DNA of 64,000 nucleotides from a virus. The position numbers and the translations under genes were made by a program. Positions 1 to 64,000 of the stretch are shown piece by piece. Under the pieces are notes generated by a model. That model saw nothing but the letters and a program-made list of their open reading frames with translations. It made no database searches and was not told the origin of the DNA. Where the stretch lies: IMG/VR virus record IMGVR_UViG_3300025000_000067, positions 1 to 64,000 of that record. The stretch is one strand, 5' to 3'. Within the stretch, counting starts at the first letter, position 1, and every line of letters begins with the position of its first letter.

Positions 1-189
1 GGTGTATCAGCATTTCCCTTACCCGTAGGATACAGACCTCTACTTGCGGCTACGTTTGCTACAGTGGCTAATAATGCTATAGGTGCAATAACTGTAACAT
101 CTTCTGGGGGAGTTATTATGGGGGCAAACGGTTTGGGGACAGGTTGGTTTTCGCTTTCCAGTATTCCACCATTCAGAGCAGAACAGTAA
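1..189 (+). CDS. C-terminal end of a tail-fibre-like protein (partial)
   Basis: The reading frame is open from the first base to the TAA at 187-189, so the 5' part lies outside the window. The 62 visible residues are rich in Gly, Ala, Val and Ser and end in the segment WFSLSSIPPFRAEQ. A low-complexity beta-rich tail of this kind, followed by a lysis cassette, fits the distal end of a phage tail fibre or receptor-binding protein. The assignment rests on composition and position; no enzymatic motif is seen. Confidence 0.55.
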   Translation, partial: GVSAFPLPVGYRPLLAATFATVANNAIGAITVTSSGGVIMGANGLGTGWFSLSSIPPFRAEQ

Positions 190-201
190 AGGAGTAAAAC
201 A

Positions 202-354
202 ATGAAAACAGTCGGTGAAGTCCTAGAAGAACTAGCCAAATTTCCTAAAGATGCGTTATGCTACGCCTATGAAGGTGAGATGCACGGTATTGTTATTGTA
301 GACAAAGATACTGATGAGCAACTAGGTACTGTTGAAGGAATGGAGGAATATTGA
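202..354 (+). CDS. Small acidic hypothetical protein (50 aa)
   Basis: The ATG at 202 sits eight bases after GGAG (191-194), and the frame closes with TGA at 352. The product begins MKTVGEVLEELAKFP and is acidic with no Cys cluster or membrane segment. It lies between the tail-fibre end and the YorD-like gene, with its stop overlapping the next gene's ribosome binding region. It is probably co-transcribed with the tail genes; function unknown. Confidence 0.55.
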   Translation: MKTVGEVLEELAKFPKDALCYAYEGEMHGIVIVDKDTDEQLGTVEGMEEY

Positions 355-355
355 T

Positions 356-664
356 ATGAAAAAAGTAATACGCATTGACCAAAATGGATATTTCGTAGAA
401 GATGTATTATTGGAAGACTGGGAGGAAACATCCGAAGGTCTAGTTTCTCTCGAAGTTCCTGCAGGATTATATCTTCCTAGATATGTGGCAGGTGAGTGGG
501 TTGAAGGTAAATCGCAGGAAGAGATTGATGCTATTAGGAATGTGGTAGCGCCAAAGACAGAATTTGAGCTACTGCAAGAAGAAAGCGCCAAGCTAAAAAA
601 TGAATTACTGGTAACACAAACTGTACTTGATTTTGTTTTAGTTAATTTTATCCCCATGTTTTAG
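356..664 (+). CDS. Small tail-associated protein, YorD-like
   Basis: The frame could open at TTG 332, but ATG 356 follows GGAGG (343-347) at good spacing and gives MKKVIRIDQNGYFVED. The N-terminal half (IDQNGYFVEDVLLED, then LYLPRYVAGEWVEG and SQEEIDAI) resembles short proteins commonly encoded just after phage tail-fibre genes (YorD-type). The C-terminal part is a short coiled coil followed by a hydrophobic end. A role as tail chaperone or base-plate accessory is inferred from position only. Confidence 0.55.
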   Translation: MKKVIRIDQNGYFVEDVLLEDWEETSEGLVSLEVPAGLYLPRYVAGEWVEGKSQEEIDAIRNVVAPKTEFELLQEESAKLKNELLVTQTVLDFVLVNFIPMF

Positions 665-701
665 ACATGGGGATAATAACATATGAAGGAGGTGAAAGGA
701 G

Positions 702-887
702 GTGGAAAAGAATATGGCAGCATACTTTGCAATGAGGACAATAACCAAGTATAACGAATCAGGATTAGTTGCAGCACAGACATACTACAATCAAATCTTT
801 GCAATCCCGCTCTACCAAACGTACCAAGCTGATACCAACGCGATTCTAATCGTTGACGGTTATGGTGATGTAATTCCGGTAGTTTAA
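702..887 (+). CDS. Hypothetical protein (57-61 aa) before the lysis cassette
   Basis: Two starts are possible. GTG 702 follows GGAGG at 688-692 and ATG 714 follows a second GGAGG at 698-702. From the ATG the protein reads MAAYFAMRTITKYNESG, rich in Tyr and Gln and ending in VIPVV. It is the last gene before a strong terminator at 927-952, so it closes the tail transcription unit. I do not recognise the family; short proteins in this position resemble XkdX-type tail accessories only in size. Confidence 0.5.
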   Translation: MEKNMAAYFAMRTITKYNESGLVAAQTYYNQIFAIPLYQTYQADTNAILIVDGYGDVIPVV

Positions 888-926
888 GTCCCTACTCATC
901 CGTGTGCTAGTTAATCTACTTCCGAA

Positions 927-952
927 GCCCTCCTGAATGGAGGGCCTTTTTT
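927..952 (+). terminator. Rho-independent terminator after tail genes
   Basis: GCCCTCC (927-933) pairs perfectly with GGAGGGC (939-945) around a 5-nt loop and is followed by a run of T. It separates the tail unit from the lysis unit. Confidence 0.85.
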
Positions 953-1039
953 ATAATTAGGTATAGGCTAAAACTGTATACTATGGTAATATTAGCTATG
1001 CCTAAATACTTCCGAAGTTAATAGCAAGGGGCGGTGCTT

Positions 1040-1510
1040 ATGGGTGGACCTACAAATTTAACGTTAAATTCTATGCCATGGTGGGTAGGTATTGTCGCTG
1101 CAATTGTATCTGGACTGTGTGGTTATTTCACCACTCGAATGACTTCCAAGAGCAGGGTGCAATCAGAAAAGGACAAGGTTCAAGCAAAAGCTCAGTCAGA
1201 ACTAGTAACTCAGACTGTAGAACGTCAAAGACAGCTTGATGAGCGACAAGATAAAATGATGGATGACTTTTGCACGGATATTGACCGGCTGCGTGACGAA
1301 CTTCTACTCGTAAGAAAAGAGCTAAATGCCGAGAGGAGCCACAGCAGGGCCTTAAGTGTGGAAATGGAGTCAATTAAAACTGAGAACCGCAAGCTAAGTG
1401 AGGAAAATATTAGGTTGCAAGAGCAAGTCACTGAGTTAAAGGCTGAGCTTCAGAAGGTACAGAGTAATGAACGGGCAAGGTCTATGCGTGAGGAAGGAGT
1501 CAATGCCTAG
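1040..1510 (+). CDS. Membrane-anchored coiled-coil protein of the lysis cassette
   Basis: ATG 1040 lies eight bases after AAGGGG (1026-1031); GTG 1034 is an alternative start. Residues about 12-30 (WWVGIVAAIVSGLCGYF) form one transmembrane segment. The rest is a long, highly charged coiled coil (for example LDERQDKMMDDF, ELLLVRKELNAERS). Its stop overlaps the start of the amidase gene. The arrangement of membrane anchor plus coiled coil, amidase and holin suggests a lysis regulator or anti-holin/spanin-like factor. That role is inferred from position, since the sequence itself shows no catalytic motif. Confidence 0.55.
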   Translation: MGGPTNLTLNSMPWWVGIVAAIVSGLCGYFTTRMTSKSRVQSEKDKVQAKAQSELVTQTVERQRQLDERQDKMMDDFCTDIDRLRDELLLVRKELNAERSHSRALSVEMESIKTENRKLSEENIRLQEQVTELKAELQKVQSNERARSMREEGVNA

Positions 1511-2226
1511 TGAAGGAGAGAACCAGACCCTATGCCTACATAAACCTACACCATACTGCAGGGCATGAAGAAAATACGCAAAAGGTTCGTGAGATCCATA
1601 CTGGACCACCAAATAACTGGGGAGATATTGGCTACAACGCTGTAATTGAACCTAATGGGGCCATTGGCATAGGGCGGGATACTAAATGGTGTGGAGCCCA
1701 TAATCCGGGGATGTCACCTGACAAGGTTCATTCGATGAATGAAGTAGCTTTTGCGGTTTCACACATAGGTGATTTTACGAAAGATGCTATGGGGGAAGCC
1801 CAGTTTCGATCATCCATAAAATATGTAGCTCAAAAAATGAAAGAGTTTGGCCTAGTACCCTCAAAGAGGACCATTAGAAAACACAAGGATGACTACGCTA
1901 CGGATTGCCCAGGGGATAACTTTCCCTATGAACGATACGTTTCTGAGGTTATAAGGCTAATGAAAGGAGGAAGTACGGTGCCAGCTATTGCTATCTTAAA
2001 ATTCTCTCCTGAAGATGACTGGTCAGCTAAGGACATCGATGCTAGACTCGGTGGTGTGGCCACATACGTTAGGCAGGGCACAGACCGAAAGATTCCTTCA
2101 GAAGCTATGTCTGCCACTAAACTCATCGTCATTGGTGGACCAACAACAGGACATCCTAATGAAGTCCTGCTATCTGGAAAGACTAAGTATGATACAGCTG
2201 CAGCGGTAACTAAGTACTTAGGATAA
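1510..2226 (+). CDS. Endolysin: N-acetylmuramoyl-L-alanine amidase with CWB2-like tail
   Basis: The protein (238 aa, GTG start overlapping the upstream stop) is a zinc amidase of the Amidase_2/PGRP fold. It would cut the bond between muramic acid and L-alanine in peptidoglycan at lysis. Visible zinc ligands are the HH pair near residue 14 (INLHHTAG), a later His in RKHKDD near 124, and Cys in DCPGDNFPY near 133. After a linker at about 155, residues 165-238 (LIVIGGPT, LLSGKTKYDTAAAV) resemble one cell-wall-binding type 2 (CWB2) repeat, a domain known from clostridial surface proteins. The holin gene follows directly. Confidence 0.88.
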   Translation: MKERTRPYAYINLHHTAGHEENTQKVREIHTGPPNNWGDIGYNAVIEPNGAIGIGRDTKWCGAHNPGMSPDKVHSMNEVAFAVSHIGDFTKDAMGEAQFRSSIKYVAQKMKEFGLVPSKRTIRKHKDDYATDCPGDNFPYERYVSEVIRLMKGGSTVPAIAILKFSPEDDWSAKDIDARLGGVATYVRQGTDRKIPSEAMSATKLIVIGGPTTGHPNEVLLSGKTKYDTAAAVTKYLG

Positions 2227-2254
2227 TATACTAAGAAAGGAGAATGGTTATCTT

Positions 2255-2647
2255 ATGGACGTTGCTGTTACCTTTGCCTCGGTATTGGCACCTGTTGTTC
2301 TTGCCTTAGTACAGGTTGTCAAAACATCGTTTCCCATGCCAAAAAACTTTATCCCACTTCTCGGGCTACTCTTAGGGCTCATTGTCGGGTACTTAGCCTA
2401 CCCGTTTACTGATCTAACAGTTCCTGTTAGACTGTGGGCCGGAGCCATTGCCGGCCTAACTTCAGTAGGCCTCTTCGAAACTTTTAACACCCGGGTTGGC
2501 CTAACAACTGAAAAAACCCCAAATACTATCTCTTCAGCAGGGGCTATTATATCATCTAGATCCAGCTACGCAGTGGATAGTGAGTCTAACTTAGCGCAGG
2601 ATGTATCTAAGCATTTAACTTCCAAACAAAAGATTATAGGATTTTAA
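2255..2647 (+). CDS. Holin-like membrane protein
   Basis: The 130-aa product starts at an ATG preceded by AAAGGAG (2235-2241). It has three hydrophobic segments: VAVTFASVLAPVVLALVQVV, FIPLLGLLLGLIVGYLAYPF, and RLWAGAIAGLTSVGLF. A short polar C-terminus follows, rich in Ser and Thr. Size, topology and position immediately after the endolysin match phage holins that perforate the membrane so the amidase reaches the wall. The exact holin family was not identified. Confidence 0.72.
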   Translation: MDVAVTFASVLAPVVLALVQVVKTSFPMPKNFIPLLGLLLGLIVGYLAYPFTDLTVPVRLWAGAIAGLTSVGLFETFNTRVGLTTEKTPNTISSAGAIISSRSSYAVDSESNLAQDVSKHLTSKQKIIGF

Positions 2648-2660
2648 TATAAAGGGTAAA

Positions 2661-2692
2661 AGCCAGTGTAGTTAAAATCACTGACTTTTTAC
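2661..2692 (+). terminator. Terminator after holin
   Basis: AGCCAGTG and CACTGACT pair with one mismatch across a 10-nt loop and are followed by TTTTT, directly upstream of the next promoter. Confidence 0.65.
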
Positions 2693-2721
2693 TTTACAAA
2701 CTTGTTCAGTGTTGTTATACT
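2693..2721 (+). promoter_or_regulatory. Sigma-70-type promoter with embedded TTGTTCA element (HU gene)
   Basis: TTTACA (2693-2698), a 17-nt spacer and TATACT (2716-2721) form a good promoter. The spacer contains TTGTTCAGTGTTG (2702-2714), a copy of an element repeated at the heads of other units in the window. Confidence 0.7.
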
Positions 2722-2798
2722 TTGCTCAAGTGGTAGGGCAATATCACAGGGCTCAGAAGACTTCAAGCTTCTGAAGTAGAAAACAGGGGGAATAAACC

Positions 2799-3107
2799 AT
2801 GGCTAAGGCAGATTTTACCGGGGAAATTATGAATAAGCCTGAACTCATTGCAGCCGTTCAAGAAAAAACAGGAAGCAATAAAAAGGATGCAACAGCAAGC
2901 GTGAACGCAGTTTTTAAGATCATCGAGGAGCATCTGGCTAAGGGAAACAAGGTTCAAATCGTCGGACACGGTACATATGCAACAGTAGACCGTGAAGCAC
3001 GCACCGGGCGTAATCCTCAGACAAAAGAGCCTATTCAGATACCAGCTAAACGGGTGCCAACCTTTGACCCCGGTAAGGGTTTGAAAGACGCTGTACTGAT
3101 CAAATAG
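2799..3107 (+). CDS. HU/IHF-family DNA-binding protein
   Basis: The product (102 aa) carries the HU signature: helical N-terminus MNKPELIAAVQEKTG, then the beta arm with FxxxxRxARxGRNPQT (here YATVDREARTGRNPQTKEP) and the end FDPGKGLKDAV. HU proteins are small dimers that bend and coat DNA. Here it could organise phage DNA or help replication or partition. The start at 2799 adds ten residues (MAKADFTGEI) to the usual N-terminus; an internal ATG at 2829 would give the classic length. It is transcribed alone from a clear promoter and ends before a terminator. Confidence 0.92.
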   Translation: MAKADFTGEIMNKPELIAAVQEKTGSNKKDATASVNAVFKIIEEHLAKGNKVQIVGHGTYATVDREARTGRNPQTKEPIQIPAKRVPTFDPGKGLKDAVLIK

Positions 3108-3213
3108 ACGGTGGTATACTGTACTAGGTATAAGGTGCTCTAACGCCTTAGACTTGGTGTCCACTTGAAAGTACCTTCTCTTGGCAGGGGTGTATTCATT
3201 TTCAAATGGGGTG

Positions 3214-3250
3214 AAAAAGTAGCTTTTCCTAGCAGGGGGCTACTTTTTCT
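3214..3250 (+). terminator. Terminator after HU gene
   Basis: AAAAAGTAGC (3214-3223) is fully complementary to GCTACTTTTT (3239-3248), giving a ten-pair stem with terminal T run. The A-rich left arm would also allow termination on the minus strand. Confidence 0.8.
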
Positions 3251-3265
3251 ATGCCCTTTTACTAC

Positions 3266-3335
3266 CGTCCACTCTTTAAAGATGCCTATGTATAGTATAG
3301 ATAGAGGGGAGTATCCCCTAAAATAAAAGGAGCGT
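3266..3335 (+). promoter_or_regulatory. CGTCCACT-type dispersed promoter unit and hairpin leader, copy A
   Basis: The block reads CGTCCACTCTTTAAA, then CCTATGTATAGTAT, then AGGGGA-gta-TCCCCT, then an A-rich stretch with AAAGGAG. At least six near copies precede other genes. TATAGTAT probably serves as the -10 region, and the G/C arms fold in the 5' leader just before the ribosome binding site. Confidence 0.6.
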
Positions 3336-3338
3336 GTA

Positions 3339-3746
3339 ATGATGAAACAACTTATTACTAAAGCCAATGCTGAGAGCTACTGCAAGATGCTGGAAGAATC
3401 CCTTGATAAATTTATTAGCTACTGTGAAGAGTACCCTGCGTACACAAAGTACACCATACATTATCTACCTGCTAGGTGGATTAAACAAAACTATAAGGAT
3501 AAGATAGCCTTGCATATCCTGAGCTTTGCAAGTTCTGGAACACCACACTTCCTTGATGGGAAGCCTGCTTTTGTGGGGCAGACCCTAGATTTTATGCAGC
3601 ATGTTGAATGGTTTATCTTCACTTTTAATGAGGCACGATCCCCATTAAGTTTAACTGAACAAAACGAGCTCAGTAAAAAGTATGTGCACTTTGACTTCTC
3701 AGTCAAAAAAGTGAAGACGATTAATGATCTACTGCAGAAAGGGTGA
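3339..3746 (+). CDS. Hypothetical protein (135 aa)
   Basis: The gene starts at one of two adjacent ATG codons (3339, 3342) after AAAGGAGCGTGT. The product is a mixed helical soluble protein rich in aromatic residues (SYCEEYPAYTKYTIHYLP, VEWFIFTF). No catalytic or metal motif is visible. It heads a cluster of small genes behind a dispersed promoter unit, so an early or middle expression time is likely. Confidence 0.6.
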   Translation: MMKQLITKANAESYCKMLEESLDKFISYCEEYPAYTKYTIHYLPARWIKQNYKDKIALHILSFASSGTPHFLDGKPAFVGQTLDFMQHVEWFIFTFNEARSPLSLTEQNELSKKYVHFDFSVKKVKTINDLLQKG

Positions 3747-3752
3747 TAAATT

Positions 3753-3935
3753 ATGAGACTAGGAACTGGTCGTGCTGGCTACTCAAAGTTACCTTGCCCA
3801 TACTGTAAAAAAGAGATTGATGGTAATCGTATGGCTGTCCACAAGAGAACTTGCCCTCTGCGAATATACAAGGCACCCATAACTGAGTTACTTTATGGCG
3901 AAATTAAGAAAGCTGGTAGATGGTCTGAGGTTTAA
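3753..3935 (+). CDS. Small C2HC zinc-finger protein
   Basis: The 60-aa product contains CPYCKKEIDGNRMAVHKRTC, a Cys-x2-Cys-x12-His-x4-Cys array that should bind one zinc ion. The rest is basic. It may bind nucleic acid or a protein partner. It lies six bases after the preceding gene and is followed by a GGGG/CCCC leader hairpin (3951-3970). Confidence 0.6.
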   Translation: MRLGTGRAGYSKLPCPYCKKEIDGNRMAVHKRTCPLRIYKAPITELLYGEIKKAGRWSEV

Positions 3936-3993
3936 AACCTTTAGAAGAGCAGGGGAGCAAGCCTCCCCTAAAACAAAAAGGAGCGTGTAAACT

Positions 3994-4677
3994 ATGAAAC
4001 TACGTGCAAGCAAAAAATCCCTTGAGGACAATAGAATGGCACCTATTTTGCCCGAGAAGCCCAAAGAGGTCCAAGTATCTATCCAGCCTATATTGGATGC
4101 TCAGAAAGGCGAGTTTTTGTACTGGCTAGAGCAGAAAGCACAAGACTCCAGTTTTGTGTTCTTTTCTGATATGTTCAAGAGAATCAATAATGGTCAGGTG
4201 CTCACCCCGAATATGATTACAGCCCTACGGAGGTGCATGGGGCAAGATGCAGAAAGATCAAATCCTGATAAACCTGTGGACGAGAAGGACCTTCCGACCA
4301 TGACCTTCAAGATGAAGCAGTTCTGGACCAAGAAAAATGACCTTGGGTCCCGGGTGATTACAGGGAAGGTTCTCAGGGAAACACATAAGGCTTATCTCCT
4401 GAAGGGGCATGCAGATATGGTTGAAGGCTCCTGGTGTATGAGGTGTGGGAGGGAGCTGACTGAACCTGCATCCATGGTTATAGGCTATGGTGCTATATGC
4501 TGTGCAAAGCTAGGGGTTGACTATCCGAGTGATATCCTAACTTCAAGTAAGAAAGAGCGGTTGGCCATCCGGAAGAAGCTAATGACAGTTCTGCACAATC
4601 AGACGTTTGAAGCATGGGTCCCGAAGTCTCAAATTGAGGAAATTATAGAAAAGAAGGGAAGTAAAAGGAGTGAGTAA
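3994..4677 (+). CDS. DUF6011-like zinc-motif protein (227 aa)
   Basis: The central-C-terminal segment CMRCGRELTEPASM, then GYGAICCAKLG, matches the DUF6011 pattern (CxxCGRxLtdpxS...GxGPxCA) found in many phage proteins, where four Cys form a zinc site. The N-terminal 120 residues are helical and contain LYWLEQKAQDSSFVFFSDMF, seen in proteins that combine this finger with other modules. The role is unknown; association with nucleic acid is a guess. The ribosome binding site AAAGGAG follows a leader hairpin. Confidence 0.65.
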   Translation: MKLRASKKSLEDNRMAPILPEKPKEVQVSIQPILDAQKGEFLYWLEQKAQDSSFVFFSDMFKRINNGQVLTPNMITALRRCMGQDAERSNPDKPVDEKDLPTMTFKMKQFWTKKNDLGSRVITGKVLRETHKAYLLKGHADMVEGSWCMRCGRELTEPASMVIGYGAICCAKLGVDYPSDILTSSKKERLAIRKKLMTVLHNQTFEAWVPKSQIEEIIEKKGSKRSE

Positions 4678-4828
4678 AATTTACACTCTATCTATAAATG
4701 ATGGATTGGGTAGATCCACAGATATTGGGGCATTTACCTCCATGGTGAAACTTCAAGTATACAAAGATGAAAACCCTATAGGCGCATATGAATCATACGA
4801 AATTAATGAATTTATTTTTATAGAATAA
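4670..4828 (+). CDS. Small hypothetical protein (52 aa), GTG start
   Basis: GTG 4670 follows AAAAGGA (4663-4669) and overlaps the end of the DUF6011-like gene by eight bases. The frame gives MSKIYTLSINDGLGRSTD and ends INEFIFIE. Translational coupling and an uninterrupted frame support a real gene. It is the last gene before a 459-bp noncoding region. Confidence 0.45.
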   Translation: MSKIYTLSINDGLGRSTDIGAFTSMVKLQVYKDENPIGAYESYEINEFIFIE

Positions 4829-4931
4829 AGGCTCCTAATATAGGGGTCTTTTCCCATTTTATAACTGTCAGAATAATCAGATAACACCATGAAAAGTATC
4901 TATATAAGAGAAAAAGTAAAAGGGTTTTTTA

Positions 4932-4956
4932 GATTACGTATGAGTTGGTACGTAAT
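4932..4956 (+). repeat. 22-bp dyad site, left arm of pair 1
   Basis: TTACGTA (4934-4940), TGAGTTGG, TACGTAA (4949-4955). The site is itself a palindrome with an asymmetric 8-bp centre that gives it a direction. Confidence 0.85.
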
Positions 4957-5080
4957 TTTCATATGCCATCGGTTTTTCTTTTGTGTTAAATTTTTTTTTT
5001 TTTTTTTTATTTTATGTTTTTAAAAAGTGTTAAAAATATTTTTAAAAGAGACACCCCCTATTTTCTGAAAAGTAATTGCG

Positions 5081-5103
5081 ATTACGTACCAACTCATACG
5101 TAA
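5081..5103 (-). repeat. 22-bp dyad site, right arm of pair 1
   Basis: TTACGTA (5082-5088), CCAACTCA, TACGTAA (5097-5103). It is the exact reverse complement of the site at 4934-4955. Confidence 0.85.
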
Positions 5104-5287
5104 CCTCCAATAGCCCGAATTTTTAATATTATAAATTACTAATGTATACTTCTTTTTGCCTATTCCCATTAAAAATACCTTGCATACTAAGGCTTATAGC
5201 GGTGTATACTAGCTATGAGTGGCTTCGGAAGCCATGCAGGAGGAGGCTATGTCCCCCAAAATAAACTACTAAAGGAGCTGTAAATTT

Positions 5288-6352
5288 ATGCCAAGGGTAT
5301 TAAAGGCAAAAAGAAGTGATATTAACCCCGTGCTGCTGGATCCTTCTATACATTGTAATCAAGAGTATATGAGTCCATCAGACTGTATTTATGAGGGCAT
5401 GGAGAGCATCACAACTGCAGGATATCCGAGTACAGAAGTTCATGAGCAGCCTATTGTAGAGGTTACCCAACTAGAGGTGAAGAAGGCCTTAAAGTTGCTC
5501 CAGACTAGGCAGAATGCTATCATGAGTGTGCTCTATAAGGCTCATGATGACTACAACCATAAGTACTTCCAAGGAAGGCTTTCAGTGCCTCTTATAACGA
5601 TTGAGAAGCTATCCCATAAGACGCTTGGTAGTTATATGGCAAATGCTGACTCTGCAGGTCTTGAGAATCATATAATACTCAATCGTAACTTTGTGGCCTT
5701 GAATACAGAGACTAGGATACTTGAAGCCCTTAAGCATCAGATGATTCATCAGTATCAGGATGAAGTTATCTATGAGAAGCACACTAAAGATGGCTTAATT
5801 CTTCATGAGGGTGAAAAACGTCCTAAGGCTTGGCATAACAAAGACTTTAAGAACTTGGCTATAAATATTGGCATAGCAGCTAAGGGCTCTAAATGTTACG
5901 GAAGTCCTGCTAAGATGCCTGAGCCTAAGAGCTATAATCGAAAGTTTGTGTGTAGGTGTGTAGCTTCTAACGGATATCCCCTGACAATATGGTCAACCCG
6001 GGAGATTAAAGCTACTTGCCAGGTGTGCAGCAGCTCATTTGTTGAGGTAAGTAAGGCCGGAGATGTTATACCTGTAGAAGCTAGTGATATTGAGGGTACA
6101 GGGCAGGATGCTATTGAGATCCGGATGAGGGGGGAGTTTTCTGTATTTGAGAAATTTAAGGATAAGCGTGCCCTAACGAGTAAGATAAAGGAGCTTAAGA
6201 AGTCGGGTACTAGGTACAAAGAAGGTATATACCAGAAAGGGCATAATTCCTGTCTTGCAGGGTATAGTTACTGGGTAGCCTTCGAGGATCGGATAACACC
6301 AGTGCCACCGCTAAGCAGACTAAGTAGGTTAAAGAGGGGAGCTGCAAAGTAA
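5288..6352 (+). CDS. SprT-like protein with altered HExxH motif
   Basis: Residues about 75-170 match the SprT-like metalloprotease fold: AHDDYNHKYFQGRL, then LIIxxxxL-type strands, then LKHQMIHQYQDE near residue 148. SprT proteins use HExxH; here the general-base Glu is Gln (HQMIH), so the zinc ligands remain but proteolysis may be lost. A zinc-ribbon-like CRC...CQVC follows at about 215-240. The C-terminal part (FEKFKDKRALTSKIKELKKSG) occurs in phage SprT relatives. It may act on DNA-protein complexes or serve as a DNA-binding factor. The gene is translationally coupled to the next one. Confidence 0.7.
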   Translation: MPRVLKAKRSDINPVLLDPSIHCNQEYMSPSDCIYEGMESITTAGYPSTEVHEQPIVEVTQLEVKKALKLLQTRQNAIMSVLYKAHDDYNHKYFQGRLSVPLITIEKLSHKTLGSYMANADSAGLENHIILNRNFVALNTETRILEALKHQMIHQYQDEVIYEKHTKDGLILHEGEKRPKAWHNKDFKNLAINIGIAAKGSKCYGSPAKMPEPKSYNRKFVCRCVASNGYPLTIWSTREIKATCQVCSSSFVEVSKAGDVIPVEASDIEGTGQDAIEIRMRGEFSVFEKFKDKRALTSKIKELKKSGTRYKEGIYQKGHNSCLAGYSYWVAFEDRITPVPPLSRLSRLKRGAAK

Positions 6353-6660
6353 TGTCTAGAGAAGAACTGTTGGCTAAGCTTAGTAATTCCAAGTTACGTA
6401 AAGTAAAAGCACGCATGGTTAGGGAGGCCCTAAAGACCGGGGCCTGTGACCGTGGTAACCATGCGGTTATTGCTAGTGAAGTAAACATTCGTTTCTTTTA
6501 CCGGGGTGTGGTAGTGGCCTGCATTTCAATTGATACACTAGCAGTTGATTATCCGCTCGTGGGAGAATATGAGCATACAGCGTCTACGTCTTATCATCGA
6601 AAGACTATAGGCGATGCCATAGGGGAGATACAAAGACTAATTGATAGGGAGGCATGCTAG
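6352..6660 (+). CDS. Hypothetical protein (102 aa)
   Basis: The ATG overlaps the upstream stop by one base. The N-terminal third is basic and helical (SKLRKVKARMVREALKTG). The remainder has alternating strands (NIRFFYRGVVVACISIDT) and a helical end. Family not recognised. It belongs to the tightly packed run from 5288 to 7238. Confidence 0.6.
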   Translation: MSREELLAKLSNSKLRKVKARMVREALKTGACDRGNHAVIASEVNIRFFYRGVVVACISIDTLAVDYPLVGEYEHTASTSYHRKTIGDAIGEIQRLIDREAC

Positions 6661-6927
6661 ATGGTAGCTTGTGAGGATGCAGAAGCACTAGATTTTGTTA
6701 ATGCCATGATACTCGTGAGTAAAGCACACGATGAACTCTTGAGAAGGCTATTTGGGGGTGTTCCTGTAAACGTTAAATTTCTAGCTGTATCTCGGGAGAA
6801 GTATACTGAAGTCATGCAAGATATTCAAAAAGAGTATGGCTTAGGTGAAGGTAGCCCTAATCATATGCTTTTCGTTTTTGAACAGCTCAGTCGATCACCA
6901 AGATTTGAGGAGGATGAAAGCCAATGA
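6661..6927 (+). CDS. Hypothetical protein (88 aa)
   Basis: The gene begins immediately after the preceding stop. The product is mostly helical (LDFVNAMILVSKAHDELLRRLF) without Cys clusters. Spacing and coupling suggest the same transcript as its neighbours. Function unknown. Confidence 0.55.
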   Translation: MVACEDAEALDFVNAMILVSKAHDELLRRLFGGVPVNVKFLAVSREKYTEVMQDIQKEYGLGEGSPNHMLFVFEQLSRSPRFEEDESQ

Positions 6928-7238
6928 GTGAAGCACAGCCACAGTGGGTAAAGTTATTCTTAGTACCACAAACTGATCATTTGAACAGCATGCCACCCTC
7001 CGTTATTGGGCTTCTCATAAAAGAAACACCAGGTAGCTATGTGCTTAACCCTATGCTTGAACCTACTGAAGACGAAGAAACCTATGATACAGTGTATATC
7101 TCAGCCGGCATGAACTTCGTCAACAAAACTTATGTATGGAGAAACCAGATACTAGAGTATAAGCCAGAAGTTGGGGTTATTGGCTCAAAGCTTCAGAAGA
7201 CAGAGTCCTACGATGAGAATAGTGGTGGGCTAGGTTAA
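6924..7238 (+). CDS. Hypothetical protein (104 aa)
   Basis: ATG 6924 overlaps the previous stop by four bases (ATGA) and follows GAGGATGAAAG. The protein looks like a small beta-barrel (WVKLFLVPQ, TVYISAGMNF, KTYVWRNQILEY). It ends the SprT transcription unit directly before a terminator. Function unknown. Confidence 0.55.
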   Translation: MSEAQPQWVKLFLVPQTDHLNSMPPSVIGLLIKETPGSYVLNPMLEPTEDEETYDTVYISAGMNFVNKTYVWRNQILEYKPEVGVIGSKLQKTESYDENSGGLG

Positions 7239-7262
7239 AAGGCAGCTTAACGCTGCCTTTTT
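7238..7262 (+). terminator. Terminator
   Basis: AAAAGGCAGC pairs with GCTGCCTTTTT around TTAAC, closing the 5288-7238 unit. Confidence 0.85.
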
Positions 7263-7273
7263 GGTAAATAAAG

Positions 7274-7286
7274 TTGTTCAAAGTTG
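7274..7286 (+). promoter_or_regulatory. TTGTTCAAAGTTG element
   Basis: Exact copy of the dispersed element, followed by TATACT (7289-7294) and TACAAT (7311-7316). It lies between a terminator and the next gene, the place expected for a promoter or operator. Confidence 0.55.
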
Positions 7287-7342
7287 TGTATACTTGTACC
7301 CTAAAATAGGTTACAATGAGAAGACTAAAGGAGATGATTTTA

Positions 7343-7954
7343 GTGACTGAAAAAGAACATGTATCGTGGGTTAAAACACTAAAAGTAGGTGATGAGGTTT
7401 GCTATACAGTCGGTGGCTCACACATTGGCAGCAGGGGTGATACTAGGGTGGTACTGGTAAAAAAGGTAACCCCAACAGGCATGATTAGAGTTTCGGATGG
7501 TACGCTATTTAATACCCGGGGAAAAGCAAACAATGGGACGAGATGGATATTCTTAGAGGCTTTTAATGAAGTTAAGAAAGCGCAAGTAGCACGGGGGCAG
7601 ATAGTAGATAAAGCTGGTCATAGTGCTTATGTACTAAGCAGCAATAAGGTTAGCCTTTCAAAAGTCTCAAGTAGTCTTCTTCAGGAACTTGTTAACCTAG
7701 AAGCTAGGATATCTCTAAGTTTAAAAGAGCCTGCTGAGGAGACTGATGCCCAAAAGAAACTGTGTGGGTGTGGAAGAGAGTCCACGAAAGTATATACCGA
7801 TCCTCGGTTCGGTGGGACTTTGGATGTATGTGATGACTGCTATGATCTAAATGAATGTCAGGACCAGGGTCATGGTGTTACAGGTGAATCATACTCTATA
7901 GAAGAGTGCATTGAGATTTTGGAAGCTAGGGGATGGAAAAGTCACTATGACTAA
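7343..7954 (+). CDS. Hypothetical zinc-motif protein (about 203 aa)
   Basis: GTG 7343 lies nine bases after GGAG, a better placement than ATG 7316. The N-terminal 70 residues look like a small beta domain (VGDEVCYTVGG, TRVVLVKKVTPTGMI). The C-terminal part holds CGCGRESTKV and CDDCYDLNEC, which together can bind zinc. The end (SYSIEECIEILEARGW) is helical. Function unknown. Confidence 0.6.
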   Translation: MTEKEHVSWVKTLKVGDEVCYTVGGSHIGSRGDTRVVLVKKVTPTGMIRVSDGTLFNTRGKANNGTRWIFLEAFNEVKKAQVARGQIVDKAGHSAYVLSSNKVSLSKVSSSLLQELVNLEARISLSLKEPAEETDAQKKLCGCGRESTKVYTDPRFGGTLDVCDDCYDLNECQDQGHGVTGESYSIEECIEILEARGWKSHYD

Positions 7955-7960
7955 AAAACC

Positions 7961-8040
7961 ATCCACTTTTTAAAAGTTCCTATGTATGATCCCAGTAAGG
8001 GGCGGGGCAGGAAGCCCCTAAAATAACTACTGTGAGGAGT
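7961..8040 (+). promoter_or_regulatory. CRTCCACT-type dispersed promoter unit, copy B
   Basis: ATCCACTTTTTAAAA, CCTATGTATGAT, then a GGGGC...GCCCC hairpin and an A-rich stretch before the ribosome binding site of the helicase gene. Confidence 0.6.
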
Positions 8041-8048
8041 GAAAACCT

Positions 8049-10031
8049 ATGATTTTAGACTTAGTCGATGCCAAGCATGCCTTTTTCAACGGGAATACGT
8101 TCAGCTACAAAGCCCTTATTAAAGTAGTACCAGGGGCTGCATGGAATTCAAGTGACAGGCGCTGGGAGGTGCCCATAGAGAGTGTAATGGATGCTAAGCG
8201 TATTCTCCCATCCCTGCAGCTTTCTGAGGATATACAGCGCCTTGTAAAGGCTCTTGACGTTAGAAATAAGAAAGCTATTGAGCTTAAGTCAGCTGATGAG
8301 TCAAAAGCAGTTGCCACGGTTAAAGGTCTTAAAGGAACTCTACGGCCCTATCAGGCAGTTGGCAAAGCCTTCTTGGATGTTCTTCAGCAGGGGGAGGGTG
8401 CTATTCTCGGTTATGACATGGGTCTTGGGAAGTCACTGACAGGATTAGCAACGTTCTTAGACTGGAAGAATAGAGGGATTGTTGATTATTGTTTAGTAAT
8501 CTGCCCAGCGCCTCTGAAGTACTCGACATGGGAGAAAGAAGTTCAGAAGTGGACTGACCTTGAGGTAGTAATTGTCGATGGGGATAAGCCAGAAGTGGTG
8601 GAATGGGACGATGGCACAAAGGAGAAGTTAAAAGGACGGAGTTTACGAGAGGTCCAGTATCTTCAGTACCAGTACGGGGCAGCTATCATTGTTATGAACT
8701 ATGAGCTTTTTCTCCATGATAGTGAAGTTGACCGGTGGGATAAAGTTCGTGATCTAAACCAAGATGAGATAGACATGTACTTTAGATTAGCATCTGAAAA
8801 TAATGATGCAAATGGGCGAAAAGCTGACAGTGCTAAAGGGTTAGCTGTCGCAAGTAAAGCACTTGTTAAAATGCTGGTGTCTTCTGCAGAAGCAAAGGAA
8901 CATAAGATTTATGGTAAGAAGACCCCATGCCTAGCAAAGAGGCGCGTGCTTCATAACATCATACCGAGAATTAATGATCGCTGGTGTGTGATCCTTGATG
9001 AAGCTCACAGGTGTAAAAATAACAAGAGCTCAGCTGTTAAAAGAATCTTCAAAGCCCTTCCCAATGCAGGTAGAAAGATCCCAATGAGTGGAACACCCCT
9101 AGAGAACAATATCCAAGAGCTCTGGTCACTTGTAGACTTGTGTAGGCCAGGACTTTTAGGTACTCACTTTAAATTTATTGATCGTTACTGTGAGAAGGAC
9201 TTCTTCGGAACCATTGTAGGCCCTAAAGTGGGTATGATGCAGGAATTAAAGGACCGCATAGCCCCTATAATGCTTCGGAAGACAAAGGAAGAGGCTCTAC
9301 CAGACCTGCCAGAACTTACAGTCCAAGACTACTGGGTGACTATGACTCCTGAACAAACTAAGCTCTATGCTATGATCAAAGAGGGCATACTTCAGAACCT
9401 AGAAACTCAAGAGTTTTCGTACTTAGAGACTTTAGCCCAACTCACTAGGCTTCAGCAACTCCTTGATAGCCCAAGGCTCCTGAAGGAGGTCCTAGGAGAT
9501 GATACCCTGCCTATTGAAAGTGGTAAGCTGAATGAACTAGCTCATTTGATTGAAGACATAGGTCCTAAAAAATTTGTGCTCTTCAGTCAGTACAGGGAGA
9601 TGACTGATATCCTGTATAATTGGCTTATTGACTCAAAGATCCTTCAGAAGGACCAGATAGGGTACATTCATGGTGGTATGCAGGCCAGAAAAACAGCCCA
9701 AATTCAGGATGGCTTTCAAGAAGGGGATATCCAATGTGTACTCATGACGACAGCTGGTAACTATGGTCTTCAGTTGGATGCTGGAAGTTACGTCATATGT
9801 TACGATGAATTATGGAATCCTCAGAAGATGGCCCAGATATACTCGCGAGTTCACCGGAGCGGGGTTAAGAACGCAGTAATAGCCATTAATATGGTAACCC
9901 GGGGAACTTATGAGGAGAACAAGCTAAAGATCCTTGAGGGTAAGCGTGAGCTGTTCAGTGCCATGATCGACAATGATGACACAGCCTTTGCTAGTATTCT
10001 TAGTAAGGATGACTTTATAAATATGATTTAG
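8049..10031 (+). CDS. SNF2/superfamily 2 helicase-like ATPase
   Basis: The 660-aa protein has an N-terminal HARP-like or substrate domain (1-90) followed by both RecA-like halves of a Snf2-type translocase. Motif I is DMGLGKS near 125, motif II is LDEAHRCKN near 317, and motif III is MSGTPLENN near 350. The second half carries FSQYREMTDILYNWL, GLQLDAGSYVICYDELWNP and a motif VI-like QIYSRVHRSG. Such enzymes move along double-stranded DNA using ATP and are common in phage replication or recombination modules. It heads its own unit behind a dispersed promoter. Confidence 0.9.
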   Translation: MILDLVDAKHAFFNGNTFSYKALIKVVPGAAWNSSDRRWEVPIESVMDAKRILPSLQLSEDIQRLVKALDVRNKKAIELKSADESKAVATVKGLKGTLRPYQAVGKAFLDVLQQGEGAILGYDMGLGKSLTGLATFLDWKNRGIVDYCLVICPAPLKYSTWEKEVQKWTDLEVVIVDGDKPEVVEWDDGTKEKLKGRSLREVQYLQYQYGAAIIVMNYELFLHDSEVDRWDKVRDLNQDEIDMYFRLASENNDANGRKADSAKGLAVASKALVKMLVSSAEAKEHKIYGKKTPCLAKRRVLHNIIPRINDRWCVILDEAHRCKNNKSSAVKRIFKALPNAGRKIPMSGTPLENNIQELWSLVDLCRPGLLGTHFKFIDRYCEKDFFGTIVGPKVGMMQELKDRIAPIMLRKTKEEALPDLPELTVQDYWVTMTPEQTKLYAMIKEGILQNLETQEFSYLETLAQLTRLQQLLDSPRLLKEVLGDDTLPIESGKLNELAHLIEDIGPKKFVLFSQYREMTDILYNWLIDSKILQKDQIGYIHGGMQARKTAQIQDGFQEGDIQCVLMTTAGNYGLQLDAGSYVICYDELWNPQKMAQIYSRVHRSGVKNAVIAINMVTRGTYEENKLKILEGKRELFSAMIDNDDTAFASILSKDDFINMI

Positions 10032-10047
10032 GGGGAGGTAACAACTA

Positions 10048-10341
10048 GTGCCTATACAGAGTATCCAAGGGGGAGGGCATAGTGTATTTATCTCTGACGT
10101 TACAGAAGAGGAGTACAAGGCCTTTTGGGAATGGGTAGATACGCATGGTTGGTGCGGAAATGTTGGAGCAACGCTTTTCCCAAGCGATGTAGAAGGAACG
10201 GCAATGATGTACTTTGATTCTGGATTTAACCACACTTGGTATCAAGACATTGTGCCAGCTCTTGAAGAGTACTGGGGTAAAGAACGAATTATCCATGAAG
10301 TAGAGTTTTATGAAAAAGGAGATGATACTCTATGCGAATAG
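10048..10341 (+). CDS. Hypothetical protein (97 aa)
   Basis: GTG 10048 follows GGGGGAGG. The sequence contains VFISDVTEEEYKAFWEWVDTHGW and is acidic. Its 3' end overlaps the next gene. No motif is recognised. Confidence 0.55.
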   Translation: MPIQSIQGGGHSVFISDVTEEEYKAFWEWVDTHGWCGNVGATLFPSDVEGTAMMYFDSGFNHTWYQDIVPALEEYWGKERIIHEVEFYEKGDDTLCE

Positions 10342-10733
10342 AAATGACAGTTAAAGTCCTAAGAACAGGTGAAGAACACCTTGAAGAGAACCACATAGAT
10401 GATTCTGCAGATCCTGAAGTTTATGCTCAGAGCCTCATTGATGGATTTAATAGGACCCTGAGATCCCATGAAAGTGTAAGAGAGCTTTTAGGTGTAAGAA
10501 TTATTGATGGCAGTAACGCTCATACCCATGACTGGGCTAAACAGAACTTAATTACTGTCATTAATAACCGTGGAAACTATGATGTTATGAAGTGTTCAAG
10601 ATGTGGCATAACAGGTAAGCGCTTTGGTATTGGGCATGGAGTTACAGTAGACCATGCGTATAAAACTAAGGTATATGGGACTTGTGAAGGTGCATTAGCT
10701 CAAAGGGAAAAGCTACGAAAAAAGAAAAGCTAG
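10332..10733 (+). CDS. Hypothetical protein with C-terminal zinc knuckle (133 aa)
   Basis: ATG 10332 overlaps the upstream gene by ten bases. The N-terminal half is an alpha-beta domain. The C-terminal part has KCSRCGITGKRFGIGH and later GTCEG with His residues between, a plausible zinc site. Function unknown. Confidence 0.55.
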   Translation: MRIEMTVKVLRTGEEHLEENHIDDSADPEVYAQSLIDGFNRTLRSHESVRELLGVRIIDGSNAHTHDWAKQNLITVINNRGNYDVMKCSRCGITGKRFGIGHGVTVDHAYKTKVYGTCEGALAQREKLRKKKS

Positions 10734-10763
10734 TATTAGAATGAAGTTGAGGAGATGATAACC

Positions 10764-10943
10764 GTGCCCGTGGCACCAACAACCCATGAATGTACTCGTT
10801 GTGGTCTACATGGGGTAGTGGACTACTACAACATGTATGATTATCTTAAGCTACCAAAATGGGTAATTTTAAAAGTAGGGCACAGTTATGATTATCTAGA
10901 ATGCCCTAAGTGTAAGTGCCCTAATATACTATTTGTTAAGTAA
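10764..10943 (+). CDS. Small zinc-ribbon protein (59 aa)
   Basis: GTG 10764 is nine bases after GAGGAG; the ATG at 10755 abuts the ribosome binding site and is less likely. Two CxxC knuckles (ECTRCG and ECPKCKC) form a zinc ribbon. It is one of many small zinc-ribbon genes in this window. Confidence 0.55.
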   Translation: MPVAPTTHECTRCGLHGVVDYYNMYDYLKLPKWVILKVGHSYDYLECPKCKCPNILFVK

Positions 10944-10964
10944 AAGTAAAGGAGAGTGGTAACC

Positions 10965-11213
10965 GTGGAAGTCGTTCAACCTAAGCGCACAGGCAAAAAA
11001 GCTACGGCGATCATGGTTATCGAAGTCCTTGTAGAGGTCGAGGAGTCCGAGAGTTTCTATGATATGGAGGAGCAGGCCCGGGCAAAGCTTCAGAAGCACG
11101 TTGTCGAGGGCCGGGGCTTTTTCCCATTTCGAAATCATTGTGAGACGATCCATGAAATGCCCCTAGAAACGGTCATTGGCAGTACGACGATTAATCCAAG
11201 GAGGAGATGGTAA
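10965..11213 (+). CDS. Hypothetical protein (82 aa)
   Basis: GTG 10965 lies about ten bases after AAAGGAG. The product has a hydrophobic beta hairpin (ATAIMVIEVLVEVEES) and a basic end (PRRRW). No family is recognised. Confidence 0.5.
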   Translation: MEVVQPKRTGKKATAIMVIEVLVEVEESESFYDMEEQARAKLQKHVVEGRGFFPFRNHCETIHEMPLETVIGSTTINPRRRW

Positions 11214-11216
11214 GAG

Positions 11217-11717
11217 GTGGGCCGTAGTTATCTAAACAAAGAGGAGAAAAATATTGTTCTGACACTAAGTTCCTTTATAAGCTTTCTAGGCAACCAAACA
11301 ACCAACTGGAAGAAGCTTAAAAGACCAGCTAATCAGCTAAAGTATGCAAAGACAGCCAAAACTTTTTCAGAAAAAGTACTTGGTTTTTTACTGGAGGGTC
11401 TAGATCCACTTGAGGCAGAAAGAATACGAGTAGGCACGAATAGTGTGGAAGTCATTGTAAAGTATACGGATAATGCTATTAGAGCCTACAAAAACATGGA
11501 GAAGCTGGACAGTGTAACACCTATAGAAACAGACCACCTGCTCTATATAGCAGCACAAGCTATTGAGGTGTGCAAAGGGTGCGACTACAACGCTGAAGCT
11601 GTTAAGAAGTGCCCTCTGCGCTTTGTGCTAATTAAGTATGATATTCCAGTACTGGATGAGGATGCCGTGGAAACCTGCCCATACAATGACCAACAATTTA
11701 CAAACTTAACAAAATAA
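11217..11717 (+). CDS. DUF5651-like phage protein (166 aa)
   Basis: The helical N-terminal two thirds are followed by CKGCDYNAEAVKKCPLRFVL and ETCPYN, a spaced Cys pattern that resembles DUF5651 proteins of Bacillota phages. The Cys residues may coordinate zinc. It is the last gene of the helicase unit; a TTGTTCA-type element lies directly after its stop. Family identification is from memory and moderate. Confidence 0.55.
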   Translation: MGRSYLNKEEKNIVLTLSSFISFLGNQTTNWKKLKRPANQLKYAKTAKTFSEKVLGFLLEGLDPLEAERIRVGTNSVEVIVKYTDNAIRAYKNMEKLDSVTPIETDHLLYIAAQAIEVCKGCDYNAEAVKKCPLRFVLIKYDIPVLDEDAVETCPYNDQQFTNLTK

Positions 11718-11719
11718 TT

Positions 11720-11783
11720 TTGTTCATTGTTGGTTGTATTTGTTCATAAAATATGTTAGTATTACATATACTATCAGCATGGA
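11720..11783 (+). promoter_or_regulatory. TTGTTCATTGTTG element and promoter region for the HTH gene
   Basis: TTGTTCATTGTTG (11720-11732) is followed by a second TTGTTCAT (11750-11757) and by TATACTAT near 11768-11775. This is the only intergenic space upstream of the small HTH gene. Confidence 0.5.
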
Positions 11784-11798
11784 AGGAGCGAAGCTCAT

Positions 11799-12053
11799 AT
11801 GGTACTAAAACGACCAGCACCACGACGATGTAGCAAGACTGTAAGCACCGAGCGTATGCTGACCATGCAGGAGGCTATGGACTACTTAACAGACAAAGGA
11901 GTGCCTTGTAAAAGTAGGGCGACGTTCTACCGCATACTTAAGGACTTTGACATCCAGCATGTGAATGTCAACCCGAACGGGAAGAATGCAGTTCGAAGAT
12001 TTCCCCCAGAGAGTTTAGTAGAGATCCTAGAGGCTAAGGGTATCCTTCCGTAA
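11799..12053 (+). CDS. Small HTH (excisionase/MerR-like) DNA-binding protein
   Basis: The 84-aa product carries LTMQEAMDYLTDKGVPCKSRATFYRILKDF, a winged-helix layout like excisionase or MerR-type first helices, then a wing with RRFPPESLVEILEAKG. It should bind DNA specifically. It is followed directly by the structured RNA and tRNA region, so it may regulate that locus or the neighbouring early units. Start ATG 11799 follows AAGGAGCG. Confidence 0.65.
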   Translation: MVLKRPAPRRCSKTVSTERMLTMQEAMDYLTDKGVPCKSRATFYRILKDFDIQHVNVNPNGKNAVRRFPPESLVEILEAKGILP

Positions 12054-12056
12054 TAT

Positions 12057-12161
12057 GACCTGGGTAGCTCAATGGTAGAGCAACGGCCAGAGTGTACACC
12101 TTTTCCTTAGGGGAAAGCTGGTTAAGCGTGTGTTGAGGTTCGATTCCTTGCCTGGGTCCCA
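12057..12161 (+). ncRNA. tRNA-like element with replaced anticodon arm
   Basis: Acceptor ACCTGGG (12058-12064) pairs with CCTGGGT (12151-12157) using two G-U pairs. G12057 can pair with C12158 as in tRNA-His. CCA is encoded at 12159-12161. The D arm is GCTC-AATGGTA-GAGC and the T arm is TGAGG-TTCGATT-CCTTG. Where a 17-nt anticodon arm is expected there is a segment of about 50 nt folding as GGCCAG/CTGGTT around a CTTTTCC-TTAG-GGGAAAG hairpin. No conventional anticodon loop is seen. It could be a decayed tRNA, a tRNA mimic or part of the larger folded RNA here. Confidence 0.55.
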
Positions 12162-12186
12162 AAAAATATAAGTCGTTCAAATTATC

Positions 12187-12260
12187 AGCGGGATAGAGTA
12201 AAGGTAGCTAGTTAGAGAAATCTTCTAGTGAAGAAGGTTCGATTCCTTCACCCGTGCCTA
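12187..12260 (+). ncRNA. Degenerate second tRNA-like element
   Basis: A T arm GAAGG-TTCGATT-CCTTC (12233-12249) is perfect. An anticodon-like arm TTAGA-GAAATCT-TCTAG has a 7-nt loop but lacks U33. The D arm and acceptor each contain mismatches, and CCTA replaces CCA. It looks like a tRNA pseudogene or a tRNA-shaped domain of a larger RNA. Confidence 0.4.
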
Positions 12261-12261
12261 G

Positions 12262-12475
12262 ACTATAAGGGGAGTGAAGCAAAACCATTCCCTCTTATAT
12301 AGATTAAAGGTAATTCTTTAATCCGCTCCTAGTTACCTTATTAGGTCGCTGAGATGGAGTGAGGTAGGATGAGTAACTGAAGTCTGCGTAAAAGAACCGC
12401 TTCCCTCGATGGTTGCAGACAAGGCGATAAGATAATCGCGGGTAAAACTTGTCTACCCATCCTCCCTACCAAATA
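12262..12475 (+). ncRNA. Densely folded noncoding segment with alternative stems
   Basis: Perfect helices include GATTAAAG/CTTTAATC (12302-12323), AGTTAC/GTAACT (12331-12378), GTCTGC/GCAGAC (12382-12420), GACAAG/CTTGTC (12418-12453) with an inner GCGAT/ATCGC, and GGTAG..GATG with CATC..CTACC (12363-12470). GTCTGC/GCAGAC and GACAAG/CTTGTC share three bases and exclude each other, as in switching RNAs. No reading frame is supported. Confidence 0.5.
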
Positions 12476-12476
12476 A

Positions 12477-12552
12477 TGGCGCGTAACTCAGTGGTTAGAG
12501 TGCCGAGCTTATACCTCGGAAGTCGTTGGTTCAAACCCAACTGCGCCAACCA
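12477..12552 (+). tRNA. tRNA-Ile, anticodon UAU
   Basis: All four arms are regular: acceptor TGGCGCG/TGCGCCA, D arm ACTC-AGTGGTTA-GAGT, anticodon arm CCGAG-CTTATAC-CTCGG and T arm GTTGG-TTCAAAC-CCAAC. Discriminator A and CCA are encoded at 12549-12552. Anticodon UAU reads AUA directly. Most bacteria instead read AUA with a lysidine-modified CAU tRNA, so this phage supplies an unusual decoder for a codon its genes use often. Confidence 0.92.
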
Positions 12553-12859
12553 AAAGGTATAAAGTGCCTCTTGTCAGGTACTTTAGATAAAAAACAGAGA
12601 AAGTGCCTTCAACAATCACTTGCTCTAGGGGTAAAGCCATTAGTAACCCCGCTAGGTTCAGCCTAGCAAATGGCATTCTGAATGAATGATATTATAAATG
12701 CTGAAAAGCGTGATTTTAATACGGCTTCAGAATGCCATTTGGTAGGTTGAAATTTTAGCAGCCTGCGAACGTGCAAAGAGAATCAAGTTTCACGCATTGA
12801 GAAACGAGAATTGAGAAATGAGAGAAGAGAGCACGGCAGTATGAAAGGAGCAAATTTCT
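12553..12859 (+). ncRNA. Folded region downstream of the tRNA
   Basis: Helices are AAAGTGCCT/AGGTACTTT (12561-12584, one G-U), GCTAGG/CCTAGC (12651-12667) and a 16-bp perfect stem CAAATGGCATTCTGAA with its complement (12667-12682 with 12726-12741). A purine-rich leader follows before the next gene. No gene is seen until 12860. It may continue the RNA that begins at 12057. Confidence 0.45.
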
Positions 12860-13582
12860 ATGTGTGCATTAAGAGCAACACGCCCAACAGCAGCCCCGGC
12901 AGCGGTAGTAAATCAGATCCCAACTGGTGTAGATCCAGCAGCAGCCCAAGCAGCAGCCCAAGCAGCAGCCCAAGCAGCAGCCCAAGCAGCACCTGACCCT
13001 GTAAATAACACCCCAGTAGTTCAAGGTAGTGGAGCGGTAGCAGTACCGGGGACAGTCCAAGACCTTAACGCCGGAATCCTTGATAACATTGAAGGTATGG
13101 GAAACACCGGAAACTTTGTTACCATGGATGGATCAGATTTTCTGTTCAAAGCAGATAACACAGTAACACAAAGCATTGAGTTAGTCGTTACTTATGGTAA
13201 GCGATACTATCAGTGGGTTGAGGAGCTTCCTGGTGGAGTTAACATTTATCATGACAGCGATGTTAAGCTTGATGATCGATACAAACTCAGGTTTAAAATG
13301 CACTGGTTAGAAGATGGGGCAGAGGCAGGCGACGAGCCTATCGAAATGCAGTTCCACCTACCGACTGCTTCAGCGATGCGCTTCATTGATTATGTAGGTC
13401 AACTGGCCAAGGCTGGTTTCGGAATTGGGAGTGTCGTCACTCAGGCTACCATTAGTCGCCAGATTCAGAACGGAACTACTAACCGTTACAGCCGTGCAGA
13501 GTTTACTATGATTGGCATCGTTAACCCAGATGGAACAACTAATACAGTGAACACGGGGATCACAACGGTTAATAAAAAGTAA
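12860..13582 (+). CDS. Hypothetical replication-module protein with AAAQ repeats (240 aa)
   Basis: The N-terminus is a low-complexity Ala/Pro region with four tandem AAAQ repeats, encoded by a 12-bp DNA repeat near 12938-12992. From about residue 70 a compact beta-rich domain follows (IELVVTYGKRYYQWVEELPG, YKLRFKMHWLEDGAEAG). It is encoded alone, between the RNA locus and the primase-helicase, and has its own terminator. A highly expressed single-strand-binding or accessory replication protein is possible from position and size, but no SSB motif is evident. Confidence 0.55.
   Translation: MCALRATRPTAAPAAVVNQIPTGVDPAAAQAAAQAAAQAAAQAAPDPVNNTPVVQGSGAVAVPGTVQDLNAGILDNIEGMGNTGNFVTMDGSDFLFKADNTVTQSIELVVTYGKRYYQWVEELPGGVNIYHDSDVKLDDRYKLRFKMHWLEDGAEAGDEPIEMQFHLPTASAMRFIDYVGQLAKAGFGIGSVVTQATISRQIQNGTTNRYSRAEFTMIGIVNPDGTTNTVNTGITTVNKK
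12938..12992 (+). repeat. 12-bp in-frame tandem repeat (AAAQ codons)
   Basis: GCAGCAGCCCAA is repeated four times with a partial fifth unit. Confidence 0.85.
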
Positions 13583-13600
13583 GCAAGCATCATAGCGTAC

Positions 13601-13632
13601 AAAAGGCCTCTGACTAGTCAGGGGCCTTTACT
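13601..13632 (+). terminator. Terminator
   Basis: AAAGGCCTCTGA pairs with TCAGGGGCCTTT with one G-U, around a short loop. Confidence 0.75.
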
Positions 13633-13654
13633 CTTAGAAATAGGGAACTGGTAC

Positions 13655-13807
13655 ATGGGCCTAGACTCATCTTTAATTAGCTCTGTATGTAGAACGTACC
13701 GAAAGGACGCTTATACTATTTCGCAGAGGCAGAAGATGATAGACTATCCATTGTCAGGAATCTCAAAGAAAATCAGGGGGAAAGAGTATGGCAAGAGAAG
13801 CTCGTAA
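13655..13807 (+). CDS. Possible small basic protein (50 aa) overlapping the primase start
   Basis: ATG 13655 follows AGGGAAC at ten bases, and the frame MGLDSSLISSVCRTYRKDAY runs to TAA 13805, overlapping the next gene by 20 bases. It is basic and Ser-rich. Overlap and a plausible ribosome binding site support it weakly; it may instead be leader sequence. Confidence 0.3.
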   Translation: MGLDSSLISSVCRTYRKDAYTISQRQKMIDYPLSGISKKIRGKEYGKRSS

Positions 13808-16800
13808 GAAACGAGGTAAAGAAGAGGACAATCTTCTGAACTTCAAGTACGTGGATGTATTTTATCTTAACCCTCAGTCTGGGCAGCGGTCTAAATGGGT
13901 TCGCGTAGAGCAGGGACCCGCTGTAGAAGACTTCAGAAATAAACACGGGAATTACAACGTCTTTGCAACAATTCAAAGCTACCCGAACAGGATCAAGCGT
14001 GAAGGTGGCGGGGAGGAAATGTACGCCCCGCTGTTTTTTGATATCGATAGCTCTTGTTTGCTAGCTAGGGATTGTGCAGCAGACAAAGGTAAAAAGAACA
14101 AACCCGGGCTAATAGACATAGGAGCCTTGAGTAGGCATGATACAGATTCTTTGCAAGTAAGTGGCCTTCTACCTAAGGAACTTATAGCCCATATACTAAA
14201 TAATGACATGGGTATACCCCTATCAGATGAAGTTTGCCAAAAGATCAATGCAGAAGTTGATGCTAATCCGGACCTTAAGCGGTTAGTATGGCTTAAGAAC
14301 TTAGAGCAGAGCAGAATCGACGCTGTAAAAATCATTACTTTCTTTACTGAGCGCTTTGGCCTTACAGAAGATGAAGTTCGGGTGTATTTTAGTGGGTCTA
14401 AAGGGTTTCATATCTTAGTAAATCCCATTGTTTTAGGAATTAAACCAGATAAGAATCTCCATAGGTTTTTCAAGCTCATAGCTATGTACCTAATAACTCA
14501 ACTAGGGCTTAAGAGCCTAGACACGGGGTCTATCTATGGGCATGCTCGTATGCTTAGACTTGTTAACTCGACTCACCACAAGTCAGGCCTGTTTAAAGTT
14601 GAGCTCTACCATAGAGAGCTTAAAGGGGACTTGGAGCGCATTATAACGTTTCTGGCAAAGTCTCCTAGGGATGACTTCTACCCGCCTGACATACAGGAAC
14701 TTCAGTTGAATGATGCAGCTAATGAATGGTACTTAAAGAAGGTTCAAGAGTTCACAGAAGCCCTAAGGATGGAAGAACTATCTGCTACAGGTAGTAAAAG
14801 TGAAGTACTATCTAAAATGGAAAGTGTACCAGCCTGTGTGCAGTTTATTATGGAACGTGGCATTCTGAAGTCTGGGGATCGGAATAAGGCTACCATGGCT
14901 TTAGCTGCTTATGCTAAGGAAGTAGGAACCTCACAGAAAGAGACAGAGCGTACCTTGGTTGCTTGGGTTAAGAAGATACCAGCGTCCATGACATCTAGCT
15001 CATCCTCAGAAGCTGAAGCGTCAACTATATCCTGTGTTAAAACAGTCTACCAAGAGGATAAGTACCGATTTGGATGTGCTTACATTCGAAGTCTGCATGG
15101 TGATAAGTCAGGTAAAGACTACGAGGCTGTCCCTTGTGGTGGACGGAACTGTCCGGCGCATGAGGATCATGCCATAGACGCTGAACCCGCAGAGGAGATG
15201 CATCTTAGCCAGACTTCTAAAGCCGAGTTCACTGGGAAAAAAGTGTCCTTTAGTGCACTAGTAAGTGGTAAACTTGACACTCCATATATTGTACCTAAGA
15301 AGGTCCGGTTTTTATGCAGGAATTTTAAGTACTGTGATAAACCCTGTGTTATGCATGAATACGAAGGAACGTATGACCGAGAGTTCCATGAGAACGAGCG
15401 CTTCTTGATCGAGGCCACAAACCAAAATGACAACAACTTGAAGGGTGTACTTAGGGCCCATAGCGGAGCATCCTGCAATAAGCTGTCTTATGAAGTCCTA
15501 GAACATATCAACGTGTCAGAGCTTTTAGTGGTTCCCATGGCCGACCGGGTGAAGTCGGTTAAAACTTCAGAAGGTCAGTATCAAGATGTTGATGAGTCAG
15601 GCAATGAGTATGTAACCAGAAAGATGTATGCCATAGGTAATGACATCCAGGCAAATAGCCATTACCAAATTGAGGGCTATGTGTACAGCCATCCCCGTAA
15701 TGCTATGGCGACGATTCTTAGTCAAAAGCATGAACCTATGGAAGACAGTATTTCTAGTTTTGAGTTAACCGATGAAGTTAAAAAGTCCTTTGGGGTTTTT
15801 CAAGTTCAACAAGGTGAGACTTTGGATGACCGAATATCCTTTATTGTTGATGACTTAGTTGATAACGTAACCTTGGTGCGTGAAAGGTTCGCTCCTCATC
15901 TAGCTATACTAATGGTGTACCACAGCTGTCTGCACTACTACTTCCAAGGTAGTCTAGAGAAACGTGGCTGGATGGAGACTGTATTTGTTGGAGATAGTGG
16001 AATGGCCAAAACACAGATGGTGAATAACATCATGGAATTCTGTGGACTTGGAAACACAGCATCCGGTGAAGGAACAAGCCGTACTGGGTTAGTATACCGC
16101 TTAGAACAGCTTGGGGAGCGCTGGTTTATTACATGGGGTAAGTATCCTTTGTCTGATCGGAAGCTTATTGCTATTGATGAATTCTCAGAACTGGATCCTG
16201 AAGACTTCGGGAAAATTACAGAAGCCCGAACCACTGGGGTCTTAAGAGTAGACCGAACCGTGAACACTGAAACAAATGCCCGGGTTCGTCTGATACTCTT
16301 AACTAACCCAGTAAGAACGATGACCTTATCCAGATATACCCATGGAGTTGAGTCACTTCGCCCCCTTTTTGCTACCCCTGCAGATATCCGTCGTTTGGAC
16401 TTAGCAGTCTTTCTTCAATCCGGTGACGTTTCTAAATCAGTCCTTAATGCAGAGTACCCGGCTCCCGCAACTCAGGCAGTGTCTTCAGAAGCTCTCCGTA
16501 ACTCAATCTTATGGGCATGGAGCAGGAAACCACAGGATATTACCATTGGAAAACCAACAATGAAAAAGATTCTACAAAGGGCTGATGACCTAGCTACAAA
16601 GTACGGGGATGCTCAGGATATTCCCCTTATGGAGCCCGCCGACCTTCGAAAAAAGCTAGCCCGTATGTCCATAGCCTTAGCCTCCTTAGTTCATAGTACT
16701 GATGAAACACATGAGAAGATCATTGTACTCCCAGAGCATGTAGAGTACGTTGTGGACTTCCTAAGCGTTGTTTACGATGACAGAAACTGCCGTTTGGACC

Positions 16801-17093
16801 TTTACAGCGCTAAGTCAAAAGAGGAGTCGGACTTAACCGATGCAGAACGTGCTGAGGTAAAGAAGGCCTTGGAAGATTTAGACTTTGCTGACCATGCCTT
16901 AGCCTCTGCAGAACTTATTGATCTGTTCCGTAGAAATGACGTTCTGAAGCCCAATGAGATTGTGGATATGTTAGGATTTGAGAGGGCTCAAGTGAATACT
17001 CGTTTGGCCATCTTAACCAAGCATAGTATGATCAAGCGCACCCGAGACGGACTTAGAAAGTTACCGAAGTTTATAGAGTATTTGTTATTGTAA
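13788..17093 (+). CDS. AEP primase fused to MCM-like AAA+ helicase
   Basis: The 1101-aa protein combines priming and unwinding. The N-terminal archaeo-eukaryotic primase shows the metal motif FFDIDSS near 85, YFSGSKGFHILVNP near 202 and RMLRLVNSTHHKSG near 258. A zinc-binding stretch with FGCAYIRSLHGD and CGGRNCPAHEDH lies near 425-465. The C-terminal half is MCM-like: Walker A GDSGMAKT near 735, Walker B IAIDEFSELDPEDF near 795, then EARTTGVLRVDRT and the sensor region ARVRLILLTNPVR. A winged-helix end follows. AEP-MCM fusions are known in mobile elements of Bacillus. It is followed by the DNA polymerase module. Confidence 0.88.
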   Translation: MAREARKKRGKEEDNLLNFKYVDVFYLNPQSGQRSKWVRVEQGPAVEDFRNKHGNYNVFATIQSYPNRIKREGGGEEMYAPLFFDIDSSCLLARDCAADKGKKNKPGLIDIGALSRHDTDSLQVSGLLPKELIAHILNNDMGIPLSDEVCQKINAEVDANPDLKRLVWLKNLEQSRIDAVKIITFFTERFGLTEDEVRVYFSGSKGFHILVNPIVLGIKPDKNLHRFFKLIAMYLITQLGLKSLDTGSIYGHARMLRLVNSTHHKSGLFKVELYHRELKGDLERIITFLAKSPRDDFYPPDIQELQLNDAANEWYLKKVQEFTEALRMEELSATGSKSEVLSKMESVPACVQFIMERGILKSGDRNKATMALAAYAKEVGTSQKETERTLVAWVKKIPASMTSSSSSEAEASTISCVKTVYQEDKYRFGCAYIRSLHGDKSGKDYEAVPCGGRNCPAHEDHAIDAEPAEEMHLSQTSKAEFTGKKVSFSALVSGKLDTPYIVPKKVRFLCRNFKYCDKPCVMHEYEGTYDREFHENERFLIEATNQNDNNLKGVLRAHSGASCNKLSYEVLEHINVSELLVVPMADRVKSVKTSEGQYQDVDESGNEYVTRKMYAIGNDIQANSHYQIEGYVYSHPRNAMATILSQKHEPMEDSISSFELTDEVKKSFGVFQVQQGETLDDRISFIVDDLVDNVTLVRERFAPHLAILMVYHSCLHYYFQGSLEKRGWMETVFVGDSGMAKTQMVNNIMEFCGLGNTASGEGTSRTGLVYRLEQLGERWFITWGKYPLSDRKLIAIDEFSELDPEDFGKITEARTTGVLRVDRTVNTETNARVRLILLTNPVRTMTLSRYTHGVESLRPLFATPADIRRLDLAVFLQSGDVSKSVLNAEYPAPATQAVSSEALRNSILWAWSRKPQDITIGKPTMKKILQRADDLATKYGDAQDIPLMEPADLRKKLARMSIALASLVHSTDETHEKIIVLPEHVEYVVDFLSVVYDDRNCRLDLYSAKSKEESDLTDAERAEVKKALEDLDFADHALASAELIDLFRRNDVLKPNEIVDMLGFERAQVNTRLAILTKHSMIKRTRDGLRKLPKFIEYLLL

Positions 17094-17112
17094 AAAGGAG
17101 GAGGTTTAAAGG

Positions 17113-17625
17113 GTGAAAAATCACAGCATTAAAGCATGGCCTGTATACTTTCAAGTGGCTAAAACAGGAGAAAAAACATTTGACGAAAGAGTAGATGACC
17201 GGGGATATAAAGTAGGTGATACATTAACACTTCAAGAGTTTGACCCAGAAAAAGGGGAGTATACAGGGGATGAACTCGTTAAGAGGGTAACATACATTCT
17301 GCGTGAACCTTATGCTAAAGATGGTCATGTGATTATGTCATTGGTAGCTGTGGGTAATGTGCCCATGAATGGGACACTTACTAAAAAGGATATTTTGCTC
17401 TATGGAGCACTACTAGAGAGCGACATGTATGTCGATGGCTATGGTTCAACTGATGAAGACACAGTACTTTTAAAAAAGGCTTTAAAAAAGGTTTATGGCA
17501 TAGGTTCAGAGTTCACATCTGATGAAGAAGCAGCCTGTGAAAAGCAACTAAACGAAGACTTAAAGGCACTGGTAGTTGAGATGCGTGGCCTAGTAACCAG
17601 TTATGTTAATGATGGGAGCTCATAG
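17113..17625 (+). CDS. DUF3850 (PUA/ASCH-like) protein with extension
   Basis: The first 80 residues read HSIKAWPVYFQVAKTGEKTF, DERVDDRGYKVGDTL, then VTYIL, the classic DUF3850 pattern of an ASCH/PUA-like RNA-binding fold. The remaining 90 residues are helical and acidic. It is translated from GTG 17113 after AAAGGAGGAGG and ends at a terminator. A role in RNA binding is family knowledge; the phage target is unknown. Confidence 0.7.
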   Translation: MKNHSIKAWPVYFQVAKTGEKTFDERVDDRGYKVGDTLTLQEFDPEKGEYTGDELVKRVTYILREPYAKDGHVIMSLVAVGNVPMNGTLTKKDILLYGALLESDMYVDGYGSTDEDTVLLKKALKKVYGIGSEFTSDEEAACEKQLNEDLKALVVEMRGLVTSYVNDGSS

Positions 17626-17640
17626 GCTCCCTTCCTCTTT
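17612..17640 (+). terminator. Terminator after DUF3850 gene
   Basis: GGGAGC (17614-17619) pairs with GCTCCC (17626-17631), followed by a T/C-rich tract; it overlaps the stop codon. Confidence 0.75.
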
Positions 17641-17642
17641 GC

Positions 17643-17705
17643 TTGACATATTGTTCAAAGTTGTATAAACTTGGATGTATAAAGTACCACTTGGTACGGT
17701 ACAAT
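17643..17705 (+). promoter_or_regulatory. Promoter region with TTGTTCAAAGTTG and a GTACCA dyad
   Basis: TTGACA (17643-17648) and TATAAA (17664-17669) are separated by 15 nt that contain TTGTTCAAAGTTG (17651-17663). Downstream, GTACCA-CT-TGGTAC (17684-17697) is a perfect dyad that ends just before TACAAT (17700-17705). The dyad is a candidate operator for the wHTH protein encoded next. Confidence 0.6.
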
Positions 17706-17729
17706 AAAGTGAAAAGTAGGTGATACCAA

Positions 17730-18104
17730 GTGAAAACCCCAGTTGAACTTCTGTCAGACTATCAGCGGAAAGTGAAGCTTATGATATCCCAGAAAATACC
17801 GCATAAGGATATCCAACCACTAGACCAGCGAGATATTATACTCTTCATGGCCTTACTCCATCCAACTGCTAAGCGGGAGTCTAAGGAGCTAACCAAGGAG
17901 CTGATAACATTCATTTGTGATCAAGGGATTATTACAGCTGAAGATATTTATGCAAAGTATAACTGGAGTGATAAACCAGTTATGCGACGTTTGAAGCTTT
18001 TTAGGGAGTTTGGCCTAATAAAGCGTGAGCAGAAAAAGTACTACATGCCAACCCCTAGGATGCTAGAACTTCGGAAGACTTATTTAGAAAGGGTGTGTAA
18101 ATAG
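17730..18104 (+). CDS. Winged-helix DNA-binding protein
   Basis: GTG 17730 follows AGTAGGTG. The 124-aa product has a helical core and a C-terminal winged helix: ITAEDIYAKYNWSDKPVMRRLKLFREFG, then LIKREQKKYYMPT as wing. It probably regulates the polymerase operon that it heads, possibly by binding the GTACCA dyad upstream (inference). Confidence 0.65.
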   Translation: MKTPVELLSDYQRKVKLMISQKIPHKDIQPLDQRDIILFMALLHPTAKRESKELTKELITFICDQGIITAEDIYAKYNWSDKPVMRRLKLFREFGLIKREQKKYYMPTPRMLELRKTYLERVCK

Positions 18105-18105
18105 T

Positions 18106-18381
18106 TTGTCAGTAGCCATGAATATTGGTTCCTTGCCATTAGATTTAAAGGAGCATGTGACCTTAGTGCTCGTGAGTAAAGAAGTTATAGCGGATAAGGT
18201 TATTAACGGGAAATGCCTTGCTGATTTTAATGAGGTATTCTTTGATGAGAAGTATTCCCCGCTTAGAAGCTATGTAAGAGATTACTTTACTCAATATGGT
18301 CAATATGGTCAATATGGGTCAAGCGCTAAGGTAGTAGTAGTGAAGTCCAAGCGGGAACAGCCTAAGGTTATTGTGTGTTAG
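18106..18381 (+). CDS. Hypothetical protein with YGQ repeats (91 aa)
   Basis: TTG 18106 follows AAAGGGTG at the same spacing as in the next gene; ATG 18118 is an alternative. The centre has QYGQYGQYG, encoded by three 9-bp TCAATATGG repeats. Otherwise it is a small alpha-beta protein with a basic end. Function unknown. Confidence 0.5.
   Translation: MSVAMNIGSLPLDLKEHVTLVLVSKEVIADKVINGKCLADFNEVFFDEKYSPLRSYVRDYFTQYGQYGQYGSSAKVVVVKSKREQPKVIVC
18291..18317 (+). repeat. 9-bp in-frame tandem repeat
   Basis: TCAATATGG occurs three times in a row. Confidence 0.85.
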
Positions 18382-18398
18382 AAAGGGTGTATAAATGA

Positions 18399-18656
18399 AT
18401 GCCTAAAAAATGGGAAGATGCCCATGTAATAGTTAAAAAGATTCGCGCTATGAATTTCAGTAAGGACTCTCTGGAACGTATCTTAGGTGTCCTGATGGAA
18501 ATGTTAATGGATGGAGGTAGCGACCTAACAAAGATTGACGCTGCTGGAAAGCTTATTCTAGTACTCAGACAGCCTAATGGTGATCAGGCGTACCTAGATG
18601 AAATGAAGAAGCTGGATACTAAGCTTCGGAAGGGGTGTGTAATTAGTGGACGATGA
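18399..18656 (+). CDS. Hypothetical protein (85 aa)
   Basis: ATG 18399 lies after AAAGGGTGTATAAATGA. The product is helical (SKDSLERILGVLMEMLMDGGS) with a basic end and overlaps the next gene by eleven bases. It belongs to the polymerase operon. Function unknown. Confidence 0.55.
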   Translation: MPKKWEDAHVIVKKIRAMNFSKDSLERILGVLMEMLMDGGSDLTKIDAAGKLILVLRQPNGDQAYLDEMKKLDTKLRKGCVISGR

Positions 18657-18846
18657 GATTATGATTCGTAATTCATTTGACATTGTTCAGCTAGACCTTG
18701 ATAAGGAGAAAAGGGAGATTAGGCTTAACCTACCCTTAGACGTTTTAAACCTAGTAGATAAAGTAGTTGTTACTGTGTTTAAAGACAAAGTAATGGGTGA
18801 GACTATGCTTAGTCGTGATGGTGAGAAAAAGCCATGGGAAGTTTAA
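18646..18846 (+). CDS. Hypothetical protein (66 aa)
   Basis: GTG 18646 follows GGAAGGGGTG and overlaps the preceding gene. The product is a short alternating strand/helix protein (FDIVQLDLDKEKREIRLNL). Its 3' end overlaps the DNA polymerase start by 13 bases, implying translational coupling. Confidence 0.5.
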   Translation: MDDEIMIRNSFDIVQLDLDKEKREIRLNLPLDVLNLVDKVVVTVFKDKVMGETMLSRDGEKKPWEV

Positions 18847-21473
18847 CGCAGCTAAAGAAACGTCTTGAGAGTCAGAAAGCTGGCAGACCAACTCCTACAG
18901 AAGAGGATAAAGTAACAGGAGTCCTGCAAAAGCAGACTCCTGTGGCGTTGAATTCACCACCGAGTACAATTATAACCCCAGAGGCTGTAAAGGCCCCTAG
19001 CAGGCTGATTATACCTAGAGCTAGTCGATTACCACATGGGGTCACTATTCTAAATGATGAGTTGCCTATGGGGTACCACGCTTTAGGTAAAAATGATGTC
19101 AGTAGACTTATGAAGCTTAAAGAGGAAATTATCAAAGCAGGTGTCTGTGCTTTTGACTATGAATCAGATGGTGATCCGGACGATGAGGCCCAAGACCCTC
19201 AGGATCACAAACTTGTCAGTGTATCACTCGCTTATCAAATTGGTCAGGCATTTTGCACTCCAATAGCACATGATTTCTATGCTGCCAATTGGGATAAGGA
19301 TTGGTTCATTGATAACTTCCTGAAGCCAGTGTTAGAGCACCCAGAGGTCCTTATCATAGCCCACAACGTTAAGATGGAGCATGGTATGAGCATATGCCTA
19401 GGCATTGACATGTTTGAGAAGGCCTGTAATGGGAAGGCCTGTAATGGGAAGGTCATGGATACTATGATCATGCTTAAGGCTTTAGCTCTTCCAGAAACAA
19501 TGGTTCAACGTGGGGAGGATTGGGACGTTCAACTAGGACTTAAGCCTGCTACAAAGGCACTTCTAGCCGATGCAAATGGCTGGGTCCATGGGTTACTGCA
19601 CATCGGCCAGATTAAGAGCTTTGAGGAAACCGTGGGGAGAATTGAGTGGGAAGAACCAATACCCGGGGAGTTCTATAAGTCAGGTGCCAAGAAAGGTCTT
19701 CCGAAGACAAAGAAGATGAGTAGGAGCAGAACCTTTAATGAACTACCAGTGGATCAAGAGACAATTGATTATGGCTGTTCTGACAGTGACTGGGCACTTG
19801 GACTTTATTACAAGCTTCTTCCTATGTGTCATTCAGAAGGTGTCTATGATGTCATTGTTGAGCTCGATGTCCCTCGGATGATGGTCCTTGCAGAATATGA
19901 ACTAGCCGGGTGGCAGATCAATCCTGAAGAGCTTAAGAAGCTCGGGTACATTGCAGATAAAGCCTTAGCTGAGTTGGCACCTCTCCTGCAGGAAGGCCTT
20001 TTAGAGGTAACGAAAGGATACGCTGATACTGATGGGGATGGAAATGTCTTGGTCCCTGTAGGAACATACCCTATGGGTAAATGGCGAAAGGATCCCGTCT
20101 CTTTAACGATTAAGAACGCTAGGCCTTTTAGCTGGGGGAGCACCCAACATATGCAGTGGTTATTCTTTCATGTTTTACAGGTCCCTTTTGGGGATGTAGA
20201 AAGGTCTAAAAAGACCGGACTTCCTAGCATGGGAGAGGTTAGTTTAGATAGTCTTCTTGAGGTGTATACCAGCAGTGGTGGGAATAAGTTCATGGATGTC
20301 CTTAAGGAAAAACGTAAGTATGACAAAATTAAGAGTACTTATGTTGGCAAGTGGAATGAAGACACACAGGAGTATACAACTGGAATGCTTCAGTTCTGTC
20401 GGGAGGACACCCACAAGGTTCACACGAATCTTAGGCTAGTTAGTACTTGGAGACTAGCCAGTAAACGCCCAAATTTGCAAAATATTCCCAGACCCGAGAA
20501 CGACCCCATGGGTATACGTGGGGTGTTTGAGGCTCCAACATATGACCTGACTGTAGACTATGGGCTATTTAATCCACTTACTAAACCTGTGCACTTTATT
20601 TTTAAGGATAATCTCTCAGGCATTACAGTATGGGTCGGCGCGGATTATGCCCAAATTGAGTTAAAAGTGCTTGCTGTTTACACCGGCGAAGAGTCTATGA
20701 TTAGGACTTTAGTTAATGGTGGGGATATTCACTCAAGTACAGCCATTGATGTCTTTAACCTAAACTGTACTGAAGCACAGGTAAAAGAGCTTTATAAGCC
20801 TTTTAGGTATCGAGCGAAGGCTGTGAACTTCGGTTTGGTATATGGTCTTACAGAGTATGGATTAGCTAAAGACCCTGGAATGGGTATGACTGTGGACCAA
20901 GCTAAGGTATTTGTTGAGCAGTATATGCAACGGTATCCTGGTGTAAGAGCCTACATGCATGGAATGATAGCCTTTGCCCGTAAGCATGGATATGTAGAAA
21001 CAATGTTTAAGCACAGAAGGGCTCTCCCACGTATCAATCACCCAAACAAGTGGGTACGTCAGTCTGAGGAGAACAAGGCCATTAATACACCCGTGCAGGG
21101 CACCGCTGCAGACATCATGGGGCTGGCCATGGTAAACGTTCGAAAAGATGCTCCTAAGTGGTTAAAGCCTGTCATACAAATCCATGATGAGCTCATGTGT
21201 GAGTGTCCAATTGAGTATGCAGTTGAGGGATCTATTATCCTTAAAGAGATCATGGAGCGGGAGATCGAAGGTTTCTCTGAGGTCATGCCTTTACTGGCTG
21301 AGCCTTCAGTAGGTAAGATATGGCGACATGCTTTAGACATCAAGTGGGATGACAGAGGAACACCCTATGTAAAGCCTAAACGGGAGCGAAAAGAGCTATC
21401 TGATGTAACGTTAGGTGACATTGAGTACATGATGCCATTGTATAAAATGGCTGGAATTGAGGTGCACGTTTAA
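18834..21473 (+). CDS. Family A DNA polymerase with 3'-5' exonuclease
   Basis: The 879-aa replicative polymerase contains exonuclease motifs VCAFDYESDG (ExoI, near 105), IIAHNVKMEHGM (ExoII, near 177) and DYGCSDSDWALG (ExoIII, near 310). The polymerase domain has motif A GADYAQIELKVL near 603, motif B RYRAKAVNFGLVYG near 660 and motif C IQIHDELMCE near 780. It lacks a 5' nuclease domain, as usual for phage PolA. A 15-bp tandem duplication near 19430-19450 encodes NGKACNGKAC in the exonuclease domain. It acts with the upstream AEP-MCM protein. Confidence 0.95.
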   Translation: MGSLTQLKKRLESQKAGRPTPTEEDKVTGVLQKQTPVALNSPPSTIITPEAVKAPSRLIIPRASRLPHGVTILNDELPMGYHALGKNDVSRLMKLKEEIIKAGVCAFDYESDGDPDDEAQDPQDHKLVSVSLAYQIGQAFCTPIAHDFYAANWDKDWFIDNFLKPVLEHPEVLIIAHNVKMEHGMSICLGIDMFEKACNGKACNGKVMDTMIMLKALALPETMVQRGEDWDVQLGLKPATKALLADANGWVHGLLHIGQIKSFEETVGRIEWEEPIPGEFYKSGAKKGLPKTKKMSRSRTFNELPVDQETIDYGCSDSDWALGLYYKLLPMCHSEGVYDVIVELDVPRMMVLAEYELAGWQINPEELKKLGYIADKALAELAPLLQEGLLEVTKGYADTDGDGNVLVPVGTYPMGKWRKDPVSLTIKNARPFSWGSTQHMQWLFFHVLQVPFGDVERSKKTGLPSMGEVSLDSLLEVYTSSGGNKFMDVLKEKRKYDKIKSTYVGKWNEDTQEYTTGMLQFCREDTHKVHTNLRLVSTWRLASKRPNLQNIPRPENDPMGIRGVFEAPTYDLTVDYGLFNPLTKPVHFIFKDNLSGITVWVGADYAQIELKVLAVYTGEESMIRTLVNGGDIHSSTAIDVFNLNCTEAQVKELYKPFRYRAKAVNFGLVYGLTEYGLAKDPGMGMTVDQAKVFVEQYMQRYPGVRAYMHGMIAFARKHGYVETMFKHRRALPRINHPNKWVRQSEENKAINTPVQGTAADIMGLAMVNVRKDAPKWLKPVIQIHDELMCECPIEYAVEGSIILKEIMEREIEGFSEVMPLLAEPSVGKIWRHALDIKWDDRGTPYVKPKRERKELSDVTLGDIEYMMPLYKMAGIEVHV

Positions 21474-22345
21474 TGCCTACACTTAGAAATTGTTTTGATA
21501 AAGTACTCTGCACTGAATACGTGTACACAGAAGAGGATACTAAACAAATTAAGGAGATGATAAAGCCTATGGAAGAGAAAAGAGAGAATCCAAAAGTAGG
21601 GGAGATATGGCAAAGGCACGATGGGCCAATATTTAAGATTATTCCTGCACCCTCAAATGCAATCAGCTGTGTACATTACCTTGACATAGGAGGTAAAATT
21701 TCCACGGTATCCCCTAAGGTATTTATGGGTGTAGTGTTTGGGTTTGGTCAAATTATAGGTGTACCTAATTTTAAAAAAGTTCCACAGGTATATTGGGACC
21801 GTGCAATGGCAGCGAAAGGCGCCTTAACACCAACAGAAGATGGTAGTCTTCAAATGGCGCGGATTGAGGGTGTGCTAAGTAAGTCAGAGGGTGCAGAAAA
21901 GTGTATAGCACCATCTATGCAAGCTGTACAGGTCAAAGCTGGTGAAATATACAGGCACCATGGGGGTAATATTTACAGGATAAAAGCTGTAGATAAAGAC
22001 TCTGAGGATCCTAAAATATTACGTGTGTCCTATGAAGATGCTACAGGTGATGGGCATAGCAGAGCACTTAGAAAGTTTGTTGAAATGGTGGAAGATTCCT
22101 GTGGTGCTTGGGATAGGACATCACGTAAAGTCCCGCGCTTCACTCTTGTTGATTACACAGAATGGGAGAAGGCATGTAATGAAGTTGAGCGATTGAAAAA
22201 AGCAGAGAAACTAAAACAGAAGGAGGATCAAATTGATCGATACCTAAGGTGCATTAAGGCTCAGCTTATGGAAGCTAAGGATTACATGGTAAGTGAAGAG
22301 GGGTTCAAAGGGACAGCTAGAATAATACTTTCTATTAGGGCGTAG
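21473..22345 (+). CDS. Hypothetical protein with duplicated beta domain (290 aa)
   Basis: ATG 21473 overlaps the polymerase stop. Two similar segments, VGEIWQRHDGPIFKII near 42 and AGEIYRHHGGNIYRIK near 158, indicate an internal duplication of an SH3-like module. A charged coiled coil (CNEVERLKKAEKLKQKEDQ) and a helical end follow. It might hold the polymerase or DNA, but no known family was recognised. Confidence 0.6.
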   Translation: MPTLRNCFDKVLCTEYVYTEEDTKQIKEMIKPMEEKRENPKVGEIWQRHDGPIFKIIPAPSNAISCVHYLDIGGKISTVSPKVFMGVVFGFGQIIGVPNFKKVPQVYWDRAMAAKGALTPTEDGSLQMARIEGVLSKSEGAEKCIAPSMQAVQVKAGEIYRHHGGNIYRIKAVDKDSEDPKILRVSYEDATGDGHSRALRKFVEMVEDSCGAWDRTSRKVPRFTLVDYTEWEKACNEVERLKKAEKLKQKEDQIDRYLRCIKAQLMEAKDYMVSEEGFKGTARIILSIRA

Positions 22346-22348
22346 GCC

Positions 22349-22648
22349 ATGGCAGTACTACCGAAGCGTAACTTAGTACCTACATCAGCAGCACGTAAAA
22401 AAGCGATCCCAAAAGTAATGGAATCGCCTGTGCTACCTGTGATAGAATCTAGTAAACCTGTTCTTCCGAAGTATAACCAGAAACTTAAGCCATGGCAAAG
22501 CGCTCCTAATACATCTATGGAGCTAATAGGGTGCTGCTCTAGCCACAAGGAATGTCTGGCTTATGGGGATTGTGTAGAAAAACTGTATCATGTCAACTAT
22601 AAAAAAGTATGCAGCCTCTACAGACGCATACGAAAGGGAAGGGGGTGA
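22349..22648 (+). CDS. Hypothetical basic protein with Cys cluster (99 aa)
   Basis: The N-terminal half is Pro/Lys-rich and probably disordered. The C-terminal half has GCCSSHKECLAYGDCVEK and a further Cys (KKVCSLYRR), a possible metal site, followed by a basic end. Function unknown. Confidence 0.5.
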   Translation: MAVLPKRNLVPTSAARKKAIPKVMESPVLPVIESSKPVLPKYNQKLKPWQSAPNTSMELIGCCSSHKECLAYGDCVEKLYHVNYKKVCSLYRRIRKGRG

Positions 22649-22815
22649 TTACAATACCAAATCCTTTTAGCAAAGAAATGACACTTAAGGAGTGGATGGC
22701 CCAGTATGGATACCGATGGGTAGAGGGTAGAGAAGAGCTATGTAAGGGGTTAATGGGGGTTGTTAAGGCTATGGATATTATGTACGAACTTAAAGCTAAG
22801 GGGGCGATTGTCTAG
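22645..22815 (+). CDS. Small hypothetical protein (56 aa)
   Basis: GTG 22645 overlaps the upstream stop and is preceded by GAAAGGGAAGGG. The product reads VITIPNPFSKEMTLKEWMAQYGYRW and is mainly helical. The TAG stop abuts the next gene's start. Function unknown. Confidence 0.45.
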   Translation: MITIPNPFSKEMTLKEWMAQYGYRWVEGREELCKGLMGVVKAMDIMYELKAKGAIV

Positions 22816-23102
22816 TGCTTAACGAAAAAGAACTACTTACCCCTGAGAACATGGAGGACTTCTTTAACCTTCTGAAGGCCACGGAAACTAATTATGTCTA
22901 CTGGACCGGAGTACTACCTAAGAAGCTAATCATTAGCTTTGATATCCTAAAAAAATTGTCTAAGGTAACAGGGTTCTACCAAAGGCCTGAGCTTAAGGCC
23001 GAGGTCACAGCCTTCTCTCCTATTGTCCGGTATTTTAGGTTAACCCATGGTGTAGTCACGATTCAAGAGGACTATGAAGAGTTATTCTTTCACTTCGAGT
23101 GA
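22815..23102 (+). CDS. Hypothetical protein (95 aa)
   Basis: GTG 22815 overlaps the preceding stop by one base. The product has a helical N-terminus (TPENMEDFFNLLKATETNY) and a beta C-terminus (PIVRYFRLTHGVVTIQEDY). Family not recognised. Confidence 0.55.
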   Translation: MLNEKELLTPENMEDFFNLLKATETNYVYWTGVLPKKLIISFDILKKLSKVTGFYQRPELKAEVTAFSPIVRYFRLTHGVVTIQEDYEELFFHFE

Positions 23103-23123
23103 AATTTAAAGGAGCTGGATTAA

Positions 23124-23789
23124 ATGCATATTATTCAACCATCCGTGGAAATTGAAAGTCAAGACTGGGATCTGATACTACGAAGGATCGAGAAGAAGGG
23201 CCGGGTATGCTATAAGAGCGAAGACCACATTACAGACACTTCTGCAGCAGCGTTTGTTGCAATGCTAGCTAAACTAGGTCATCTATCAGTTTTGGAACAT
23301 GAGAAAATATCTATTAAGTTCACCGTTGACCGGGGGATATCACATGAATTAGTTAGGCACTGGTCAGCTAGTTTCAGCCAAGAAAGCACACGCTACTGCA
23401 ATTATGGTAATGATGACAAGGGTATCACAGTCATTGAGCCATTCTTCTACAAAAAAGGAAATCTAAAATACGATGCATGGAGAGAATCTTGTCTAATGTC
23501 AGAGCAGATGTACCTAGCTTTATTGGCACAAGGATCTACACCGCAGGAAGCTAGAGATGTTTTAATCAATAGTCTAAAAACAGAGGTATGGATGACGGCT
23601 ACTGTTAAAGACTGGCTAATATCTATCTTCCCTCAGCGGTGTTCTCCAAAAGCTCACCCACAAATGCGGCAGGCTATGATTCCAACTCTATTGAAGATGA
23701 AAGAGTTAGTATCTGCTATTTTTGGTAATGTACCTTTTGATATGGGATTCCCATTTGAGCATTATGCGGAGGTCATTGTAGCAGACTAA
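23124..23789 (+). CDS. thyX: Flavin-dependent thymidylate synthase ThyX
   Basis: ThyX makes dTMP from dUMP with FAD and methylenetetrahydrofolate. The signature is VRHWSASFSQESTRYCNYG near residue 75, matching RHRxxSxxxxSxRY with Trp replacing the third residue. Near the C-terminus KAHPQMRQAM fits the substrate-binding Arg region. The length of 221 aa is normal. It is encoded with dNMP kinase, dUTPase and dCMP deaminase, which together supply thymidine nucleotides for replication. Confidence 0.93.
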   Translation: MHIIQPSVEIESQDWDLILRRIEKKGRVCYKSEDHITDTSAAAFVAMLAKLGHLSVLEHEKISIKFTVDRGISHELVRHWSASFSQESTRYCNYGNDDKGITVIEPFFYKKGNLKYDAWRESCLMSEQMYLALLAQGSTPQEARDVLINSLKTEVWMTATVKDWLISIFPQRCSPKAHPQMRQAMIPTLLKMKELVSAIFGNVPFDMGFPFEHYAEVIVAD

Positions 23790-23827
23790 ACTAAAAAAGA
23801 CCCTTAGGTCTTAGAAAGGAGATTCAT

Positions 23828-24334
23828 ATGAAAAAGAAGCCTGTTATTCTTATTAATGGCACTGGCAGGTCCGGTAAGGATACCTTCATTGGTTTTTGTG
23901 ATGAGATGGTGCCATGTTTTAATATTTCAGCAGTGGATAAAGTGAAAGAGGCTGGGGCTATCCTGGGTTGGAATGGGGCTAAAACTGAGAAAGATCGTAA
24001 GTTTCTCTCAGACCTAAAAATGCTATCCATCGCATACTCTGACCATCCATACCAGTATAGCACAGAGCAGATTGAGCTATTTCAGAGTGACCCACAGTAT
24101 GCTCTTATGTTTCTTCATTGTAGAGAACCTGAAGAGATAAAACGTTTTGAGGAACTTGGCTGCATTACCCTTTTAGTTACTAACAGCAATGTGGGAATCA
24201 TAGAAAGTAATGAATCTGATGCAAATGTTCTTGATTTTAAGTATGACCACTATGTAGACAATAGCAGGTCACTAAAACACCTTGAAGCTAAAGCTCACGC
24301 GTTTGTCCGTTTACTAATAAAAAGTGCTGAATAG
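23828..24334 (+). CDS. Deoxynucleoside monophosphate kinase-like P-loop protein
   Basis: The P-loop NGTGRSGKDT lies at residues 9-18, typical of phage dNMP kinases and DUF-type AAA kinases. Later FLHCREPEEIKRFEELG fits the LID/NMP region, and a Thr/Asn-rich strand follows. The enzyme would raise dNMPs to dNDPs, consistent with the adjacent ThyX. Its stop lies at the start of a folded noncoding region. Confidence 0.78.
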   Translation: MKKKPVILINGTGRSGKDTFIGFCDEMVPCFNISAVDKVKEAGAILGWNGAKTEKDRKFLSDLKMLSIAYSDHPYQYSTEQIELFQSDPQYALMFLHCREPEEIKRFEELGCITLLVTNSNVGIIESNESDANVLDFKYDHYVDNSRSLKHLEAKAHAFVRLLIKSAE

Positions 24335-24750
24335 CTCAGCGGGACAACGCCAAGCCATTCAGCTTCAAGGAAATATGAAAAGAGCTGGTATTTAGTGTCC
24401 TAACGAGAGAGCCAGGGGGAACTCAGGTCGGACAAAACTTACGGTATAACTTAAATTACTCGTATACGTAGGTACGCTAACGGTCAGAGTAGCTCCTAAG
24501 GTTGGAAAACTGAGCTTAAGCTCTAGCTGCATCAAGCGACTCAAGATGCTCACCTCTGATATAACGATTAACCCTACATCGAGTTATTAAACTAACCTGA
24601 CTTAATTACAGTGTATGCAGGTACAAGACTAGTATGCCACCGGGTAGCTTAGTATATACACAAAAATATGTTATAGCTAACATACTAAGCTATTCGACAT
24701 GGTTCGTCAATGCTTAAAGTCCCTAAAAGAGAGGTTGGTGATAAAAATTT
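24326..24750 (+). ncRNA. Structured noncoding region between dNMP kinase and RuvC genes
   Basis: No gene is seen for about 415 bases. Helices visible by eye are GCTGAAT/ATTCAGC (24326-24332 with 24357-24363), a junction closed by TCAGAG/CTCTGA (24484-24489 with 24554-24559) holding AGCTC/GAGCT and GCATC/GATGC, and an 11-bp hairpin TAGCTTAGTAT with its complement (24645-24692). The 5' part TAGCTCAGCGGGA resembles a tRNA D arm. It may be a new RNA, a decayed intron, or an RNA relative of the 12 kb locus. Confidence 0.5.
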
Positions 24751-25350
24751 ATGCCAACTAAGCTAGGCACAGTAACGATCCTTGCCTTTGACCCCGGTAC
24801 AGCTAACCTAGGTTACGCTGCTTTATCCTGTGACTTAAGAACTTCAGAAGCTCGAATAAGCGAAAATTATGGTGTTTTTAGAACAAGTAAGCTGAATGAT
24901 GGAACAGAGGTTCCTATCCGTGAGCGTATTGATACTCTAGGTGCACAGGTTAGACTACTTATTAGGTCCATTAATCCTAGTTTCATTGCTATGGAAGATT
25001 TTGTAGAGCAGGGTAAATTTGTAGGAAAGACCTACAAAGAGATGAGTTATCTAACTGAACACCTGCGCCTTGTATGCAGAGAGATGGGCTACGATGTGAC
25101 TATATACTCTAATGGAATCTGGAAGAAAAAAACCTTAAATGCGACGAATGCTAGTAAGCTACAAGTTCAGCACTATATCAGACACAAGGTTCTTGGTACA
25201 GAGTGCCTTCAGAAGGAACCCGATCATGTATGGGATAGTGTAGGAATTGGCTACTGCAGGTGGTTGGACTACTTAAAAGGTGGCAAGGGGAGGACTGAGA
25301 ACGAAAGGAAAGTACCAAGGGTCAGGAGGGTTGCCTTACGTGCGAAGTAG
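24751..25350 (+). CDS. ruvC: RuvC-like Holliday junction resolvase
   Basis: The RNase H-fold nuclease shows the first catalytic Asp in ILAFDPGTANLGYA (residues 10-23), Glu in IAMEDFVEQGK near 78, and the C-terminal Asp in PDHVWDSVGIGY near 155. These match RuvC's DDE/D set. It would resolve branched DNA before packaging. The ATG follows a region with AGAGGTTGGTG; the C-terminus is basic. Confidence 0.88.
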   Translation: MPTKLGTVTILAFDPGTANLGYAALSCDLRTSEARISENYGVFRTSKLNDGTEVPIRERIDTLGAQVRLLIRSINPSFIAMEDFVEQGKFVGKTYKEMSYLTEHLRLVCREMGYDVTIYSNGIWKKKTLNATNASKLQVQHYIRHKVLGTECLQKEPDHVWDSVGIGYCRWLDYLKGGKGRTENERKVPRVRRVALRAK

Positions 25351-25370
25351 ACACACCTAGAAGATGCCCG

Positions 25371-25574
25371 TTGTTTGACCCAGAAGAGCCTACTGCCCGG
25401 GAAAACTGTGGGAGTTGTGTTATTTGGTGCTTTAGTGAGGAGAGATGCAGTGTGCAGGAAGAAGTTGTTAAGCTTATGGAGCAGGCTGAGCAGGAACAAA
25501 AACTAAAAGAAGGTCTAAAAGGAGGGGTTAAGTATGAACAACTTAGCTGGTGGGGAGACGATCAAACAAGCTAG
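25371..25574 (+). CDS. Cysteine-rich small protein (start uncertain)
   Basis: The frame contains ENCGSCVIWCFSEERCSV followed by a charged helix. Further Cys codons continue upstream of TTG 25371 in the same frame (near 25332-25370), but no start codon occurs there, so the true start is unresolved. It overlaps the next small zinc-ribbon gene. Function unknown. Confidence 0.4.
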   Translation: MFDPEEPTARENCGSCVIWCFSEERCSVQEEVVKLMEQAEQEQKLKEGLKGGVKYEQLSWWGDDQTS

Positions 25575-25665
25575 TGATATGCTATGCCCTAGCTGTGGTA
25601 TGCAACTAGTTCACCAGAGTGGCTGCCCTTGGTGCCCTCACTGCGCTTGGAGTCAGTGCGGTTGA
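25534..25665 (+). CDS. Stand-alone zinc ribbon resembling the ribonucleotide reductase C-terminus (43 aa)
   Basis: ATG 25534 follows AAGGAGGGG. The product ends CPSCGMQLVHQSGCPWCPHC, then AWSQCG. This is the pattern CxxCG...GCxxCxxCGxSxCG of the C-terminal zinc ribbon of class II ribonucleotide reductases, here encoded alone. No reductase gene is seen in the window. It may act as a redox partner in trans, or be a relic. Its stop overlaps the next gene by four bases. Confidence 0.55.
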   Translation: MNNLAGGETIKQASDMLCPSCGMQLVHQSGCPWCPHCAWSQCG

Positions 25666-25931
25666 CAAGAAGGGCTGGTGAGTTTAAATACCCACATGAC
25701 ATTGTTAAACAGGACATAGTTAACGCAGTGTCTGAACTATACCAGATGCACGGTGCAGGAAATCAGATGACTTTAGATAGTATCCGTTCTTGTATGGTCT
25801 ATAAGTTGCCAAAGTCAACACTGCGACCCCTATTGACTGAGTGCATCAGTGAAGGTTTAATTCATAGGTTTAACCTTCATAGCAATAGCCAGAAGGCAAG
25901 GCCTATATACTCCTATAAACCAACTAGATAG
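25662..25931 (+). CDS. Winged-helix protein (about 89 aa)
   Basis: TTG 25662 overlaps the upstream TGA (TTGA) and lies about ten bases after GGAG. The frame remains open further upstream. The sequence DIVKQDIVNAVSELY, MTLDSIRSCMVYKLPKSTLR, PLLTECISEGLIHRF has a winged-helix layout. A DNA-binding regulator is likely. Confidence 0.5.
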   Translation: MTRRAGEFKYPHDIVKQDIVNAVSELYQMHGAGNQMTLDSIRSCMVYKLPKSTLRPLLTECISEGLIHRFNLHSNSQKARPIYSYKPTR

Positions 25932-25952
25932 AATAGAAGGAGCTGGATTAAC

Positions 25953-26552
25953 ATGTTTAGGGAAGGTAATTGGATTTTTTCAGAGGGTGAGTCAGGGGAA
26001 TCTACCATTTTAGCACCCTGCCTACCAAAGGTTATTATTGAGCGCTTAAACCCGGAGGTCATTACACCTACTTATGCTTCTGAAGGTGACTCTGGACTAG
26101 ACGTTTACGCAGTAGAAGATACTATTATTCAACCTGAAGAAACAGTTCTTATGAGGCTCGGTTTTAAGCTGGGTGTACCGAAACACCCTTTGCATGATTT
26201 CGGTTACCGTTGGGAAGTTCAGGTAAGGCCTAGAAGCGGTATATCAGCACGCACTAGTTTAAACGTTAAGCTTGGATCAGTGGATAACTTCTATCGGGGT
26301 GAGGTCGGAGTTATTATGCATAATACCAATACCCGTACGGCTAAGCTAAGATACCCTCTAGACTTGAACAATGAACATGATAATATGGTAGAACCTACTC
26401 GTCGTTTTCCTGAAGGGACTTATATCATTAGAAAAGGTGACCGATTCGCTCAATTAGTATTTAACGAAGTCATCCGGCCACTGGAACTTGTTGAGGGCAA
26501 AGTTGAAGATACAGACAGGGGCGCCAAAGGCTTTGGCTCTAGTGGTATATAA
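25953..26552 (+). CDS. dut: dUTPase
   Basis: All five trimeric dUTPase motifs are present: SGLDVYA (I), RPRSGIS (II), GSVDNFYRGEVGV (III), GDRFAQLVF (IV) and RGAKGFGSSG (V). The enzyme hydrolyses dUTP to dUMP, feeding ThyX and keeping uracil out of DNA. The length of 199 aa exceeds the usual 150, because of an N-terminal extension of about 30 residues and an insertion near 130. It is preceded by AAGGAGCTGG. Confidence 0.93.
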   Translation: MFREGNWIFSEGESGESTILAPCLPKVIIERLNPEVITPTYASEGDSGLDVYAVEDTIIQPEETVLMRLGFKLGVPKHPLHDFGYRWEVQVRPRSGISARTSLNVKLGSVDNFYRGEVGVIMHNTNTRTAKLRYPLDLNNEHDNMVEPTRRFPEGTYIIRKGDRFAQLVFNEVIRPLELVEGKVEDTDRGAKGFGSSGI

Positions 26553-26555
26553 GTT

Positions 26556-26969
26556 ATGACACTTGATGAGTTTAACGCATTAGCTCAGATGCAAGATGAC
26601 TATCTTCATAGCCGGGGCTGTAATAAGCCTAAGGAAATGATTGTGAGCCAATCGCTGCACAAAAGACTTAACCTAGGTGATACCATAGTGCTTAGCCATG
26701 CAGGAGAAGTACCGCTTATTGAAGATCCTAGTATTCCCCTGTTCATGTTTCGAGGGTTTGTATATGACCGCAAGAAGGACACTAGCTCAGTTGTAGCCAT
26801 AAAAACAACAAGCGTAGGTCCTTCAGAAGTGCAGTTAACTCCTGATGATGTAATAGACACTGTAGTTCCTGTGCCTAGTGTAAAAGCTGAAGACTTTACA
26901 CCTAAAATGGGAAATCCAGTGCATGCACATAGGGTATCCTTGAACCAGCGTAAACGTGCATCTCGTTAG
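26556..26969 (+). CDS. Hypothetical protein (137 aa)
   Basis: The gene starts three bases after dut and is probably cotranscribed. The product is an alpha-beta protein with VSQSLHKRLNLGDTIVLSH and VYDRKKDTSSVVAIKTTSV. The C-terminus is basic. Family not recognised. Confidence 0.55.
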   Translation: MTLDEFNALAQMQDDYLHSRGCNKPKEMIVSQSLHKRLNLGDTIVLSHAGEVPLIEDPSIPLFMFRGFVYDRKKDTSSVVAIKTTSVGPSEVQLTPDDVIDTVVPVPSVKAEDFTPKMGNPVHAHRVSLNQRKRASR

Positions 26970-27014
26970 TCTCAAAAGTGCTCTAGGTGCATAGTATGCT
27001 TGTAAAAAAGAAAG

Positions 27015-27263
27015 TTGGTGTTTTGCATGGGGGGTGTTGCTCGGAAGGCTAAAATGGAGTGCTGGGGGTTACTTGATCTATTGGTATATATGATTGTAGG
27101 GTTCTTAATTCCAATAGTTGGCCTTTGTGTAGGTATCTATGGGATATGCCATAGAGGTAAAAGATGTGATGGCATGGTTATTCTTTGCGCAGGTTTAGCA
27201 GGTGTTGTATACATGCCGAGACTTCTGCTATTAGCTTTCTTCACGGGTGGGGCACTGCTCTAG
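27015..27263 (+). CDS. Small membrane protein (82 aa)
   Basis: Two hydrophobic segments are present: LLDLLVYMIVGFLIPIVGLC and MVILCAGLAGVVYMPRLLLL, separated by a basic loop (ICHRGKRCDG). This suggests a two-pass inner-membrane protein. The start may be the TTG/GTG pair at 27015 or ATG 27027. It ends at a terminator. Confidence 0.5.
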   Translation: MVFCMGGVARKAKMECWGLLDLLVYMIVGFLIPIVGLCVGIYGICHRGKRCDGMVILCAGLAGVVYMPRLLLLAFFTGGALL

Positions 27264-27280
27264 GGCAGTGTCTTCTTTTT
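27251..27280 (+). terminator. Terminator
   Basis: CACTGC and GCAGTG pair across TCTAGG and are followed by a T-rich run. Confidence 0.7.
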
Positions 27281-27340
27281 GAATTAAGTTGTTCAAAGTT
27301 GTATAAAATTGTTGATAATGACACAGACTATTGGTATAAT
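27279..27340 (+). promoter_or_regulatory. Double promoter with TTGTTCAAAGTTG element
   Basis: TTGAAT-17-TATAAA (27279-27307) contains the element in its spacer. TTGATA-17-TATAAT (27312-27340) lies just downstream. Both would drive the nuclease gene, and a protein on the element would block the first. Confidence 0.7.
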
Positions 27341-27379
27341 AGAATATGGACCAAAAAAGAATTTAAGGAGCTGGTATTA

Positions 27380-28861
27380 GTGTTATTACAAGCTATGAAC
27401 TCATTCCAAGTAGCAAGCCGGGAGTACAAAGAAGCTAAGAAAGGTCAATACTCGGATAAGACGGGGCCTAAGGAGTTTTTCAGGGCTTCGGAACTAGGCA
27501 GTGGTGACCGGAAGATTATCTACAGCTTTTTTAAACACCAACTGCCAACTAAAGGCAGATCTGCTAAGAGTCTTAGGCAGCTGGAGAACGGTGATAAAGT
27601 GCATGAAAGATACCAAACGGCATGGGAGGACATGGGAGTACTAATATCCATGGAGCAGCGCCTTTCCTCAAGGGACGACACCGAAGGTTTAGCTAAGTAT
27701 CCATGGGAGTGGGCAGGGCACTACGACGGACTACTCGATATGAATGTTCTAAGAGCCCATGCACTTGGTAAGACAACCGTTAACACGGTTAAAAAGCTTA
27801 ACGAGGCTGGAGAAGAAACTGAAGAGTTTGAGATGGAAGTGTCCATTGATGATGACTTTGCAGAGGAAATAGGAATTTTCAAAGTTGACGCTGAAGGAAA
27901 CTCAACCTATGAAGAGATTACTATGGTGGCTGACATTAAGACCATGAATCCCTTTGGATTTAAGTCCCTCAAAGGTGGTAAACTCTCAGAGATCACTGGA
28001 TACATTGACCAATTATCCTTTTACATGTACATGCTGAACACACCATACGGGTCAATCTTTGTTGAATGTAAAGGGTCAAATGACCTCTGCGAAATCCAAA
28101 TTGTTTGGACTGACCTACATGAAGGTCAAGAATATGTTTTTGATCCGGATCTTCATGGGGAGATTGAGGCTGGTAATGGAGTTCACCGGGTTGTCATTAA
28201 TAATGACCGATTCTTCGGAAGCGATAAGGAAGTTGGCCTAGTACCGAGACTTGACAAGCTGTGGAACACTAAAGAAATGCTGCTGAAGATCGAGGCCGGG
28301 GAACTTGATAACCCTATGCAAGAGGTTATGCCTCCAAGGTGCTCAACGGATCCGAGTAAGTTCCCATGCTCATGGGGAGAAGGTAAAGAAAAATGTGAGT
28401 TCTTTGATCACTGCTGGAATGACATCCACCACGGCTGCGCTACTAAACCCGAGGAAGGGTGTCCAGAGGAACTGGTGTGGGAAATGTCTGTAAGTACTGG
28501 TGGTAAAGACATTCGATTTGACAGCCGGAAGGTACCTACTGGGATTACAAAAGAAGCCTTTGAGACTTTAGTTAGAATGGGTGCCCTAGATCCTATTAAA
28601 TTTATCATTGTAGATCCAAGTACGGCTTCTGAGGTTGAGCTAGAAGATACAGCTCAGATTGATCACATGTTTGGCGCGGGTGGAGAGCTTAACCTAGCAC
28701 CACCTACAGAAGCTTCTGAAACAGTTGAATATACTAACACCGAGGGTAAAAAAGCCATCCAGTGTACCAAGTGCCATAAGGAAACAACCTACCAGAAGCT
28801 TGGAACCGGGAACACAAAAAAGTGTAGCTTCTGTAACCACATAAACAAGGTCAATCGATAA
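27380..28861 (+). CDS. RecB/Cas4-like PD-(D/E)XK nuclease
   Basis: GTG 27380 follows AAGGAG at nine bases and lies downstream of the double promoter; the open frame to 27185 is not coding by this reading. The 493-aa product shows AGHYDGLLDM near 118, VADIKTMN near 192 and GYIDQLSFYMYML near 212, the Gly-Asp, Asp-x-Lys and Gln-x3-Tyr elements of RecB/Cas4 nucleases. Cys residues in PCSWGEGKEKCEFFDHC may ligate iron-sulphur or zinc. The C-terminus is a zinc ribbon (QCTKCHKE...KCSFCNH). It may process DNA ends in recombination or host DNA degradation. Confidence 0.8.
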   Translation: MLLQAMNSFQVASREYKEAKKGQYSDKTGPKEFFRASELGSGDRKIIYSFFKHQLPTKGRSAKSLRQLENGDKVHERYQTAWEDMGVLISMEQRLSSRDDTEGLAKYPWEWAGHYDGLLDMNVLRAHALGKTTVNTVKKLNEAGEETEEFEMEVSIDDDFAEEIGIFKVDAEGNSTYEEITMVADIKTMNPFGFKSLKGGKLSEITGYIDQLSFYMYMLNTPYGSIFVECKGSNDLCEIQIVWTDLHEGQEYVFDPDLHGEIEAGNGVHRVVINNDRFFGSDKEVGLVPRLDKLWNTKEMLLKIEAGELDNPMQEVMPPRCSTDPSKFPCSWGEGKEKCEFFDHCWNDIHHGCATKPEEGCPEELVWEMSVSTGGKDIRFDSRKVPTGITKEAFETLVRMGALDPIKFIIVDPSTASEVELEDTAQIDHMFGAGGELNLAPPTEASETVEYTNTEGKKAIQCTKCHKETTYQKLGTGNTKKCSFCNHINKVNR

Positions 28862-28871
28862 GTAAATACGA

Positions 28872-28894
28872 GGGACCTTCTATGGGGGTCCCTT
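28872..28894 (+). terminator. Hairpin after nuclease gene
   Basis: GGGACC pairs with GGTCCC around TTCTATGGG, followed by TT; a weak terminator. Confidence 0.5.
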
Positions 28895-28915
28895 AATTAT
28901 AAGGAAGTGGTGTTA

Positions 28916-29071
28916 ATGTTAGAGCGGTGCAGGTCTTGTAGTTTTGAGCATACAGACTTTACCTACGTTTTGTTTAAAAGGCATTTTGTTTCTAACCGTG
29001 TCTTGTCCTATTGTTCACGATGTAACCGTAGATTGTACCTAATATGCCACAAACCGAATCATACTGTTTAG
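28916..29071 (+). CDS. Small zinc-ribbon protein (51 aa)
   Basis: ATG 28916 follows AAGGAAGTGG. Two CxxC knuckles (ERCRSCS and SYCSRCN) with a later ICH form a zinc ribbon in a basic protein. Function unknown; one of many such genes here. Confidence 0.5.
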   Translation: MLERCRSCSFEHTDFTYVLFKRHFVSNRVLSYCSRCNRRLYLICHKPNHTV

Positions 29072-29083
29072 GGTGGTGACTAA

Positions 29084-29575
29084 GTGAGGTTAAAAGTAGT
29101 AATTGCAATTGAAGTACTTCTTATATTTATATTACTTCTGTTGATCTCATACCAAGAGCAGCATCTTATGCCTAAGCCTAGTATTCATACTGTAGCGAGT
29201 GGCTTTCCCCAAGACTACCAAAGAGTTGTAGTACCACCTAAACCAGAACCTCAGAAGTCCCGTAGTAGTGACTTAGACCTTTTATGTGATTTTGAAGTCA
29301 CATGGTATAACAACGATGGCATAACCTATACAACAGCTAGTGGAGGACAGACCATAGCTGGCCGGACAGTAGGAGTTGATCCTAGGATTATACCCTTAGG
29401 AACATGGATCGAGATTCACATGCCTGATGGCAGTATTTTAAAACGAAGAGCTGAGGACACAGGGGGAGCAGTAAAAGGACGCATATTAGACGTCTACGCT
29501 AACAGGTCGAACGCAGAGCTTTTAAAACGTGGTAGAACTAAAGGGGTTGCAGTACGAATACTAGGAGGTAGTTAG
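29084..29575 (+). CDS. 3D-domain protein with N-terminal membrane anchor
   Basis: Residues 1-20 (VVIAIEVLLIFILLLLIS) form a signal anchor. From about 70 the 3D domain is clear: CDFEVTWYNNDG, VGVDPRIIPLGTWIEI, AEDTGGAVKGRILDVY, with the three conserved Asp. This double-psi barrel occurs in lytic transglycosylase-like wall enzymes such as YabE/Rpf relatives. It may remodel peptidoglycan. GTG start after GGGTGGTG. Confidence 0.8.
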   Translation: MRLKVVIAIEVLLIFILLLLISYQEQHLMPKPSIHTVASGFPQDYQRVVVPPKPEPQKSRSSDLDLLCDFEVTWYNNDGITYTTASGGQTIAGRTVGVDPRIIPLGTWIEIHMPDGSILKRRAEDTGGAVKGRILDVYANRSNAELLKRGRTKGVAVRILGGS

Positions 29576-29578
29576 ACT

Positions 29579-29743
29579 ATGTGTAGGATTAGAGAAGACC
29601 TAGGTGACGATCTTTGTGAACACTGCCCTCTCGATAGAGAGCTTAGGGGTACTTATAGTACTCCAGGTGGTAATTCTTCTGGGTGTGAGGGTAGTCACTG
29701 TGCTGAGGCCTACGAACTTTACCTAGATACTATGGAGGAATAG
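29579..29743 (+). CDS. Small Cys-rich acidic protein (54 aa)
   Basis: The frame MCRIREDLGDDLCEHCPLDR continues to SSGCEGSHCAEAYELYLD. Five Cys and two His could bind a metal. It lies between the 3D-domain gene and the next hypothetical gene with short gaps, and its ribosome binding site is GGAGG in the upstream gene. Confidence 0.5.
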   Translation: MCRIREDLGDDLCEHCPLDRELRGTYSTPGGNSSGCEGSHCAEAYELYLDTMEE

Positions 29744-29746
29744 CCT

Positions 29747-30094
29747 ATGGTCAAAGTTATCAGTCTTAAGTCAGGAAAACGGTTAAATAGGCAAAATACT
29801 AAGTCCAATGACAAGCTAATTAACCAAGAGGGGCGCTACATCGGCGTCCTTCCTTCTGAAGATGCAGAGTTCATGAGGAAGTGGCATGATCGGCTTACCT
29901 ACGAGCAGGCGCAGATCCATGAGCTTATTGAAGAGTACGAGAAGAACCACATGCAGTACCTAACGGACCTAACGAGCATGATGCTCTATTTAGGATTTGA
30001 TCCGGAGTCATATGATCCTACCAAAGAGCGCTTATTTATTAGTGAGGATGGACATATTTGGCTAATAGAAAAGAAGGGGGGGGGGAGTAGTTAA
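29747..30094 (+). CDS. Hypothetical helical protein ending in a G10 tract (115 aa)
   Basis: The product is largely helical (LTYEQAQIHELIEEYEKNHM) and ends in GGGSS because ten G residues (30076-30085) lie just before the stop. Slippage there would extend or alter the C-terminus. The stop abuts the next start. Function unknown. Confidence 0.55.
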   Translation: MVKVISLKSGKRLNRQNTKSNDKLINQEGRYIGVLPSEDAEFMRKWHDRLTYEQAQIHELIEEYEKNHMQYLTDLTSMMLYLGFDPESYDPTKERLFISEDGHIWLIEKKGGGSS

Positions 30095-30366
30095 TGGATC
30101 AAAAAACTAGAACAGCTAAGGATTTTGTTATCCAAGTGGCCGGAGGTAGGGAGCAGGCCGAAAAGATTATGGCTGAAGTCAGAGAGAACAACAAGAAGCT
30201 CGACTCCTGTATGCTGCATGACTTCTCTATTGACCTTATGCCAGAACGTCCTATTGCTATGGGTAATAAGTGGCAGTGCTCTAAATGCGGTGGAAAAGTA
30301 GACCATGATAGAAAACGGTGGTATGAGCTAGGCCTTATGCATATGGCTACAGAAGGGGGAGTTTAG
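30094..30366 (+). CDS. Hypothetical protein with CxxC knuckle (90 aa)
   Basis: The helical N-terminal half (VAGGREQAEKIMAEVREN) is followed by SCMLHDFSIDL and WQCSKCGGKVDHD, a plausible Cys/His zinc site. The start overlaps the upstream stop and is preceded by the G-rich tract. Function unknown. Confidence 0.55.
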   Translation: MDQKTRTAKDFVIQVAGGREQAEKIMAEVRENNKKLDSCMLHDFSIDLMPERPIAMGNKWQCSKCGGKVDHDRKRWYELGLMHMATEGGV

Positions 30367-30369
30367 ACT

Positions 30370-30921
30370 ATGTACTTTATTGAAAAATCTGAGGATCTAG
30401 TGGGTAAAATAGTAGCTTTTGTTCATGCTGCACGGTTTGCTGAAGCTATTACAATTGCAACCACAGATGGTGGGGTTATGGTTATAGAACAGGATGCTGA
30501 TGAAGAGATACGAATTTTTAAGCAGCATCAGGTTCAAAGGTACCTTTTTGAAAATCATGATAGTGGTAAGACTCTACTACCTAAGCTTCAGGAACTTGGC
30601 ATTATTAAAGAAAATGAGTACGCGGATTTGAAAGAGGCCCAGCGTCTCCGGCGTGAGGAGTCTGATAGGCAGCAAGCTATTCAGAAGGAGAAGAGAGAAC
30701 GCGCTGAGCTTATAAGGCTTAAGGAAAAGTATGATGGTGTAGGTCCTGAAATCACTAATGAAGCTGTTTTAAATATGCTTAAGAATTCCGGCTTTACTGT
30801 GACAGAACGTAAGCTACCTGCTAAGGATGCTAAAGAACTCTTAGACAGAGTGTTTATCCCACCTGAATTTAAAGCAGAAGCTAAAAACCCTGAAATTAAG
30901 TGTGAAGTCTCAAGGTGCTAA
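30370..30921 (+). CDS. Hypothetical coiled-coil protein (183 aa)
   Basis: An N-terminal beta domain (AITIATTDGGVMVIEQDAD) is followed by a charged coiled coil (KEAQRLRREESDRQQAIQ) and an alpha-beta end. No catalytic motif is recognised. It is preceded by GGGGGAG. Confidence 0.55.
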   Translation: MYFIEKSEDLVGKIVAFVHAARFAEAITIATTDGGVMVIEQDADEEIRIFKQHQVQRYLFENHDSGKTLLPKLQELGIIKENEYADLKEAQRLRREESDRQQAIQKEKRERAELIRLKEKYDGVGPEITNEAVLNMLKNSGFTVTERKLPAKDAKELLDRVFIPPEFKAEAKNPEIKCEVSRC

Positions 30922-30933
30922 GTTCTTAAAAAG

Positions 30934-31047
30934 ATGGTGATGTGTAGGTATACATGGGGTTGTGCCCAGTGTAATCAACATTATGATTGTAAAACTAAGT
31001 ACTGTAACACATGCGCTTTACCAGATTGTCCTTTATTATTAAAATAG
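30934..31047 (+). CDS. Possible Cys-rich micro-protein (36-37 aa)
   Basis: ATG 30934 or 30940 opens MCRYTWGCAQCNQHYDC, continuing KTKYCNTCALPDCP. Seven Cys in 36 residues suggest a metal knuckle. The ribosome binding site is weak (AAAAAGATGGTG), so the gene is uncertain. Confidence 0.35.
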   Translation: MVMCRYTWGCAQCNQHYDCKTKYCNTCALPDCPLLLK

Positions 31048-31053
31048 TGGATA

Positions 31054-31096
31054 AGAAGAGCCTGTGGTGACCTCGGATGGGGGCCACAGGCTCTTC
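31054..31096 (+). terminator. Long hairpin/terminator (copy 1)
   Basis: AGAAGAGCCTGTGG pairs perfectly with CCACAGGCTCTTCT over 14 bases. A near copy lies at 31715-31760. Confidence 0.7.
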
Positions 31097-31117
31097 TACT
31101 AGGGGGTGTCGTAGGTA

Positions 31118-31708
31118 TTGTTTGAGAAGACACGAAGTCTTAATAGCATTGTAAGTTTTAATTTGAACGTGCACCAATTCTATATACCTAAGCTATATAC
31201 AGAGTATCGGAGTTTGGTTAATAAGCTTGGCTTGTGCACTCTAAGAACTGATCATGCATCTCTACTTGAAGACTTGCCATTTTATATAGTCGATGCCCAT
31301 AAAGACAGCAGTGAAAAATTAGATGCTATATGGGCTAATGCACAGGATAGGGGTTACAGGTTTATCATAAGTGACGGTATTAAGTATGATGCTATTCAAG
31401 AGTATAATATGGTTGTTAAATTTCAGGAAGACGGTCATTTTTTATTTGAAGCTTCAGGCTTAAAAGTCCCACTTAGGCATATGTACAGATATCCTACTTC
31501 ACTGCTATCATGTACTGGCACCTTATCAGAGGGGATTCACCTTTGGTACATGTTTAATGTACAATATGGGCTAAATAGGCTAGTAATTAAAAATGATTTG
31601 TTAACTCTATACAACTACGGATTATTTGATAAGTGGTTAGAGGTAACAAAGTACCCAATACCAGTAGGCATAAGAAACGAAAACATTGTATTCTGGCAAA
31701 TAAAGTAA
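31118..31708 (+). CDS. Hypothetical protein (196 aa)
   Basis: TTG 31118 is the most upstream start with AGGGGGTG nearby. The protein is rich in aromatic residues (VHQFYIPKLYTEYRSL, IHLWYMFNVQYGLNRL) and seems globular. It is convergent with the minus-strand transfer-like module and isolated between two similar hairpins, like an inserted single-gene cassette. Function unknown. Confidence 0.5.
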   Translation: MFEKTRSLNSIVSFNLNVHQFYIPKLYTEYRSLVNKLGLCTLRTDHASLLEDLPFYIVDAHKDSSEKLDAIWANAQDRGYRFIISDGIKYDAIQEYNMVVKFQEDGHFLFEASGLKVPLRHMYRYPTSLLSCTGTLSEGIHLWYMFNVQYGLNRLVIKNDLLTLYNYGLFDKWLEVTKYPIPVGIRNENIVFWQIK

Positions 31709-31714
31709 TTAACA

Positions 31715-31760
31715 GAAAGAGCCCGTGGTTACCTCAGATGAGGGCCACAGGCTCTTTCTG
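31715..31760. terminator. Bidirectional hairpin/terminator (copy 2)
   Basis: AGAAAGAGCCCGTGG pairs with CCACAGGCTCTTTCT with one mismatch. It lies between convergent genes and resembles the hairpin at 31054. Confidence 0.7.
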
Positions 31761-32642
31761 TTTACCATACCATATAGGCCCCAAGGGATCTTCTGAAGCC
31801 AATTCATTTGATGTAAAGAGCCACTGCAGGTCAGTATTGTCTATTCCATAGATAGCGTTCCTCAGCCTCAGAGCGCGGTCTAGGTTTGTCGTGACTGTTA
31901 GGATAAGGGGGAAGGTTCCATAGATCGATTCAAAGCTTTTAGAGGCATAGTAGGCTGTATAGCGCTGGTGTTTCCTTTGGAAGACCGGTAGGCTCATGGT
32001 TCCATTGTCTAATTCTAGGAAAAAGTGGATACCTTCATCTTCTGAAAACCAATACTGGCCATAAGCATCCGGATTACATACCATCTTCTTCCCCCAGAAG
32101 GTGAAACTATGTCGGGTATGGTTTTCTGTTCTGTACCCGGTAACTTCATGCTTATGTTTTCGAGCATTCCGGAGAAGTGAAATGTAGAAGTTATTGATGT
32201 CTACCATATGCTTAAGGTACGGAAGTCTTGTTTCGTTCATTTCATAGGACCATGATAGTTCTTCTACTTCTTGGTTAAGAAGTCCGGCTACAATCTTGGC
32301 ACCCAGTTTATCAAGGATAATATGGCCTTGGCTTGTTCCTTCATTCCCAATGTCTACAAAGAATCGGTCAACGAGTTGAGCATCAAAAAGTTTTCGGATC
32401 CTTCGTCTTGCAATAAGCTCTGATTGAGAGTTTTCAAGTCCTTTAGAGTTGTATCTGTAGTGCATTTCAGCTATTTGTCTGGTGGTTAAGCAGCGTTGAT
32501 AGTAGATAGATAACAGGACTTCTCTATCCCTTGGCGTTAACATAGGGTTCTGGTAAACTTCTCGTATTGACCGCTCAGTGTCCCCCTGTTTTCTGACGAA
32601 TTTATTAATCCTTCGTGAGGTAATTTGTCTAGTTTCTAGCAT
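31734..32642 (-). CDS. Replication-relaxation family protein
   Basis: The 302-aa protein begins with a winged helix: LTPRDREVLLSIYYQRCLTT, RQIAEMHY, LIARRRIRKLFDAQLVDRF. The second half (RHSFTFWGKKMVCNPDAYGQY, then FFLELDNGTMSLPVFQRKHQRY) matches the replication-relaxation family (PF13814 type). That family is usual on plasmids and integrative elements of Bacillota beside TraG-like ATPases. It is encoded directly after the ATPase gene here. The role is probably control of initiation or of transfer of element DNA. Confidence 0.78.
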   Translation of the reverse strand: MLETRQITSRRINKFVRKQGDTERSIREVYQNPMLTPRDREVLLSIYYQRCLTTRQIAEMHYRYNSKGLENSQSELIARRRIRKLFDAQLVDRFFVDIGNEGTSQGHIILDKLGAKIVAGLLNQEVEELSWSYEMNETRLPYLKHMVDINNFYISLLRNARKHKHEVTGYRTENHTRHSFTFWGKKMVCNPDAYGQYWFSEDEGIHFFLELDNGTMSLPVFQRKHQRYTAYYASKSFESIYGTFPLILTVTTNLDRALRLRNAIYGIDNTDLQWLFTSNELASEDPLGPIWYGKQKEPVALI

Positions 32643-32653
32643 ACCCTATCCTC

Positions 32654-35131
32654 CTACTTAACTCTCTGGATCTTACCTGTGGCCTTCCCAGTCTTTATAG
32701 AAGCACTCTGGTCTTCGGTAATCTGATTCTTTTGGATGGTACTATATCGGGCTTCTATGTCATCTTTTATTTCTGAGATATGCTTATAATTCCTAGTTTT
32801 ATAAGCATCTTTCCATTTCTTAACTTCAGCTAGCCCAACACTAGGAAAGTAGTCATCCATGTTAAGACAATCAAAAGTGAAAGGACTTGGGTGGATCTTT
32901 TTAAACCGTCCGTAGCCTGTATACTGAACCATAGATGTTAGGTCCTCTTCTGTAACTTCCGGCAGCATACGTTTGATTTTAGGTGCTGAAGATGTCCCTA
33001 TGAGTAGGCTCACTTGGGTGAAGGTGTTGTCTTCGATCATGCCCATAAGCTTAGCTGGGATCTGTTCAACGCTTTGATGGGCTAGGACTAAACCTAGGCC
33101 ATAGCTTCTGGCCATTTCTAAGAAACGCTGAATATCAGATTCTTGGTCGAGGAACATCTCAAATTCGTCTAAGATGGCCACATGGGGTATCCGTTTATCG
33201 ACTTCTGTATCCCCTCTACTAAATACCGCTTTACTGATAAAGGCAGTGAATAGGGTTCCGAAGAAGGAGATAATTTCGTTTTCGTTTTTGTCTAGCGCAA
33301 AGTTGACTATAATAATTGCTTTTTCGTCTAACATCTTTCTCCATTTATACAAGTTTGTCTTTTGACACATGCTATACCGCGGTAATTCATTTTGGGTAAT
33401 GACCTCAAGCTTATTAAGGATAGCTTTAGACTCTGCTTGGCGTGCTCTAATCTTCATGCCTTTGTAGCTTTGCCAGTAGCTTAGGACATCCGGAAATTCT
33501 GTGTCATCTTCCATCTTAGCTAGGGTCCAATCTAAATAATCTTCATCTGTGAACATGCGGTAGACTTCTAGTATAGATCCTTCAGGATTTGTGCTTATGA
33601 CTGCAATGAGGGCTCTTCTGAGGATGCTTTGACTGTGCTCCTTAATAGAACCCTCACTATTGAGTTTTAGGAAGACAGAGACGATCATAGTGGCCAGATT
33701 GTAGGTGCTCATACCAGGCTGTATCAGGAAATTAAGAGGTATAAACTGCGCTATGTCCTGAAGGTCAATGTAATGTACCCGGTGCCATTCACTTTTTGGA
33801 AGATGGGCCATTAGTTCATCGGCCACATCTCCTTTAACGTCAAAGAAGGTCAGACCACAGTGTCTTATAATTTGAAGTCCTAAGAACGATAGCCACCAGC
33901 TTTTTCCGCTACCTGTTCCACCAATGCAGTAGACATGTTGCATAAGCATTTTAATATCTTTAAAAGCTAGGTATTTTAGACGACCTCTAAAGTTTGATCT
34001 TCCGAAGACAATAGCTTGGTCTTTCCACGCTTCTTCAATGGTATTGTACTGATAGACTCCATCAGGTACAGGCATTTTTTTAGCCTGCAGTCGTATGATT
34101 CCTGGGATGTTCTTTGCTGGGAAATGGAGGATCGTTGCAAGCTCTGCTGGGGTAACATAGTTTTCAATAGGGTATGTATGAATTCTTCTTGCTGCATAGT
34201 CTTTCAAGAATTGACTTACCCCGTGTTGGTTAAATAATCTTAAATGTCTTTTATAGTATTTTTCTCGGTAGTCAGAGAAGGGTCTAAAACGATTTTTATC
34301 AGTGGCTGGTGCAAAGGAGCTAATAACTGTGGATAAGCGTGCTCGGGCTTTACCGAAGGCATTGTGGCTGCATACGAGACGTATTTCTAAGTCAAAATAA
34401 ATACCGGCTTCTAGTTTCTTTTGAATTGAGTTTAAACTGGTGTTATGGTCTTTTGATCCAGCATTGCCTGTGAGGGTATAGTGTATAGCTCCTAGTAATG
34501 CTTTGGGGGTTTTCATTAGTCCAGTCCATTTAGCATATGGGTAGTGCATGCGACTAGGTCGTTTACCTGTTTTTTTATATATTTCGTAGTGGCTATTGGC
34601 TATGACTAAGGCTCTATAGGGTACAGGTCTTAGGGTAAATTGAACCCATACTTCTTCTTCATCATCTAGGTTTTGCATGGAGGCGCATAAACTAGCTATC
34701 ATATCTGCTCCGATGCGTTCACCGTCTGACTGTAGAAGATTAAAGAGATAATGGCTGTCAAGTTCTAGCGTGGCACAGGCTACGTTTAAGGCATAGAGTC
34801 TTCCGAAGCGTCCGTAATCTTTTTTAGGTGTAATAATTTCTGCTGATTTGTGGATAGAGTTTATATTGCTCTGGATAAAATCTTTTTCTAGATTTTTTGA
34901 AAGCCAAGTGTATAGGTTAATACCTTTATTGGTTCCTTGGAACTCAAAGCTTAACCAGTCATAGGGTTTTTTAGGGTTATATATCGTATAGAGAGAATCA
35001 AATAGACTATTGTACTGAGATGGCTTAAATTCAGAATCTTTTTCAATGAGTATTTGGTATAGGTTCCCATTCTTAGATCCACTGCTTAAGCGTTTTCGGT
35101 GAATAGGGTACATTAGGCTTTTTATGATCAT
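32654..35131 (-). CDS. TraG/VirD4-like ATPase (coupling-protein type)
   Basis: The 825-aa protein has a Walker A CIGGTGSGKSWWLSFLG near 416, FFDVKGD near 443, Walker B HVAILDEFEMFL near 655, and the arginine/Gln region ARSYGLGLVLAHQSVEQIP. These are features of the VirD4/TraG/TrwB and FtsK-like DNA pump family. The first 400 residues are a plasmid-specific domain without clear membrane helices. Two small membrane proteins encoded upstream may anchor it. The likely job is moving DNA or substrate across a membrane or between cells, in a phage context. Confidence 0.82.
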   Translation of the reverse strand: MIIKSLMYPIHRKRLSSGSKNGNLYQILIEKDSEFKPSQYNSLFDSLYTIYNPKKPYDWLSFEFQGTNKGINLYTWLSKNLEKDFIQSNINSIHKSAEIITPKKDYGRFGRLYALNVACATLELDSHYLFNLLQSDGERIGADMIASLCASMQNLDDEEEVWVQFTLRPVPYRALVIANSHYEIYKKTGKRPSRMHYPYAKWTGLMKTPKALLGAIHYTLTGNAGSKDHNTSLNSIQKKLEAGIYFDLEIRLVCSHNAFGKARARLSTVISSFAPATDKNRFRPFSDYREKYYKRHLRLFNQHGVSQFLKDYAARRIHTYPIENYVTPAELATILHFPAKNIPGIIRLQAKKMPVPDGVYQYNTIEEAWKDQAIVFGRSNFRGRLKYLAFKDIKMLMQHVYCIGGTGSGKSWWLSFLGLQIIRHCGLTFFDVKGDVADELMAHLPKSEWHRVHYIDLQDIAQFIPLNFLIQPGMSTYNLATMIVSVFLKLNSEGSIKEHSQSILRRALIAVISTNPEGSILEVYRMFTDEDYLDWTLAKMEDDTEFPDVLSYWQSYKGMKIRARQAESKAILNKLEVITQNELPRYSMCQKTNLYKWRKMLDEKAIIIVNFALDKNENEIISFFGTLFTAFISKAVFSRGDTEVDKRIPHVAILDEFEMFLDQESDIQRFLEMARSYGLGLVLAHQSVEQIPAKLMGMIEDNTFTQVSLLIGTSSAPKIKRMLPEVTEEDLTSMVQYTGYGRFKKIHPSPFTFDCLNMDDYFPSVGLAEVKKWKDAYKTRNYKHISEIKDDIEARYSTIQKNQITEDQSASIKTGKATGKIQRVK

Positions 35132-35367
35132 GCTGTCATACCACCTTTGACTGCTTCTTTAATAATATTCCATAGGAGCTGGCCAAGGTCTGTTATTGCT
35201 TGACCGGAGTGTAAGTAGAGTACTAACGCATCACGTTTTACTTGTAGGGCATAGATAACTAAATTACACATTTTAACTATAAAGATTAAGATTACACCAG
35301 TAAAAACACTACCGAAAGTTATCTTTAATATCCAAGATTCAATCTCGTTATGTGAAGGTATATGCAT
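35128..35367 (-). CDS. Small membrane protein of the transfer-like module (79 aa)
   Basis: The start overlaps no other gene, and its stop overlaps the ATPase start by four bases. One hydrophobic segment, ILKITFGSVFTGVILIFIVKMCNLVIYALQ (split here by position 15-45), is followed by an amphipathic end. It is likely cotranslated with the ATPase and anchors it, as T4SS accessory proteins do; this is inference. Confidence 0.6.
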   Translation of the reverse strand: MHIPSHNEIESWILKITFGSVFTGVILIFIVKMCNLVIYALQVKRDALVLYLHSGQAITDLGQLLWNIIKEAVKGGMTA

Positions 35368-35376
35368 AATATCCTC

Positions 35377-35823
35377 CTAAACGCTAAGTAACGTTTTACA
35401 AGCAGCATAGATATCATTAAATAACCCAATAACTTCATAAAGTATAATTCCACCACCGACAAAGGCAACAAGAGGAATAACATCACCGCGTCCTGTAAAC
35501 TTTAAAAATGAACTTACAACTAAAGTAAAAAAGCCAACAACAAGCATATGGAGTAATATAGCTCCTTTCCCTCCCCAAAAACTTGTAGGTACGACTGTTC
35601 CTGATGTAACAGCTAGCGCTGGGTGCATAAAGTTAAAGAGAGCTGAACCAGGTAGTAGAATATTAAGAGTTGTAAAAGCTATACTAGGTGCTAAAGCAAC
35701 AGCTAGATTAACTATTTTTTGGTGTTTTTTGTACCAACGTATAAAACTTCGATTAATAAATACTAATTCAGAATCTAAATACTTTAATTCAGACAACTTT
35801 CCAATTACTTGTACTTTTTTCAT
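35377..35823 (-). CDS. Multi-pass membrane protein of the transfer-like module (148 aa)
   Basis: Hydrophobic segments lie near 40-60 (VNLAVALAPSIAFTTLNILL), 85-105 (AILLHMLVVGFFTLVVSSFL) and 110-130 (VIPLVAFVGGGIILYEVIGL). A basic N-terminal part (SFIRWYKKHQK) precedes them. Topology recalls VirB2/TrbC- or VirB6-like subunits, but no family match is claimed. It is the first gene of the unit that contains the ATPase. Ribosome binding site AAAGGAAG. Confidence 0.6.
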   Translation of the reverse strand: MKKVQVIGKLSELKYLDSELVFINRSFIRWYKKHQKIVNLAVALAPSIAFTTLNILLPGSALFNFMHPALAVTSGTVVPTSFWGGKGAILLHMLVVGFFTLVVSSFLKFTGRGDVIPLVAFVGGGIILYEVIGLFNDIYAACKTLLSV

Positions 35824-35840
35824 AAGACACTTCCTTTTTA

Positions 35841-35869
35841 GATATACTGTGGTGTATTTTTATGTTAAA
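35841..35869 (-). promoter_or_regulatory. Promoter of the transfer-like module
   Basis: Read on the minus strand: TTTAAC, 17-nt spacer, TATATC. It is well placed before the gene that starts at 35823. Confidence 0.55.
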
Positions 35870-35937
35870 CATTAGATTTACATGCAAGTACCAATAAATT
35901 AAGAAATAGTATCTCAGGTATATCTTTATTGAATAAT

Positions 35938-35986
35938 ACAAAAAGAAATGCTAAGAAGCTTGCTGTCAGCGGTTTCTTAGCATTTT
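35938..35986. terminator. Bidirectional terminator
   Basis: AAAATGCTAAGAA pairs with TTCTTAGCATTTT, with A and T runs on the two sides. It separates the ParM unit from the transfer-like unit. Confidence 0.75.
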
Positions 35987-36080
35987 TATATAGACTAGTT
36001 TATTTCTTTTTTCTATTTTTAATATTTAAATTTACAATTCTCAAAGTGAGGAGGATTTCTTTTTCTCTCTTTTCTTCTTC

Positions 36081-36425
36081 CTACCATATCTTTAGTTGAA
36101 ATCGTTGTTTCCTTGGAAACCAAGAAATCAACTTATCACTCAAAATATGAACAACAGCTCCTAAAGCTATAAACTCAAAAACTACTACACCAAACAATAA
36201 GAAAGGAAAAGCTAACAATAAAATACCAAATAAGCTATGACAATGCCCTCTGTGTTTCATCCATCGACTAAAAATATTATATCGACCCAATGTTGATGTT
36301 CGGAGATCAATATCAGGTAATAGACTTCCAAAAAGAATACAAAAAAACAATAAAGGACTTTGAACTATAAACAACCCAACTACTGATCCTATAATAAGAT
36401 GACCTAAAAAGTTGAATACAATCAC
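36081..36425 (-). CDS. YdjM-like membrane-bound metal-dependent hydrolase (short)
   Basis: The sequence GHLIIGSVVGLF, LFGSLLPDIDLRTSTLGR and MKHRGHCHSLFGILLL follows the YdjM pattern, with His/Asp metal ligands between membrane helices. At 114 aa it is shorter than chromosomal homologues. Some members are induced by DNA damage. It is the last gene of the ParM transcription unit. Confidence 0.7.
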   Translation of the reverse strand: MIVFNFLGHLIIGSVVGLFIVQSPLLFFCILFGSLLPDIDLRTSTLGRYNIFSRWMKHRGHCHSLFGILLLAFPFLLFGVVVFEFIALGAVVHILSDKLISWFPRKQRFQLKIW

Positions 36426-36489
36426 CTTCTCTCTTTTAAGTTGATAAATATAGTATGTTCAATTTCAAGTTCATCTATCCTACCAAATT

Positions 36490-36744
36490 TTAGAATTTAT
36501 TTTTATACAGAATATTAGCTTTTAAAGATCCCTCAGGCTGCTTTTTAACTGTAGGCTCTTCAGGTATTACCCAAGGTTCAGGAGTCTTAGGGACTTCTGG
36601 AATAGCCCTCATCACTGGCGACCCCTTCTCTATCTGCATAGCTTTACGGTAAACCTCTTTAAGTCGTCCGGTCTTATTCTTATACCGCTCCAAATCTCTT
36701 ATAATATCTGCATCATCTGTAGGATGTAACCTAAACCCAGCCAT
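36490..36744 (-). CDS. parR: ParR-like adaptor protein
   Basis: The 84-aa product starts MAGFRLHPTDDADIIRDLERY, then GRLKEVYRKAMQIE. This resembles the ribbon-helix-helix N-terminus of ParR proteins (usually H/N-P-x-DDxDI...L...R...I/V-R-KAL). The C-terminus is Pro-rich and probably binds the actin filament. It follows parM by eight bases, the usual order in type II partition operons. ParR binds the parC repeats and links plasmid DNA to ParM filaments. Confidence 0.7.
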   Translation of the reverse strand: MAGFRLHPTDDADIIRDLERYKNKTGRLKEVYRKAMQIEKGSPVMRAIPEVPKTPEPWVIPEEPTVKKQPEGSLKANILYKNKF

Positions 36745-36752
36745 AGCTTAAA

Positions 36753-37730
36753 TCACCCCTCTGAGAGCTTAAGAAGCCCGTATTTCCGGTAACCATTAGC
36801 ATTTGCAAGCTCTGCATTATCCATAGTAAGGCAAGGTACACCTGTAAACTCAGTAATGTAGTCTGTATAAACATGAGCCCCACCACCACAAAGGATCACC
36901 GCTGAAAACCTTCTGAAGTCTGGTATATGAAGACTAAGCTCATCTTGTAGTGTAGGTAGCCTGACTTCAATAGCCTTTCTAACAAGTTCATGAACCTCTA
37001 CCTTTTTACCACCTAGCTTTAAAAGACCTGTACGTAAGACTCGATCCACTTCCATAGGCTGAGGTAAAAAACTAAATGAGTGTGAGATAAGCTTTCTAAG
37101 TTCTTTTTGTACTTCATGAACTCCTTCCCAGATAGTAAAGGAGTCCTGTGAGAAGGCACCTTCCTCCATTATGCATCCATCCGTTGACTTACCACCTATG
37201 TCAAGGATTAAGAGGTCTTCAGAAGCCAGCTCTGTGTTCCTCTCTTCCCCCTCAGCATCCAGTACAAAGTCAAAAAATGCCCCGGCAGACTGGGGAAGGA
37301 CTAAAGAATCATTGACTTTAACAAGGCGCTGCACAGCATTAAAGCCGAAGTTAAAACCCCCCTTTAACCGTTCAGCAAAAGCTAGCTTAGAAGCTTCACG
37401 CTTATACTCTTCAACCGGTAGGCCAGATACAAGTAAATCAATAATACTAACACCTGTAGATTCTTGGTAGAGTCCTAAAATTGTGAGTAACTTCGGTAGA
37501 TCCGATTCAGAGGACAACCGCTCAGACTTAAAATCAAAAGATCCTTTAGACCCTACGTTCCATGATCCCCCATGCTCCGTTGTAATAAGATATCCTTCTG
37601 AATCATTTAGATCTCCCATAATAACTTCTGAACGCCTTTTGCTAAGTGACGGGCAAGTATCATCCCAGTCTTTTCCTACCCCTTTAAGTTGGACAAAGCC
37701 AAGGTCAGCACCAACTACATTTTTCTTCAT
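36753..37730 (-). CDS. parM: ParM-like actin-family segregation ATPase
   Basis: The 325-aa protein carries the actin-fold nucleotide motifs: VVGADLGFVQLKG at 4-16 (phosphate 1), LILDIGGKSTDGC near 176 (phosphate 2) and VILCGGGAHVYTDYI near 283 (adenosine). These match ParM/Alp-type bacterial actins. Such filaments push replicated plasmids apart. Upstream lie repeats that could be parC, and a ParR-like gene follows. Its presence implies that the phage genome is kept as a low-copy plasmid in lysogeny. Confidence 0.85.
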   Translation of the reverse strand: MKKNVVGADLGFVQLKGVGKDWDDTCPSLSKRRSEVIMGDLNDSEGYLITTEHGGSWNVGSKGSFDFKSERLSSESDLPKLLTILGLYQESTGVSIIDLLVSGLPVEEYKREASKLAFAERLKGGFNFGFNAVQRLVKVNDSLVLPQSAGAFFDFVLDAEGEERNTELASEDLLILDIGGKSTDGCIMEEGAFSQDSFTIWEGVHEVQKELRKLISHSFSFLPQPMEVDRVLRTGLLKLGGKKVEVHELVRKAIEVRLPTLQDELSLHIPDFRRFSAVILCGGGAHVYTDYITEFTGVPCLTMDNAELANANGYRKYGLLKLSEG

Positions 37731-37740
37731 TGTTTAACCA

Positions 37741-37872
37741 GCTCCTTATTTGTTGAACACTCCGTTAAACACTATTCAACAAAGCTTAGTTATATCCTGC
37801 TTAGAGTGTTAAACATTTGATAAAACAACTATACTCCTACGCTATTATGTGTTAAGTATATAGGGACTATCT
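37741..37872 (-). repeat. Iteron-bearing region upstream of parM (candidate parC)
   Basis: Variants of TTNAACACT recur in both orientations: TTGAACACT (37753), TTAAACACT (37765), AGTGTTAAA (37805) and GTGTTAAG (37850), with CAACAAAG between. Type II centromeres lie in this position and both bind ParR and control the promoter. Confidence 0.55.
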
Positions 37873-37958
37873 TATGGGAGGGGTTGTAGACGAGTAGAAG
37901 AAAAGGTTATAGGAACCGTGTCAAGACAATTAGAAAGTACAGAAAGGTTAGGTGTTTT

Positions 37959-38414
37959 ATGGATGAACCAGTATTGAGCCTAAAAGAATTTAAGCTTCTA
38001 GAAAGAGCTGACCAAACAACTCTACTTAAAAAGTACCTTAGTAAAATGACTAAAGAGGAAATAGCAAAATCCTGGGGTTGTGGCCTTGCTAATATAAATG
38101 GCTGGAGAAAACGGCTAGGCCTTACGGAAACTAGGGATATAAAGCGTATGCCTAAGGCAGAGGAACCTTCAGAAGTCATGCTAAGCCCACAAGAAGCAGT
38201 AGATACTATGTACGAGGAGACTCATAGTGAGTCTGAGAATACCCTAATGTTAAGTTCCACAGTAATCTATGTTAATAAAAGGAAATCTGCCTTTTCATTA
38301 CATCTTGAAAAAAGTATGGATGGATCAGAGATCAAAGAGGCGCTTTTAAGTTATGCATCCATCTTAGATGACAAGAAAGTTTATGACCTTCTGCTTGATA
38401 TAGGAGGAGACTAG
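37959..38414 (+). CDS. HTH DNA-binding protein divergent from parM (151 aa)
   Basis: The N-terminal helices LLKKYLSKMTKEEIAKSWGCG and LANINGWRKRLGL form a homeodomain-like HTH. The C-terminal part (VIYVNKRKSAFSLHLEKSMDG) may be an oligomerisation or ligand domain. It shares the iteron-bearing intergenic region with parM, so it could regulate partition or the following gene array. It contains PSEV encoded by CTTCAGAAG. Confidence 0.6.
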   Translation: MDEPVLSLKEFKLLERADQTTLLKKYLSKMTKEEIAKSWGCGLANINGWRKRLGLTETRDIKRMPKAEEPSEVMLSPQEAVDTMYEETHSESENTLMLSSTVIYVNKRKSAFSLHLEKSMDGSEIKEALLSYASILDDKKVYDLLLDIGGD

Positions 38415-38425
38415 CATCATCCATC

Positions 38426-38498
38426 ATCCACTTTTTAAAGATACCTATGTATATTAATAATAGGGGATAGAGCCCCTAAAATAAGTGAAGGAGCTGGT
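38426..38498 (+). promoter_or_regulatory. CRTCCACT-type dispersed promoter unit, copy C
   Basis: ATCCACTTTTTAAAG, CCTATGTATATTAATAA, then AGGGGATAGAGCCCCT and AAATAAGTGAAGGAG. Confidence 0.6.
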
Positions 38499-38501
38499 CA
38501 T

Positions 38502-38660
38502 ATGTTAAAGAGAATCACATTAGCCCATGTCGTTATCTTGGTCCTTGTAGGCATAGCAGTCTTCAGTAAATACCATGAGCCCAAAGCGGTTCAAGGATTT
38601 GGTACAAAGGACAATATTGTACCAACGTTCCATGTGACTTCAAAAGCTACTAAAATGTAA
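38502..38660 (+). CDS. Small single-pass membrane protein (52 aa)
   Basis: ATG 38502 follows GAAGGAGCTGG. Residues 6-22 (TLAHVVILVLVGIAVFS) form one membrane segment, followed by a polar tail. It is encoded alone between two dispersed promoter units. Function unknown. Confidence 0.55.
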   Translation: MLKRITLAHVVILVLVGIAVFSKYHEPKAVQGFGTKDNIVPTFHVTSKATKM

Positions 38661-38680
38661 TCTAGGGGCCTACGGGCCCC

Positions 38681-38755
38681 CGTCCACTTTTTTAAAAAGC
38701 CTATGTATAGTATTAGTAGGGGATGGAACCCCTAAAACAAGAAGGAGCGTGTTGA
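38681..38755 (+). promoter_or_regulatory. CRTCCACT-type dispersed promoter unit, copy D
   Basis: CGTCCACTTTTTTAAAAA, CCTATGTATAGTATTAGTA, GGGG...CCCC hairpin and AAGAAGGAGCGTG. A GGGGCC/GGCCCC hairpin just upstream (38665-38680) may terminate the previous transcript. Confidence 0.65.
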
Positions 38756-38758
38756 GAA

Positions 38759-38944
38759 ATGAACTACATCAAACAAATGCAAGAAAATGTTGAGGATCTT
38801 AAGAAAACCAATGCTGAACAGTGTGAGGTTATTAATGAATTTTTACACTACCTCGGGTCCTCTAAATTCTGGAATGATCCTACGATTCAGGTTAGCGAAG
38901 TCCAACAGATGCTAGTGAATATCAAAATGGCTTTGACCACATAA
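38759..38944 (+). CDS. Hypothetical helical protein (61 aa)
   Basis: The product is mostly helical (YIKQMQENVEDLKKTNAEQC) and acidic. It begins after GGAGCGTGTTGAGA. Function unknown. Confidence 0.5.
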   Translation: MNYIKQMQENVEDLKKTNAEQCEVINEFLHYLGSSKFWNDPTIQVSEVQQMLVNIKMALTT

Positions 38945-39013
38945 TTACTTCGGAAGTGGGTATATTAAGAGTATAAGGGGCTCCGGCCCCTAAAACAAAA
39001 GGAGTGTTAAACG

Positions 39014-39304
39014 ATGGAAAGATTAACATATCAATACAACTGTGTTGGATGTCCCAATATCAATGAGCTAAACTACATCATAGACAACGCTAAGGACATC
39101 ACGTACCAAACTTTTCGAAGGCATGTTGATACAGAATCTTTTACTCTGCTAAAAGAGCAGCTAGGTTACACACCACAATTAGCGAGAGACTGTAGCTTAA
39201 CCCTGGCTAATGACTGGGCCGTAAGCTTTTGCAAATCAAAAACACCTAAGGGTAAACCTGTGTACTATATACGTCACTCAGCAATTGAACACATTTTTAA
39301 GTAG
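39014..39304 (+). CDS. Hypothetical protein (96 aa)
   Basis: A hairpin leader (GGGGCTCCGGCCCC) and AAAGGAGTG precede ATG 39014. The sequence contains CVGCPNINELNYIIDNAKDI and a basic helix-rich remainder. It resembles small phage early proteins but no family is recognised. Confidence 0.55.
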   Translation: MERLTYQYNCVGCPNINELNYIIDNAKDITYQTFRRHVDTESFTLLKEQLGYTPQLARDCSLTLANDWAVSFCKSKTPKGKPVYYIRHSAIEHIFK

Positions 39305-39320
39305 GGGGAGTGGACCTAAG

Positions 39321-39515
39321 ATGAAAAAAGGCGATTACGTAGAGACTCCTAGATTCTTGATGGTAAAAATTGAAAAGGTATTTCGTAAAATGGAGAGGGC
39401 TGTAAAAGAGGGGTATACTGAGCCAACTCATTACAGGAATTCAGATTATCACATTAGAGGTAAGTGCCTTGGTGAAAATCGGATGATCTTTGCAGCAGTT
39501 AAAAGAGAACTATAG
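39321..39515 (+). CDS. Hypothetical protein (64 aa)
   Basis: ATG 39321 follows GGGGGAGTGGACCTAAG; the longer frame from 39285 overlaps the previous gene without a ribosome binding site. The product starts MKKGDYVETPRFLMVKIEKV and is basic. Function unknown. Confidence 0.5.
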   Translation: MKKGDYVETPRFLMVKIEKVFRKMERAVKEGYTEPTHYRNSDYHIRGKCLGENRMIFAAVKREL

Positions 39516-39625
39516 AGGAATACTTCTGTGCTACGGAAGACAGGCAGGCGCTTAACATCCTGCCTTGATTCGGGCTCACAGGCGAAGAGGCATCGACCTC
39601 TAAGATAGAAGGGAAGTTTAGGAAG
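39516..39625 (+). promoter_or_regulatory. Multi-hairpin leader of the PAPS-reductase-family gene
   Basis: Stems AGGCAGG/CCTGCCT (39542-39548 with 39559-39565) and AGAGG/CCTCT (39586-39601), preceded by CTTC/GAAG. This leader differs from the GGGG/CCCC type used by neighbouring genes and could be a regulatory element. Confidence 0.4.
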
Positions 39626-40408
39626 ATGAATGAAATTACAGGACCTTTAGAGTTACGAGATGACTATACATCCATAATCGTTAGTTACTCAACAGGCATA
39701 GACTCAACAGGGGCCTTAGCCAAAGCCTTAGAACTTGCTAAGAAGTTACCACGAAAGACCAAAAAGTTTCTGCTTTATTGTGACACAGGTATGGAGTACA
39801 AAATTAATACTGGGTTATTCTACCAAGTAGCAAAAGCGTTTAAATTAGTACCAGTGCTACTTCAGAATGAAAAAACCTTTCTAGATATCCTACTTGAGCG
39901 CCAGAAGTGGCCGGATATGAAAAATCGTTGGTGTACCTCCTATCTTAAGACAGGAGTAACAGATAAATGGATCAGAGCAAATCGTCACATGCTAGGAGAG
40001 AGGGTGCTGTTTATAACCGGGGAGCGCCGGGATGAAAGTCCACGTAGAGCAAAGTATCCAGAATTGGATTGGCAAAGCACTACGCTCAAAACAGAGCGGA
40101 AAGGTAGATTCATATGCCACTGGTATCGGCCTGTTCTTGACTTTGAGAAGGGTAAAATGTTTGAGTATGGTAAAAAACTCCATATTCCCCCGCACCCCTG
40201 CTATGAGTATGTGAATAGATGTAGCTGCATGTTCTGTGTTTTCATGATGGATAAGCATACTATTGAGAATATGAAAAACCATCCTCAAGACGCACAGAAA
40301 TGGTTACAGGCAGAACTAAAGATAAATCACACCTGGAAGAACAAGATGAGCTTAAATAAGCTCTGGAATGAAAACTGTGAAGAAGCCCCTATGAATATCA
40401 TTGTCTAA
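39626..40408 (+). CDS. PAPS reductase/DndC-family PP-loop protein
   Basis: The PP-loop SYSTGIDSTGALAKAL near residue 18 fits the SGGxDS consensus of adenylyl-sulphur transfer enzymes, with Thr and Ile in place of two Gly. RWCTSYLKTG near 101, GERRDESPRRAKYP near 131 and the Cys cluster NRCSCMFCVF near 200 match the PAPS-reductase/DndC branch. Such phage proteins may act in sulphur chemistry, including DNA or tRNA modification; the substrate is not visible here. No DndA/D/E gene is seen nearby. Confidence 0.78.
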   Translation: MNEITGPLELRDDYTSIIVSYSTGIDSTGALAKALELAKKLPRKTKKFLLYCDTGMEYKINTGLFYQVAKAFKLVPVLLQNEKTFLDILLERQKWPDMKNRWCTSYLKTGVTDKWIRANRHMLGERVLFITGERRDESPRRAKYPELDWQSTTLKTERKGRFICHWYRPVLDFEKGKMFEYGKKLHIPPHPCYEYVNRCSCMFCVFMMDKHTIENMKNHPQDAQKWLQAELKINHTWKNKMSLNKLWNENCEEAPMNIIV

Positions 40409-40426
40409 AAGTCATAGGGTGGCTTC

Positions 40427-40505
40427 CGTCCACTTTTTAAAAAGGCCTATGTATGGTATTAATAGAGGGGTAGGACCTCTAAAACAAACGAAGGAGAGTG
40501 TATTA
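40427..40505 (+). promoter_or_regulatory. CRTCCACT-type dispersed promoter unit, copy E
   Basis: CGTCCACTTTTTAAAAA, CCTATGTATGGTATTAATAG, AGGGG...CCTCT hairpin and CGAAGGAGAGTG. Confidence 0.62.
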
Positions 40506-40507
40506 AA

Positions 40508-40981
40508 ATGACAGAGAAAATCAATTGGGTAAAAGTTATGGAAGACAACAGTGAGGCAATAGTTGACACAATCAAACTAGCAAAAGAGGAAGCTTATGGC
40601 TGCATGCAAGGATGGCACATTGACGTTGAAATAAACGAGGATGGTAAAGTATGGACCAGTGGTCTTAATTCCCATGGAAGTCAATCAATGTCTTCGTGGA
40701 AAGGTGAAACCCTTATTGTCTGCCATGTAAACTCTTGGGAAGTTGACACAAATGAAGCAGAGGATATTAAGTATTCCCCAGAAATATATGCTGAGTATCT
40801 GGCACAGCAGGAAGCCGAAGATGGTTATGACTCCGCTTGGGAGTTCATGGAGAATAAATACCCTGAGATTCGCCAACAATGGCAAAAAGATGCTAGAAAC
40901 TTTGAGATCAGTGAATTTGATGCAGGTGAACTGCTGGATAGAGCTATTGAGGGGCAGAGAGCATACCACCAGTTTGACTAA
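40508..40981 (+). CDS. Hypothetical acidic protein (157 aa)
   Basis: The product begins MTEKINWVKVMEDNSEAI and contains GWHIDVEINEDGKVWTSG, then VNSWEVDTNEAEDIKYS. It is acidic and globular, without membrane or metal motifs. It has its own promoter unit and a GGGG/CCCC-type end. Function unknown. Confidence 0.58.
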   Translation: MTEKINWVKVMEDNSEAIVDTIKLAKEEAYGCMQGWHIDVEINEDGKVWTSGLNSHGSQSMSSWKGETLIVCHVNSWEVDTNEAEDIKYSPEIYAEYLAQQEAEDGYDSAWEFMENKYPEIRQQWQKDARNFEISEFDAGELLDRAIEGQRAYHQFD

Positions 40982-41016
40982 GTATTTCAGGGGTCCTTAG
41001 GCCCCTTTCCTATTAT

Positions 41017-41085
41017 CGTCCACTTTTTAAAAAAGCCTATGTATAGTATTAGTAGAGGGGATCGAGCCCCTAAAATAAAAGGAGC
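41017..41085 (+). promoter_or_regulatory. CRTCCACT-type dispersed promoter unit, copy F
   Basis: CGTCCACTTTTTAAAAA, CCTATGTATAGTATTAGTAG, AGGGGATCGAGCCCCT and AAATAAAAGGAGCGTG: the best consensus copy. Confidence 0.65.
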
Positions 41086-42003
41086 GTGTTGAAGGTGCGA
41101 GACACATTTGAAATGGTCAATGGAGCGGTTACAGTAATTTTAGGTGGAGCAGACCAGCAAGGTAAGTTTTCTTTTGAAGGTGTTAAAGTATCAACGAAAC
41201 CTAACGTATTGTTTAAGTCCTATGTTCACAGCTTAGATAAAAAAGTTAGTGGAGAGCTTACAATCACCTCCCTTCGTGAGCACATCTATGGAAAGATCAA
41301 GGTTCAAGCAGATTCGGAGCTTAAAGATTATATCAAAAAGCATATCAATGACACGGCATTTTACACTGAGAAGGATGAATACGAATACAAGTTTTTCTCC
41401 CGCGGAGTTAACTCCAAAGATGCATATCCGGAAATTGACGAGAATATCAACTTAACTTACGGTAGTATTGGCCATGGCTTAGTTAACTGCACAATTAATA
41501 ATAGATACTGTGTTTACGACCTTGTTCAGGACAAATTTATAAGCATTAGATCATCTAGTTATAGCGATGCGGTAGATGTAACCCCACTGCAAATTTTCTA
41601 TGGGAGAGAACTAAACTTCATTATTGCCCTTGAGCAGTACAAACTTGGTAAAGCTCACCCGGCCTTTACAGAAGTCGTTAACCTGAATAAGTTCCTTGAG
41701 GGTAAAAAGTCAGTGAAACTTAAAATGACCAACGGTAAAGTTCATGAGCTTAAAAGCACATCTTCAGAAGTTCGGGCTAATCAAATTATAGAGTGCATCA
41801 ATGGTGTCTTCTCTATGGAGAATAACTACCACCTATCCCCGCGCCTTGAAAAAGATCACACAGGTTTAGAGTTCCTTGATTGCTTGCAGTTCGGTAAACA
41901 GACCTATAAAATTAATGCAGCGAACCTAGTAATTAAAGCCCCGGCCCCAAAAGTAAAGGCACCTAAGACCCGGGTTCGGAAGTCTAAAAACGCAGCGAAG
42001 TAA
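41086..42003 (+). CDS. Hypothetical protein with basic tail (305 aa)
   Basis: TTG 41086 lies six bases after AAAGGAG. The protein is beta-rich (TFEMVNGAVTVILGGAD, LTYGSIGHGLVNCTINN) and ends in a Lys/Ala/Pro tail (APKVKAPKTRVRKSKNA) that could bind nucleic acid. Its size and strong promoter suggest an abundant product. No family recognised. Confidence 0.58.
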   Translation: MLKVRDTFEMVNGAVTVILGGADQQGKFSFEGVKVSTKPNVLFKSYVHSLDKKVSGELTITSLREHIYGKIKVQADSELKDYIKKHINDTAFYTEKDEYEYKFFSRGVNSKDAYPEIDENINLTYGSIGHGLVNCTINNRYCVYDLVQDKFISIRSSSYSDAVDVTPLQIFYGRELNFIIALEQYKLGKAHPAFTEVVNLNKFLEGKKSVKLKMTNGKVHELKSTSSEVRANQIIECINGVFSMENNYHLSPRLEKDHTGLEFLDCLQFGKQTYKINAANLVIKAPAPKVKAPKTRVRKSKNAAK

Positions 42004-42045
42004 TTAATAGGGGCTTCGGCCCCTTAATATAAAGGAGTGTTTAAG

Positions 42046-42666
42046 ATGGAATTAGCTACTTTTGAGCTACCTAAAGGCTATGAACTTCTGAAGTCTAAGG
42101 TCAAAGAGGGCGAAACAGTTGATGGTGGCCCGGTGCGTATTATCCTAGCTGTAAGAGCTTCTGACGGGGAACATGTTACCTGGGAGTACAATGACAGGAG
42201 CAAGTGTTACTGGGGTCACTACTACAGAAGTAAGTGTTACTGGGGTCACTACTACAGAAGTTTAGAGGCTGCTGAGAGAGACTTCGAAACTAGGAACCCT
42301 GACTATACGAAAGCTATCAGAGATGCTAAGGCGATCTACGAAGAAATGAAGGCCCTCTATGCAGCAGGCAATGAGAACCCAGAGGATTACTTGGTAGTAG
42401 CTAAGAAGTATGCTAACTTAGTTACTAAGTACGGAAGTTGCAGGGATGGGCTCCATACTGAATGGACTATTCCCGGCACAACATTCCTATCTTCACGGAA
42501 TACACCTACCTATACTTCCTATAAATCGTTCACCAGACTTCCGGATTTCCTTATATTTGCTGAGGACTGTGCTATGATGGTCTATCGCCTAAACGGTGGC
42601 GAAGGGTTTACTACGCCAGAGCTTGTGAAGTTCTTAGACAGTCGGCCTAAGTTCTTAGGGGAATAA
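42046..42666 (+). CDS. Hypothetical protein with duplicated 10-aa segment (about 206 aa)
   Basis: ATG 42046 follows AAAGGAGTG. A perfect 30-bp tandem duplication near 42200-42260 repeats SKCYWGHYYR. The rest is alpha-beta with AAERDFETRNPDYTKAIRD. The gene lies between two GGGGCTTCGGCCCC-type leader hairpins. Function unknown. Confidence 0.55.
   Translation: MELATFELPKGYELLKSKVKEGETVDGGPVRIILAVRASDGEHVTWEYNDRSKCYWGHYYRSKCYWGHYYRSLEAAERDFETRNPDYTKAIRDAKAIYEEMKALYAAGNENPEDYLVVAKKYANLVTKYGSCRDGLHTEWTIPGTTFLSSRNTPTYTSYKSFTRLPDFLIFAEDCAMMVYRLNGGEGFTTPELVKFLDSRPKFLGE
42198..42260 (+). repeat. 30-bp in-frame tandem duplication
   Basis: The unit starting AAGTGTTACTGGGGTCAC and ending CTACAGAAG-type codons occurs twice in a row. 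Confidence 0.8.
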
Positions 42667-42704
42667 AAGGGGCTTCGGCCCCTAAAATAAAAGGAGTGCT
42701 GTAA

Positions 42705-43244
42705 ATGAAAAAGCTTTTTAAGGCTATGCAAAGCCTAGTCAACAAACATGTTGAATGCTATCAATCGGACTTCGGAATTGACAAGAAAGTGATCATGGCT
42801 AACCCTAATGAAGTTCTTTATTATTGGTACATTTGTCAGTATGGGACCTTTCTTGCAAGCGCTACTGACATGCAGTGGGTCGAATCAGGTAGACCAAAAT
42901 CCGCTAAGTTCTGGTTATCTGAAACTAAGATGATCTTTGAAGTTCATATAGATACTAAGGAGCTTAAGTCCATAACCCCATACAAAATGGAGGGTATTAT
43001 TAAGGCAGCTAAATCTATGTCTGAGAACATTAAACTTGACTATCTAATCAAGTGGATGGGCAGAGGTCCTATGTTCGAGAATGAGAGGCCTTCTGAAACA
43101 CTCTACCATGTAGCTGATAGCCTTAACTTTAAACATCCTAAAATTAATGAACTCATTAAGGATTGCTCAGGTATCCTTACTATTCTTGCTGCCTTAACTG
43201 AACTAAAGGCTAGCACAATGCATGAACTAAAGGAGCGTGCTTAA
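42705..43244 (+). CDS. Hypothetical protein (179 aa)
   Basis: The product begins MKKLFKAMQSLVNKHVECYQ and is mainly helical with an aromatic centre (LYYWYICQYGTFLASATDMQ). It is preceded by GGGGCTTCGGCCCC and AAAGGAG. Its 3' end overlaps the ribosome binding site of the next gene. Function unknown. Confidence 0.55.
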   Translation: MKKLFKAMQSLVNKHVECYQSDFGIDKKVIMANPNEVLYYWYICQYGTFLASATDMQWVESGRPKSAKFWLSETKMIFEVHIDTKELKSITPYKMEGIIKAAKSMSENIKLDYLIKWMGRGPMFENERPSETLYHVADSLNFKHPKINELIKDCSGILTILAALTELKASTMHELKERA

Positions 43245-43245
43245 A

Positions 43246-43647
43246 ATGATGGAATTTAATGACACAGATGTAGTTAAAGAGCTAGTAATCGAGATCAAAT
43301 TAGAGTTTACAGCATCGGATATTGATAACCTTATTGTGACGGCTTTTGAGGGTGGTACTGATTATTGGGCAGGCATAATTTATAAAAAAGAGCAGTTTAG
43401 TCTTAAACCGAAAGGTGTACCTACGGCACAGTGGATTACTAAGCTTTTACTTGAGGGGCAAGACGTTGAGCTATGTGATATTGAGGACAGGTCTGAACGT
43501 TGGGTACTGAGCTTACAGAAGCTCATGGATGGTATTGCTTTGAATGCTAAGGAACGTCCAGAGCACATAGACAAGGATAATTGGGATGCTGAGGACGCTG
43601 ATTGTATTATGCAGTACGCCTTATTCGGGGAAATTGTATACAGCTAA
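43246..43647 (+). CDS. Hypothetical protein (133 aa)
   Basis: ATG 43246 follows AAAGGAGCGTGCTTAAA. The sequence VKELVIEIKLEFTASDIDNL, then GGTDYWAGI, and DNWDAEDADCIMQYALFG recurs in phage proteins of this type, but I cannot name the family. It is the last gene before a TTGTTCAAAGTTG element. Confidence 0.55.
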   Translation: MMEFNDTDVVKELVIEIKLEFTASDIDNLIVTAFEGGTDYWAGIIYKKEQFSLKPKGVPTAQWITKLLLEGQDVELCDIEDRSERWVLSLQKLMDGIALNAKERPEHIDKDNWDAEDADCIMQYALFGEIVYS

Positions 43648-43683
43648 TGGGGCTTAAATGCCCCTTCTTTTCCATAATTTATT

Positions 43684-43733
43684 TTGTTCAAAGTTGTATA
43701 AGTTTGGTCATTATGTGGTATGATAGTATCATT
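43684..43733 (+). promoter_or_regulatory. TTGTTCAAAGTTG element with promoter-like boxes
   Basis: Exact element at 43684-43696, followed by TATAAG and, further on, TATGAT (43719-43724). It lies in the only gap before the 43764-48.3 kb gene run. Confidence 0.58.
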
Positions 43734-43763
43734 GAACTAGTGAAATGAAAGGAGCGGATTATA

Positions 43764-44324
43764 TTGTCAATCGAACCTATTATTTGCCCAGCAGAGGGTA
43801 ATGGGAAGGTCATGGACTTTCATCAGAAACTAGGTACTATTCTAGGTCTTACAGGCTCAAAAGAGCTGTACCTATGGGCTAGTAGCTCTGCGAGTGAATA
43901 CCTGTTCTGCTATGGTAATGCAGAGTACGCGGTGTCTAAGATTCATTTCTACGATCCAGCAGGGAGAGTCTACACAAATCCTCATGGGTACTTTGGTTAC
44001 TGGGAGGGCGAAACTAGCTACAGGTATCGAGGTATAAGCTTTAAGACAAATCAAAAGCTTCTGAAGCGTGTGAAGCTGACGAAAGACTTCAATTGGAAAA
44101 AGTCCTACGATGAAGATATTCTGTTCTTTGTATCCCGGGGGAGGATGGGATACACCAAACCACAAGCTGAGATATATATCCCCTTCTCATACCTTAGGAA
44201 CCTAGGGTTTACCGTTGAGGTTGCAGAGTTTGATCATAATGATGATGAGATTCTGCAGGTGGCTAAGCTGGTAGCGCCAGAATTTTCTGTGATCATAGGT
44301 CAAGAAGTTAAATTGAAGGAGTAG
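43764..44324 (+). CDS. Hypothetical protein (186 aa)
   Basis: TTG 43764 follows AAAGGAGCGG. The product is an aromatic-rich globular protein (EYLFCYGNAEYAVSKIHFYD, GRMGYTKPQAEIYIPFSYL). It heads a long operon of small genes ending with the exonuclease. Function unknown. Confidence 0.55.
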   Translation: MSIEPIICPAEGNGKVMDFHQKLGTILGLTGSKELYLWASSSASEYLFCYGNAEYAVSKIHFYDPAGRVYTNPHGYFGYWEGETSYRYRGISFKTNQKLLKRVKLTKDFNWKKSYDEDILFFVSRGRMGYTKPQAEIYIPFSYLRNLGFTVEVAEFDHNDDEILQVAKLVAPEFSVIIGQEVKLKE

Positions 44325-44331
44325 GTGGGGA

Positions 44332-44580
44332 ATGCTTAATCCTATAAAAATTACATGGGAACCTGTAACCTATGGTATGGGGCAGTGGATCGGGTACATG
44401 AGGATTAACAATCTACGTAGGGGAGCTGTGCAAATAGACAGCATAAGAATTGTACTCAAGATATACACTGCTAACCTTTTAACTTGCTCGGAGTTGAATG
44501 CACTAACGCATGAGCTAGTGCAAAATCCAAATATGAGGGATAAGCTAGTCGAGTTGACGTGCATAGAGGAGGGAGGTTAA
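44332..44580 (+). CDS. Hypothetical protein (82 aa)
   Basis: ATG 44332 follows GGAGTAGGTGGGGA. A small beta-strand half (WEPVTYGMGQWIGYMRI) precedes a helical half. Cotranscribed with its neighbours. Function unknown. Confidence 0.5.
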   Translation: MLNPIKITWEPVTYGMGQWIGYMRINNLRRGAVQIDSIRIVLKIYTANLLTCSELNALTHELVQNPNMRDKLVELTCIEEGG

Positions 44581-44583
44581 GCT

Positions 44584-44808
44584 ATGAATCTAATTGATTG
44601 CCATGTAACAAAGGTTATCAGTGTTCGGGAATTTAACGCTACTGAAGAGTGGAAGCTTGTTAAAGGGGACTGGGGCTTTGGTAATGTCTATACTGAGTTT
44701 ATGGTGGAGTACTGGGATGACGGCGGGCAGCAGAAAAAGCCTGAACAATTAATCTTTGAAAGGGGAACTGAGCCAGATGTTAAACCTGGGTACATTTTTC
44801 AACACTGA
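44584..44808 (+). CDS. Hypothetical protein (74 aa)
   Basis: ATG 44584 follows GGAGGGAGG. The product is a small beta protein (EEWKLVKGDWGFGNVYTEFM, VEYWDDGGQQKK). The stop overlaps the next start (TGATG). Function unknown. Confidence 0.5.
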   Translation: MNLIDCHVTKVISVREFNATEEWKLVKGDWGFGNVYTEFMVEYWDDGGQQKKPEQLIFERGTEPDVKPGYIFQH

Positions 44809-45011
44809 TGAGGAAGACTAATGAATCTCAAGCGCACCTTAACTGCTCAAAGTGCAAATGGTCAGACATAAAGGTTAAGGCAGACTACCAGCATAGGGGA
44901 GTTGGTTTCTGCCTCGTGCATAAGCAGCAGTGGATAATCGAACAGCATCCAGAGGAGGATATATCAGAACGGGAATGGGCCAATTCAACCTATGCTAGGT
45001 ACTACGTCTAA
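44808..45011 (+). CDS. Small zinc-ribbon-like protein (67 aa)
   Basis: The sequence LNCSKCKWSDIKVKAD, then GVGFCLVHKQQW, gives CxxC plus C-x2-H, enough for one zinc. Coupled translation with the upstream gene is indicated by the overlapping stop and start. Confidence 0.5.
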   Translation: MRKTNESQAHLNCSKCKWSDIKVKADYQHRGVGFCLVHKQQWIIEQHPEEDISEREWANSTYARYYV

Positions 45012-45043
45012 AGATAAGAAAGAGGAGAGCTGGGGGTTAAATT

Positions 45044-45538
45044 ATGGCAGAGGACAAAATGCCCAAGCATTGGGAAATGCAAAGAGTATCTAGACTTTCA
45101 CATGAAGAGCAGCTAGAAAATATGAGGGGTAGTCTTAGAAGACTAGAGGACAGAAACTCTACGTTAGAACAACGTGTAGAACACCTAAGAGTATCCCGTA
45201 GAGTGCTTATGACCTTACTTGAACAACTAGAGCAGGAAAATGCTTCTGAAATCAAACGCTTGGAAAAACTCTTAGCCTTAGAGAGAAGTCAGAAGAGGCG
45301 TGTGTCTAAGGATCATCCTTTATGGGCACCCCAAGAGCATCCTAGTCTAGATGCTTTAGCCAACGAGTACTTAAAAAGTTACCCTAATGATCCTCAAGCT
45401 GTACTAGAAGCCCAAGGTATTAGGGAAAATGCAAAGAGTATACGTGAGGAGTTTAAATCTGATGAGTCAGAAGTGCTAGCCAGTAAGCAGGATAAGTTGC
45501 GGAAAATACGCAGACTTACAGAGCAGGAAAGAGTCTAA
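45044..45538 (+). CDS. Coiled-coil protein (164 aa)
   Basis: A long Leu/Glu/Arg-rich coiled coil (LSHEEQLENMRGSLRRLEDR, LEQRVEHLRVSRRVLMTL) covers residues 18-90. A helical C-terminal region follows. It may serve as a structural adaptor. Function unknown. Confidence 0.55.
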   Translation: MAEDKMPKHWEMQRVSRLSHEEQLENMRGSLRRLEDRNSTLEQRVEHLRVSRRVLMTLLEQLEQENASEIKRLEKLLALERSQKRRVSKDHPLWAPQEHPSLDALANEYLKSYPNDPQAVLEAQGIRENAKSIREEFKSDESEVLASKQDKLRKIRRLTEQERV

Positions 45539-45559
45539 GAAAGAGGAGAGTGTTCAACT

Positions 45560-46174
45560 ATGAAAAGTATTAAGGGGATTGCTGCAGATGCTCGAGACTT
45601 AGAACTCATTGAATTAGCCTTTGCTAAAACTGAGAGAAATCAAGCTGCAACAATCAGCTCCAAGCTAATCTACGGAGCAGCAAGGCAGTGCGGTAAAGTT
45701 GACTTCACTGCTTCAGCTTTAGAAGGCCTACTAAAAAGTTCACCCATCGAAGTCACGTGTTGCAAATGTGGTGATAAGGGCTTAGCTGAACCTATACCAA
45801 GAGTCGATGACAACGTTAAAGAGTGGATCTATGAGCTCTGTGACGAAGCTTTTAAGGCCCTAGAGCGAGATCCTAATATACCACCTGATGAAGAGTGCCT
45901 ACCCGGTAAACCCTGCGCCCGGTGCGCTGAAATACTAGCTGAGGTCTTCTGTTCTGAGTGCGGGTGTTTGGTAGATCTGGATGAGCTTTCCAATGAAGAA
46001 CGCCCTAATAAGGGGTTGTGCAAAGACTGCTTTGAGGCTATCAGGAGAGCTGGTATTTGCTCAGTATGCGCTTCAGAAGAGTACGATGCAGATGAGTTAC
46101 AGGAGAGCAGGTGTCCCAGTTGTTATGAAGAGTTTAGTGCTTACATCGGTGTACAAAAAGAGGAGGAGGAATAA
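45560..46174 (+). CDS. Multi-zinc-ribbon protein (204 aa)
   Basis: At least four CxxC pairs occur: TCCKCGD, PCARCAE, FCSECGCLVD, and later LCKDCF, ICSVCA and CPSCYEEF. They suggest two to three zinc ribbons separated by helices. The N-terminal 60 residues are helical. A nucleic-acid or protein interaction role is likely but unproven. It lies three bases before the deaminase gene. Confidence 0.6.
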   Translation: MKSIKGIAADARDLELIELAFAKTERNQAATISSKLIYGAARQCGKVDFTASALEGLLKSSPIEVTCCKCGDKGLAEPIPRVDDNVKEWIYELCDEAFKALERDPNIPPDEECLPGKPCARCAEILAEVFCSECGCLVDLDELSNEERPNKGLCKDCFEAIRRAGICSVCASEEYDADELQESRCPSCYEEFSAYIGVQKEEEE

Positions 46175-46177
46175 GCG

Positions 46178-46996
46178 ATGTTTGTAATTTGTATGAATGA
46201 CTATCCAGTGGCCACGGCTGAAACTGAACAGAAAGCATCGAAGGCCCGGGCTTATATTCAAAGGATTTATGACATGCTGTGTATAGCTAGCTCACAATAT
46301 GGGAGTAAAATTTATATCCATATACATGAAGTACCTGAAATTTCAACAGTAGAGGATTATCACAATGTCTTTATAAAGTCGGGGGGAGGGCAGTACCAAC
46401 ATATTCTAAATAACCTGATGCACCGAGTATCGTACCCATTAACTAGCACTGTACCTATACTTAATGCAGAAGAGGCTACTGACCTATTCAAGAACTTTCG
46501 GAAAACGTACCCGACCATTGATGAATTCATTAAGCGTACACAAGCTGAAGGCTGGTCTGTTAGCTCTAAAGAGGAAATCAAGGAAGATATTAATTACTGG
46601 AATGTAGCTAGATCATATATGGTGCGTAGTAACTGTTTAAAAAGGCAGTACGGATGTGTCATTGTCCGAGCGGACGGGGTTGTAGCTTCTATGGGGTGTA
46701 ACAAAAGCCGTGTGCCTTGCACCACTTGTGCTAGGGAAAATGTTGATCATAATTCCGGAGACTATGCAGGGTGCCCGGCTATCCACGCTGAGCAAATGGC
46801 TCTTATGAAAGCTAGTGCCCATAACTTGAAAGGGGCTAAGCTTTACCTAGTTAGTAATGACAACCTAAATGTAACATGCTGCCCTACCTGTCAAAACATA
46901 ATGAACTGGTATGGAGTAACTCAAGTAACGGAGGTGTTAATAACGGAGGTGTTAATAACGGAGGTGTTAATAACGGATGAAAGTCAAGAAAATTGA
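46178..46996 (+). CDS. dCMP deaminase-family protein with N-terminal extension
   Basis: Residues 135-245 hold the zinc deaminase core: PAIHAEQMAL (His and catalytic Glu) and CCPTCQNIM (two Cys), with RQYGCVIVRADGVVASMGCN before them. dCMP deaminase makes dUMP for ThyX. The first 130 residues are an unrelated alpha-beta domain. The C-terminus contains three VLITE repeats from a 15-bp tandem DNA repeat (46927-46977). The extension is unusual for this family. Confidence 0.85.
   Translation: MFVICMNDYPVATAETEQKASKARAYIQRIYDMLCIASSQYGSKIYIHIHEVPEISTVEDYHNVFIKSGGGQYQHILNNLMHRVSYPLTSTVPILNAEEATDLFKNFRKTYPTIDEFIKRTQAEGWSVSSKEEIKEDINYWNVARSYMVRSNCLKRQYGCVIVRADGVVASMGCNKSRVPCTTCARENVDHNSGDYAGCPAIHAEQMALMKASAHNLKGAKLYLVSNDNLNVTCCPTCQNIMNWYGVTQVTEVLITEVLITEVLITDESQEN
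46927..46977 (+). repeat. 15-bp in-frame tandem repeat
   Basis: TAACGGAGGTGTTAA is repeated three times. Each unit also contains a GGAGGTG ribosome-binding-like sequence ahead of the next gene at 46977. Confidence 0.85.
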
Positions 46997-47171
46997 AAAG
47001 CGAATATCTGATGCACTTATAGCAGCACGAATGACTAATGCATCATTTGGCTTTGGTGCTAAAACTTCACAGGACATTATTGCAACAACAAAACCATATA
47101 GAGATACCTATATCATAGGACCTCTAGAAGAGGCCTTAAAACTTCTTCGTGAGGGCAAGCGTCATGATTAG
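46977..47171 (+). CDS. Hypothetical protein (64 aa)
   Basis: ATG 46977 overlaps the deaminase end and is preceded by repeated GGAGGTG sequences within the 15-bp repeats. The product is helical and basic (MKVKKIEKRISDALIAARMT). Function unknown. Confidence 0.5.
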   Translation: MKVKKIEKRISDALIAARMTNASFGFGAKTSQDIIATTKPYRDTYIIGPLEEALKLLREGKRHD

Positions 47172-48303
47172 GGATTGGCATTGTCCTGAAGGATGCACGG
47201 GTGTAGCCCTTTATCAAGGTGCGTGTCCCGATGATCTAGGTCCAGATGAACCATGTGTTAATGGAATCCTTGATGATGAGGAGTACAAAGCTTCAGAAGA
47301 TTCAAGAGATGTTCCTACGCTATTCAAAACTGAGGAGGAGATACAGACAATGGTTGACTTTAACAAGCTGAGAGCTAATAGGGACCAGAAGGATAGGAGA
47401 ACTCAACAGAAGACATCGGGAGTGGTTAAACCGCTCCCTCGGACTTTTGTTGTATTAGACCTAGAGACAACGGGTTTTGATCGTGTTAATGACCGAATCA
47501 TTGAAATCGGCGCGGTGAGATTTACAGATGGTGAGCCTGTGGCCATATTTAATACACTCGTTAACCCAGAAGTGCTTGTAAGTGAAGAGATAACTAAACT
47601 TACAGGGCATACCAACGAGGACCTTCTGAAGGGCATGAGTGAAGATCACGCAATTATCACCTTAATATACTTTCTTCGAAGTGAGCCTATCGTTGGCCAC
47701 AATGTTCTTTTTGACTATGAGCTATTCTACCGGGCTGCTGGAAGAATTGAATGTGGTGTGTGTAACCCCTTAATCGATACACTCACCATTGCACGAGACA
47801 GGCACAAGTACCCTCACAAGCTCCCAGATATGTGTAAGAGGTATAATGTTCACCAAGAAGGCTGGCATAGTGCTTATTTCGATGCCCTAGCATGCGGGGA
47901 CCTGTTACTCGCTATGCACGCAGAGGATAAAAACTACCCCGAGGGTAAACAGGTAGCTGACTATACAAATGTGATTGGTTGGAAGAGGCAGTATGGAGAA
48001 CCTAAGTGGGGACCATCATGGGTAACACTCAAAGGGCAGGGTGATATGCATGTTCAAGAAGGTCCTCGGAAGGCTAGGCAGGTTATGGTGCCTAAGCATG
48101 ATAAACCAGATGCTAAGTGGTTCGGCAAAGGGTGTGCATATCAGGCATGCCAATTTGAAGAAAGTGGTGTTCAAGGGGAAGGTGTAGGTTTTCCAGTACT
48201 GACTGCCTGTAGCCATCCTGAAGCATCACAAAGCATACGAGAAGATAATTGCCAAGCCAACATGCTCTGTCCTATGGGTCTAAGTGATGACCTCCCATTT
48301 TGA
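47164..48303 (+). CDS. DnaQ-like 3'-5' exonuclease with Cys domains
   Basis: ATG 47164 is chosen as the start, overlapping the previous stop. The exonuclease core spans about 97-260: FVVLDLETTGFDRVNDRIIE (ExoI DxE), IVGHNVLFDYELF (ExoII) and HSAYFDALACGDLLLAM (ExoIII HxxxxD), the DEDDh type. The N-terminal region has WHCPEGCTGVALYQGACP, and the C-terminal 60 residues contain further Cys (GCAYQACQF, NMLCPMG). It may proofread or degrade DNA or RNA. CTTCNGAAG occurs twice in the gene. Confidence 0.85.
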   Translation: MIRDWHCPEGCTGVALYQGACPDDLGPDEPCVNGILDDEEYKASEDSRDVPTLFKTEEEIQTMVDFNKLRANRDQKDRRTQQKTSGVVKPLPRTFVVLDLETTGFDRVNDRIIEIGAVRFTDGEPVAIFNTLVNPEVLVSEEITKLTGHTNEDLLKGMSEDHAIITLIYFLRSEPIVGHNVLFDYELFYRAAGRIECGVCNPLIDTLTIARDRHKYPHKLPDMCKRYNVHQEGWHSAYFDALACGDLLLAMHAEDKNYPEGKQVADYTNVIGWKRQYGEPKWGPSWVTLKGQGDMHVQEGPRKARQVMVPKHDKPDAKWFGKGCAYQACQFEESGVQGEGVGFPVLTACSHPEASQSIREDNCQANMLCPMGLSDDLPF

Positions 48304-48324
48304 AAGAAAGGAGTTGAATCTCCT

Positions 48325-48735
48325 GTGGACATGACCCCACACCAAGTACGGGTCTGTAAGAACTGTAAAAATAGGTTTGTTATAGCCTGCGCTTGTTATG
48401 ACAAAAAGCACTGGGAACTTAATTTAGAATGCTATGGCTGTACTCATTGCTTTAACAAAAGTTCCACGGACACTGTAATGTGCTACAGGTGCAATAACTT
48501 TAGTAAAAAGATTATTAAGCTAAAACCAAAAGGAGTTGATGATACAGTGGCAAATATCAAAATTGAGTACAGTGCAACGGACCTAAAAAATCTCGTACTG
48601 AAGGACCTGCAGGAAAAATTCCCAAACCAAAAGATTGAGCTGCATCGAGTAAACATTGAAACTAAGTCTAAGCAGAATTATAAGTCTGAGTGGGAGACTG
48701 CTGATTTTAGAGCTAGTATTAATGTAAATATTTAG
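48325..48735 (+). CDS. Cys-rich zinc protein (136 aa)
   Basis: GTG 48325 follows AAAGGAGTTG. The N-terminal 55 residues contain VCKNCKNRFVIACACYD, LECYGCTHCFN and VMCYRCNN, three paired Cys sets. The C-terminal half is alpha-beta and basic (DLQEKFPNQKIELHRVNIE). A zinc-stabilised nucleic-acid-binding protein is likely. Confidence 0.55.
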   Translation: MDMTPHQVRVCKNCKNRFVIACACYDKKHWELNLECYGCTHCFNKSSTDTVMCYRCNNFSKKIIKLKPKGVDDTVANIKIEYSATDLKNLVLKDLQEKFPNQKIELHRVNIETKSKQNYKSEWETADFRASINVNI

Positions 48736-48752
48736 AGAGGAGTTGATTACTG

Positions 48753-48920
48753 ATGAAAGCTGAGGACTTAGATAGCAAGGCTAATGAAAACGAAACATTT
48801 CGCCAATTTATTCAATACGGTGAAAAAGAGTTTGGTTTAGAGCCACAAGACTTAAATTCAATGTCTGAACAAGAATTAACCGATTATTTAGATTTAATAG
48901 ATTATCTGTGGACTAAGTAA
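48753..48920 (+). CDS. Small acidic protein (55 aa)
   Basis: ATG 48753 follows GAGAGGAGTTG. The product MKAEDLDSKANENETFRQFI, ending LDLIDYLWTK, is acidic and helical. Acidic small phage proteins sometimes mimic DNA, but no specific evidence exists here. Confidence 0.5.
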   Translation: MKAEDLDSKANENETFRQFIQYGEKEFGLEPQDLNSMSEQELTDYLDLIDYLWTK

Positions 48921-48935
48921 AGGAGTTGAATACCT

Positions 48936-49142
48936 ATGCCTCACTGTAAGTGCACACAAACTGACCAAACATGTAAATGTAACGGATGTGCCGAAGCTTT
49001 TGACTGTGATCTATGCCCTGAGCACGGATGTCAGAAGAACCCAGTAAACGGGGCTAGAACAAGCATGTTCCTATGCTTCTATACGCTTAAGCCAGGATAT
49101 AGAGAGGCATGGAAAAAATTAAATAAGGGAGCTGAGAGCTGA
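48936..49142 (+). CDS. Cys-module protein, paralogue 1 (68 aa)
   Basis: CKCTQTDQTCKCNGCAEAFD is followed by CDLCPEHGCQKNP. The same Cys module starts the next two genes, indicating tandem duplication. The basic C-terminus lacks a further domain. Metal binding is likely. Confidence 0.6.
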   Translation: MPHCKCTQTDQTCKCNGCAEAFDCDLCPEHGCQKNPVNGARTSMFLCFYTLKPGYREAWKKLNKGAES

Positions 49143-49615
49143 TGCTATCTAAAACATGTAGTGAAGTTAAAGCAGGGTTGGAGGGTCCTTGTATCCAGCA
49201 TATAGAAAACACTTGCTTATGCTTAGACTGCTCAGAGAGTGGGGACTGTCTTTTATGCCCTAAACACGGGTGCCCTGTGTACCCACAAGATCATAACTTT
49301 ATAGCTGATGTAGAGTTTCAAGGAAACAATGGTGGGGATTATGTGAAGATAAGCCAGACTGTAGGTCAATCTAAAGAATCATGTCTTAATATTGAAGTCG
49401 GTCATTGCTGCGTTGTTACCCTTAGGGCAGTTGTCCCTGTTGAGTTTCTAACATCACTTATTACTAAGTTCATGTTTACCGATACAGAGGGTATGTCAAG
49501 AGCCACGGATGATAAGCTGTCTGACTTTGCTAGAGAAATCATGGACGAATGGCCTAAGGACTTTGTAGATGAGAGGTTGTCTAAAATAGTTGAAGGAGGT
49601 TTTTGGAATGCCTAA
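49142..49615 (+). CDS. Cys-module protein, paralogue 2 (157 aa)
   Basis: NTCLCLDCSESGDCLLCPKH and GCPVYP form the Cys module at 18-50. A C-terminal domain rich in strands and helices follows (CCVVTLRAVVPVEFLTSL). The start overlaps the upstream stop. Function unknown. Confidence 0.58.
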   Translation: MLSKTCSEVKAGLEGPCIQHIENTCLCLDCSESGDCLLCPKHGCPVYPQDHNFIADVEFQGNNGGDYVKISQTVGQSKESCLNIEVGHCCVVTLRAVVPVEFLTSLITKFMFTDTEGMSRATDDKLSDFAREIMDEWPKDFVDERLSKIVEGGFWNA

Positions 49616-50243
49616 AACGTGTACTGATGTTGTAACCAGTCCTAATGGTAATCCTCTAGATTGTCTAAACTGTAGGTGCGTAGGGTGTGGGGAGTATAAA
49701 GATCCCTATAATGCAAACTGTGACTTATACCCAGAGCACGGGTGCCCTAAGTACCCACTAATACCTGAACCTGAGAAATGGTCCTATAACTTTACTGAAG
49801 ACGGTCTATGGGATAATGAAGTCTTTGAAACAGGTGAAGAAGCTTACGAGGCTGGTAAAGCGGAAGCCCTAGATCGTGGGGGCGATACCTTCTACATTGG
49901 CCAGTTGGTGCCTATCACTATTTCTAGTAATGCTGCTGTTGATGTAGATGGGATATTTGATCTAATATCCCAACAATTAGACGATGAGTATGGGTCAGAC
50001 TTCGAGCACGGTGAGCGGTGGTACGATGCCATTACATCCGATGATAAGCTCACCTTGGAGGAGATGCTTAATGCAGCGTTCCACGAGTGGCTTCAGAAGA
50101 CCAGCAACCAACCTACGAGTTTAACGATTATTGACATTGATGAGTACTGCAAGACTGCAAACACATGGGTAGAGAAGCTTAGTACGCAGAAGGCAAAGAG
50201 GCTAAGTGAAAAATTAGGGGAGGATATGCTAAATGAAAACTGA
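49608..50243 (+). CDS. Cys-module protein, paralogue 3 (211 aa)
   Basis: ATG 49608 follows GAAGGAGG; the frame from 49590 has no better site. DCLNCRCVGCGEYKD and CDLYPEHGCPKYP form the shared module. A longer acidic domain follows (EAYEAGKAEALDRGGDTFYI, VDGIFDLISQQLDDEYG). Function unknown. Confidence 0.58.
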   Translation: MPKTCTDVVTSPNGNPLDCLNCRCVGCGEYKDPYNANCDLYPEHGCPKYPLIPEPEKWSYNFTEDGLWDNEVFETGEEAYEAGKAEALDRGGDTFYIGQLVPITISSNAAVDVDGIFDLISQQLDDEYGSDFEHGERWYDAITSDDKLTLEEMLNAAFHEWLQKTSNQPTSLTIIDIDEYCKTANTWVEKLSTQKAKRLSEKLGEDMLNEN

Positions 50244-50658
50244 TATTGAAGTACTCCGGTTCGGGTATAATGATGAACTGTATGCCGTTGTAGAGAAGCT
50301 GAAAGATGTGCATAAAGAGGATCCTACGTCACTACGCATCTTCGAAGTTGAGGGGGAAACTCGACCTCCTAAAGATCTATACATTTATGGATCGGCTAGT
50401 GTTCAGAAGCTCAGGGACTTCTTAAACAGCTTATACGAGCCAGCTAAACACACCAAGGATTGCTCCTGCATTGACTGCATCAATACATCAGCTATGCGAA
50501 TGCTGTTGCAGGAGGCAGTTAAGCTCTTTGAGGGGTTAGATCTTAACCGGGATAGGGCAAATTCTTGGATAGTTAATCTCAGTGAACATGGTCTGCTATA
50601 TGCTGATATTCTAAGGTTAAAAGGGTCCATAAGAGACTTACTAGAGCCCCAAGAATAG
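50233..50658 (+). CDS. Hypothetical protein (141 aa)
   Basis: ATG 50233 overlaps the preceding gene by eleven bases. The N-terminal alpha-beta half is followed by TKDCSCIDCINTSAMRMLL and helices. It closes the operon at a terminator that overlaps its stop codon. Function unknown. Confidence 0.55.
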   Translation: MKTDIEVLRFGYNDELYAVVEKLKDVHKEDPTSLRIFEVEGETRPPKDLYIYGSASVQKLRDFLNSLYEPAKHTKDCSCIDCINTSAMRMLLQEAVKLFEGLDLNRDRANSWIVNLSEHGLLYADILRLKGSIRDLLEPQE

Positions 50659-50668
50659 GGGCTCTTTT
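50643..50668 (+). terminator. Terminator
   Basis: AGAGCCCC pairs with GGGGCTCT, followed by TTTT; the stem spans the stop codon. Confidence 0.85.
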
Positions 50669-50721
50669 CCTTTACTTAGTATGTGGGCAAGCTTACTAAA
50701 ATAAAAGGAGTGGTTCGTACT

Positions 50722-50868
50722 ATGCTAGAGGGTATCAGTGGAATAATTGAGGTCTTTGTTACAGTATTTAAAGATTCAAAATATTTTGTTAAATCATTCA
50801 CTATAGAGGATGTCTGGGGTGGCATAGCCCTAGTGACTGTGCTGTTCGTGCTAAGTATTTTACTATAA
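50722..50868 (+). CDS. Small membrane protein (48 aa)
   Basis: ATG 50722 follows AAAGGAGTGGTTCG. The C-terminal segment GGIALVTVLFVLSILL spans the membrane, and the N-terminal part is amphipathic. Function unknown. Confidence 0.5.
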   Translation: MLEGISGIIEVFVTVFKDSKYFVKSFTIEDVWGGIALVTVLFVLSILL

Positions 50869-50872
50869 ATAC

Positions 50873-50901
50873 TTGTCTATATTTGTTCATCGTTGTATAC
50901 T
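50873..50901 (+). promoter_or_regulatory. Promoter with TTGTTCATCGTTG in its spacer
   Basis: TTGTCT (50873-50878), 17 nt, TATACT (50896-50901). The dispersed element occupies 50883-50895. Confidence 0.7.
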
Positions 50902-50958
50902 ACTTAACAGGGGGATTTTAGGAAGAACTAAAATTTTTAAAGGGATGGTGGACAAGCT

Positions 50959-51291
50959 ATGCCAGTTAAATATCCCAGGCCGGCAGCCGGAGCTGTTGCA
51001 GAACAAACGGATACCTATGTCAAGAAAGAGAAGCACCAAGTGGAATTAACTAAGAACCTACGGAAGCCTAGTGTCACTAAAGCTAAAGAGCCTGTAACTG
51101 ATTGGTTTATACTTCAGGCAGGTGATGACCCGGGTCCAGGAGATGGTACAGAATGGGTATGGAGAAATGACTTTAAGTCCATTCATAGGGGAACTAGAAA
51201 AGAGTGCTTGGATTATATAGTGACCTATAAGCGTAAGAACCCAAAGGATACAACTGAGATGTTCTTGGCCCATGGGTTAAAGGTGATCTAA
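50959..51291 (+). CDS. Hypothetical protein (110 aa)
   Basis: The basic N-terminus (KYPRPAAGAVAEQTDTYVKK) precedes a compact domain with DWFILQAGDDPGPGDGTEWV and KECLDYIVTYKRKNP. It is the first gene after a good promoter. Function unknown. Confidence 0.52.
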   Translation: MPVKYPRPAAGAVAEQTDTYVKKEKHQVELTKNLRKPSVTKAKEPVTDWFILQAGDDPGPGDGTEWVWRNDFKSIHRGTRKECLDYIVTYKRKNPKDTTEMFLAHGLKVI

Positions 51292-51316
51292 TAAAGAGGA
51301 AGAGGAGCTGGCGAAT

Positions 51317-51688
51317 ATGAAAGAGATGGATGTACTACTAGCACGAAAGCTGCTGATTACTCTAGGTGTACTTACTGAAGTCGATGAGCAGGAGAACGGT
51401 GAGATTATTGCTGTACTTACTGCTGAAGACATGGCTGCTTATGAGGATCTTGCTTCACAGGCTGCAGAGATTCGTAATTTAGAGAAGTTACTAAAAGAAC
51501 TTAAGGTTAAAATCAATACGAAAGTACTTGTGCATAATGCCCGTCGGGATATGTGGTGGAACTGCATAGAAATGCGACATGGAGTAACCAAAGAGCAGAG
51601 CACCACTGGATTGCACGTTGATAGGATAAACAATGCACTAAGAAAAGGTATACTGGCTGACAATACCTATGGAATTAATCGGACTTAA
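51317..51688 (+). CDS. Hypothetical helical protein (123 aa)
   Basis: ATG 51317 follows AGGAAGAGGAGCTGG. A coiled-coil centre (AAEIRNLEKLLKELKVKINT) is followed by RRDMWWNCIEMRHGVTKEQS. No family recognised. Confidence 0.52.
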   Translation: MKEMDVLLARKLLITLGVLTEVDEQENGEIIAVLTAEDMAAYEDLASQAAEIRNLEKLLKELKVKINTKVLVHNARRDMWWNCIEMRHGVTKEQSTTGLHVDRINNALRKGILADNTYGINRT

Positions 51689-51712
51689 GTTAAGAAGAGG
51701 AGGAATTTATCC

Positions 51713-52279
51713 ATGAGTAATACTATTGCAGTGAGTTCTTCAGATTACAAAGAATCAGGTTGTGTAAAGTGTGGTTGTGAGTACTGTTATGGACAGGGTA
51801 TAAGTGGTGGAGGCACGACACCTGTAGTATGTGGAGAGTGTGAGACACGATTTATTATCCTTGCAGAAGGCTTAACCAAGTCAAGGATAGGCTTTGGATC
51901 TGGGGATGGCCCCGCATCGTACCCTGAGCTACAAGCACACCCACGAAAAGGTACTCCTAATCATCCATATATAAGACCTGATGTAAAGCCAGAGGGTGGT
52001 GGTGAATACTGGGCACCACGGGGCGTAGGGTATGACCTATCGGGCTTCGTCAAATGTAAGGAGGCCGGGGAGCGTATTGTTAAAATGGTGGAAAAAGGCA
52101 TTGGAAGAACTCCCAAAACTTGGCTAGACTACAGACCATCGGAACCTAAATGGGTACAGGTAAAAGTTCAAGCTGTCGATGGGATTAACCTTGAAACGCT
52201 GTGTGATTTATGCAAAGATGGAATCATAACGGAGCAGAGGATAATTACATCCTTAACCATTGAAGCTCTGACTAAGTGA
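51713..52279 (+). CDS. Zinc-ribbon protein (188 aa)
   Basis: CVKCGCEYCYGQGISGGG and VVCGECETRF form an N-terminal zinc ribbon. The middle is Gly/Pro-rich (GSGDGPASYPELQAHPRKG) and a C-terminal domain has LCDLCKDGIITEQR. It is the last gene before the AT-rich region and ends in a terminator. Function unknown. Confidence 0.55.
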   Translation: MSNTIAVSSSDYKESGCVKCGCEYCYGQGISGGGTTPVVCGECETRFIILAEGLTKSRIGFGSGDGPASYPELQAHPRKGTPNHPYIRPDVKPEGGGEYWAPRGVGYDLSGFVKCKEAGERIVKMVEKGIGRTPKTWLDYRPSEPKWVQVKVQAVDGINLETLCDLCKDGIITEQRIITSLTIEALTK

Positions 52280-52287
52280 TCTTCTGA

Positions 52288-52321
52288 AGCCCTAGTGCCA
52301 CAAGGCATTGGGGCTTTTCCT
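52288..52321 (+). terminator. Terminator before AT-rich region
   Basis: GCCCTAGTGCC pairs with GGCATTGGGGC with G-U and a mismatch, followed by TTTT. Confidence 0.7.
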
Positions 52322-52797
52322 ATACCCGCTCAATGCCCTCTCATATATGCCTTTGACGAATGTTACATAATAAGCATATGTAACATTCAGGTTTAAGTGG
52401 GGGGTGCTCCTATACTCCTAGATGCCTCCTATAAATGGGCTAAAAATCCATGACAGAATACTCTGACAGGGTTTATGCAGTCGAGTGCATAATTATGCAT
52501 AGGTGTTTTCTTGCAATTCTTAGGAGCCTATAGTATAGTATAGGGATTTTTAAAATGGGGTGTTTTCATGTGAAAAGGAAAAATGTTACAAGTAGCTGTA
52601 ACCCTTGGTATCGCTGGGTTTGGGCATTTATTACAAAAGTATCCATGTAAAAAATTAGGATATTTTTAAGATGGGGTGAGAGGCTCAGAGAATTGGACTA
52701 ATGGTCTGACTATTGGTAAGACGAAATTGTAAATAAATGGAGCCAAAAATGGGGGCAAAATGAGGCCTTTTTGCCTTTTTGAAAAAAATTTTCTCGA

Positions 52798-52819
52798 TTA
52801 CGTACGAGTTGGTAAGTAA
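52798..52819 (+). repeat. 22-bp dyad site, left arm of pair 2
   Basis: TTACGTA-CGAGTTGG-TAAGTAA, preceded by TTTTCTCGA. It differs from the 4934 site at two positions. Confidence 0.85.
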
Positions 52820-52969
52820 TTATTAAAGACACAAAGAAAAAAGGGGTCTATAAAAAAAAAAAATGGTTTTTGTACCAATACTGCAAATTTGTTCATAGTT
52901 GTTCATAAAAAAGTGCACAAAAAAATAAAAAAAAAATTTGCAAAAAATAAAACGCTTGGCACCTGATAA

Positions 52970-52991
52970 TTACGTATCAACTCGTACGTAA
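52970..52991 (-). repeat. 22-bp dyad site, right arm of pair 2
   Basis: TTACGTA-TCAACTCG-TACGTAA, followed by TCGAGAAAA. With the left arm it forms an inverted repeat of about 32 bp with two mismatches. Confidence 0.85.
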
Positions 52992-53178
52992 TCGAGAAAA
53001 CCTTGAAAACAGTTAAAATGACCTATTTTTGAAATATATTTTAAAAATGTAGTGTATAAAGTGCATAAAAATTCATAAGAAAACGACAAAGGAAATAAGT
53101 ACTTTAAGGATGAAAAAATAGTTTTATTTATATTAGGTTTATTTTTTATTTCTTCTTATATATGTATTTTAAAATTGT

Positions 53179-53237
53179 TTGTTCAAAGTTGTGAACTATT
53201 GTCTATCAATTTTCTTATAGATGTGGTAAAATACTCC
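53179..53237 (+). promoter_or_regulatory. TTGTTCAAAGTTG element before terminase genes
   Basis: Exact element at 53179-53191, followed by a TAAAAT box near 53227. It is the only promoter-like region upstream of the small terminase gene. Confidence 0.55.
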
Positions 53238-53301
53238 ATAGAATTCCTCGGACGCAGGTCCTGGGAGTCCCTATACACCTAGGGAGGAGGCGATTTTACC
53301 C

Positions 53302-54123
53302 ATGGGGCATAAACTAATATCTAAGATAAAGCAGGCTGCAAAACCTGTTAAGTATACACCTGAAGAAATAGCAGTAGCAGAGGCCCCAAAAATAGCTAAA
53401 GGGAAAAGACAACGCATGCAACTAAATATGCCCGTCCCTGCCACACAGACTAGGGTTATAGCTGTTAGCAAAAGAAAAAACCCCATAACAGCACGCAAAG
53501 TACTAACGGGCAAGTCTCCGAAGTATGTGCAGCTTGAGGTTAGAGGTTCTGGCGATAAGGTATATACAATTGTCGTTCCTGCTAGCTACAAGAACGTGAT
53601 ACCGAAGACCTGGAGATGGAACCCTAGGCGCTACAAGGCTGCTGATATGATAGGTGCTGGGCATCCTATTACCCAAATAGCTAAAGTGCTAGGCATGCAT
53701 AAGTCTATGATCTATGCATGGTTGCAGCATCCAGAGTTCAAGGGTCATGTTAATGGGCTCGTGATGGAGACAGGATGGGCCAATAAGCAGGAGCGGATTG
53801 CAGGGCTTAACAAAGTGACCCGCTTACTCTTTGATAAGGTTGTAGCGGAGATTGATGGGGTTAACTTAACAGATAAGTCTATTGGCCCAGTGCTAACAGC
53901 CATCCAAACGATTGCCAAGCAGATCGCTCAAGAAAAAGATGAATTTGTAGAGCAATCGAAGGTGGAGCAGAATACCAACTTGAGCGGTGTCGTTGGTATA
54001 GCTATCGCTAATATTGATACTATAATGGCCAGCAAAAGCGCTGAAGAACGAAGGGCTTTAGAAGCCCAGTTTAAAGATGTCAGTGATGATGTGATTCGGG
54101 GTATCACTGGTGAGAAGGAGTAG
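53302..54123 (+). CDS. terS: Terminase small subunit-like protein
   Basis: The 273-aa protein has a basic N-terminus, a beta segment (KYVQLEVRGSGDKVYTIVV) and a clear HTH: RYKAADMIGAGHPITQIAKV, LGMHKSMIYAWLQHPEFKGH. This HTH-plus-helices layout matches small terminases of Bacillota phages (phBC6A51 type). A helical oligomerisation region follows. The large terminase gene lies 2.3 kb downstream, with small regulators between. It would recognise the packaging site. Confidence 0.75.
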   Translation: MGHKLISKIKQAAKPVKYTPEEIAVAEAPKIAKGKRQRMQLNMPVPATQTRVIAVSKRKNPITARKVLTGKSPKYVQLEVRGSGDKVYTIVVPASYKNVIPKTWRWNPRRYKAADMIGAGHPITQIAKVLGMHKSMIYAWLQHPEFKGHVNGLVMETGWANKQERIAGLNKVTRLLFDKVVAEIDGVNLTDKSIGPVLTAIQTIAKQIAQEKDEFVEQSKVEQNTNLSGVVGIAIANIDTIMASKSAEERRALEAQFKDVSDDVIRGITGEKE

Positions 54124-54130
54124 AGGGAAT

Positions 54131-54406
54131 ATGAAAATATACATTGCTGGTGCTATAACAGGCAATGAAAATTATCAAGCAGAATTTGCACAGGCTGAGA
54201 AAGAGTTAACGGAATTAGGGAACACAGTGCTTAATCCTGCACTACTACCTAAAGGATTTACACAAGAGGAGTACATGAGTGTATGTATCCCAATGCTTAA
54301 TATTTGTGAGGCGATATACCTACTACGTGGCTGGGAGCCTAGTATTGGTGCAAATATTGGAAAGCTACATGCAGAGCATGTAGGGAAGATAGTTATCTTC
54401 GAATAG
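54131..54406 (+). CDS. DUF4406-like (nucleoside deoxyribosyltransferase-fold) protein
   Basis: ATG 54131 gives MKIYIAGAITGNENYQAEF, then LGNTVLNPALLPKG and the C-terminal WEPSIGANIGKLHAEHVGKI. This is the DUF4406 pattern related to the deoxyribosyltransferase fold, with the SxGAxxE-like end. It may bind a nucleoside or nucleotide sugar. In this setting a role in nucleotide handling or counter-defence is possible but not shown. Confidence 0.72.
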   Translation: MKIYIAGAITGNENYQAEFAQAEKELTELGNTVLNPALLPKGFTQEEYMSVCIPMLNICEAIYLLRGWEPSIGANIGKLHAEHVGKIVIFE

Positions 54407-54504
54407 TAGTTGTTAAACAACCTGCACAACGCCATAGAGTGGACAAACTATGGCTATGAGCGGGTTCGTGTTAAACGAATGAGTAAACAGGGGGAATGAT
54501 TGTC

Positions 54505-54684
54505 GTGCCTAAGATTTGTCAAGTATGCAATGTTACCTATGGAAGTACCAACCAAACGAAATGCAGCTACTGTGAGAGGCCTCTTCAAATTGTATCCAGC
54601 CAGGGCATGTGCCCAAACAGCAGTCTGCAACTTCTCCAAGCGGATATGGAGCAGCATAAGAATCCATACTTTGGTACTCACTAA
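54505..54684 (+). CDS. Small zinc-ribbon protein (59 aa)
   Basis: GTG 54505 lies nine bases after GGGGGA; ATG 54496 is an alternative. KICQVCNVTYGSTNQTKCSY then CERP gives two CxxC pairs. The stop overlaps the next start (TAATG). Function unknown. Confidence 0.5.
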   Translation: MPKICQVCNVTYGSTNQTKCSYCERPLQIVSSQGMCPNSSLQLLQADMEQHKNPYFGTH

Positions 54685-54872
54685 TGGCTAATGTGCTGCA
54701 GGAGGAACCTGCTACAACCCATATGCGGAAGTCAAAGCGGTGTAGCCATTGCAACGGTTCAGGCAAGGTTCCAGTATCTTGTATGATACATAATAACCAT
54801 GGGCTACCTACACGACTAGAACTTAAGGAGTCGTGCCCGGTGTGTAAAAGGCATGGGTTTGTGAAGGTATAA
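54684..54872 (+). CDS. DnaJ-type zinc-knuckle protein (62 aa)
   Basis: The sequence CSHCNGSGKVPVSC and later CPVCKRHGFVKV resembles the CxxCxGxG repeats of DnaJ's zinc domain. It stands alone without a J domain. A peptide-binding or redox role is possible. Coupled to the upstream gene. Confidence 0.55.
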   Translation: MANVLQEEPATTHMRKSKRCSHCNGSGKVPVSCMIHNNHGLPTRLELKESCPVCKRHGFVKV

Positions 54873-54875
54873 GAA

Positions 54876-54904
54876 AAAGATCAACTCGTTAAGAGTTGAT
54901 CTTC
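54876..54904. terminator. Bidirectional terminator
   Basis: AAGATCAACTC pairs perfectly with GAGTTGATCTT around GTTAA and lies between convergent genes. Confidence 0.8.
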
Positions 54905-55056
54905 TGCTGTTGAAGTTTGAACTTAACAGCTAGGTCTTTTATAGCTTCATCTAGTAGTTTAGCAATGGAAATTCTTGAGTCTACTGATAGGTTTTTTAGT
55001 ATTTCGTATGTTTCACGATCAACGGCTGAGCCTAATTTAACCCTATTCTTAAGCAT
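54889..55056 (-). CDS. Ribbon-helix-helix repressor-like protein (55 aa)
   Basis: On the minus strand ATG 55056 follows GGGAGGG. The product MLKNRVKLGSAVDRETYEIL, KNLSVDSRISIAKLLDEAIK has the RHH layout of CopG/Arc-type repressors: beta strand, helix, helix. It is the only minus-strand gene in the packaging region and faces away from the Rha unit, so it probably represses that divergent region. Its end shares the terminator hairpin. Confidence 0.7.
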   Translation of the reverse strand: MLKNRVKLGSAVDRETYEILKNLSVDSRISIAKLLDEAIKDLAVKFKLQQQKINS

Positions 55057-55190
55057 GGGTAGCCCTCCCTAAAGTGGTATGACTTGTAAGTGGAAGCATT
55101 TAGCAGTATAGTATATCCAAGTAATTACTGTTTATGCTACTAGGAAGTACACTAAATGTCAAACTAAATTAGCAAGGGAGTGGGATTAGG

Positions 55191-55340
55191 ATGTTTAAGA
55201 CAGAGGAACAGGCTCAGGCAGTATTTAGAGTTTTTATTGATGTTGCGCTTAATCGGGAAGTATCTTTAGTTGATCTTATGCAAATTACACCACGACATAT
55301 GGATGTAGAGGCAGCTAAAGATTGGCTTAATTCCATATGA
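55191..55340 (+). CDS. Small hypothetical protein (49 aa)
   Basis: ATG 55191 follows AAGGGAGTGGG. The product MFKTEEQAQAVFRVFIDVAL, ending AAKDWLNSI, is helical. It is the first gene to the right of the RHH gene. Function unknown. Confidence 0.5.
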   Translation: MFKTEEQAQAVFRVFIDVALNREVSLVDLMQITPRHMDVEAAKDWLNSI

Positions 55341-55349
55341 GCACCTGTA

Positions 55350-55457
55350 ATGAGAAAACAGCTATGCGAGTTACATGGTAAGGACACCTATGAAGAGTGC
55401 CTACAAACTATCTTAGGTAATAAGGAGTTAGATGAACAGGTACATACCTATGAATGA
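55350..55457 (+). CDS. Possible micro-protein (35 aa) overlapping rha
   Basis: ATG 55350 opens MRKQLCELHGKDTYEECLQT and ends inside rha. It lacks a strong ribosome binding site and overlaps the next gene by 26 bases. It may be a leader peptide or spurious. Confidence 0.25.
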   Translation: MRKQLCELHGKDTYEECLQTILGNKELDEQVHTYE

Positions 55458-56022
55458 ATTAACTAAGATAGTTGTTGAAGGCGATATCTTTAAAGTAGAC
55501 AGCAGAATTATTGCTAAAAACTTTGAAAAGGACCACAGGCACGTATTACGAGATATTGATAATCTAATTGCGCAAATAGATGTGTCCAAAATTGGGCACA
55601 TCTCTGAAAGCTATTTTGTGCCAGCTAAGTATGCAGATGTGCATGGTAGGGTACAAAGATTCTATGATATGACTTTTAGAGGTTTTATACTTCTTACTAT
55701 GGGTTTTACAGGGGAAAAGGCATTTGCTTGGAAATTAAAGTACATTGATACTTTTGAGTGGCTGAGACAAGAGTACTTAAAAAAGCTAAAAGTACCTGAG
55801 CATCCCTTTATAAACCTAGCTACTATGACAGGTCTTCAAATGGATGTTTTTGAGCGTTTTGTGCCAGATGGTATGACGCTGAGGGAAGGGGCTTTTTGGT
55901 TTAATACAGACTTCTATAAGGATATAATTAGATCCTATGAAAAGGGAGTAAGGAAGTTTGAGCGTAAACAAGCTAGGCTAAAACAAAAGAAATTAGAATC
56001 ATCTTCAGAAGTTGAGGACTAA
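55432..56022 (+). CDS. rha: Rha-family phage regulatory protein
   Basis: The 196-aa protein matches pRha: DSRIIAKNFEKDHRHVLRDI near 20, then ISESYFVPAKYADVHGRVQR and YDMTFRGFILLTMGFTGEKA, then FAWKLKYIDTFEWLR. Rha proteins are DNA-binding regulators of temperate phages that can interfere with host factors. ATG 55432 follows AAGGAG; ATG 55450 is an alternative. The C-terminus is a basic coiled coil. Its presence supports a temperate lifestyle. Confidence 0.85.
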   Translation: MNRYIPMNELTKIVVEGDIFKVDSRIIAKNFEKDHRHVLRDIDNLIAQIDVSKIGHISESYFVPAKYADVHGRVQRFYDMTFRGFILLTMGFTGEKAFAWKLKYIDTFEWLRQEYLKKLKVPEHPFINLATMTGLQMDVFERFVPDGMTLREGAFWFNTDFYKDIIRSYEKGVRKFERKQARLKQKKLESSSEVED

Positions 56023-56059
56023 GGTCAAATAGACCAGAGCATAAAGGAGGAATACACCG

Positions 56060-56239
56060 ATGTATGATGCAGGGACAACTGTATCGATCATCATTGTGCT
56101 TACACTAGGCCTTATGGTCGTTAGCCTAATATTCGCTGTAAAGATCATTCAGCTAAAGAAGGTAATTAAAGCCTTAAGAGCTAAGTATACCAAGATTAGA
56201 GCTTTAGGCCGAAAGCCTAAGTACTATAACTGGTCCTAG
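56060..56239 (+). CDS. Small single-pass membrane protein (59 aa)
   Basis: ATG 56060 follows AAAGGAGGAATACACCG. Residues 8-28 (VSIIIVLTLGLMVVSLIFAV) cross the membrane and a basic tail follows (VIKALRAKYTKIRALGRKPK). Function unknown; next to another membrane protein gene. Confidence 0.55.
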   Translation: MYDAGTTVSIIIVLTLGLMVVSLIFAVKIIQLKKVIKALRAKYTKIRALGRKPKYYNWS

Positions 56240-56251
56240 AGGGGGAACACT

Positions 56252-56458
56252 ATGTTCAAGGTATCAGACACTTTAATACATGCGATTATTATTCTATCCT
56301 TATCCGGACTAACTGGTCTGCTTGTTGTAGCTGTATTTTATGCGTGGGATTGGGCCTTTACCAAGATACTAGAAGTATTAGGCGTTAAAAAATGCTTCGT
56401 TGAGTTTTTGATTAAAAAATACCGAGATAAGCGAGTGACTAAACAGAAGATGGAATAG
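56252..56458 (+). CDS. Small membrane protein (68 aa)
   Basis: The segment HAIIILSLSGLTGLLVVAVF is hydrophobic and the remainder is basic. It begins after GAGGGGGAAC and lies just before the large terminase. Function unknown. Confidence 0.52.
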   Translation: MFKVSDTLIHAIIILSLSGLTGLLVVAVFYAWDWAFTKILEVLGVKKCFVEFLIKKYRDKRVTKQKME

Positions 56459-56470
56459 GCAGGTGACATC

Positions 56471-58288
56471 ATGGAGGGCTTCTCACGACAGGAGATATTT
56501 GACTATCAAATACGCACTAGGCCCTCTATATGGGCTCAGTACCACACTAAGCTAAGGGGAAAGCCTTATCGCTTCGAACAACTCAATCCTGATGGCTCCT
56601 TGGACCTACGGAAGGCCTTTCAGATATCCCCTCAAGAGCAGAATATAGGGCTCCGTGGTCAAAGGCAGTTTCTTCAGCAAATGCTAGATGACCAGCACCC
56701 ATATAAGTCAGAACAGAAGTCCCGGCAATGTGGGGCCAGTGAGAACGAGGTTAGAGAAGTCTTATGGTTTGCTGATACTCATCCCTACTCATCTATCGTC
56801 TATGTCTTCCCAACGTTTGACCAAGTGGCTGACTTCTCAAAGACACGGATCGAGGAGGTTATGAGAGAGTCACCTCATGTGAAGAGTCGTATGGGCTATG
56901 ACCCAAAGACAGGTAAAAAGAGGCAGGGTGAAGATCCTGTGGACAATGTACGACTACGGAAGATGGGGGATAACAGCTGGCTCTATTTCCGTAGTGGTAG
57001 TACACCAAAAGCCGGAGAAGGAATACCATGCGACGTGGTTGTGTTCGATGAGATCGACAGAATGGCACCAAATGTCATGATTGCCTTCAATGAAACGCTG
57101 TCATCCAGCGCCTATGGATGGAGAAGGGACGTATCAACCCCTAGCCTCCCTGGTGTAGGTGTGAATGCAAGCTTCAAAGATTCAGATCAACAGCATTGGT
57201 TTATGAAATGCCCACACTGTAATCATTGGACTACGATGATACATGACTTTCCGAAGGGTGTAGAGCAGCTTACTGTAGACCGCCATGATCGGCCAAATCA
57301 CAACTTGCATCTAGTCTATGACTGGGTGCAGGAGTCAGACAGGTACATATACACTTGTTTGAAGTGTAAGAGACCTATTAGTGACGAAATGCGGATCAAT
57401 GGCATATGGCAACCGCTCTACCCTCATAGAGATCGAATCAGGGGTTATCAAATAAGCCAACTTATGTGCCCGTGGATAAGCCCTAGCCAACTCATGCAGA
57501 AGAAAGCTGACTATAAGCTAGAGCAGCTGTTTATGAACTATGTTATTGGCCTAACCTACCTTGGGGACAATGTCATGATATCTAAGGGGGATATTCTTAG
57601 ATGCTGTGATACGTCGCTTACGAATCCCTATGACCTCAGAAGGGATCGTGTGTGTCTAGGTGTAGACTGGGGTAACACATCGTGGGGTACTGCTGGCATG
57701 CCTCATCCAGATAACCCAAGTAAGATCATTATTCTGGACATATGGGACGTTAAAGATGATGAAGCAGTGACTACAGATGGCCGGAAGAACAACCCACATA
57801 TATCGAGGACCGCTGATAAGATGAGACAATGGGATGCTAAACGTGGGGTATTTGACGCAGGCTATGGCAAGGACCGTAACTGGGAGCTTATGCAAGTATT
57901 CCCGGGTAAAGTATTTAGCTGTTTCTACCCTAATCTGTCAACGACCTCAACGAAGAATGTAGATGATCAGTGGCACGAGGATGAGGCCAAGGTTAACGTT
58001 GATCGAACACTAGACCTTAAGCTTATGGCCCGGATGTTTAGAGAAGGGCTCTTTGTGATACCAGCATGGGTTGTGCTTAATCCGCTCTTTGAAACCTTCT
58101 TTATCAAGCACCTAACCAACATTGTCCTGATAAGAGATATTGAAGAAGATGAGAAGACTAAAAAAGAGATCATATCTGAGAGAGTGGGCACCCTTCCAGG
58201 TGGAGATCACTTTGCCCATGCAACGAACTATTTGACAATCGCCTTACGGAAGGTTGGTAAAGGTGGCGGGGGAGATTTCTTTTTCTAG
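56471..58288 (+). CDS. terL: Terminase large subunit (GpA-like)
   Basis: The 605-aa packaging motor contains QKSRQCGASENE near 75 (adenine/Walker A region of GpA-type terminases), VVVFDEIDRMAP near 185 (Walker B and catalytic Glu) and a zinc-binding insert CPHCNHW...CLKCKRP. The nuclease half has CLGVDWGNTSWG near 396 and FDAGYGKDRN near 455 with acidic residues for metal. It cuts concatemers and pumps DNA into the prohead. It is followed by small genes, an Ig-like protein and the portal. Confidence 0.9.
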   Translation: MEGFSRQEIFDYQIRTRPSIWAQYHTKLRGKPYRFEQLNPDGSLDLRKAFQISPQEQNIGLRGQRQFLQQMLDDQHPYKSEQKSRQCGASENEVREVLWFADTHPYSSIVYVFPTFDQVADFSKTRIEEVMRESPHVKSRMGYDPKTGKKRQGEDPVDNVRLRKMGDNSWLYFRSGSTPKAGEGIPCDVVVFDEIDRMAPNVMIAFNETLSSSAYGWRRDVSTPSLPGVGVNASFKDSDQQHWFMKCPHCNHWTTMIHDFPKGVEQLTVDRHDRPNHNLHLVYDWVQESDRYIYTCLKCKRPISDEMRINGIWQPLYPHRDRIRGYQISQLMCPWISPSQLMQKKADYKLEQLFMNYVIGLTYLGDNVMISKGDILRCCDTSLTNPYDLRRDRVCLGVDWGNTSWGTAGMPHPDNPSKIIILDIWDVKDDEAVTTDGRKNNPHISRTADKMRQWDAKRGVFDAGYGKDRNWELMQVFPGKVFSCFYPNLSTTSTKNVDDQWHEDEAKVNVDRTLDLKLMARMFREGLFVIPAWVVLNPLFETFFIKHLTNIVLIRDIEEDEKTKKEIISERVGTLPGGDHFAHATNYLTIALRKVGKGGGGDFFF

Positions 58289-58300
58289 AGGAGGATTAAT

Positions 58301-58615
58301 ATGAAAATGCGGAAGATTGTGCAGAAAGTTGTACATTTGAAAGAACATAGGGTAGCCGTACTAGCCTATAGAATGTCAGAGGGTTCTGAAGTACAATACC
58401 TGACTGCTATGCCTAAGGAAGGTAGGCGCATGCTCAAGGAGTTTAGAGAAACTGGTAAGTTTACACGATTAAAACCATGGGTAAGCAGAGATGCCTTAGA
58501 AGTTCTAGAGCCTGTGAGTATGACTATGGCATACACAGATGGCTGGTACGCTAAGATTCCTGCAGTCATTGACTATAAGGAGGATGAAACAAATGGATAT
58601 GTACATTGGATTTAA
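58301..58615 (+). CDS. Hypothetical protein (104 aa)
   Basis: ATG 58301 follows AGAGGAGG. The product is basic and beta-rich (KVVHLKEHRVAVLAYRMSEG, PVSMTMAYTDGWYAKIPAVI). Its end overlaps the next gene. Function unknown. Confidence 0.55.
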   Translation: MKMRKIVQKVVHLKEHRVAVLAYRMSEGSEVQYLTAMPKEGRRMLKEFRETGKFTRLKPWVSRDALEVLEPVSMTMAYTDGWYAKIPAVIDYKEDETNGYVHWI

Positions 58616-59207
58616 GATGATCGAGGCAAAGCCTATGACAGCAAAAGAGGCTAGCCTAATACTATTTGATCGGCCAATTAGCACTGAGAACGCTGATGAA
58701 GAAGGTAATGGCTATCTAGTGAAGTATGAAGATGGCTACACCTCATGGTCACCTAAAGCTCAGTTTGAAAAGGCATACACAAAATTTGGGACTAGGAGTG
58801 CCATAGGTGAAGGCCTAGAAATCAAACCGATTGACTCAAGTGTTTGTATAATCAAATTTAAAGAGGACTTCTCACACGAAGAGATTGAGTCATTTAAGAA
58901 AGCATGGAGAACTGCGATGTGTAGTCCAGGATCACCTAAAGTAACAGCGCTCTGTGTGCCAAATACCATAGACATAAAATCCTTAGAGGGGACAACCTTT
59001 GATTTCTCAGTGGCCCTGAAGCTTCTGAAGTTAGGGTATAAGGTCACAAGAACCTACTGGATGGATGGGGATAGTGTGGTTTACTGGCTAGAGCTGGTAG
59101 ATAACGATATTCGAAAAGGCCGGATGTACGCTGGTAACCTAAGCTATTGGGATGATGCAGAGTCGGCAGCTCTGTTAGCTGAAGACTATAAGCTCATGAA
59201 GCGCTAA
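58593..59207 (+). CDS. Two-domain phage protein with DUF2829/Tad2-like C-terminus (204 aa)
   Basis: ATG 58593 follows AAGGAGG at nine bases. The N-terminal part KMIEAKPMTAKEASLILFDR and YLVKYEDGYTSWSPKAQFEK matches a small domain frequent in phages. The C-terminal part TFDFSVALKLLKLGYKVTRT, then WMDGDSVVYWLEL and ALLAEDYKLMK resembles DUF2829, the fold of Tad2. Tad2 is known to sequester the Thoeris signal molecule. Anti-defence function is inferred from this resemblance only; the middle region is unassigned. Confidence 0.5.
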   Translation: MDMYIGFKMIEAKPMTAKEASLILFDRPISTENADEEGNGYLVKYEDGYTSWSPKAQFEKAYTKFGTRSAIGEGLEIKPIDSSVCIIKFKEDFSHEEIESFKKAWRTAMCSPGSPKVTALCVPNTIDIKSLEGTTFDFSVALKLLKLGYKVTRTYWMDGDSVVYWLELVDNDIRKGRMYAGNLSYWDDAESAALLAEDYKLMKR

Positions 59208-59223
59208 GAGGAGGAAGGGGAAT

Positions 59224-59514
59224 ATGTTAGACGCTGGGTGGACTGTGCATGTCGGATGGCTTGTACTTGCGGTATTAGTTGGGGTAATTATCGGTTGTCT
59301 AATCCTCGGATTCTTTGCAGGGGCAAAGGAACCAAAGTGTGACGAATGCGTGCTGATGTGCAGAGCTGTGTCAAGTGGTAAAGGTACTTACTGCAGCAAT
59401 CAAATGGCTAAACATAAGGCAGAACCACCACTAAAACATAACTGGGAAATAACCCATGCAGATAAACCTACAAGGAGCCCGTACCGTAGAAATGAGCGTC
59501 GTAGTAAGGTTTAA
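59224..59514 (+). CDS. Membrane-anchored Cys-rich protein (96 aa)
   Basis: Residues 12-32 (WLVLAVLVGVIIGCLILGFF) form one membrane segment. The following CDECVLMCRAVSSGKGTYC has four Cys, possibly disulphides or a metal site. The C-terminus is basic. Function unknown. Confidence 0.52.
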   Translation: MLDAGWTVHVGWLVLAVLVGVIIGCLILGFFAGAKEPKCDECVLMCRAVSSGKGTYCSNQMAKHKAEPPLKHNWEITHADKPTRSPYRRNERRSKV

Positions 59515-59599
59515 TAATCTTCGGAAGTAAAAGGGCTATTGATTTTCCATAAATAATGGTATTATTAGTTTAATATGCAAATGGGACGGGGGAATTTAT

Positions 59600-60880
59600 A
59601 TGAGTCAGATTGGAGATACACGAGAGTATACAAATATTGATGAGAGTGCCAGCAAGTTGCTTGCTAAGTGTCCACAATGTCAGGTAAAAGCAGTACCGAA
59701 GGGAATCAACTCAACGAGTCCGGGGGCACCAGGTGAAAAGCACTGCCCTAATTGTGGCCAGATCTTTGGCCGGGGAACCTTCCCGACAAAGGTGCTAACA
59801 GTTGCTGTAACTGGGACTGCAGGAGCGGTAACCATTGCAGTGGATAAGGCTAGGCTGCAAATGTTATCTGAAGTCCTTCCTGCTATTGCTACCGATAAGT
59901 CAGTAGCATGGAGTGTAGCAGCTGGGACAGGAACAGCGTCAATCAGTTCTGGTGGCTTACTGCAGTCACTAACAAACGGCACTGTTACCGTGTTGGCTAC
60001 AGCTAACGATGTGACTAAGGTATCCGGAAGCAGGGTAGTCACGCTAAGTAACCAGAGTATCTGGGTACAGAGTTTAGTAGTTACTGGGGCAGGGAATGCC
60101 ACAACCGTAGAAACAGACAGAGGCACCCTCCAAATGGCCGTAGCAGTATTACCTGCTAATGCTGCGGATAGTGCTGTAGTCTGGAGTGTTACAGCGGGTA
60201 CGGGAACCGCTACAATTAGTGCAGAAGGCCTACTCTCTGCAGTGTCTAATGGGACTGTAACCGTTGTAGCAACCGCTCATGATGGCTCAGGGGTTATTGG
60301 TAGCCGTGTGATCATGTTAAGTAATCAGAGTATCTGGGTAGCTAGCCTAGTTGTATCGGGTGCAGCTGGTGCAACAACTATCACAGTAGATGGTGGTACC
60401 CTACAGATGGATGTTGCTGCATTGCCTGCTAATGCTACAGATGCTTCTGTAACATGGAGTGTAGCAGCTGGAACTGGTACAGCAACGATTAGTGCGGGTG
60501 GATTGTTAACCGCAGTAACAGATGGAACAGTAACCGTCACAGCCACAGCAGACGATGCGGGTGGAGTTACAGATGATCTAGTAATTACGCTCAGTAATCA
60601 AATTAAGCTGGTGACTAGCATTGTAGTAACTGGAGCGGGAAGTGCAGTAATCATTGATGTAAATGATGGCACCCTTCAGATGGCTGCAGCAGTTTTACCT
60701 GTTGATGCCGATGATGGTACCTATACATGGTCCGTAGAGCCGGGAACCGGGGCAGCTGCGATCAGTGATACTGGGTTACTCACTGCGGTAACCAATGGTA
60801 CAGTGACCGTAAAAGCTACAGCTAATGATACCTCAGGTATTGTTGGTGAGAGGATAATTACAATTAGTAATCAAGTATAA
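59600..60880 (+). CDS. Zinc ribbon plus four Ig-like (BIG2-type) repeats
   Basis: The 426-aa protein starts with CPQCQVKAVPKG...CPNCGQIFG, a zinc ribbon at 24-56. Four repeats of about 92 residues follow, each with a W-S-V core (SVAWSVAAGTGTASIS), a GLL turn and NGTVTVLATA before SNQ. These are BIG2-like Ig domains known from phage capsid and tail decoration and bacterial surface proteins. The position between terminase and portal suggests an outer capsid decoration, perhaps binding host surfaces. Repeat DNA is diverged, so the duplication is old. Confidence 0.82.
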   Translation: MSQIGDTREYTNIDESASKLLAKCPQCQVKAVPKGINSTSPGAPGEKHCPNCGQIFGRGTFPTKVLTVAVTGTAGAVTIAVDKARLQMLSEVLPAIATDKSVAWSVAAGTGTASISSGGLLQSLTNGTVTVLATANDVTKVSGSRVVTLSNQSIWVQSLVVTGAGNATTVETDRGTLQMAVAVLPANAADSAVVWSVTAGTGTATISAEGLLSAVSNGTVTVVATAHDGSGVIGSRVIMLSNQSIWVASLVVSGAAGATTITVDGGTLQMDVAALPANATDASVTWSVAAGTGTATISAGGLLTAVTDGTVTVTATADDAGGVTDDLVITLSNQIKLVTSIVVTGAGSAVIIDVNDGTLQMAAAVLPVDADDGTYTWSVEPGTGAAAISDTGLLTAVTNGTVTVKATANDTSGIVGERIITISNQV

Positions 60881-60909
60881 GCTAACCACGAGCCCAGGGG
60901 GAATTAAAG

Positions 60910-60954
60910 AAAGAGCGGAGGAAGGGGACAACCTTCGTCTGCTCTTTTTGTTTT
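60910..60954 (+). terminator. Terminator before portal gene
   Basis: AAAGAGCGGAGGAAGG pairs with CCTTCGTCTGCTCTTT with few mismatches, followed by T runs. Confidence 0.8.
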
Positions 60955-60973
60955 AGGTAGAGGAGGTATGGTT

Positions 60974-62776
60974 ATGGATAACATACTAGACATTTGTGCA
61001 ACAGCCCCAAAAGCTGAAGAGCTTCTGAAGGCCTTTGCTAGTGGAGAAAAGATAAAGATGGGTAAGCCTAAGTCTGCAATTATTGATCCGTATATGACGA
61101 CAGGGGCTAACGGCCTAAGACAGAAACCTACTGCTGTTCCATACTCTGTGCTTAGACGAATGGCTAAGGTCCCTGCAGTAGCTGCGATCATTAACACAAG
61201 ACTCAATCAAGTTGCACGGTTCTCTCGACGGCCACGATTTGAAGGGGATATGGGATTTAAGATCGTACTGAAGGACAGAGAAGCTAAAATGTCAGAGGCC
61301 CAGAAAAAACGAGCCTTCGAGCTGGAAGAGTTCTTCATGACCACAGGTGCCGTGCCTAATGCTAAGCGCAAAGACAACTTTGATAAGTTCATGCGTAAGA
61401 TTGTACGTGATACCTTGACATTAGATGTTGTGACCTTTGAAAATGTAGGTAATCGCAAAGGAACCATAGCTGAGATATGGGCTATTGATGGCGCAACGAT
61501 TGAACTTGTAGCCAGTGATCTAACAGGTGCAGAGCGGGAAATGCCTGTCTATGAGCCAATGACCCGGGCCGGGCAGTCAATAGCTAAGGACATATCCTAT
61601 GTGCAGAGGGTTAATGGCCAGATTATTGCGGAGTTTACAGAAGACGAATTGTGTTTTGCTATTCGCAATCCTCAGACAGATATCAACATGGTGGACTTCG
61701 GAATGTCAGAACTTGAAACACTAATAGAGATTGTCACAGGAATTATGAATAGCGTCCGGTACAATACAAGCTATTTCAGTGAATCACACCTACCCCAAGG
61801 GATACTAGAAATCGTGGGTAGCTATGAAGACTCACACTTAGAAGGTTTTAAGAAGCACTGGAAAGCGATGACTAGTGGCGCATCAGGGAAGTGGGCAGTG
61901 CCTGTGATGGCCTTAAAAGAAGGAGCAGGGTTTAAGTTCACAAACTTTAAGGCAAATAATCGGGATATGGAGTTCAATGAGTTCTTAGAGTTTTTGTTCA
62001 ATATCGCCTGTGCAGTGTATCAGATCGATCCCAATGAAGTAGGTTTTAAGTCTTGGACCAGTGGTGGCAACGGAGCTATGAAATCGGACAATACAGAAGT
62101 CAAGATTGACCAGTCAAAGGATAAAGGATTCGTCCCGCTCATGCAGTTCTTAGCCAATACCTTCAATTCAGAAGTCGTGGACCGGATTGATGATCAGTTT
62201 GCCTTTACATGGATTGGAATTGATGAACAAGATGAGGAGCAGAAGTGGGCGCGGTATAAGGAGCAGATTGACTCGGGAGTTGTCGTCGTTGCAGAGATCC
62301 GGAAGAAAGAAGACATGGATGAACTGTTGGATGAGGAAGGTAAACCCGCTCAATGGACAACAGCACCTGGTAACCCCACCCTAATTCAGGTGTTTATGGC
62401 TGAAGTCAATGCTAAGATGGCAGAAGAACAGCAAGCACAGCAACAACAGCAGGGTGCTATCGACGGAGCACAGGAGAAGATGACTGCTGATGATACCCAT
62501 AGTAAGGCTTTAGAAGTCATGGATAAGCAACACCAGCAGGGATTAGAAGCTAAGAAGTTGGATCAAGAACATCAAGTTAACCTAGAGAAAATCAAGCATA
62601 AACAAGGTCTTGAAGGTAAACAGCTTGACCAAAAGCATCAGACAAATATTGAACAGATGAAAGCAAAAGCACAGGCTAAGAAGCCACCGCTTAAGAAATC
62701 TCTTATAGATTCTTCCGAAGTATTAGATTCCGAAGAGGACGAGCTGCAGGTATCAATTGAGTGGGGAGATTACTAA
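60974..62776 (+). CDS. Portal protein
   Basis: ATG 60974 (seven bases after GGAGG) is preferred to ATG 60968. The 600-aa protein has the phage portal pattern: VPYSVLRRMAKVPAVAAIIN and TRLNQVARFSRRPRF near 60, then a long wing/stem core with SELETLIEIVTGIMNSVRYN and FLFNIACAVYQIDPNEVGF. The C-terminal 100 residues are a Gln-rich coiled coil of heptads (HQQGLEAKKLDQEHQVNLEK). It forms the dodecameric ring through which DNA is packaged. Confidence 0.85.
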   Translation: MDNILDICATAPKAEELLKAFASGEKIKMGKPKSAIIDPYMTTGANGLRQKPTAVPYSVLRRMAKVPAVAAIINTRLNQVARFSRRPRFEGDMGFKIVLKDREAKMSEAQKKRAFELEEFFMTTGAVPNAKRKDNFDKFMRKIVRDTLTLDVVTFENVGNRKGTIAEIWAIDGATIELVASDLTGAEREMPVYEPMTRAGQSIAKDISYVQRVNGQIIAEFTEDELCFAIRNPQTDINMVDFGMSELETLIEIVTGIMNSVRYNTSYFSESHLPQGILEIVGSYEDSHLEGFKKHWKAMTSGASGKWAVPVMALKEGAGFKFTNFKANNRDMEFNEFLEFLFNIACAVYQIDPNEVGFKSWTSGGNGAMKSDNTEVKIDQSKDKGFVPLMQFLANTFNSEVVDRIDDQFAFTWIGIDEQDEEQKWARYKEQIDSGVVVVAEIRKKEDMDELLDEEGKPAQWTTAPGNPTLIQVFMAEVNAKMAEEQQAQQQQQGAIDGAQEKMTADDTHSKALEVMDKQHQQGLEAKKLDQEHQVNLEKIKHKQGLEGKQLDQKHQTNIEQMKAKAQAKKPPLKKSLIDSSEVLDSEEDELQVSIEWGDY

Positions 62777-62792
62777 AAAGGGGACGGTGTAA

Positions 62793-63152
62793 ATGACTAA
62801 GTCTAGATTAAGGCACTGCAAGGATGGCGTTCAAGAATATGATCTTCTGTGGCTCTGGTGCCCAGGGTGTAACGAGTACCATGCAGTTAAAGTTAACACT
62901 TCAAATGGTTGGAATTGGAATGGAAGTCAAGAAAAACCGACAGTTACACCTTCAATACTAGTGCGAGGTACAAAACCAATAAGTGATGAAGAAGCTAAGA
63001 GAATCCTGAATGGTGAGCATATTGAGTCAATTCCACTGGTATGTCATAGTTTTGTAACAGACGGTAGAATACAGTTTCTTAGTGATTCAACTCATGTGTT
63101 AGCAGGCCAAACAGTGGATTTACCTGAATTGGACGAAAATGATATTGATTAG
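62793..63152 (+). CDS. DUF6527-like phage protein (119 aa)
   Basis: The sequence LWLWCPGCNEYHAVKVNTS, WNWNGSQEKPTVTPSI, LVCHSFVTDGRIQFLSDSTH and VLAGQTVDLP matches DUF6527 proteins found in many phage genomes. Conserved Cys and His could bind a metal. It sits between portal and head genes, where it is often found. Function unknown. Confidence 0.72.
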   Translation: MTKSRLRHCKDGVQEYDLLWLWCPGCNEYHAVKVNTSNGWNWNGSQEKPTVTPSILVRGTKPISDEEAKRILNGEHIESIPLVCHSFVTDGRIQFLSDSTHVLAGQTVDLPELDENDID

Positions 63153-63175
63153 AGGAGTTGAGGAGGTTGAAGCAA

Positions 63176-64000
63176 TTGAATATCGTACTTCCGAAGACTC
63201 TGCAGGCATTGTCAAATGATCATAAGCTTCAGATAGTCTCTGAACTATCTAAGGCCCTAGATATTAAAAGCCCTAAGGCCTCGGGATTAGAACGCACAGT
63301 GTGGACCACGAACGATGAGCAGTTACTCGGTGAAGCTGAGGATGAACTTTATGAAATACTAGTGGGTCCAGCTCTAGAGAATATGGCTGAGCTCATAGCA
63401 GCCTTGGAGCGAAGTGATGAGCCAATACAACTACAGAAGGCCTTCAGTCCAGAATACTTAACCTATGAAGATCAATTGTTTAAGGCCTTGGACAATGGTA
63501 AGCACAAGTTAAGTGATCTTATCAACCTATCGAAGACTAAGCGCAATGCTTTTACTAAGCTACTGCAGGAGGGTAGTGAGTGGACAAAAGCTAAGCTTAA
63601 GCAAATTGACGATATCATGAAACAAAAGTTACCGGACTATGCAAAGTTAGCTGAGCAGTTTGCAGTAAGAGCAGCGTTTATAGCTAAGATCCGGAGTCAT
63701 GCAGACACTGAGATGTTGAGCACTGTAGGCGCTTTTGTAGACCGCTTTCCCTCAACGATTAAAGAGGCAGAGCATGAAGGGTTAGTTCTAACTCTTAAAG
63801 AGCAGGAGAGGGCTAAGGCAGAAGGTCGAACAGTGAAGATCCTTCCTCTACAACCCCAAGAACTTAGGGCAGTAGAACATGCAAATTTACGAGCGGGCGA
63901 TAAGCTGACAGAGATAAGTGATCGCCACCGAGCAGGTGTCCGGCAATTAGTGATCCGAGCACAGAATGAGCGCTGGGGTGCTCAGAAGTTAGCTCAAGCC
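63176..64000 (+). CDS. Head morphogenesis-like protein (3' end outside window)
   Basis: TTG 63176 follows AGGAGG at nine bases; the frame is open to the last base, giving 275 residues. The visible part is helical and charged (KLQIVSELSKALDIKSPKAS, FVDRFPSTIKEAEHEG). Its position after the portal fits a minor head or morphogenesis protein, but the diagnostic C-terminal part is not in the window. Confidence 0.58.
   Translation, partial: MNIVLPKTLQALSNDHKLQIVSELSKALDIKSPKASGLERTVWTTNDEQLLGEAEDELYEILVGPALENMAELIAALERSDEPIQLQKAFSPEYLTYEDQLFKALDNGKHKLSDLINLSKTKRNAFTKLLQEGSEWTKAKLKQIDDIMKQKLPDYAKLAEQFAVRAAFIAKIRSHADTEMLSTVGAFVDRFPSTIKEAEHEGLVLTLKEQERAKAEGRTVKILPLQPQELRAVEHANLRAGDKLTEISDRHRAGVRQLVIRAQNERWGAQKLAQA

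Follow-up and report, generated by a model that had tools for sequence, protein, structure and literature searches.

The element described here lies on a virus contig of 102,131 bases (IMG/VR record IMGVR_UViG_3300025000_000067), whose first 64,000 nucleotides make up the stretch analysed, hereafter the window. The record is that of a phage-plasmid of Gram-positive bacteria. It encodes an SNF2 helicase, a primase-MCM protein, a family A polymerase, a terminase, a portal, an A118-like holin and an amidase. Relatives of the primase are found mainly in phages and plasmids of Bacillus and Paenibacillus, and also in actinobacterial and Thermus phages. The phage-plasmid is possibly mobilisable: window positions 31737-37730 carry Replic_Relax, T4SS coupling-like and ParM-like actin genes, with phage genes elsewhere in the window. 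A weak match to the Tad2-like Thoeris anti-defence domain, below the curated cut-off, was observed at window positions 58539-59204. No RtcB, which would be a link to phage RNA repair, was found.

The element starts 3 nt downstream of the stop codon of an HTH/excisionase-like ORF that relatives have in common. It is followed, in this order, by a degenerate tRNA-like sequence, a structured stretch and an intact tRNA-Ile (Table 1). In the degenerate sequence the T arm is perfect and the anticodon stem has 5 bp; its loop lacks U33, its acceptor is broken and it has no CCA. Within the structured stretch, window positions 12370-12472 show an acceptor-like AGGTAGG/CCTCCCT pairing that ends in ACCA and encloses inner hairpins, with no canonical T loop. 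No ORF of at least 60 aa overlaps the element, and promoter-like and terminator-like sites around it occur at chance level.

The Rfam tRNA model (RF00005, gathering score 29) matches window positions 12058-12158 on the + strand with 37.1 bits (E 1.3e-7 per 102,131-base record). This is the Infernal-type check suggested with the original prediction, and by this score the tRNA frame lies well beyond chance, whereas the limb structure described below is a prediction. ARAGORN and a scan of the whole window at the gathering score both missed the element and called only the tRNA-Ile(UAU). The acceptor, D and T stems contain 16 pairs, all of them standard and four of them G-U, and the core bases U8, A14, A15, G18, G19, A21, G53, TTCGA and C61 are kept. 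Since G46 is also kept and A15 could form a Levitt pair with U48, the L-shaped core appears complete. The original prediction had described intact arms, an encoded CCA and a G-1:C73-like pair, and all of these are borne out. A C73 facing G-1 is specific to bacterial tRNA-His. The arms and core bases thus place the element among tRNAs, and it shares with bacterial and phage tRNA-His the acceptor, D and T arms, the tertiary core, G-1:C73 and the encoded CCA. It differs from them between positions 27 and 43, where the 5-bp anticodon stem and the 7-nt loop with U33 are absent. There is no canonical loop with a GUG anticodon, and His codons could not be read.

A26 stands between the D arm and position 27, and the outer pairs of the anticodon stem are retained (A27-C28-G29 with C41-G42-U43). 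Inside them, positions 30-40, which are 11 nt in a normal tRNA, are swapped for the 41 nt GCCAGAGTGTACACCTTTTCCTTAGGGGAAAGCTGGTTAAG. In order, this limb consists of GCCAG, a 9-nt 5' bulge (AGTGTACAC), the hairpin CTTTTCC-TTAG-GGGAAAG, CTGGT and the 3' bulge TAAG. When the tRNA core is enforced, it folds as one nested bulged stem-loop (3 bp, 5 bp and the 7-bp hairpin). The rebuilt anticodon arm of the original prediction is real as a replacement, whereas its length of about 50 nt and its separate hairpin are not retained. The core-enforced fold totals -31.2 kcal/mol, against -34.4 for the unconstrained optimum, which is different and not tRNA-like. The stability of the limb is similar to that of dinucleotide shuffles (z about -0.5; 135 out of 500 shuffles are as stable). 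Because a 41-nt limb replaces the anticodon arm, the element should not decode, as had been anticipated, and it is very probably an RNA derived from tRNA-His that has lost this ability.

Table 1. Features of the locus and members of the virus family with extended limbs. Positions are those of the window unless a contig is given.
Feature	Coordinates	Strand	Basis
HTH/excisionase-like ORF, 84 aa	11799-12053	+	
G-1, pairable with C73 (tRNA-His type)	12057	+	sequence
Acceptor 5' strand ACCTGGG, 7/7 paired with 12151-12157, two G-U	12058-12064	+	CM alignment
U8, A9	12065-12066	+	CM alignment
D arm GCTC-AATGGTA-GAGC with A14, A15, G18, G19, A21	12067-12081	+	CM alignment
Positions 27-29, ACG, paired with 12127-12129	12083-12085	+	core-constrained fold
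Replaced limb, 41 nt	12086-12126	+	core-constrained fold
Positions 41-43, CGT	12127-12129	+	core-constrained fold
Variable loop GTGT, 4 nt; U48 can pair with A15	12130-12133	+	sequence
T arm TGAGG-TTCGATT-CCTTG	12134-12150	+	CM alignment
Acceptor 3' strand CCTGGGT, C73, CCA	12151-12161	+	CM alignment
Degenerate tRNA-like sequence after the element, 22.3 bits (cut-off 29)	12187-12257	+	
tRNA-Ile (anticodon UAU), intact, CCA encoded	12477-12552	+	ARAGORN, Rfam scan
Family member in L036	5488-5539	+	
Family member in L068	2570-2622	-	
Family member in L094	2031-2103	-	
Family member in L137	2397-2448	-	
Family member in L291	12370-12421	-	

The locus was found in one other contig, which is identical over 4.5 kb. 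Searches for DNA homologues among phages, plasmids and virus contigs returned matches to the tRNA-Ile or this identical copy only. Contig L002 shares 89% identity as far as the HTH stop codon; the sequence then differs, and the contig ends 188 nt further on. A likeness between window positions 12366-12476 and the slot of L002 was suspected and did not hold on comparison. Five more distant relatives (L024, L025, L030, L275 and L282, HTH identity 48-58%) have a structured intergenic RNA and no tRNA in the slot. Window positions 12652-12757 and the same slot in L024, L025, L030 and L275 contain a structured element, RNA or DNA, which is closed by a long stem and in many cases lies close to a UAGGUUC..GCCUAG or GUUCAG..CUGAAC motif. 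In the relatives examined, this slot lies between the HTH gene and a gene of 240 aa.

We scanned viruses and genomes for tRNA frames in which 45-75 nt separate the D arm from the T arm, and many matches were listed in both. Among those listed, many archaeal ones fit an insert at position 38/39, which was to be expected. A recurrent class in viruses, Lachnospiraceae and Bacteroidia has an insert of 39-48 nt that follows position 28 or 29, and removal of this insert gives a perfect 5-bp arm with U33 (e.g., Asn GUU, Arg UCU, Pro UGG). From their sequences, these short inserts look like compact introns. A preprint on 'type 11 (XI)' tRNA introns may describe this class. One sub-class of the inserts has a common hairpin and C[A/T]GCAA, and the motifs seen across sub-classes are C[A/T]GCAA, GUUCCU or UUACUUC. 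Examples occur in virus contigs L129, L046, L040, L120, L145, L072 and L133 and in genomes L158, L219 and L236.

Among the virus matches listed, 86 are well-formed extended frames, which we classed with a rough scoring rule: a single excision makes 29 canonical, 10 combine a canonical arm with a long variable arm, 2 contain a further T arm, and the remaining 45, among them the identical copy of the element, belong to none of these classes. In L057, L067, L086, L089, L103, L110, L116 and L118, frames were observed that have both a canonical anticodon arm, in most cases UAU, and a class-II-like long variable arm, often with AGAT inside it. Another extended frame, at positions 8919-9017 of L087 (Aeromonas phage Aeh1), is named tRNA-Val in Aeh1 and tRNA-Leu in PX29, and is unannotated in other Aeromonas phages. 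It is one example from a survey which suggests that many virus RNAs with non-canonical limbs are overlooked or mislabelled by standard tRNA finders.

Five virus contigs share frames in which the tRNA core is kept and an extended limb, of which 18 columns are invariant, has GGUGAAGGACCnAAA at its tip (Table 1). Four of them came from the first scan, and L291 was added from a second one. Rfam identifies the member in L137 as tRNA, and nothing matches its limb better. The five frames look like an undescribed family, and they show that a tRNA frame whose limb does not decode can be conserved in viruses. Their architecture resembles that of the element in the tRNA frame, the outer anticodon stem, the 3' bulge, the second stem and the presence of a terminal domain, and the member in L291 also has G-1 and C73-CCA. 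However, the family's terminal domain GGUGAAGGACCnAAA is missing from the element, and a model of the family limb (GGUGAAGGACC) gives no + strand match above 3.3 bits, compared with 49-61 bits for the members.

The element could be a tRNA with a short anticodon-stem intron, its exons possibly degraded: inserts of 39-48 nt after position 28/29 are common in virus contigs, the limb likewise starts once ACG has ended at position 29, and the 3' flank of the limb (TTAAGCGTGTGT) is similar to the flanks of short-insert tRNAs. Yet a perfect arm with U33 is re-formed on excision in those tRNAs and not in the element. When we tried all single excisions exhaustively, with and without a bulge, and compared them with shuffled sequence, the best gave three of five pairs or, with a bulge and without U33, four pairs; 353 of the 400 shuffles did equally well. 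An insert here would also be shorter, at about 31 nt, the C[A/T]GCAA motif is absent from it, and a covariance model of the insert class scores 2.1 bits inside the element and at best 7.5 bits elsewhere, which is no match. Since no excision re-forms the anticodon arm better than in shuffles, we consider an intron of this kind improbable. An intron of the archaeal bulge-helix-bulge type was rejected because the layout offers neither U33 nor a 5-bp stem and because the encoded proteins belong to a Bacillota phage; a group I intron does not fit either, in agreement with the original prediction. It is very improbable that the element is a class II tRNA or has an elongated anticodon arm that still decodes. 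The tip hairpin can be drawn as TTTTC-CTTAGGG-GAAAG, a 5-bp stem and 7-nt loop reading UAG that has the geometry of an anticodon arm, with U33 and G37. However, this hairpin lies 8 bp too far out, and an equally good arm arises in 44 of 300 shuffles. The variable loop of 4 nt confirms that a class II variable arm is not involved, and C73 is unfit for tRNA-Leu. YrlA RNAs carry a tRNA-like domain, and like the element they are small tRNA-shaped RNAs, which makes a Y RNA that binds or gates Ro60 conceivable. The comparison with YrlA that accompanied the original prediction is nevertheless unsupported, because RF02553 has no match to the element at E values up to 10, no TROVE/Ro60 gene is present in the 102-kb record and no separate Y-stem module is seen outside the tRNA core; we regard a Y RNA as highly implausible. 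The tmRNA model (RF00023) does not match the element, nor does any other Rfam family except tRNA.

The weightier question is whether the element has a function or is a pseudogene, and here we judge the balance to be nearly even. In the latter case, a single recent insertion or replacement would have cost an otherwise intact phage tRNA-His gene its anticodon arm and left it functionless, which we see as a substantial possibility, though short of probable. The adjoining tRNA-like sequence is plainly degenerate and relatives manage without a tRNA array; the lack of conserved homologues among phages, plasmids and virus contigs, together with a limb no more structured than random, favours such decay. 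On the other hand, all other positions that matter for tRNA shape, processing and HisRS identity are intact, including the encoded CCA, and, as no single excision restores a normal arm, the limb is more than a simple insertion into one. The alternative, which we prefer tentatively and at slightly less than an even chance, is that the element acts as a processed tRNA-shaped RNA, either as a processing signal or as a substrate of tRNA enzymes. This reading is favoured by the integrity of G-1:C73, CCA and the core beside a visibly decayed neighbour. It is further supported by the absence of an excision that restores a decoding arm better than chance, by the start of the element 3 nt past the HTH stop codon, and by the retention in viruses of tRNA frames whose limbs are non-canonical (the five-member family and 45 of the 86 frames listed). 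It is weakened by the presence of the element in one lineage only, with no sign of selection, by a limb as stable as shuffled sequence and a minimum-energy fold that is not tRNA-like, and by relatives with no tRNA in the slot and promoter- and terminator-like sites at chance level.

Transcription, processing, charging and any use of the element are proposed here from its sequence. The element would derive from a tRNA-His within a small phage tRNA array, and its transcript would probably be continuous with the mRNA of the HTH gene. Cleavage by RNase P at G-1 and trimming to the encoded CCA would then produce an RNA of roughly 105 nt and free the end of the HTH mRNA. With the acceptor, T and D arms and G-1:C73 kept, the RNA could conceivably still be recognised by end-processing enzymes, HisRS or other tRNA-binding proteins. 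Its likeliest use, if it has one, may be as a processing signal or enzyme substrate. A broader interpretation, in which the element is a CCA-ended histidine-acceptor RNA without decoding, a processed mimic (enzyme substrate, sponge or anti-defence factor) that belongs to a broad and largely undescribed virus population, seems unlikely to us. By analogy, the element might possibly be a decoy against host tRNA nucleases, given that such defences are known to be weakened by phage tRNAs and that those with altered anticodon loops resist host anticodon nucleases (PMC10264068; PMC11555353). Both these tRNAs and the element are changed in the part that anticodon nucleases cut, but the nuclease-resistant phage tRNAs have a normal arm and decode, whereas the element has lost decoding. 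The protection that a phage tRNA-Tyr gives against retron-Eco7 is abolished when its anticodon or stems are changed (PMC11555353), which argues against the decoy role.

In the literature covered, which left preprints and most subscription journals outside its scope, we found no description of the element, a tRNA gene whose decoding arm has been replaced. The survey of non-canonical virus frames, with its conserved family and intron-like inserts, may outweigh the element itself. If the proposed role is real, phages make tRNA-shaped RNAs that are selected for processing or charging and not for decoding, and the element would bear on the reason why phages carry tRNAs.

Follow-up and report, generated by a model that had tools for sequence, protein, structure and literature searches.

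The noncoding interval between an HTH gene and the replication genes of this phage carries in its 3' part a long-stem element, which is kept by compensatory changes across a clade of related phages. The locus as a whole is read here as composite, a tRNA cassette inserted 5' of a conserved long-stem leader element of the replication operon, although this reading could about as well be wrong as right. The window, i.e. the whole stretch of 64,000 nucleotides that was analysed, comes from a virus record of 102,131 bp. No ORF of at least 60 aa lies within positions 12057–12760, and the following features can be distinguished in this interval and its surroundings.

11799–12053, + strand: HTH gene, 84 aa, weak match to HTH_17; 5' border of the noncoding interval
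12058–12161, + strand: tRNA-like 1, Rfam RF00005 at 37.1 bits; body 12058–12158, CCA 12159–12161
about 12187–12262, + strand: tRNA-like 2, read from the sequence, degenerate
12263–12476, + strand: folded spacer, 214 nt, fold z-score −4.5, helices above shuffles
12477–12552, + strand: tRNA-Ile, anticodon UAU (reads AUA), ARAGORN, Rfam 66.6 bits
12625–12650, + strand: short hairpin CTAGGGGT...ACCCC, just 5' of the long stem
12657–12751, + strand: conserved long-stem element, arms 12657–12682 and 12726–12751, 43-nt core
12752–12859, + strand: leader with ribosome-binding site (AAAGGAG), purine-rich and weakly structured, between hairpin and start codon
12860–13582, + strand: gene for a 240-aa protein, possibly single-strand-DNA-binding; first gene 3' of the long-stem element
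13788–17093: primase/MCM helicase gene, next after the 240-aa gene
18834–21473: family A DNA polymerase, downstream of the primase/MCM helicase

Among annotated phages, the nearest is Bacillus phage vB_BboS-125 (Elmenteitavirus), with a primase about 39% identical, and the HTH gene has orthologues of 47–55% identity in seven relatives. Another record, IMGVR_UViG_3300001041_000046, is identical to the window over 12,720 bp and therefore offers no variation to compare; host genomes searched with two proteins yielded no relative. The 240-aa protein belongs to an orthologue family with a variable, Ala/Pro/Gln-rich N-terminus and a conserved C-terminal domain, which is unmatched in Pfam and PDB. 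Its AlphaFold model has a pLDDT of 48 and its Foldseek matches are not significant, but several SSBs are among these weak matches; the protein is possibly SSB-like. Directly 3' of its gene a palindromic hairpin, AAAGGCCTCTGACTAGTCAGGGGCCTTT (13602–13629), is followed by a weak T-run and is likely a terminator.

Conservation of the long-stem element

In the window, the arms of the element form a 26-nt inverted repeat of 92% complementarity, the inner part of which is a 16-bp stem (12667–12682 with 12726–12741) that had been described in an earlier note on this DNA and proved to be real. A G.G mismatch (12666/12742) follows directly after CTA. The fold z-score amounts to −9.0 for positions 12625–12760 and to −8.3 for 12553–12760.

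Relatives were collected by protein-guided scans of viral contigs and constitute a clade in which gene order is shared (L008, with L009 of the same phage type; L011/L015; L019/L020/L021; L022; L026, identical to contig L016; L027; L028). Every one of them possesses a counterpart of the element, giving nine elements in eight distinct phages including the window. Orientation and the two flanking genes are the same in all eight phages; the order HTH gene, element, 240-aa protein is found in L008, L011, L019, L022, L026, L027 and L028, with primase/MCM coming next where this was checked. The stretch between the HTH and the 240-aa genes measures 143–482 nt in the relatives and contains a long hairpin, the element starting 0–33 nt past the HTH stop codon and ending about 60–110 nt before the start codon. 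Only this 3' hairpin is kept in the relatives; any tRNA or tRNA-like part is absent. The span between the anchors used below ranges from 33 to 203 nt and the fold of the core is also variable: in the window the core is a weak loop of 43 nt, in L019 it has 16 nt, and in L028 (7522–8003) two tandem long-stem elements with different cores are situated upstream of the 240-aa orthologue. The Elmenteitavirus group (L010, L012–L014) is devoid of the element, with about 20 nt from the HTH gene to the next gene where both could be read, and hence the element was gained or lost during the evolution of the lineage.

Since the arms were anchored by eye on CTAG (5') and GTAG (3') and chosen to pair, pairing alone is a biased measure, and the 14–18 of 18 pairs formed by the anchored stems of the nine elements have to be read accordingly. 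The G.G mismatch occupies the same position in seven of the nine elements and is replaced by G-C in the other two. For the analysis of covariation the arms were joined by a neutral linker, and because L022 is partly misaligned the resulting count is conservative. Over 17 pairs, 88.7% of the cells are paired versus 70.7% in shuffles, and sliding the partner by 1–3 columns leaves 30–50%. The earlier note had pointed to compensatory changes in homologues, and for the 3' hairpin these are present, with double-sided changes in 13 of the 17 pairs and a covariation score of 0.544 compared to 0.204 ± 0.031; on every measure, none of 500 shuffles reached the observed covariation. Swapping arms between phages reduces pairing from 15.9 to 11.4 of 18, a difference for which none of 100,000 permutations reached the observed value. 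The swap across phages, in combination with the fixed genomic place, is stronger evidence than pairing alone.

Matches to known families are restricted to tRNA, and no Rfam family covers the long-stem element in the window or in the relatives; weak hits to miRNA, RatA and similar models were dismissed as long-stem look-alikes. An intrinsic terminator at 12657–12751 was likewise rejected, as none is predicted there on the + strand and none of the copies has a T-run after the stem. Outside the clade, a pattern scan with the 5' arm returned 31 matches, all attributed to chance and none with a partner arm that convinces. The 3' part of the interval represents an element of a tailed-phage clade which was undescribed before and is absent from Rfam. 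It combines clear covariation, a near-invariant mismatch, a fast-changing core and a constant position ahead of the replication genes, and is directly testable in any cultured member of the clade.

Possible role in the replication operon

The constant location 60–110 nt before the first start codon of the replication cluster, along the direction of transcription, argues for a role in cis on the operon message. The element could act on the operon transcript as a processing site or as a protein-bound leader. A protein might bind its hairpin, or a double-strand RNase (RNase III type) might cut it, and either event would then determine the 5' end, the stability or the translation of the mRNA encoding the downstream protein. 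In the window phage, processing of the hairpin might in addition release the upstream tRNA precursor. The wide variation of the core (33 to 203 nt between anchors) is, however, odd for a simple regulatory leader, and the conservation of CTAG/GTAG goes beyond what an RNase III site would require, which counts against this explanation.

RNase III processing hairpins occur in phage operons, those of the T7 early region being the type example. The present element resembles them in its long intercistronic stem, its internal mismatch and its position on the operon strand, but differs in the conserved CTAG/GTAG and in the large folded core of some members. In the leader of T4 gene 32, autogenous control is exerted through a pseudoknot. 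Here, too, a structured element precedes a replication gene, possibly that of an SSB, and is followed by a weakly structured leader, and a putative pseudoknot occurs in two members; unlike the T4 leader, the element has a 17–28-bp stem with a variable core, and the downstream protein is an SSB only putatively.

Two other roles for an RNA were weighed. The first, which we regard as unlikely, is that of a new family of phage RNAs, whose terminal stem, constant and marked by the conserved G.G mismatch, would display a folded and hypervariable core; cut out of the replication-operon transcript, such an RNA would work in trans or as an autoregulatory receptor of the downstream replication protein. 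The second is a trans-acting structured ncRNA (for instance a decoy, a counter-defence or a structural RNA), likewise released from the operon transcript by excision, in which the terminal stem stays constant and the core evolves rapidly. The closure of the whole element by the terminal stem, cores that diverge fast and fold well, and the tandem duplication in L028 are in line with such an RNA, but it is made improbable by cores too small for a scaffold (the weak 43-nt loop of the window, 16 nt in L019) and by the same gene always lying downstream.

Selection on RNA or on DNA

An RNA helix should tolerate G.U more than A.C. The core stem contains 5 G.U versus 8 A.C, and the longer, noisier stems 12 G.U versus 21 A.C; since G.U does not exceed A.C, there is no sign of selection on a + strand RNA over selection on DNA. 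A minor but appreciable likelihood is given to the inverted repeat working as DNA, in the form of a cruciform or single-strand hairpin for the primase/MCM or HTH protein and serving as origin, priming site or paired operator. Besides the A.C mismatches, which are not rarer than G.U, the sequence conservation of CTAG/GTAG, the HTH gene upstream and the adjoining primase/MCM and possibly SSB-like genes agree with this, whereas the GC-skew shows no change at 12.6 kb and a stronger origin-like site is found elsewhere, in the inverted TACGTAYNAGTTGGTANGTA pairs at 4.9 and 52.8 kb.

A further argument against action as DNA comes from the cores of L008 and L028b, which look like folded RNA with retained loop strings. 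Both contain CGCAAA, CTAGGGGT and TAAAGGC in inferred loops, and stem P3 is rewritten between them from ATATGA/TCATAT to ACGAA/TTCGT, while identity between the neighbouring proteins is only 55%. By this comparison the two cores are inferred to share a pseudoknotted fold through ACCCC/GGGGT. In the window, CTAGGGGT (12625) and ACCCC (12646) form an ordinary hairpin; that it is a remnant of an L008/L028b-type core would be a guess.

The TACGTAYNAGTTGGTANGTA 20-mers occur as inverted copies flanking AT-rich intergenic segments at 4922–5115 and 52789–53000 (four sites versus 0.01 expected). Related pairs are present in the relative G006 and degenerate copies in G001, G002, G003 and G005, and none is found in the Elmenteitavirus group. 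These sites are candidate origin, partition or operator sites.

The tRNA cassette

The module of about 570 nt (approximately 12054–12624) placed between the HTH gene and the long-stem element consists of one good tRNA-Ile(UAU), two degenerate tRNA bodies and a folded spacer. The tRNA-Ile named in the earlier note was confirmed at 12477–12552, with a cloverleaf comprising a 7-nt anticodon loop and T and D arms. It fits the genome, because 29% of the Ile codons in the window ORFs are ATA, and would supply the decoding of AUA codons. An Rfam match to Plastid-ycf2 on the minus strand (12477–12550, 45.1 bits at a gathering score of 65.7) is the tRNA read backwards.

Both of the tRNA-like parts reported earlier could be recovered as well, tRNA-like 1 through its Rfam match and tRNA-like 2 by reading the sequence. 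The score of tRNA-like 1 exceeds the tRNA gathering score, and its acceptor (ACCTGGG/CCTGGGT), D-arm, T-arm, discriminator C and encoded CCA can be assigned. Its anticodon limb, read by eye, has 41 extra nucleotides with an inner hairpin (CTTTTCC-TTAG-GGGAAAG); a recognisable 7-nt anticodon loop is absent and ARAGORN makes no call there. In tRNA-like 2, a T-arm (GAAGG-TTCGATT-CCTTC) is accompanied by an acceptor that, by eye, is rough and weak and by a possible anticodon arm (TTAGA-GAAATCT-TCTAG) lacking U33; its fold z-score is −0.4, and Rfam gives no match even at E ≤ 10. A 14-nt stretch of the T-arm, AGGTTCGATTCCTT, is identical at 12136–12149 and 12235–12248, suggesting that the two parts derive from each other or from a common tRNA.

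No homologues of the module were found in phages, plasmids or the relatives, pattern scans of viral contigs yielded nothing beyond the identical contig and matches due to chance, and Rfam and ARAGORN detected no tRNA in 11 related records. Among the phages seen, the module is thus specific to the window phage and its identical contig. The 5' part, in which one tRNA body is unusual, illustrates how a tRNA cassette enters the junction between HTH and replication genes.

The degeneracy of tRNA-like 1 and 2 and the spacer without homologue would suit a tRNA array in ordinary decay, its hairpins being incidental and the 3' inverted repeat the remnant of a mobile element. In view of the covariation of the 3' stem and its fixed position in eight phages, this is scarcely credible for the interval as a whole; for the 5' half alone, a decaying tRNA array is quite possible. 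Phage tRNA arrays can carry odd stable RNAs, such as RNA C and RNA D of T4. The cassette resembles these in that a tRNA gene is flanked by stable-looking non-tRNA folds, but only one of its tRNAs is intact, and in one tRNA body the anticodon limb is enlarged.

Comparison with large phage RNAs and folding of the interval

GOLLD and ROOL have been described as phage and prophage RNAs often found near tRNA islands, and the GOLLD linker is reported to contain tRNAs in some instances (PMC12286853), so that, in principle, a larger RNA could enclose a tRNA. The earlier note had described ornate noncoding RNA of about 700 nt around the tRNA-Ile and had left membership in either family open. That the interval is noncoding and structured holds, and its tRNA neighbourhood and helices above chance speak for one continuous GOLLD/ROOL-like RNA; nevertheless, such an RNA is very unlikely, since the relatives show the two halves to be separable, processing of the tRNA-Ile would cut the transcript at 12477 and 12552, and Rfam provides no match. 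The GOLLD model (RF02032) has no hit at E ≤ 10 in 11700–12900 and none in the whole records. The ROOL model (RF03087) has no hit at E ≤ 10 in 11700–12900, and a second search was negative too, with its control genomes likewise unmatched. Assembly into a homo-oligomeric RNA cage is a further hallmark of both families. Like these families, the locus is phage-encoded, large, structured and close to a tRNA; unlike them, its conserved part is a long-stem hairpin of about 100 nt, its relatives lack tRNAs and no conserved core of 400–600 nt was seen.

The at least six perfect helices counted previously are exceeded: between 12057 and 12760 there are 11 of at least 6 bp with loops of up to 30 nt, as compared to 3.8 ± 1.9 in dinucleotide shuffles (maximum 8). 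With loops of up to 60 nt, 16 are found versus 7.7 in shuffles (maximum 14), and about half of the listed short helices are consequently expected by chance. The structures of the spacer and the tRNA-like parts rest on single-sequence folding, by which the spacer is predicted to form hairpins at 12264–12299 and 12302–12323 and a junction with three arms, closed by GGTAGGATG (12363–12371) and CATCC..CCTACC (12458–12470). Both helices of a pair that had been described as mutually exclusive, GTCTGC (12382)/GCAGAC (12415) and GACAAG (12418)/CTTGTC (12448), exist in the spacer and share GAC at 12418–12420, an overlap of GCAGAC and GACAAG which would allow alternative pairing.

What the first reader, a model, noticed from the sequence alone, without database searches (positions are those of the whole stretch)
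31734..35823. TraG/VirD4-like ATPase module on a phage
A coupling-protein-type ATPase, a replication-relaxation protein and two small membrane proteins form a minus-strand unit with its own promoter. Such sets are typical of conjugative or mobilisable elements rather than phages. The phage may have a cell-to-cell transfer or DNA-translocation route besides virions.
Basis: partly seen in the sequence, partly recalled or inferred. Interest (0 to 1): 0.75.

Follow-up and report, generated by a model that had tools for sequence, protein, structure and literature searches.

The report
Plasmid-style DNA-transfer cassette inside phage
This bacterial virus carries, next to genes that look like a DNA-partitioning set, the two proteins that mobilisable plasmids use to nick their DNA and feed it to a membrane channel, and the same set is kept in related viruses and in the classic phage SPO1, so these viruses may move their DNA in a way other than by virus particles, although no channel and no transfer has been shown.

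Summary
Four minus-strand genes at 31734-35823 encode a VirD4/TraG-type ATPase, a Replic_Relax protein and two small membrane proteins, in a genuine 102-kb tailed-phage contig. With the adjacent ParM-like, RHH-like and YdjM-like genes, the order is kept in related phage contigs. The ATPase groups with conjugative coupling proteins, not with FtsK, VirB4 or terminase. Its neighbour belongs to PF13814, which the literature equates with MOB_C relaxases (CloDF13 MobC, pAD1 TraX), and it keeps the nuclease-type residues. No VirB4, TrbL/VirB6 or TcpC-like channel gene was found, so the phage should not be self-conjugative; at most it is mobilisable through a helper channel. Comparable cassettes lie in SPO1 (gp27.3-27.9) and were reported in Tyroviruses, so the kind is known. 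New here: the SPO1 and phage G equivalences, the coupling-protein identity of PHROG 5156, and a SpoIIIAC-like membrane subunit where a VirB2 pilin might be expected. Function is untested; mobilisation, genome maintenance or forespore delivery, and defence remain open.

The parts
31734..32642 (-). Replic_Relax / MOB_C-type relaxase homologue, 302 aa; PD...ExD...K..Y residues
   Evidence: PF13814 86.8 bits, cut-off 25.3; phrog_9381; motif alignment with SPO1 and plasmid relatives; low-confidence model aligns to several PD-(D/E)XK nucleases, Z about 6
32654..35131 (-). VirD4/TraG-type coupling-protein ATPase, 825 aa, Walker A GTGSGK, Walker B LDEFE, no N-terminal TM helix
   Evidence: PF02534 above cut-off; phrog_5156 162 bits; hhalign against T4CP, FtsK, VirB4, TerL; motif alignment
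35128..35367 (-). 79-aa single-TM protein overlapping the ATPase start by 4 bases; possible detached membrane anchor of the coupling protein
   Evidence: position conserved in L004, L006, L013
35377..35823 (-). 148-aa membrane protein with C-terminal alpha-hairpin, SpoIIIAC-like (over Pfam cut-off in three relatives)
   Evidence: PF06686 18.2 bits here, 24.0-26.3 in relatives, cut-off 24; no TrbC/VirB2 match
36081..36425 (-). YdjM-like membrane protein, 114 aa
   Evidence: PF04307 47.8 bits; conserved in L004, L006, L013
36490..36744 (-). 84-aa RHH-like ORF in the usual ParR position
   Evidence: no Pfam match; conserved N-terminus by eye
36753..37730 (-). ParM-like actin homologue, 325 aa
   Evidence: PF17989 and PF21522 above cut-off; phrog_691 E 3e-42
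31711..31762 (.). hairpin between converging genes, likely bidirectional terminator of the cassette
   Evidence: 18-nt arms, 94% complementary; terminator scan hit
35946..35985 (-). hairpin followed by T-rich stretch between the YdjM and 148-aa genes; probable terminator separating two transcription units
   Evidence: 12-nt perfect arms; comparable hairpin in L004 and L013, not L006
35863..35877 (-). 15-nt element ATCTAATGTTTAACA upstream of the 148-aa gene; possible promoter or operator
   Evidence: the only two copies in the window lie upstream of the two minus-strand units
37807..37821 (-). second copy, ATCAAATGTTTAACA, upstream of the ParM-like gene

Best explanation
The unit is a mobilisation (MOB)-type DNA-processing cassette of the CloDF13 kind: a VirD4-type coupling protein followed by a MOB_C (PF13814) relaxase homologue, with two small membrane proteins, next to a ParM/RHH partition-like set. 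Proposed mechanism: the relaxase homologue binds and nicks a site on the phage genome; the coupling protein, held at the membrane through the 79-aa and/or 148-aa proteins, recruits that complex and pumps the DNA; ParM and the RHH protein bring the genome to the membrane. Because the phage appears to encode no channel ATPase or channel, export to another cell would need a helper type IV secretion system, as for CloDF13, during a plasmid-like carrier stage. Shown here: family identities, gene order, conservation in four phages, and absence of detectable VirB4, TrbL and tested relaxase and integrase families in the held sequence. Inferred: nicking, membrane complex, use of the phage's own DNA as substrate, helper-dependent transfer. 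Rough odds: cassette identity (coupling protein + MOB_C-type protein) 0.9; acts on the phage's own DNA 0.65; ever transfers it between cells 0.3.
For: Profile comparison places the ATPase with coupling proteins from plasmid conjugation operons (B. licheniformis/Peribacillus 99.1%, Embleya 99.5%) and phage G gp156 (99.3%), and not with FtsK, VirB4 or terminase. In those plasmids the ATPase and Replic_Relax genes are adjacent, in the same order, within operons that also hold a VirB4-type ATPase and lytic enzymes; the two genes are adjacent in Peribacillus too. pGIAK1, with Replic_Relax + VirD4 + VirB4, was shown to transfer (PMC3756968). PF13814 corresponds to MOB_C relaxases, and streptococcal IMEs with a PF13814 relaxase carry a VirD4 coupling protein (PMC5357655, PMC12479173). 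MOB_C relaxases are related to PD-(D/E)XK nucleases (PMC12857230); the PD, ExD and K..Y residues are conserved here and the model's C-terminal part aligns to such nucleases. ParM/ParR of R1 bind relaxase and coupling protein and promote transfer (PMC4949242). The cassette proteins (ParM 57%, relaxase 57-69%, ATPase 63-73% identity) are at least as conserved as a neighbouring exonuclease (53-55%).
Against: No channel ATPase, TrbL or TcpC-like protein was found. No convincing oriT repeats. The ATPase lacks its own TM helix. SPO1, which I know as a lytic phage, keeps a homologous set, which fits poorly with plasmid-style mobilisation. The 148-aa protein resembles SpoIIIAC, not a VirB2 pilin. The relaxase model is weak (mean pLDDT 51), and absences in a contig without end repeats may be incomplete.
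Confidence: 0.4

Rival explanations
1. Intracellular genome maintenance: ParM/RHH segregate a plasmid-like phage genome, the relaxase homologue relaxes it or starts replication, and the ATPase pumps or anchors DNA at the septum. In spore-formers this could trap the genome in the forespore, as SpoIIIE does for the chromosome.
For: ParM-like gene adjacent with conserved order in L004 and L013; SPO1 and Tyroviruses have comparable sets, read by others as plasmid-prophage functions (PMC9703825, PMC10454425, PMC7685451); SpoIIIAC-like membrane protein over the Pfam cut-off in three relatives, with only B. subtilis over the cut-off among 14 control genomes; the named phages found with these genes infect Bacillales; phage Grass has ParM-like and FtsK/SpoIIIE-like genes in one region.
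Against: The ATPase is a coupling protein, not FtsK/SpoIIIE; no parC-like iterons; the SpoIIIAC match is a short two-helix hairpin; the host of this contig is unknown.
Confidence: 0.3
2. Defence or competition: a membrane ATPase plus a PD-(D/E)XK-type nuclease attacks incoming phage or plasmid DNA, analogous to HerA-nuclease or MADS systems.
For: The ATPase matches PADLOC mad8 (E 2e-13) and weakly HerA models; the partner carries a nuclease-like motif.
Against: These matches cover the shared core (residues 390-740); the Replic_Relax protein has no PADLOC match; its homologues sit in conjugation operons.
Confidence: 0.12
3. Interference with conjugation: the coupling protein occupies the channel of a resident conjugative plasmid and blocks its transfer.
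For: A chimeric coupling protein was negatively dominant over native ones for transfer (PMC7431656); the channel is missing here.
Against: Does not explain the conserved relaxase homologue and ParM neighbours; no direct evidence.
Confidence: 0.05
4. Ordinary phage packaging or FtsK-type gene.
For: PHROG 2666, labelled terminase, matches at E 2e-6.
Against: The phage has its own terminase; hhalign to it gives 0.2%; PHROG 2666 holds phage G gp155, a VirB4 homologue, at 904 bits.
Confidence: 0.02

Closest known systems
CloDF13 MobB-MobC mobilisation pair and PF13814/VirD4 streptococcal IMEs
   Same: VirD4-type coupling protein plus MOB_C-type relaxase with no channel of its own
   Different: On a phage, beside a ParM-like partition set; coupling protein lacks its own TM domain; no oriT recognised. 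CloDF13 sequences were not compared here
Tyrovirus gp11-gp18 (Thrax phages; PMC9703825)
   Same: ParM, RHH-type protein, T4SS protein and Replic_Relax in one phage region
   Different: Sequences were not in the searched collection, so homology was not tested; Tyroviruses also have three Xer recombinases, and no PF00589 recombinase was found here
SPO1 gp27.3-gp27.9
   Same: Relaxase homologue, coupling-type ATPase, small membrane proteins and ParM in the same order on one strand
   Different: No YdjM-like gene annotated; no SpoIIIAC match in the genome; ATPase very divergent
Phage G gp146, gp150, gp153-gp156
   Same: Relaxase homologue and coupling protein
   Different: Phage G also has TrbL_4 and VirB4 homologues, nearer to a full secretion system; its ParM-like gene is elsewhere
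T4SS operon of B. licheniformis plasmid NZ_CP035190
   Same: ATPase followed directly by Replic_Relax
   Different: Plasmid operon continues with TcpC/TcpE-like, VirB4 and lytic transglycosylase genes

Membership tests
VirD4-type coupling protein (T4CP) | nucleotide-binding domain with Walker A/B, matching T4CP profiles | tested here: met
   PF02534 23.1 bits, cut-off 20.1; motifs; hhalign to plasmid T4CPs 99%
VirD4-type coupling protein (T4CP) | N-terminal transmembrane domain (in most members, not all) | tested here: not met
   No N-terminal hydrophobic helix in the 825-aa protein; the adjacent 79-aa protein has one. Some plasmid members also lack it
VirD4-type coupling protein (T4CP) | transfers a relaxase-DNA complex | not testable with these tools
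   needs mating or mobilisation assay
MOB_C relaxase (PF13814) | Replic_Relax domain above the curated cut-off | tested here: met
   86.8 vs 25.3 bits; also in the relatives, SPO1 and phage G
MOB_C relaxase (PF13814) | PD-(D/E)XK-like catalytic residues | tested here: met
   PD, ExD and K..Y conserved with SPO1 and plasmid members; mutational paper on TraX not held
MOB_C relaxase (PF13814) | PD-(D/E)XK fold | tested here: inconclusive
   Z 5.8-6.7 to BsoBI, N.BspD6I, FokI on a model of mean pLDDT 51; no Foldseek match at E under 0.001
MOB_C relaxase (PF13814) | oriT with direct and inverted repeats | tested here: inconclusive
   only terminator-like hairpins and chance-level repeats
MOB_C relaxase (PF13814) | site-specific nicking | not testable with these tools
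   biochemistry needed
self-transmissible conjugative element | VirB4 and TrbL/VirB6 channel genes | tested here: not met
   none in G000 or relatives beyond the coupling protein itself; contigs may be fragments
VirB2/TrbC pilin (148-aa protein) | TrbC or T4SS-pilin profile match | tested here: not met
   no TrbC match in G000-G003; no hhalign match to pilin-like proteins
SpoIIIAC/AD family (148-aa protein) | PF06686 above the curated cut-off | tested here: inconclusive
   18.2 bits here; 24.0-26.3 in three homologues, cut-off 24; short hydrophobic hairpin
ParMRC partition system | actin-like ParM | tested here: met
   PF17989, PF21522
ParMRC partition system | ParR with RHH fold and parC iterons | tested here: inconclusive
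   84-aa ORF RHH-like by eye only; no iterons found
FtsK/SpoIIIE translocase | FtsK-type profile over the motor domain | tested here: not met
   26-37% over 19-42 columns only
large terminase | terminase ATPase-nuclease profile | tested here: not met
   0.2%; separate terminase gene
HerA/MADS defence ATPase | system context with defence partners | tested here: inconclusive
   mad8 match, but no other PADLOC match among eight cassette and neighbouring proteins

The most novel reading that the evidence does not exclude
Large phages of spore-formers carry a dedicated DNA-delivery machine, made of a MOB_C relaxase, a VirD4-type pump, a SpoIIIAC-like membrane subunit and ParM, that moves the phage genome across a membrane inside a dividing or sporulating host (mother cell to forespore) or into a neighbouring cell, independent of virions.
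Probability: 0.15. Interest if true: 0.9.

Novelty: new variant of a known kind. Interest (0 to 1): 0.55.

Why it matters
If the cassette works, some tailed phages have a second route for DNA movement, or an active way to enter spores, and a laboratory phage (SPO1) could test it directly. The comparison also gives a likely identity to PHROG 5156 (listed as unknown function) and links Replic_Relax genes of Bacillus phages, usually read as replication genes, to MOB_C relaxases.

Tried and rejected
VirB2-pilin reading of the 148-aa protein, suggested by eye: no TrbC match and no hhalign match. FtsK and terminase readings of the ATPase: rejected. Structure of the ATPase: model unusable (mean pLDDT 39), its Foldseek list meaningless. 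Sequence search of solved structures with alignments of the 148-aa, ATPase and relaxase proteins: no matches. Close relatives in genome contigs: none, so host unknown. Relaxase query in viral contigs: none. PF03432 relaxase and PF00589 integrase in own record and relatives: none. Repeat search for oriT or parC: nothing above chance. Rfam: only the tRNA. Tyrovirus genomes by accession (ON548417, KC481682, NC_023007): not held. Tree of coupling proteins: the four related phages form one clade, but deeper joins are unsupported or long-branched, so no claim is made on the source of the cassette.

Full report
Observation. The four minus-strand genes exist exactly as described, in a 102,131-bp IMG/VR virus record with terminase, portal and major tail protein genes. 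The 825-aa protein is above the PF02534 cut-off, and the 302-aa protein is a strong Replic_Relax (PF13814) match. The 79-aa protein has one predicted TM helix and the 148-aa protein about three. Upstream on the same strand lie a YdjM-like gene, an RHH-like ORF and a ParM-like gene.

Boundaries. A hairpin at 31711-31762 separates the cassette from the converging plus-strand gene, and another at 35946-35985 separates the YdjM and 148-aa genes; a comparable hairpin lies at the second place in L004 and L013, not in L006. A 15-nt element, ATCWAATGTTTAACA, occurs twice in the window, once upstream of each minus-strand unit. Promoter function is not shown.

Conservation. Searches with the ATPase found L004/L005, L006 and L013 (63-73% identity). 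In L004, L006 and L013 the 148-aa, 79-aa, ATPase and relaxase genes have the same order, with YdjM and RHH-like genes before them, and a ParM-like gene in L004 and L013. L006 gave no ParM match in the stretch held. The cassette proteins are at least as conserved as a neighbouring exonuclease.

What the ATPase is. A four-phage profile aligns over 591-707 columns to coupling proteins from plasmids and to phage G gp156 at 99%, and to SPO1 gp27.4, vB_BpsM-61 and TP-84 ATPases at 96-98%; FtsK, VirB4 and terminase give 37% or less over short stretches. PHROG 5156 (unknown function) matches SPO1 gp27.4 at 1025 bits, phage G gp156 at 690, a B. licheniformis plasmid coupling protein at 175 and the window protein at 162 bits, so this family is most likely the phage branch of coupling proteins.

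What the partner is. PF13814 was equated with the MOB_C relaxase superfamily by CONJscan-based work, and IMEs carrying it have a VirD4 coupling protein (PMC5357655, PMC12479173). MOB_C relaxases resemble PD-(D/E)XK nucleases (PMC12857230). The PD, ExD and K..Y residues are kept in the window, its relatives, SPO1 and plasmid proteins, with ExE in the two Bacillaceae plasmid proteins. A weak model (mean pLDDT 51) aligns in its C-terminal part to BsoBI, N.BspD6I and FokI at Z 5.8-6.7, which is supportive only.

What is missing. No VirB4 apart from the coupling protein's own weak match, no P-loop_TraG, no TrbL_4, no PF03432 relaxase, no PF00589 integrase, and no phmmer match to the other conjugation proteins of three plasmids. 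The record has no end repeats, so it may be incomplete, but the relatives, up to 105 kb, also lack the families searched.

The 148-aa protein. Its alpha-hairpin reaches the SpoIIIAC/AD Pfam cut-off in three relatives (24.0-26.3 bits, cut-off 24) and 18.2 bits here; among 14 control genomes one passes the cut-off and B. subtilis heads the list. TrbC/VirB2 gives nothing in these four phages, while TP-84 and phage G have sub-threshold TrbC matches. Short hydrophobic hairpins can mislead, so this is a lead.

Wider picture. SPO1 gp27.3 (relaxase homologue), 27.4 (ATPase), 27.5-27.7 (small membrane proteins), 27.8 and 27.9 (ParM) are in the same order on one strand. Phage G has gp146 (relaxase homologue), gp153 (TrbL_4), gp155 (VirB4), gp156 (coupling protein) and a weak TrbC match at gp150. 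Tyroviruses were reported with a comparable region (PMC9703825), and Novomoskovsk with TrbC/VirB2, Replic_Relax, FtsK and RHH genes (PMC9658697). The kind is therefore known, and others read it as a plasmid-prophage trait.

Mechanism. The best-supported reading is a mobilisation-type cassette acting on phage DNA, with R1 ParM/ParR (PMC4949242) as a precedent for partition proteins working with relaxase and coupling protein, and CloDF13 (PMC7431656) for a coupling protein carried by an element without a channel. Whether it moves DNA between cells, within a cell or into a forespore, or serves defence (mad8 match) cannot be decided from sequence.

Noticed in passing
NC_023719.1 85059-93336 (L008, L031): Phage G holds TrbL_4 (gp153), VirB4 (gp155), VirD4-type (gp156), Replic_Relax (gp146) and a weak TrbC match (gp150): close to a full type IV secretion gene set. 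PHROG 2666, which holds gp155, is labelled terminase large subunit and seems mislabelled.
   Followed up: partly
window 31040-31097 and 31711-31762: Two near-identical long hairpin elements (80% over 56 nt) flank the ORF at 31118-31708; no other copy in the window.
   Followed up: partly
window 35863-35877 and 37807-37821: 15-nt element found only upstream of the two minus-strand units; may be a phage promoter or operator.
   Followed up: partly
window 58539-59207: Weak Tad2-like (Thoeris anti-defence) match, below the Pfam cut-off.
   Followed up: no
window 29084-29575: 3D-domain protein, also found near the cassette in L004 and L006.
   Followed up: no
window 39626-40408: Phosphoadenosine phosphosulfate reductase-like protein (PHROG 424).
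   Followed up: no
L022 6758-13214 (phage Grass): ParM-like gene followed about 3 kb later by an FtsK/SpoIIIE-like gene; similar in phage f2b1 (L024): a possible parallel pairing of ParM with a DNA pump.
   Followed up: no
L009 (Priestia plasmid pFDU301A): T4SS genes (VirB4 pieces, PrgI-like, T4SS pilin, coupling protein) not annotated in the plasmid collection's gene table.
   Followed up: no
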